A model generated the notes under the pieces. The model did not search any database and was not told the origin of the DNA. It was given only the letters and a program-made list of their open reading frames with translations. Made by a program: the position numbers and the translations under genes. DNA of 15,392 bases, from assembly GCA_024278035.1 (NCBI GenBank), contig JAJRUA010000410.1, forward strand, positions 1 through 15,392. The letters are read 5' to 3'. The first letter of the stretch is position 1, and every line of letters starts with the position of its first letter. Source of the stretch: Planctomycetota bacterium (GTDB taxonomy: Bacteria; Planctomycetota; Planctomycetia; Pirellulales; Lacipirellulaceae). This document shows positions 1 to 15,392 of this stretch, in pieces.

Positions 1-47
1 CACCGTCGCTTCGACTCTCGCCCCACTGTGGAGTCGATGCGACGGTG
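1..47. repeat. Long near-perfect hairpin at left window edge
   Basis: Bases 1-17 (CACCGTCGCTTCGACTC) are complementary to 31-47 (GAGTCGATGCGACGGTG) with one mismatch, leaving a 13-base loop. The stem touches the window edge and may continue outside. On the plus strand no T-run follows. On the minus strand the downstream side lies outside the window, so a terminator in that direction stays possible. It could also be an intergenic palindromic repeat. Confidence 0.6.
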
Positions 48-257
48 AAAGCGGTAGGGGCGGGCCCTCCTTTTGTAGAGCCCGAGCGGAGACCCTTGGT
101 TTTCTAGGAGAATAGCACCCACGATAATCCCGGATGGACCTCTAAAATACGTTCTAAGGGGGCCCGATCTGTCGCTAAACCGGGCCTTCCGATGGTTGAT
201 CTGTCGTTTTGCTCGCGCAGACCTCGGTAGGGATGAAACATTTCAGTGCAGCTATTG
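1..257. other. Intergenic region downstream of the TonB receptor, with hairpins
   Basis: I see no convincing gene here. The region lies downstream of the minus-strand receptor gene. It contains a long inverted repeat (1-17 with 31-47), a short GC-rich inverted repeat GGCCCG/CGGGCC (161-166 and 181-186), and a 9-base direct repeat GATCTGTCG at 166-174 and 198-206. The GC-rich repeat could stall the receptor transcript, but no T-run follows it on the minus strand, so it is not a classical terminator. Confidence 0.6.
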
Positions 258-2381
258 TCAGTACTTCCAGGTCATCATTCCGTAAAACTCTCGCTCGACT
301 TCGGTACGCTGAAGGCCAACGGTAGTGGCCTCGTACTCAGGCTGGCTTCTATCGAGAAGATTCCGGCCAACGAGAGATATCTCGAAATTTTGGGACGGAT
401 TCCAAGCAAGTCGAAGATCAATCGTGTTGTAGGAAGGGGCCGCGTTGGCACCAATCGAATCGGCATAGCGCCAGATCATGTCAAATTGCCAATCACGGGC
501 GATGTCCCATGAGGACTGTAGATAGATAAGGTTGGCAGGGACCAAACCGGCACCCGGAAAATCGCTGTTATAGTTCGTTTCTATGGCAGAGTAGGTGCCA
601 TAGAGGTGCCAATTGGAGTTCAAGTCAAGGTTGGCTGCCAATTCAACTCCGTACGTATCTCCTTTCGCAGAATTAGATATCCCGAAGGGAAGGATAACCC
701 TTGGAGGTGGCCCCGGATCAACGAAGGGGGCACCCGTCACGTTCATCTGAGCTAGATTGTCATAGCGATTGTAGAAAGCGGCGACATCCCAGGAGAACCA
801 ATCGACAGGCTGCGAGCGCATCCCGATTTCATAGGCCAAGAGATCCTCTGATTCAAACGCATTGTTTCCCGCCACGGCAGGAAACACGCCTGGCAGAGCG
901 GGCGGAGGGGGAAGGTAGAACGTGAGGTCATTGTTGGCGCGAGAGGGGGTGCGGACAGCGCGCGAAACCGAACCCCAAATCGACCGCCTTTCGTCCGGCG
1001 TCCAAAGCATCCGAACCGTCGGCTGCATCTCAAACTGTGTGTAGCTATTATGACTAAACTTCGATCCAATCGTAAAGTAAAGTTCGTCTTCGAGCAACGT
1101 AATCTCGTCCTGAACAAAATAGCTGAAATTATCAACCGAACGTCTTGGTTGAGAGAACTCATAGAGAAAAGGAGCATCGGTTAGGCGATCGGTGATATTT
1201 CGATAGCCGACCCCAACAATGACATTGTGCCGATCTCCCAGGGCAAACCGATATGAGGTGTCGAGATCGATGGTTTCGATATTGAAGTCGAGCCCTGTCT
1301 CACTGAATCGGCGAGCCGTTCGATCGTAGTAGAACTGTACGGACCAACTAGAATCCTCATCGATGGTATGGGTCCATCTACCAAGGAGGTTGCTTCCCAC
1401 ATTTTTCTGTGAATCAGAAACCGAGGCGACAAAGGGAGCTGCCGGGGTGGGGTTCAGTGTGCGAATCCCCGACTCTCCTTCGTAGTAGTCGCCTTGTAAG
1501 GTAAGGTGATCCTTTTCAGTTGGTTTCCAATCAATCCGCATACCACCTTGTCCAAGATGCCAGGCATCATTGTCGAGCCCCGCGGCATCGAAGCCCGTAT
1601 CCCGATCGAACCCCTGTCCGTAGATTCGGTAAGTGACATCCTGGCTCCACTGCCCACCAACACGTGCGTTGGCAAAGCCTCTCTCTTCGGTTCCGGCCCC
1701 ACCTTGCAAAAGAACACCCTGGGTATCGCCAGCTTGTTTGGTGATGACATTGATGATGCCGTTCACTGCATTGGCGCCCCAGATGGTTGCCCCCGGTCCC
1801 CGAATGACTTCGATCCGTTCGACATCCTCTAAGATGACGTTTTGGATATCCCAAAGCGTACCGGCAAAAAGAGGCGTGTAGACGGTTCTACCATCGATTT
1901 GGACCAATAATTTGTCGGAAAAACGCCCGCTAAATCCGCGAATAGAAACCGACCAAGTATTAGCGTTAAGCCGAGCGACATGGACCCCGGGAACCATACG
2001 CAGCACATCCGGAACGTTGCGGGCACCACTGCGGCGAATCATTTCGTTCGTCACAACAAAGATCGCCGCTGCCGATCGCCCTACCGTGCTCACCTGACGG
2101 CTGACACTCGTGACCTCCGTCTGAAGTGCGGGAGCCATGACATTGACCTTGGCCAATTGGCTGACATCTTTGTCGGCCATGTCAAGAAGGGCATCAAGTT
2201 CGTCAACGCCTTCATCAGCCGTAGCTTCGGCAGGTGGCGATTCGTTTAGCGATTCTTCTTCTAAACCCGCGTATTGCATCGGCGTAGCGTACGGATCGGC
2301 TGCCCCTGCGGGGGTAGCCATGGCTATGATAGCAATCGCTAGCAAGGCACATTTTGATACAAATAAACGGTCCTCCAGCAT
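258..2381 (-). CDS. TonB-dependent outer membrane receptor
   Basis: This 707-residue protein is an outer membrane active transporter that would use TonB-ExbB-ExbD energy to import a scarce ligand. Residues 1-27 form a signal peptide (hydrophobic core 11-22, cleavage near AGA|AD). An acidic stretch (about 38-75) follows. The plug domain spans about 86-216, with VSIRGF (145-150), LVQIDGRTVYTPLF (159-172), ERIEVIRGPG (188-197) and WGANAVNGIINVITK (201-215). The remainder is the 22-strand barrel, ending in the aromatic Y707 expected of a porin-type C terminus. The start ATG has a GGAGG ribosome site five bases upstream. The plug resembles BtuB-like receptors (COG4206 type), and the leader resembles a cobalamin riboswitch, so a corrinoid is a possible ligand. 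The barrel sequence alone does not prove this; iron chelates remain possible. Confidence 0.93.
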   Translation of the reverse strand: MLEDRLFVSKCALLAIAIIAMATPAGAADPYATPMQYAGLEEESLNESPPAEATADEGVDELDALLDMADKDVSQLAKVNVMAPALQTEVTSVSRQVSTVGRSAAAIFVVTNEMIRRSGARNVPDVLRMVPGVHVARLNANTWSVSIRGFSGRFSDKLLVQIDGRTVYTPLFAGTLWDIQNVILEDVERIEVIRGPGATIWGANAVNGIINVITKQAGDTQGVLLQGGAGTEERGFANARVGGQWSQDVTYRIYGQGFDRDTGFDAAGLDNDAWHLGQGGMRIDWKPTEKDHLTLQGDYYEGESGIRTLNPTPAAPFVASVSDSQKNVGSNLLGRWTHTIDEDSSWSVQFYYDRTARRFSETGLDFNIETIDLDTSYRFALGDRHNVIVGVGYRNITDRLTDAPFLYEFSQPRRSVDNFSYFVQDEITLLEDELYFTIGSKFSHNSYTQFEMQPTVRMLWTPDERRSIWGSVSRAVRTPSRANNDLTFYLPPPPALPGVFPAVAGNNAFESEDLLAYEIGMRSQPVDWFSWDVAAFYNRYDNLAQMNVTGAPFVDPGPPPRVILPFGISNSAKGDTYGVELAANLDLNSNWHLYGTYSAIETNYNSDFPGAGLVPANLIYLQSSWDIARDWQFDMIWRYADSIGANAAPSYNTIDLRLAWNPSQNFEISLVGRNLLDRSQPEYEATTVGLQRTEVEREFYGMMTWKY

Positions 2382-2391
2382 TTCCGCCTCC

Positions 2392-2578
2392 GTGCGGTCT
2401 CTTGCTTCATGTCCAGTGGAGGGTGCCCCCTTTCAATAGGATCGGTGAGACTAGCTGCCGGCTACAGCGAGTTAAGCCAGGCAGCGAGGATGTGCGGGAC
2501 AGCGCGTTCCGATTCGATGCCTTGTACCAATCAAGGTTCGGTTTCCCGTCAAGTTCAGGCTACCGAAGGTAGGGGGCA
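2392..2578 (-). promoter_or_regulatory. Candidate cobalamin-type riboswitch / structured leader
   Basis: The leader of the receptor gene, read on the minus strand, shows in order several landmarks of the cobalamin riboswitch. They are CGGTAGCC (2565-2558), GGGAA (2547-2543), an extended hairpin CCGA...TCGG ending in GAATCGG (2515-2509), the B12-box-like GCTGTCCCGC (2503-2494), CCACTGG (2419-2413) and AAGCAAGAGACCGC (2407-2394; consensus AAGCCAGGAGACC). The first CGGT can pair with ACCG in the last motif, as the closing helix does in this family. The 3' end sits two bases from the GGAGG site, which suits translational control. Weak points are the imperfect B12 box after CCCGC, the missing second GGGAAG element and the inserted hairpins. 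Confidence 0.45.
2455..2484 (-). repeat. Strong hairpin inside the receptor leader
   Basis: On the minus strand CTGCC-T-GGCT (2484-2475) pairs with AGCCGGCAG (2463-2455): nine base pairs with one bulged T around an 11-base loop. It lies inside the candidate riboswitch, between the B12-box-like motif and CCACTGG, where peripheral arms of that RNA vary in length. Confidence 0.55.
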
Positions 2579-2593
2579 TTCTGGTCATGCCGA

Positions 2594-5146
2594 TTAGACG
2601 CCGCTTGTGATTGCTCTAGCAGGAATATCGATCCGTGCCGCAATCCTTTGGATTGTTCCAAGAACTTCAACGGCTTCAGCGTATCGGCACTCGCTGGCAA
2701 GCGTTTCTAGTTCTTTTGCTGGTTGGGTGAAGTCACCGAAACCTGCTCCCCCTGCGGTGCCAAGAAGATTGTGGGCAAGGCTTTTTAATTGTTCGGCTTG
2801 CTCGTTCCCGGCAGCTTCCTGCATTCTCGGTAAACTCTCTTCTAGAAAGTCGCCAAAGTCTTGAACAATTTCTAAGAAAACCGGGTTTCCAACCGGAAGC
2901 GTTGAGCCAATCTTCTTGTCAGCCCCGGTTAAAGAAACGACTTTGCTGGCCTCTTCTTGAGAAGCCGAAGCAGGGAGCCAACTGGCGATTTTTCTTATCA
3001 GGTTTTCTGCAACGATCGGTTTGGAGAGATAATCATTGCAGCCAGCGTCGATACATTTTTCTTTGTCCCCTTTCATGGCATGGGCTGTCAAAGCAAGGAT
3101 CGGTGTCGGGTTGCCCCGCTCTCGAAGTGTGGCGGCTGCGGTGTAGCCATCCATGACCGGCATTTGCATGTCAAGCAAGATGAGGTCGTAGTCACGCTCC
3201 GTTGCTTTACAAACACCGATCTCGCCATTCTCGGCAATATCAATCGTTGTAACGCCTGCTTGAGTCAACAAAGCGACAATCAATTTTTGGTTGATTTCGC
3301 CATCTTCGACAAGAAGAATGCGAGCGCCGTTCAGTTTTTGACTCGCCGCTCCACTCGATTGGTCCGGTGTGCCCACGCCGTCTCCGGGAGGCGAGCTAAG
3401 CATCTCCGTTTTTTGAAGAGACCCCGCATCAACCGTGACCGAAAAAGTGCTACCAAAGCCAACACAGCTTTCCATGGTTAGGTCCCCGCCAAGGGCTTGG
3501 GCCAATTGTCGGCTGATGGTTAGTCCGAGCCCTGTTCCACCGAATTTTCGGGTCACGGAACTATCTGCCTGGGAGAAGGGCGCAAAAACTAGGTCTTGCT
3601 TATCTTGAGGAATACCCATACCACTGTCGATCACATCAACACACAATTGGTTCGTGCCATCTTCCTGTTGCTCAATGCTGGCGACCAAGCGGACGCCCCC
3701 TTCTTGGGTGAACTTGATTGCGTTGCCAACAAGATTGACCAGCACCTGGCGGAGTCGTGTCGGATCGGTGTGGATGGCTGCCGGCAGAGGGCCCTTCCAT
3801 TGACTATCAAGGGTCAGGCCTTTTTCCTTCGCACGGACACGCATGAGGCTCGTGACTTCTGCCAACAAGGCGTGGGGCGAGTAGTCGAGTTTCTCAAGCT
3901 CCACTTTGTCCGACTCGATTTTCGACAAGTCCAGAATGTCATTGATGAGCGTCAGCAGATGTTGGCCGCTTGTCTGGATATGGGAGAGGTACTCGGCCTG
4001 TTCTTCTTGGCTAAGCGATTCACCATGTTGCGCTAACACATCGGCAAATCCAAGAATGCCATTGAGCGGCGTACGAATCTCATGGCTCATGTTGGCAAGG
4101 AACTGGCTTTTTGCCCGGTTGCTTGATTCGGCTCGTTTTTTCTCTTTTTCGAGCTTCTGGTTGAGTCGGTCGTTGGCGATGGCTACGCCCATCAGCTCAC
4201 CGATCGACTGCAATTGCTGTAGGCGTGTTCCGTCCCGTACGGGGTAGGGGTCGGTATACAAAAACATAATGCCGACCGGCACATTTTCATGCATGAGTGG
4301 CACGATATAATGCCCGTGGGCCTTCATCCCTTCAAAGGTTTGCTCATGGCGAGGGTCGCAGAAACAATCGTCCGAAACGATCATCTCACCTGATACCGCA
4401 GCCCGCCCACATAGGCAAAAGCCTTTGGGGATCGTTTTTTCCTTTGCGAAAAACTCTTCCGAGAATTTTCCGTTCGTCACGAAAAGATCAAGATGATCTT
4501 GTTCTTCAGAAGTGAGAAAGACGCCTCCTTTGTTTTGTATCTCAAGTCCTTCAAGACCCATAAGCAAAGTTAAGGAATTTTTGATTCGGTCTTTCAGCGG
4601 ATGTTGTTCCTGCAGAACGACTGCGATGGCGGCGCGTGCGGTGGCATCGTCTCTTTCGCGTTTTCGTTGGTTCTCTTGAGTGACCGTGTAAGAAATGTCT
4701 CGGTGTGTTGAGATATAGGCGATGTTCTCACCTTGGGCATCCAACATCGGTGAAATGGACATATGGGCCCAATAGAAATCATCCTCTCTCGGCTTAGGGT
4801 TTTGGCCCATTATGGGAAGCTCAGCAGTGGGCCTCGATTTGCGTTTGTTGATGAGCCGCCCTCTCCAAGTTTCGCCACGGTGGAGAGTCGCCCACATCTC
4901 TTGAAAGACACTTTCGGGGGTCTTGCCGCTCTTGAGTATCTGTGGAGTCTTCCCGATCGCTTCTTCCGTGCTCCAGCCCGTCACGTTGGTGAAAGCGGGG
5001 TTCGCATACTGGATAACGCCATACGGATCCGTGATGATGATCGCGTCGGCGCTCGATTCCGTGGCGTTCTTGAAATAAGACTCGGTTAGCATCGCACGGC
5101 ACTCGCTGTGTACTTGGTTGCACCCGTTTTTCAGTAAGGAAATCAT
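2594..5146 (-). CDS. Hybrid sensor histidine kinase (PAS-GAF-HisKA-HATPase-REC-Hpt)
   Basis: This is a cytoplasmic phosphorelay kinase of about 850 residues with no clear membrane span. Numbering is from the ATG at 5146; an in-frame TTG two codons upstream is an alternative start, and neither has a good ribosome site. A PAS domain (about 22-155, with NPAFTNVTGW) comes first. A GAF-type domain (about 170-325) carries a Cys/His-rich signature: C244-x-C246, C261-x-C263, H267, H277, H279. The HisKA box NMSHEIRTPLNG gives phospho-acceptor H355. The ATPase has N475, DSGMGI (507-512) and GTGLGL (537-542). The receiver domain (607-722) has E614/D615, D659, T687 and K709. The C-terminal Hpt domain has H792 in LAHNLLG. 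All relay residues are present (His-Asp-His), so an output regulator elsewhere is expected. The gene lies 212 bases upstream of the receptor on the same strand. Confidence 0.94.
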   Translation of the reverse strand: MISLLKNGCNQVHSECRAMLTESYFKNATESSADAIIITDPYGVIQYANPAFTNVTGWSTEEAIGKTPQILKSGKTPESVFQEMWATLHRGETWRGRLINKRKSRPTAELPIMGQNPKPREDDFYWAHMSISPMLDAQGENIAYISTHRDISYTVTQENQRKRERDDATARAAIAVVLQEQHPLKDRIKNSLTLLMGLEGLEIQNKGGVFLTSEEQDHLDLFVTNGKFSEEFFAKEKTIPKGFCLCGRAAVSGEMIVSDDCFCDPRHEQTFEGMKAHGHYIVPLMHENVPVGIMFLYTDPYPVRDGTRLQQLQSIGELMGVAIANDRLNQKLEKEKKRAESSNRAKSQFLANMSHEIRTPLNGILGFADVLAQHGESLSQEEQAEYLSHIQTSGQHLLTLINDILDLSKIESDKVELEKLDYSPHALLAEVTSLMRVRAKEKGLTLDSQWKGPLPAAIHTDPTRLRQVLVNLVGNAIKFTQEGGVRLVASIEQQEDGTNQLCVDVIDSGMGIPQDKQDLVFAPFSQADSSVTRKFGGTGLGLTISRQLAQALGGDLTMESCVGFGSTFSVTVDAGSLQKTEMLSSPPGDGVGTPDQSSGAASQKLNGARILLVEDGEINQKLIVALLTQAGVTTIDIAENGEIGVCKATERDYDLILLDMQMPVMDGYTAAATLRERGNPTPILALTAHAMKGDKEKCIDAGCNDYLSKPIVAENLIRKIASWLPASASQEEASKVVSLTGADKKIGSTLPVGNPVFLEIVQDFGDFLEESLPRMQEAAGNEQAEQLKSLAHNLLGTAGGAGFGDFTQPAKELETLASECRYAEAVEVLGTIQRIAARIDIPARAITSGV

Positions 5147-5392
5147 GCGCAAAGGTTGTGCGCAGTCTTTCTCGCCTCAAAGAGTAGCTCCTCCGCATGA
5201 AGAAGCCGATTCAGCAGCGGAAAACCGCAAGAAAGCCGTGAGTCGGTCGGTGCAATAGTGACGAAAAAAACGATGCTACGGGTGAGGGCGATCTTCTCGG
5301 CCCGCGAAGCAGTGGGGCCCTTCCCTGCCTCGCGGGGGCTGAGGAAATCATTGGCTTGCCGTAGAATTGCGTCAAAGGGACTAGCGAGATTC
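5147..5392. other. Spacer between threonine synthase and hybrid kinase
   Basis: This 246-base spacer must hold the kinase promoter (minus strand) unless the kinase is transcribed through from threonine synthase. I could not pick out a convincing -35/-10 pair. A small hairpin GCGG-AAAA-CCGC sits at 5217-5228. The larger inverted repeat at 5301-5336 is listed separately. Confidence 0.5.
5301..5336 (-). terminator. Possible transcription stop after threonine synthase
   Basis: CCCGCGA (5301-5307) pairs with TCGCGGG (5330-5336); after a 2x2 mismatch CAG/CTG continues the stem. On the minus strand it begins 57 bases downstream of the threonine synthase stop. A run of seven T occurs (complement of 5264-5270), but 30 bases beyond the stem, so this is not a textbook intrinsic terminator. 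Confidence 0.3.
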
Positions 5393-6811
5393 TTAGCTAT
5401 TGAGCTGAATCGCGCGGACGATGGCGTCCAGGTCGTTATCGACCTTCACGGCCCGATTGGCGTAGGCCGCCGTGTTCACGCCGCGGCTGCCGAGCACGCG
5501 GTTGAACTCTTCTTGGTCGCTCGAATGATAGGCAACCGTCGCAGTCGGGTCTTTGAGTTGATGCCCCGTCAAGATGCAGACAACCCGCTCTTCGGGGTCG
5601 ATAACGCCCTCTTTACAAAGCATCTTGGCTCCGGCGACACTAGCCGCGCTGGCCGGTTCACAGCCGAGGCCGTTGGCGGCAACTTGGCTCTTGGCGTCAA
5701 GAATCTGTTGGTCGGTCGCTTCCCGCACGACTCCGTTGCAGTCGTCAAGCGCCCGAAGGCATTTCATTAGGTTCACTGGCCGGTTGATTTCGATCGCACT
5801 GGCAATCGTGTCGGCCCGTTTTGAGGCGGCATCGAGTTCGGCGTAATAGCTGTCGATGATTTTGGTGTCGGGCTCGCCGTTGTTCCAGCGCAGGCCCCGT
5901 TTTTCATACAGCTCGTGAAGCGTGTTGGCTCCGGTAGCGTTGATAATCGCCAGCCGAGGAATGCGATCGATCAGGCCCAACTCTTTGAGCTCACAAAACG
6001 CTTTACCAAAGGCGCTGCTATTGCCCAGGTTGCCGCCGGGGACGACGATCCAGTCGGGGACTTCCCAATTGAGGCTCTCCAGCACTCGCAGCATGATGGT
6101 TTTTTGGCCTTCTAAGCGGAAGGGATTCACACTGTTCACCAGATAGATGCCGAGACGTTTGGTCACTTCGCGAACGCGCTGCATGGCGTCGTCAAAGTCC
6201 CCCGCGATTTGCATCGTGAGCGCTCCGTAGTCGAGCGCTTGCGATAACTTGCCGTAGCTGATTTTTCCCGTGCCGATGAAGATCACGGCCTGCATCAAGC
6301 GGCTCATACCACAGTACAAAGCGAGTGACGCCGACGTATTGCCGGTCGAAGCACAGGCGGCCCGCTTCGCGCCGATCATGTGGGCATGAGAGAACGCGGC
6401 CGTCATGCCGTTGTCTTTGAAGCTGCCCGAGGGGTTCATCCCTTCGTATTGCAAACGAATCCGGTCGGGCTTCATGCCGACGTAGTCATCGACCCCCTTG
6501 GAGGGATGGAGCGGCGTTTGGCCCTCGCCGATCGTGACGATTTTTCCATCGGGAGCAAAGGGGAGTAGTTCGCGAAAACGCCAAACGCCCGAGCGTTCAA
6601 GGGGCTCGTTGCGACGGGCCCATTTTTTCTCGAACTCTCGGAGCGAGTCCGGCGTAGGGAGTGAGTCCCAATCGTAAGAGATATCGAGTAGTGAACCGCA
6701 CTGGTCACAACTGGTGCGCACCTCGCCCACATCGTACGTCGCCCCGCAAGAAGGCAAAATGCACTTCTGAAAAGCGAGGGCGGTCTTGGTCATTGGGGCG
6801 GTGGCGGCCAT
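5393..6811 (-). CDS. thrC: Threonine synthase
   Basis: This PLP enzyme of 472 residues converts O-phosphohomoserine to threonine, the last step of threonine biosynthesis. An N-terminal zinc ribbon has C17, C22, C35 and C38. The fold type II PLP core follows: GEGQTPL (95-101), [11 protein letters not shown] (126-136) with K132 as the Schiff-base lysine, ASTGNTSAS (154-162), and PGGNLGN (258-264) that binds the PLP phosphate. The C terminus keeps [11 protein letters not shown] (412-422), typical of this threonine synthase branch. Length and motifs are complete. The chosen ATG has no clear Shine-Dalgarno; an ATG six codons later (MTKTALAF) is equally possible and keeps the zinc ribbon. It appears to be transcribed alone, divergently from the DksA-like gene. 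Confidence 0.96.
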
Positions 6812-6840
6812 GAGTTTTTTTTATAGTGACAACGGGGGAA

Positions 6841-6868
6841 GAGCGTTCAACGATTCGTTTGAGCGTTC
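6841..6868. promoter_or_regulatory. Operator-like direct repeats upstream of thrC
   Basis: GAGCGTTC occurs at 6841-6848 and again at 6861-6868, exactly 20 bases apart (about two helical turns). A palindrome AACGATTCGTT (6849-6859) lies between them. The block is 30-57 bases upstream of the thrC start codon, where a regulator or the promoter would sit. A third copy, GAGCGTTCAA, lies within thrC at 6591-6600, which weakens the case. Confidence 0.3.
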
Positions 6869-7061
6869 TGCCATGAATACGAAACTAGCTGGAAACTGAT
6901 AGCTAAACGCCGGCAGCTCGCGAAGCAGCTTCTAACCTCCTTTCGTCAAACGACTTACCCTCAGTCTAGTTTGATCGGAAAAAGGTCGCAACCAAGAGAG
7001 GGCTAGCAACGTTAAAAGAAGGCTACTTTGGGCAAAAAGAGGGTGCCAGCAATGGACTTGA

Positions 7062-7134
7062 AGGCCCGAAGGTGATTAGACTGAGAGGTTCCCCTGCTGG
7101 TTCTTTGGGCCTAGCGGGAGTGCCTCATCACCTT
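7062..7134 (+). promoter_or_regulatory. Inverted repeats in the DksA-like gene leader
   Basis: AAGGTGAT (7069-7076) is complementary to ATCACCTT (7127-7134), and AGGCCC (7062-7067) to GGGCCT (7107-7112). The two pairings cross, so they would be alternative folds or a pseudoknot. The block ends 76 bases before the start codon of the DksA-like gene. I recognise no known riboswitch class here. Confidence 0.3.
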
Positions 7135-7210
7135 GGATTATCTACGACCACGAGAATTCCATGCCGCCTTTTGATTGGGCAGGCTGGTAGAAAAGGAGAG
7201 AAACGGAAAT

Positions 7211-7579
7211 ATGAAGAAGGCTGACATGCAGGATTACAAGCAGCGTTTGGAAGTAATGCGGAGCCGCTTGCGTGGCGATGTGAAGGCCATGGCTAAGTCG
7301 GCCCTACATGGTGCCGGCGATGAAAACGGTGGGGCCGCCTCCATGCCCATCCATATGGCAGAGCTTGCAACAGAAAACTTTGAGATAGAGTTCACCCTCA
7401 GTCTTCTGGAGACGGAAGAAGATACCCTCACGGCTGTCAAGGAGGCGATTCTTCGAGTTGACAACGGCACGTACGGCAAATGCCTTAGCTGTGACAGCGT
7501 GATACCCAAGACTCGCCTTAACGCTCTTCCCCACGCATCGATGTGCATTCGGTGTGCGGGTAACAAGGAATCAGGGTAA
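7211..7579 (+). CDS. DksA/TraR family C4 zinc finger protein
   Basis: This 122-residue protein has an N-terminal helical part that is likely a coiled coil (about 6-82) and a C-terminal DksA/TraR zinc finger: C91-x2-C94, then 17 residues, then C112-x2-C115, with YGKCLSCDSVIP at the first knuckle. In the family such proteins insert the coiled coil into the RNA polymerase secondary channel. The DxxDxA tip of E. coli DksA is not evident; the segment HMAELATENFEIEFTLSLL (48-66) stands in its place, so ppGpp-dependent action should not be assumed. I chose the ATG at 7211 because GGAG (7195-7198) lies 12 bases ahead. A TTG at 7175 would add 12 residues. The lspA gene follows after 75 bases and probably shares the transcript. 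Confidence 0.88.
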   Translation: MKKADMQDYKQRLEVMRSRLRGDVKAMAKSALHGAGDENGGAASMPIHMAELATENFEIEFTLSLLETEEDTLTAVKEAILRVDNGTYGKCLSCDSVIPKTRLNALPHASMCIRCAGNKESG

Positions 7580-7654
7580 CAAAGCTGTCAGCGGTTAGCT
7601 TTCAGCCATCCGCTTTTGCTGGGGTGGCTAACATTCAACATAAGGTCCAACGGA

Positions 7655-8248
7655 ATGGACAATTCGACTTCTACCGCTTCTGATTCTACGCTGCCAGATC
7701 GCGTTCCTGCGAACCGCTACGCGGTGTTTGCCGTGATGTCGATGGGAGGCTTGGCAGCGGATTTGGCGACCAAGGCGTGGGTCTTCGCTTGGCCGGGCAA
7801 ACTCACGGGCCATGTCGATTGGCTTGTGAAAGATTATGTCGGCATCCAAACGAGCCTCAACGAAGGGGCCCTTTTCGGCATGGGCCAGGGGATGGTCTTT
7901 TGGTTTGCTGCGGTGAGCTTGTTTGCCGCGATGGCGATTCCCGCATGGCTTTTCGTTTGGCAAGCGGCCCATGACTGGTGGCTCACGGTGGCGCTCGGAG
8001 GCATCTTTGGCGGCGTGCTGGGGAACCTCTACGATCGCCTCGGCCTGCATGGCGAGATTCGGCCCGCATATCATCCACAAGCGGGAGAAACGATCTACGC
8101 TGTCCGCGACTGGATTTTATTCCAAGCCAACGACCAATGGCGCTGGCCCAATTTCAATATCGCCGACTCGCTACTGGTAGTCGGTGCAGCCGTCCTCTTC
8201 TGGCGGGCTATGAAAGAACCAAAAAATAAGGCTGAGCGCAGCGAGTAA
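7655..8248 (+). CDS. lspA: Lipoprotein signal peptidase (signal peptidase II)
   Basis: This inner membrane aspartic protease of 197 residues cleaves signal peptides of diacylated prolipoproteins. Visible landmarks are LAADLATKAW (34-43), TSLNEGALFG (66-75), GGVLGNLYDR (119-128) with catalytic D127, and FNIADSLLVVGA (167-178) with catalytic D171. Four hydrophobic segments lie near 21-45, 79-102, 109-126 and 168-184. The two catalytic aspartates are 44 residues apart, against about 19 in E. coli or Pseudomonas LspA, so a loop of some 25 residues is inserted (about 130-165). I chose the ATG at 7655 with a weak AAGG nine bases upstream. A TTG at 7616 would add 13 residues. Confidence 0.93.
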   Translation: MDNSTSTASDSTLPDRVPANRYAVFAVMSMGGLAADLATKAWVFAWPGKLTGHVDWLVKDYVGIQTSLNEGALFGMGQGMVFWFAAVSLFAAMAIPAWLFVWQAAHDWWLTVALGGIFGGVLGNLYDRLGLHGEIRPAYHPQAGETIYAVRDWILFQANDQWRWPNFNIADSLLVVGAAVLFWRAMKEPKNKAERSE

Positions 8249-8307
8249 GAGGTAGATAGTCGCTTGCGCAAACTGTCCGCTATCGCCGTCCGGTAGTAAC
8301 CAACTTC
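8249..8307. other. Convergent spacer between lspA and the motor operon
   Basis: The two operons end head-on here, separated by 59 bases. GATAG (8255-8259) can pair with CTATC (8280-8284), and the stem can be lengthened by two pairs with a bulged T. It lacks a T-run on either strand, so termination in this gap is plausible but not shown. Confidence 0.4.
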
Positions 8308-9345
8308 TCATTGCAACACCGTCGTCTTACCACCAGGGCTAAAGGCGATTGGCTTACCGGATCGCTGGAGTGACTTAGCGACCCGATAGCCACGCTCTCG
8401 GAGATTTTTTTCTAACTGAGGCAGCACATCAAAACTGTCGGGGTAGGTAATCAAGGTGATAACGGTCTTCTTCGGATCGACCGTACGGAGTCGATTAAGA
8501 AGACGGCTATTGGCTTGCATCGCTTCGTTCAGGCTTTCGGTCGGTGGTCCTGTTCCGTAGAGCCCCGCTTGTGGTTCTAGGCGTGCGACTTTTAGGCCAC
8601 CCACGACCATCGTCCCTTCAGCCGTCTGCACAAGCCGCCGAGAAAAAAGGCACCGTAGAGCAAATCCATCGATGGGCCCCACGAGTCGTTCAAAACTCGC
8701 CTCTTCTCCCGACATGGAAGAAAACGAATTGCGGATGCTTGCCATACTGTACTCTAGCTCTTGCTTCAATTCGTTGACCGGTAAATAAACGACACGATCC
8801 GCTTCGAGTCGCAGGAGCACTTCGTCGGTTACCCGTCCGCGGACGATGGGCGTTGGCTCAAAATCGATTTGTTCAATTTCGGGTCCTGTATCCGCAGCGA
8901 TGAGACCAATTTGTTTGCGGGTTAATTTCTCCAGCTCAAGCTGAGCTTGAGCCAGTTGATTGTGTGTATCAAAAGTTCGGCGATCACTTGCGGAGAGGTT
9001 TTTTCGTTCTTCGTCCAATTCCGCGCGGAGCGTGGCGATGTACGTTGCCAACTCCTCACGCACTTGATTGCGAAGCTGCGATTCTCCCAGGGAGATGGCG
9101 GCTTGCTCGACCAATCGAGCAACCTCCTTCCGATTGAGCAACGCTTCACGAATCGCCCCCTTGGCTTCTTCGATGACTTGCTCGTGATCGACCGTTTGCA
9201 CCTGAGCGACGACCGCCACTTGGCGTCCGGCCCGAACGCCAACGACCACCACCAAGAGCACAAGGATGCCGACAATGTTGGCAACAATGTCGAGAAACGA
9301 ATCACCGCCGGGCATCTCTTCTTGTTCATCGGCGTTGCGACGCAT
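8308..9345 (-). CDS. ExbD/TolR-like single-span motor subunit (Asp-containing)
   Basis: This 345-residue membrane protein is the third gene of the motor operon. A short cytoplasmic N terminus leads into one transmembrane helix (about 17-39), GGDSFLDIVANIVGILVLLV. D19 sits in the FLD motif, where ExbD/TolR/MotB/ZorB-type subunits keep their ion-carrying aspartate (FID in ExbD). A coiled coil (about 50-145) follows in the periplasm. A C-terminal alpha/beta domain (about 178-345) contains EADRVVYLPVN (181-191) and VITLITYPDS...ERGYRVAKS (295-325). I see no OmpA/MotB peptidoglycan-binding signature. The ATG overlaps the end of the preceding gene by 20 bases and has a strong AAGGAGGG ribosome site, so the two are co-transcribed. 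Specific function is unknown; energy-coupling in the envelope is inferred. Confidence 0.8.
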   Translation of the reverse strand: MRRNADEQEEMPGGDSFLDIVANIVGILVLLVVVVGVRAGRQVAVVAQVQTVDHEQVIEEAKGAIREALLNRKEVARLVEQAAISLGESQLRNQVREELATYIATLRAELDEERKNLSASDRRTFDTHNQLAQAQLELEKLTRKQIGLIAADTGPEIEQIDFEPTPIVRGRVTDEVLLRLEADRVVYLPVNELKQELEYSMASIRNSFSSMSGEEASFERLVGPIDGFALRCLFSRRLVQTAEGTMVVGGLKVARLEPQAGLYGTGPPTESLNEAMQANSRLLNRLRTVDPKKTVITLITYPDSFDVLPQLEKNLRERGYRVAKSLQRSGKPIAFSPGGKTTVLQ

Positions 9346-11218
9346 CTTGCCCTCCTTGCCCGAGGGCCGTGTTGGCAGCGGGCTGTTTCGAGACTTTGAT
9401 ACCAGCGCCGCGCAGCAGTTGGGCTAACTCGTTGGCGCGGGCCTGTCCGTTGGCGGCCGTGTTGAGAATCAGCGACGGCTTCCAGTAAAAACCTTGTCCT
9501 GCGATGCCCCAAGAACCGGCATGTCTCTTGAGGGCCGCTGCGACTTGCGGGGCGTGGGTTCGCGTAGGGCCAACGAACTCGATCGTTTCTCCCGAGGGGA
9601 AAACAATTTGGTCGGCATCAACGGCTAGCTCAATCGTACGACGAATGGGGATGCCCGATCGCCCGTCTTCTTCCGCCTCGCCGTCGCCCTCTTCAGACGA
9701 ATTGCCTGCGGTGGCCGAGGGCGTCGCTTGCGAAGAGGCCGCTTGTGCTTGTGCGTCTGCCTGTGCGGAGGCGGAGGCTGTCGCCCCCGCTTCACGGCTG
9801 CTCCCCCCCCCCTGCCCCGCCGGTCCTTCTGCCGGTCCCTCTTCTGGAGAGGCCGCCACGGTGTCGGACGACGCCACTTGTTCGGCGCCCAGGCTCCCCT
9901 CGCCTGAAGCGTCACCAGAAGGGGATTCTCCTAAGGCATAAGCCGTGGATTGGCTGCTGGAATTTTCACGGTATTGGCCCGCAGTTTGCTCTGTTTGCTC
10001 TTCAGCAGAACCTAACGCGGGGGCCTCGCCCGTTGCAACAGCCTCGTTGCCTTCGGCGTATCCGCTAGCCCCCCCCTGCTCTTCCATCCCAGGTGCTCCG
10101 GCGCTACCAAAATTGACATTCGCGAACGGGTTGTCCGATCCACCGTCACCGCCACCGTCACCTTGCGACGAGCCTAGCAGCGAACCATGGCTGGACCCTC
10201 CCCCGCCACGTCGGCCATGACTCCATGCCCAACCGGCGTTTCCTCTTCGGAAAAGTTGCGGAGCCGCTTCGGCAAGCTGTTCGCGCTCCGCTCGAGCCAA
10301 TTCAATTGCAGCAGCGACCTGTTCGGCCAACATCGGGTTGGGCGCTTCGTACTCAAGCGGCCACTCTTCGGCCACGGGTTGGTAGCCGTACTCATCGTTG
10401 ATCGATTCAAGCACTGCCCGTGCCGCATGGTAGGCTGAGATGCCATCGGGCCGAACAACGAGGAGAGGGTAAGGCAACCCGGCTTCGCCAACGCCCCTCG
10501 CTTCGGGGTGATCGGCGTAGTATTGCTTGATCGTCCGAACAGCCGCCGCTAGGGGACTGCTTACGTGGACCGGAGGCAAGAAATCTTCGCGTGTCAGCTT
10601 GATCCCCTCCGGCTGAAGTAGCACTCCGTCTGCACGGCACTCAAAGTAAACAGCAGGCCGGTGGGTGCCGGTCGCTTCGTCACGCATGGGCACGATAGCG
10701 TAGCGTCGCTGCCGGCCAGCGGCTTGCTCTTCAAGCTCTACGATTTCATCGGTAAGCATTTTCGTTAGTTCTTGAAGACGCTCAAGCTCTTGCTCCGCCA
10801 TCGCTTGGTCATCGTAATGCTCTTCTTCCAGGGCGATTAGCTCCATCGCTTCGGTACGGAGAGTCTCCACTTCGTCTTGCAACCGGCGAATATGATCTTC
10901 GATACCCGTGAGCTTGGTTTGCTCTTCTTCGAGCTGCGCAGCGGCTTGGCTACGCACTTTGCCTAAGCGGTCACGGTAGGTTTGTGCTTCGGCCAGTCGC
11001 TGGCGTGCCAGTTGTTGCTCCGGTGTGTCAGCGGCCTGGGCAAGGGCCGCTTGTGCCTCGGCTTGTTGCTCCGCCTTGTCGCGAGCAACGTGGGCCATAG
11101 CAACGAGCAGCACCACCATCGCCCCCATCGTGCAAAGTAGCACAGCGAGGAACGGGAAGAGCGAAGCCGCATTTTCTGAGCGACCTCGGCCGTGGTTACC
11201 TCGTTGGGTACAGCTCAT
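9326..11218 (-). CDS. ExbD-like motor subunit with coiled coil, linker and two periplasmic domains (Asp-less)
   Basis: This 630-residue membrane protein is the middle gene of the operon. Order: short basic cytoplasmic end; transmembrane helix 19-42 (SLFPFLAVLLCTMGAMVVLL); coiled coil 45-168, rich in Glu, Gln and Ala; first alpha/beta domain about 172-290, with ECRADGVLL (193-201) and VVRPDGISAYHAARAVL (254-270); low-complexity linker about 325-520, dominated by Gly, Ser, Ala and Glu; second alpha/beta domain about 523-612, with VDADQIVFPSG (533-543) and SLILNTAANGQARANELAQ (582-600). The helix aligns without gaps to that of the 345-residue partner, but alanine (A25) replaces its aspartate (D19). 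The start codon overlaps the stop of the channel gene (ATGA). The linker DNA has a G10 and a G8 run. A precise function is not recognisable. Confidence 0.78.
   Translation of the reverse strand: MSCTQRGNHGRGRSENAASLFPFLAVLLCTMGAMVVLLVAMAHVARDKAEQQAEAQAALAQAADTPEQQLARQRLAEAQTYRDRLGKVRSQAAAQLEEEQTKLTGIEDHIRRLQDEVETLRTEAMELIALEEEHYDDQAMAEQELERLQELTKMLTDEIVELEEQAAGRQRRYAIVPMRDEATGTHRPAVYFECRADGVLLQPEGIKLTREDFLPPVHVSSPLAAAVRTIKQYYADHPEARGVGEAGLPYPLLVVRPDGISAYHAARAVLESINDEYGYQPVAEEWPLEYEAPNPMLAEQVAAAIELARAEREQLAEAAPQLFRRGNAGWAWSHGRRGGGGSSHGSLLGSSQGDGGGDGGSDNPFANVNFGSAGAPGMEEQGGASGYAEGNEAVATGEAPALGSAEEQTEQTAGQYRENSSSQSTAYALGESPSGDASGEGSLGAEQVASSDTVAASPEEGPAEGPAGQGGGSSREAGATASASAQADAQAQAASSQATPSATAGNSSEEGDGEAEEDGRSGIPIRRTIELAVDADQIVFPSGETIEFVGPTRTHAPQVAAALKRHAGSWGIAGQGFYWKPSLILNTAANGQARANELAQLLRGAGIKVSKQPAANTALGQGGQDASQRR
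9803..9812 (-). repeat. G10 homopolymer tract in coding sequence
   Basis: Ten consecutive C on the plus strand (G10 in the coding strand) encode part of GQGGGSS, near residues 468-474 of the Asp-less motor subunit. Gain or loss of one base would shift the frame inside the linker and remove the last periplasmic domain. It could mark phase variation, or simply GC-rich low-complexity coding. Confidence 0.7.
10069..10076 (-). repeat. G8 homopolymer tract in coding sequence
   Basis: Eight consecutive C on the plus strand (G8 in the coding strand) lie in the same linker of the Asp-less subunit, at EQGGAS near residues 380-385. It is shorter than the G10 tract and less likely to slip. Confidence 0.65.
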
Positions 11219-12825
11219 GCGGCCTTACTCGAAGAGGTGGTGGCCACCACTGCTTGCTCACGTCCGGCACGTGCGCTCAGCAATTGGATCGCTGCGGAGA
11301 GACTCTGAAGCGTTTCTTCAAAGTTATGAGCCCTGCCAAGCGATGAGAGATTACGACTCAGCGTCTCCTCAAGCTGTTGCACTTGGCTTGTTGATTCGAC
11401 GACTTGCAGCAGTACTTCGCCCTGTTTGACCAGTTGCTCTTGGTGGCCAACGGTCGCTCCCGCTGCGGAAACGAGAGCCTCTTGCATCTCCTTGAGTAAT
11501 TTTTCGCTTTGCCGGATGAGCTTCTCTTGTCGATCGGCGGCAACGACCATCGACTCGCCAAGAGCCGCCTCAACTTCGCTCAGATGACGACGATTCTCTG
11601 AGGCAAGTCCCTCTTCGGCGGAGGTGAGCGTCTCGCCATGCTTTTGCAGGGCTTCGACCAATAGTTCCGCCATCCGTTCGAGTCCGTTTCCGAGGTTTCC
11701 TATCAGTTGGTCGGCATTGTCCGTAAGCCGTTCGGCGTGGCTCGCTTCAAGGGCGGCCAGTTTTTCCATTTGTTGTTGGATGGCTCCGCTTACCACCGTC
11801 GTTTGTGTCGTCAAATTGGAATTGAGCTGTGCGATCTGGTGTTCGGCCCCTTCGATCAAGCCTTTTGCATGATCTTTGAGGTTTTCCTTGAGAGCCGATT
11901 GGAGTGAACTCGTGAGAGTTTCTCCCGCTGAGCTGGTCGCCTCGGCCCACTGTTGGTGGGTGGCATTGATGGCCGCTTGCCAAGTCTCGGTCTGTTTTTC
12001 CGAGAGTTGTTCGACTGCGGAAATGACTTGTTCGCCCATCCGCCGGATCGATGCGACATTCGGATCCGTCCCGGCACCGTACTGCTGGAATCGCCCGACG
12101 AGCAGTTGGGCTGTTCTTTGGTTGACTCTCTGAAGAAGCCGCTCCTCGACGCGTTCCGCACCGAAGATACCGAACCAAAGCACCAACATGAGCGACATCG
12201 CTTGGGCTGTCGTATCGAAAGCAATAGAAAGAGCGGCCATCACCGAAGTGAGCGATTGCTCAAGCTGATCCGGCGAAAGCTGACCAATGGCGAGCGTGAT
12301 GCCAATCACCGTGCCAAGCATACCGACAATCGGTAAGGTGGCTCGTACAAGGCGTGGCAGCGCGTAGCCTGCCGACATATTTTCAAACTCATTATCTTCC
12401 TGGCGAAGCAGGTGCTCTTCGAGCGTGTCAGCAGAATCGGTATCACAAACGTACTCCAGCCCCTCACGAAGCCGCTCGACAAGTTGCGTTTTACCAAGGA
12501 GTTCAGGAAGGGCATCCAGCCGGCCAAGCAGGAGCGGCGCGTCGGAAGCGGGTTGGCCGCCCGCCGGTGCGGCGTCTAGGAGGTCGAGCTTGAGCACATG
12601 GAACTGTCCGACAAGGCTCAGCAGCCGGAGGCCGAGGGCTGCCATGGCAACAAAGAACAGTAAGGTAGAAGTCCACTCTACCGGGTGAGCCGAAAAATAG
12701 CGGCTCAGCAGTGGCGAGGAGATGGCACCCGTGCTAAGCGAGGCATAAAACGTCAGCGTAGCAAGGCCACCCCAAAGCAAAGGGGAACGAAGAAACCAGT
12801 TTGCCAGTGATGAGACACGCGACAC
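11215..12825 (-). CDS. MotA/TolQ/ExbB-type proton channel protein with long cytoplasmic tail (ZorA-like architecture)
   Basis: This 536-residue inner membrane protein is the first gene of the motor operon. Four hydrophobic helices lie near 15-34, 52-73, 160-182 and 192-222. The last two carry the family core LPIVGMLGTVIGITLAIG (164-181) and SIAFDTTAQAMSLMLVLWF (200-218); T172 and T205/T206 correspond to the pore threonines of ExbB and TolQ. From about 223 to the end runs a polar helical tail of some 310 residues, with repeated Gln/Glu/Leu heptad-like spacing. This is longer than in ExbB or TolQ and recalls ZorA of Zorya systems. The start is GTG, preceded by AAGGGG at suitable spacing; no ATG is better placed. 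The stop overlaps the next start (ATGA), implying translational coupling. It would form the ring around two B-type subunits, by family analogy. Confidence 0.85.
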   Translation of the reverse strand: MSRVSSLANWFLRSPLLWGGLATLTFYASLSTGAISSPLLSRYFSAHPVEWTSTLLFFVAMAALGLRLLSLVGQFHVLKLDLLDAAPAGGQPASDAPLLLGRLDALPELLGKTQLVERLREGLEYVCDTDSADTLEEHLLRQEDNEFENMSAGYALPRLVRATLPIVGMLGTVIGITLAIGQLSPDQLEQSLTSVMAALSIAFDTTAQAMSLMLVLWFGIFGAERVEERLLQRVNQRTAQLLVGRFQQYGAGTDPNVASIRRMGEQVISAVEQLSEKQTETWQAAINATHQQWAEATSSAGETLTSSLQSALKENLKDHAKGLIEGAEHQIAQLNSNLTTQTTVVSGAIQQQMEKLAALEASHAERLTDNADQLIGNLGNGLERMAELLVEALQKHGETLTSAEEGLASENRRHLSEVEAALGESMVVAADRQEKLIRQSEKLLKEMQEALVSAAGATVGHQEQLVKQGEVLLQVVESTSQVQQLEETLSRNLSSLGRAHNFEETLQSLSAAIQLLSARAGREQAVVATTSSSKAA

Positions 12826-12962
12826 GATACCACCCCTTTTCCAGACAACGGACTAAGTGCCTATCCCCAAACCTCTCAGGAAGTCTCCTGCGGCCCTAGA
12901 AAGACCGAGGTACCTGAAGGCTTTGGGACGTGCTTGTAAATGATCTTGGCAGGGGGCCGGCT

Positions 12963-12984
12963 GTGGCACGATTTCCCGTGACAC
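12963..12984. promoter_or_regulatory. Operator-like inverted repeat upstream of the motor operon
   Basis: GTGGCACG (12963-12970) and CGTGACAC (12977-12984) are inverted copies with one mismatch around a 6-base centre. The repeat is about 140 bases upstream of the GTG start of the channel gene. It could bind a dimeric regulator. No regulator gene is adjacent to support this. Confidence 0.3.
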
Positions 12985-13357
12985 TTATAGGTAGGACCAG
13001 CAAAAGGCCCCCCCCGATTGTTTCTCGTTCGTACGCCGCGCGCACGCCAGTGGCGTTGGCCCCTGTAAACGTAATCATCGGTCTGATTGGCAAAATAGTT
13101 TGAGTCATTCCGACACGAAACCTCTCGCTAAGACTTCGCCCTCACGCAAGCAGACGAATCCGAATGATCCGCAAGCTTTGACACAAGGTGAGCTTGTGGT
13201 AAGCCGATACTCACTGCACCACCGCTCTCAAACCTTCCTTTTAGGTGCCTCTCAGGTGCCCCGGAAGGCAGGAGCCGCCGCCTATTTTGGCCGTCTGTGT
13301 TTCTGGGGGGAAACCATCTGGCAAGCGAGGCGTTGAACGACACACTCAGGGGGGAGG

Positions 13358-13401
13358 CAGCCCGGTCGCCGGTTTTCAAGCCGTGACCGGGCTGTTTTTT
13401 T
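13358..13401 (+). terminator. Strong rho-independent terminator (orphan)
   Basis: CAGCCCGGTC (13358-13367) pairs perfectly with GACCGGGCTG (13385-13394). An inner CGG/CCG pairing tightens the loop, and seven T follow at once (13395-13401). This is a textbook intrinsic terminator for plus-strand transcription; on the minus strand no T-run follows. The nearest recognised plus-strand gene upstream, lspA, ends 5.1 kb away. Confidence 0.9.
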
Positions 13402-13422
13402 GCGCCAGGCCGTAAATACGAC

Positions 13423-13442
13423 CCTAAAACAACCATTTTAGG
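13423..13442. promoter_or_regulatory. Perfect inverted repeat upstream of protease promoter
   Basis: CCTAAAA (13423-13429) and TTTTAGG (13436-13442) are perfectly inverted around CAACCA. The repeat is 21 bases upstream of the -35-like element of the protease promoter, which suits an activator or repressor site. Confidence 0.35.
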
Positions 13443-13463
13443 CCCCGTCCTGTACAAATCGCT

Positions 13464-13491
13464 TTGTGAAAAACGCCAAATTGCTTATGAT
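13464..13491 (+). promoter_or_regulatory. Sigma70-like promoter of the PEP-CTERM protease gene
   Basis: TTGTGA (13464-13469; four of six match TTGACA) and TATGAT (13486-13491; five of six match TATAAT) are separated by 16 bases. They lie 50 bases upstream of the protease ATG. A transcript from here would have a leader of roughly 43 bases holding the GGAG ribosome site (13531-13534). Confidence 0.45.
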
Positions 13492-13541
13492 CACAGGTAG
13501 TTAGGCGAATAAAATCGGAACAGACACCCGGGAGCGTTCTA

Positions 13542-14846
13542 ATGCGGCAAACGACAATTCTTCTTCTCACGGCGATAGCAGTGCCGTTGCTATCAAGTGT
13601 GCCAGCTAGCGCTTTGATCGTTAGCACTTGGAATGGCCCAGGCACGCCCCCTTCGATCAACACCTCGGCTCCCGCCGACGACCCGGGTTGGGCCAACGCA
13701 GGCGGTGGCCGTTCGGCCATTTATCTTGGCAACCAATGGGTGCTCACCGCTAATCATGTAGCAACCGGCGACATCGAACTGCCGGGCGGCACTTATTCTC
13801 CGATCCCCGGCACCGAAGTCATTCTGACCAACCCAGGGAGCTTCCTGGGGCAATCGCTTAATGGCTTTTCTGACCTGAAGATGTTTCGGATCAATACGGA
13901 GTCGACCACCGGCCTCACGCCTGAGCAACAAGACGCGAACGTCATCCAAGTCACGATTGCTACGCAAACTCCCACTCTCGGAACGGAAGTCCTAGCGATT
14001 GGCGCCGGGAACCGAAGACGTCTCCAAGCGAACAATCCCAACGGACGCGCTCGGTTCGATAGTAATTATCAGTTTACGTCCGATCTAAACTCTCCCAACT
14101 CAGGTTTTTTGTTTGACAATCCGACCCCTGTTCGTGAAAAAACATGGGGAACCAATCGCGTTTCAAATCCTAATTCGCTATCGGGTGTCAACGACAATGG
14201 CCTGAACCTCATCATCGAAGCGCCGGGCCTCAATGACACGGTCGGTTTGGTCGTGAAGTTCGATCCGGGCGTAGATAACAACGGCAATTCGCTTGGCGAT
14301 GGGGCCACTCCCGATGAGTTTCAGGGAGCGGCGGGCGACTCGGGCGGTCCCGTTTTTGCAAAGAATGGAGCCGGCGATTGGGAATTGGCGGGCATTATGA
14401 ACGCGATTTACCTGAATCAGAATCAGCCCCATACGCTGCCAGTTTTTGGTATGAGCACCTCTTTTGCGGACCTTTCGTTTCAGACTTATTACGACCAAAT
14501 CGCCACGCTCAGGGCCTCCGATCTTTACTCGGTCCTCGGCGATATCGACCTCGACGGAGTGGTTACGGGCCAGATTATTGGTGGGGTCCCGACGGGTGAC
14601 CTAGCGGCACTCGTGGATGGCTGGCTCTACAATCAAACAGAGGGCGACATCATCTCTTGGAAGCAAGGGGACCTGAATCAAGACGGCTTCACCGACCTTG
14701 CCGACTTTGTCCTTCTTCGCGACGCCCTTGGCGGGACGATCTCTACCGCTGAATTTTCACTACTAGTGAGCGGCGTACCGGAGCCCTCGACGGCTCTCTT
14801 GGCGCTGCTAGGCATGGCAGCGCTGGCTTCACGCCGTCGCTGCTAG
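13542..14846 (+). CDS. Secreted trypsin-like serine protease with dockerin-like repeats and PEP-CTERM tail
   Basis: This 434-residue exported protein starts with a signal peptide (cleavage probably after ASA, residue 24). A chymotrypsin-fold protease (about 50-320) shows the catalytic triad: H72 in WVLTANHV, D111 in FSDLKMF and S267 in GDSGGPVF. Then comes a dockerin-type I-like region (about 333-397) with two Ca-loop motifs, GDIDLDGVVTG and GDLNQDGFTDLADF. The last residues are a PEP-CTERM sorting signal: VPEPSTALL (412-420), a hydrophobic stretch, and RRRC. Such tails direct export and processing by an exosortase in EPS-producing bacteria; dockerin-like modules are common in planctomycete secreted enzymes. 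The ATG has GGAG seven bases upstream. It is monocistronic as far as seen. Substrate is unknown. Confidence 0.92.
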   Translation: MRQTTILLLTAIAVPLLSSVPASALIVSTWNGPGTPPSINTSAPADDPGWANAGGGRSAIYLGNQWVLTANHVATGDIELPGGTYSPIPGTEVILTNPGSFLGQSLNGFSDLKMFRINTESTTGLTPEQQDANVIQVTIATQTPTLGTEVLAIGAGNRRRLQANNPNGRARFDSNYQFTSDLNSPNSGFLFDNPTPVREKTWGTNRVSNPNSLSGVNDNGLNLIIEAPGLNDTVGLVVKFDPGVDNNGNSLGDGATPDEFQGAAGDSGGPVFAKNGAGDWELAGIMNAIYLNQNQPHTLPVFGMSTSFADLSFQTYYDQIATLRASDLYSVLGDIDLDGVVTGQIIGGVPTGDLAALVDGWLYNQTEGDIISWKQGDLNQDGFTDLADFVLLRDALGGTISTAEFSLLVSGVPEPSTALLALLGMAALASRRRC

Positions 14847-15034
14847 AAAGACGGCAGAGAATATCTAGTGCATCGTTACAGCTAAAAAATAGGGTTGAGA
14901 AAATTAGCTGTGACAAAGCACTAGGGAGGCATGGTCTACAGGAGGCTAACGGTCTTGCTCTAGGTGACGCGAGCTTCGATACTAGGCAACCGTAAGGTTC
15001 CATTCAAGCAGTCCCCCCTTGCATCCCCAAGCGT
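14847..15034. other. Spacer between protease and M24 peptidase
   Basis: This 188-base spacer is occupied mainly by the 60-base hairpin at 14865-14924. A small hairpin AACC-GTAA-GGTT with a GNRA-type loop lies near 14988-14999. TTGCTC...GATACT with a 17-base gap (about 14953-14981) is a weak promoter candidate for the M24 peptidase gene. Confidence 0.45.
14865..14924. mobile_element. MITE-like 60-base palindromic element
   Basis: CTAGTGC (14865-14871) pairs with GCACTAG (14918-14924), and ACAGCTAA (14878-14885) with TTAGCTGT (14904-14911). The six-base stretches between them also pair in part, giving a 21-position stem with two mismatches and one G-T pair around an 18-base A-rich loop. The outermost CTAG on each side could be a target-site duplication, or simply the end of the stem. 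No T-run follows on the plus strand, so it is not a classical terminator for the protease. A non-autonomous insertion remnant or an intergenic repeat fits best. Confidence 0.4.
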
Positions 15035-15392
15035 ATGCCCCCCCACGCCTCGCGTCTAAAAAAGCTAAGACAGCAGATCCGTCGTCATAAGATCGACGCC
15101 CTGCTGATCACCAGCTTTACGAATGTCACCTACCTGACCGGTTTTACAGGGGATGACAGCTACCTGCTTGTCACGCTCGACGACGAACGGCTCATCACCG
15201 ACCCTCGCTACACGACCCAACTTGAAGAAGAATGCGAGTGGCTCTCGTTGCGCGTCCGTCAGCCGGGTGAACTGATGATGCCCATCGTCTCCGAAGAGAT
15301 TTGTTCGGCAGGCGTAGATCGACTGGGCGTCGAAGCCGATGCGATGACTCTTGGTACGCACCGCAAACTGAGTGAGCAAACCGAAGGCACAA
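15035..15392 (+). CDS. M24 family peptidase (Xaa-Pro aminopeptidase-like), N-terminal part
   Basis: An open frame runs from the ATG at 15035 to the window end, giving 119 residues. They match the creatinase/prolidase N-terminal domain that precedes M24 metallopeptidase cores: IDALLIT (20-26), NVTYLTGFTGDDSYLLVT (30-47) and LITDPRYTTQLEEEC (53-67) are typical. The metal-binding catalytic domain would lie beyond the window, so enzyme activity cannot be judged. The family removes N-terminal residues before proline, or cleaves Xaa-Pro dipeptides, in the cytoplasm. No good ribosome site precedes the ATG. The gene is cut by the window edge, not visibly broken. Confidence 0.88.
   Translation, partial: MPPHASRLKKLRQQIRRHKIDALLITSFTNVTYLTGFTGDDSYLLVTLDDERLITDPRYTTQLEEECEWLSLRVRQPGELMMPIVSEEICSAGVDRLGVEADAMTLGTHRKLSEQTEGT

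Follow-up and report, generated by a model that had tools for sequence, protein, structure and literature searches.

Three overlapping genes on the minus strand of the window (the whole analysed stretch of 15,392 nucleotides from a Planctomycetota bacterium) probably encode, as one operon, a single MotA/ExbB-type ion-driven motor, with A subunits forming a ring around a heterodimeric axle of B and B'. We put the probability of this reading at roughly 0.6. Once it is allowed that the alanine of B' is not fixed and that the ring usually bears its own acid, the reading best supported is an asymmetric axle, which we regard as somewhat better than an even bet. For such a motor we infer a 5:1:1 stoichiometry, ion flow, rotation and an outer target.

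Layout and subunits of the trio

The genes lie in the order A, B' and B. A starts with GTG, just downstream of a sequence resembling a ribosome-binding site (AAAAGGGG); the stop of A and the start of B' share 4 nt (ATGA), and the start of B overlaps B' by 20 nt. The sequence-only reading had described a MotA/TolQ/ExbB-type gene translationally coupled to two ExbD-like genes, which is borne out by the three open reading frames (all found where it had placed them), by their overlaps and by the Pfam match of A to MotA_ExbB.

11215..12825, minus strand: A, MotA/TolQ/ExbB-type channel subunit of 536 aa with a long C-terminal coiled-coil-like tail (PF01618, 3.3e-10, residues 119-212; ZorA2 model, 1e-8)
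12310..12312, minus strand: A T172 of GTVIGI (75/75 readable, 76 rows)
12208..12216, minus strand: A D204-T205-T206, AFDTT motif of a channel helix (D204 in 74/75 and T206 in 75/75 readable, 76 rows)
9326..11218, minus strand: B', single-helix subunit of 630 aa without the acidic residue (open reading frame and homologue alignment)
11144..11146, minus strand: B' A25, at the place of ExbD D25 (homologue counts; weak register)
10718..11023, minus strand: B' helical hairpin stalk, residues 66-167 (predicted model, blocks of pLDDT 63-88; length varies with the B stalk)
10265..10654, minus strand: B' first periplasmic alpha/beta domain, residues 189-318, predicted to be TolR-like
9677..10222, minus strand: B' low-complexity linker rich in Gly, Ser, Ala and Glu, residues 333-514, predicted to be disordered (pLDDT mostly <50)
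9380..9652, minus strand: B' second, C-terminal alpha/beta domain, residues 523-613, predicted to be ExbD-like
8308..9345, minus strand: B, single-helix subunit of 345 aa with the acidic residue (open reading frame, homologue alignment and predicted model)
9289..9291, minus strand: B D19, invariant (120/120 top homologues; 177/177 readable of 178)
8890..9186, minus strand: B helical hairpin stalk, residues 54-152 (predicted model)
8341..8826, minus strand: B periplasmic alpha/beta domain with a beta-sheet insert, residues 174-335 (predicted model; no confident fold match)

The match of A to MotA_ExbB scores 40.2 bits against a cut-off of 22.9. In an alignment to E. coli ExbB (E 1.8e-5), T206 falls on ExbB T181 and T172 on ExbB T148, and A has both of the pore-lining ring threonines of the superfamily. 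The usual A also has an aspartate, Asp204, two residues ahead of the conserved pore Thr206.

The B and B' proteins of the window have no Pfam match above cut-off, and an OmpA-like match was found in neither. Fold searches with their predicted models gave no match at E 0.001 or less, those obtained lying under the safe level of the tool, and the fold matches listed for B include no ExbD or TolR row. When the periplasmic domains are compared with ExbD as profiles, the scores are weak; a single strong one traces to a fused gene model (P0202).

The membrane helices can be read directly from the open reading frames. Residues 17-26 of B (FLDIVANIVG) align without gaps with residues 23-32 of B' (FLAVLLCTMG) and D19 stands opposite A25, just as had been noticed from the sequence, with Asp in the 345-residue subunit and Ala in the 630-residue one. 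A profile comparison of the two helices recovers the same register (E 0.0044), and a comparison of B' with ExbD aligns A25 to ExbD D25 (E 0.08); both scores are weak because the helices are short. The comparison of B with ExbD aligns no more than five columns, at a place further along and outside the Asp register (E 0.13). Site 19 of B is Asp in all of the best 120 of 356 homologues, and among the best 120 of 769 homologues of B', 114 have Ala at site 25 and 6 have Gly, so the difference is not due to chance. Decay of B' is likewise ruled out as the origin of its missing acid, since few stretches of the protein are as well conserved as the helix; F21, P22, F23, L27 and C29 are invariant (120/120).

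Among the Pfam matches of the window are lspA, dksA-like and PLP-enzyme/threonine-synthase-like neighbours. The commonest neighbour families, some of which we take to be queC/queD-like, recur at up to 26 of 81 loci and look like housekeeping genes. Neighbour genes were rejected as a clue to function, as their sharing shows position, not function.

Conservation of the trio and probable pairing of B' with B

A scan of reference genomes returned 239 relatives of B', from which 80 loci were kept. A is present at 75 of these and B at 73. At three loci without A (L030, L043, L059) the start of the contig coincides with the B' frame; at two more (L044, L058) there is space next to B' but no A, which is found on another contig of the same genome. 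Five of the seven loci without B (L024, L065, L066, L078, L080) end within or just past B', and the genomes of the other two (L057, L073) have B, with its Asp, on another contig. In the larger set of 187 distinct B' loci, called type I here (copies sharing their last 150 residues were counted once), the order A-B'-B on one strand is found at 165, six of them with a decayed local A; 20 loci are partial and 2 are arranged otherwise. Nine genomes were searched for an A or B missing beside B'. Eight have the missing gene elsewhere, which is a channel with Asn204 (lineage A_N) in six and a B with Asp in two; the genome search found no A in the ninth, G360.

Across 294 genomes of the phylum, strong matches to B' and to B occur in the same 26 genomes after sorting by hand, where strong means E 1e-28 or better for B', plus G276 with its whole trio at L160, and 1e-40 or better for B. 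In the order of genome G301, to which the genomes of L001, L002, L005, L015 and L050 also belong, a B' match at E 1e-5 is present in 239 of 246 genomes, which implies that the family probably does housekeeping work in a poorly understood cell envelope. Three of these 239 matches are weak (1e-10 to 1e-14: G469, G485, G501) and may be the short B' of the second type of trio described below.

The pairing of B' with B, inferred earlier from the sequence, is favoured by the joint change of their stalk lengths. The length from helix to domain was compared at 161 loci, for which B' was anchored in 185 of 187 and B in 164 of 178. Uncorrected for relatedness, the two lengths correlate with a Spearman coefficient of 0.66, and control lengths, equally uncorrected, correlate more weakly (0.36, 0.15, 0.19 and 0.23). 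Among 77 pairs on disjoint branches, the stalks of B' and B change in the same direction in 27 and in opposite directions in 7 (p 0.0008; contrast correlation 0.50), whereas three control length pairs on disjoint branches give null results (10:16, 10:8 and 7:7). This test supersedes an earlier motif-anchored one, which gave 18 against 3 pairs from 105 of 122 parsed loci. Length changes of exactly equal size are not enriched (3 against 2.0 expected by chance). A common span of the envelope could also link the stalk lengths, so the heterodimer is supported, not proven, by this result.

Exchange of an acid between B' and the channel

Site 25 of B' is Ala in 170, Asp in 12, Gly in 2, and Ser, Glu and Thr in one each of the 187 loci, shares that are not random proportions since 80 added regions were chosen roughly by score order. 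The axle aspartate is therefore absent from B' as a rule (Ala in the window, a non-acidic residue in 174 of 187), and the 13 acidic cases all fall in genomes with A_N; in B it is present in all 177 readable sequences of 178. Thus the earlier expectation of a conserved trio with Asp and Ala both fixed stands for the trio (165/187) and for the Asp of B, and fails for the Ala, which the 13 acidic B' show not to be fixed. The kind of homologue that had been named as a refutation, a relative of the 630-residue protein with Asp in its helix, does exist at 12 of the 187 loci, with Glu at one more. As these genomes use a channel lineage that lacks Asp204, the exception argues for direct contact between A and B'. 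Tandem ExbD genes were considered as the same phenomenon and rejected: in six genomes of the same group, 39 distinct ExbD-family proteins were read (30 loci are given for 45 matches), among them 15 tandem pairs, and every one has the Asp, as do ExbD and TolR of E. coli.

Genomes with an acidic B' use a working channel with Asn204, whose site 198 is Glu in 10 cases, Gln in 2 and Gly in 1. This channel is encoded near B' at L037 and L227 and on another contig in the genomes of L044, L058, L287, L289 and L247. In the remaining six genomes it adjoins, in tandem, an older local channel from which T172 and T206 have both disappeared. When 180 B' are paired with their channels, acidic B' goes with Asn204 in 13 cases and with Asp204 in none, and the 167 non-acidic B' go with Asp204 in 162, Asn in 3 and Ala in 2. 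In 12 of these rows, which have no intact local channel, the channel was taken from the genome search (six tandem, six on other contigs); one is L210, whose B' has Ser25 and whose genome has A_N. Of the five non-acidic B' with a channel lacking Asp204, one of the three with Asn is paired with A_N; a sixth such case was added later at L394, where a channel with Ala204 accompanies a B' carrying Ala25. The pattern places the acid either on the channel or on B'.

The A_N channels, marked by VHFG and mostly by Glu198, form one clade (14 rows, SH-aLRT 100) in a tree of 75 rows that includes 46 sampled ordinary channels and the window twice, and the decayed channels are nested within the ordinary clade. 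A single clade with its own markers implies that A changed once. Acidic B' appears at five places on the B' tree, as five changes, three of them forced by well-supported branches; the tree was built from residues past the helix, part of which may remain in a few rows that lack a recognised motif. Forcing acidic B' into a single clade lowers the log-likelihood by 198 units (AU p 6.5e-85, 70 of 181 rows), in a test that presumes a group named beforehand and was applied here to a group named by its residue. The acidic helices also differ from one another (FTFLDVLT, FSFLDGML, FPFLDALI, LPLLDVLL, FPFLEMLL). Taken together, rejection of a single clade and the differing helices mean the same change several times with the same partner; judged from these sequences, the channel type seems to have a single origin, whereas B' seems to have gained its acid several times in company with that channel.

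This relationship allowed a prediction. A search with A_N found 19 of 246 genomes at 544 bits or more, the next match scoring 264; the cut-off was placed after the gap in scores had been seen. Thirteen of the 19 had already been read, and an acidic B' was predicted beforehand for the other six. All six have Asp, but G335 looks identical to the earlier-read L037, which leaves five new confirmations out of five. These are not all independent, because G320 resembles L287 and L289, and G319 is similar to G334, both being similar to L227 as well. Over the 19 genomes, site 25 of B' is Asp in 17, Glu in 1 and Ser in 1. As a counter-test, 18 further regions were read, and their 17 readable helices have Ala in 16 and Asp in one. 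The exception, G360, has no channel in its stretch, and a genome-wide A_N search (E 1e-40) found none. G533, with Ala25 and Asp204, has an extra, distant orphan channel with Asn204.

The same pattern could in principle reflect nothing more than common descent or selective gene transfer, the two sites never touching directly. It would suit the single A_N clade with its one change in A, and an independent-pairs sign test on A204 and B'25 is not significant (3 pairs, p 0.25, a sample too small to reach 0.05). We consider this explanation highly improbable, given the rejection of acidic B' as one clade, the different helix sequences, and the five predictions out of five that held.

Two separate motors built on one kind of ring, A5B2 with two Asp and A5B'2 with an Asp-less axle driven by Asp204 in the manner of GldL Glu49, are a more serious alternative, though still an unlikely one. 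The usual A does own Asp204, a ring acid is known from GldL (the available part of PMC8986121), and the acidic B' of all but one of the A_N genomes would fit a B'2 axle too. Against it stand the stalk lengths of B' and B, which co-vary on disjoint pairs while the controls do not, and the overlap of both B genes in one operon with a single A.

Alternatively, A5B2 may be the motor and B' a force transducer bound to its rim, like TonB or TolA, with its tethered C-terminal domain extending to the outer membrane. The long predicted disordered linker and the second ExbD-like domain would serve such a role, and section 8 of PMC12204202 describes rim-bound vWA transducers, whose helices carry a conserved Asp, beside TolQ-/TolR-like genes in PVC bacteria. 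We judge it improbable, since the switching residue of B' lies at the place of ExbD D25 in a PF[LI][A/D]V motif (on a weak alignment) and switches together with a channel residue that is only two positions away from the pore Thr.

A second type of trio has a shorter B' of about 270-290 aa with the motif SLFPFLS[VI]L and Ser at the site, downstream of a related A. At many loci it is followed by a B that keeps its Asp (LDSLLDTM). The matching site of type II channels is Asp in 11 of 15 and Asn in 4 of 15. Several genomes (L153-L157) have a type II B elsewhere, beside which neither A nor B' was found. Among the best 120 of 505 matches to type II B', all those with an organism name are from planctomycetes or an unclassified bacterium.

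Relation to known motors and a proposed mechanism

Like ExbBD, TolQR and MotAB, the trio has a MotA_ExbB channel subunit with both pore threonines, and a B with one N-terminal Asp helix and a predicted alpha/beta periplasmic domain. It differs from them in having two unlike B genes per A, one of them Asp-less, an extra Asp204 in the ring, and a B' seemingly with two ExbD-like domains.

A also resembles ZorA2 models over the channel and the coiled tail (1e-8). In Zorya, the Asp of ZorB (D24/D21) packs on a Ser/Thr ring, according to the available part of PMC11890865, and a single ZorB gene forms the dimer, whereas the trio has two B genes. An identity as a Zorya defence system is unsupported, as A scores 29.9 bits against the curated ZorA cut-off of 700 and no ZorC, ZorD or ZorE model matches among the ten window proteins scanned.

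AglRQS of Myxococcus likewise combines one A with two different B genes. In the 2022 review PMC9389320, AglQ and AglS are both predicted to retain the conserved Asp, unlike the two B proteins of the trio, and the choice between homo- and heterodimers is still undecided. PVC motors with tolR-like pairs, and TPH-vWA pairs, provide further parallels, each a tolQ-like gene with a heterologous B pair, and PMC12204202 reports, in the sections available, heterologous TolR-like pairs in PVC bacteria as well as heterologous vWA pairs; its section 8 contains no mention of a member that lacks the Asp, or of an acid exchanged with the ring. The sequence-only statement that known motors have identical B subunits was therefore too strong. 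The available text of PMC12505986 does not contain the word 'heterodimer', and searches of open-access papers turned up no account of a B subunit lacking the Asp in this way, or of an acid exchange.

GldLM resembles the trio in having an acid on the ring subunit, where GldL E49 is essential (PMC8986121, as far as its available part goes). GldLM has only one axle gene, while the B of the trio keeps the classical Asp and its ring acid adjoins the pore Thr.

In the mechanism that we propose, a ring of A subunits would hold one B and one B'. B would supply the invariant acid, Asp19, and B' would be a full axle subunit without one. A second kind of acid would usually come from the ring, as Asp204 two residues ahead of Thr206, and in the A_N lineage, with its Asn204, from site 25 of B' instead. 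The swap of the acid between A204 and B'25 would place B' inside the pore, adjacent to A, and the motor would need an acid on either side of the A-B' interface in addition to that of B. The paired stalks would end in TolR/ExbD-like domains, and the second domain of B', on its long flexible tether, could reach the cell wall or the outer membrane. Several observations count against this mechanism: the non-acidic B' paired with channels that lack Asp204, the Asp of the G360 B' with no channel found, the Asp or Asn of type II channels alongside a Ser B', the fold matches under the safe level, and the alignment of B with ExbD outside the Asp register. An asymmetric heterodimer with one active site had been suggested from the sequence. 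Its asymmetry is favoured by these results, and the single site is incomplete because the usual ring has its own Asp beside the conserved Thr. The fuller version is about an even bet. It holds that the motor is an obligately asymmetric 5:1:1 rotary machine with one classical acid-bearing helix and a second acid at the ring-axle interface (Asp204 or Asp/Glu25), and that an acid-less ring variant was repeatedly followed by gain of an acid on the axle, the old channel decaying where it was kept.

Most models of 5:2 motors take the two axle helices to be equal and to alternate in ion binding. The asymmetric trio appears to be a variant on such motors that is near-universal in one planctomycete group. 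If this is true, such a natural motor, with an acid on one helix and none on the other, would put the need for alternation to the test, and it would have a bearing on the open question of AglQ and AglS. The exchange between A204 and B'25 names the residues to test, and the natural relatives of the trio amount to a kind of mutation experiment.

Helix cysteine and neighbouring genes

The helix of B', the 630-residue axle-like subunit, contains a cysteine that is nearly invariant.

11132-11134, Cys29 of B', within its helix

Cysteine occupies this position in all 120 top homologues, and in 184 of 188 rows when the reference is included, the other four carrying serine. Downstream of B, the 345-residue subunit, lies a small reading frame, the start of which overlaps the B stop codon and which extends into the 3' end of lspA. 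Other genes of the window are listed with it.

8171-8311, minus strand, 46-residue ORF with a single hydrophobic stretch
258-2381, minus strand, TonB-dependent receptor
2594-5152, minus strand, PAS/GAF hybrid histidine kinase with an Hpt domain

Ordinary ExbD pairs

ExbD genes of the ordinary kind, the single-helix control family, are frequently paired in tandem in the genomes of this group (L320, L321, L323-L325, L327, L328, L330-L333, L335-L337 and L340). Both partners keep Asp in the 15 tandem pairs read.

Tandem channels and remnants

At L205, L212, L214, L216, L220, L222 and L296-L307, channel genes stand in tandem, an intact gene of the Asn204 clade (A_N) being followed by an old channel that has lost pore residues Thr172 and Thr206. 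A similar remnant lies at another locus.

L376, 431-1501, plus strand, old-channel remnant

Genome G533, whose trio is of the usual Asp204/Ala25 kind, also has an orphan channel gene at L404; it carries AFNTT and VVHFG and is only distantly related to A_N.

A second and possible further trio families

In a second trio family (L141-L151, L106, L108 and L109), B' is short and lacks Asp, with Ser at the site, and B carries LDSLLDTM; in some genomes this B is unlinked (L153-L157). B-like helices, e.g. ELLLDTMCNAFGGI, are also present at the distant channel loci L162, L166 and L164.

L162, 4983-5651, minus strand, distant channel locus with B-like helices

These three loci may represent additional trio families.
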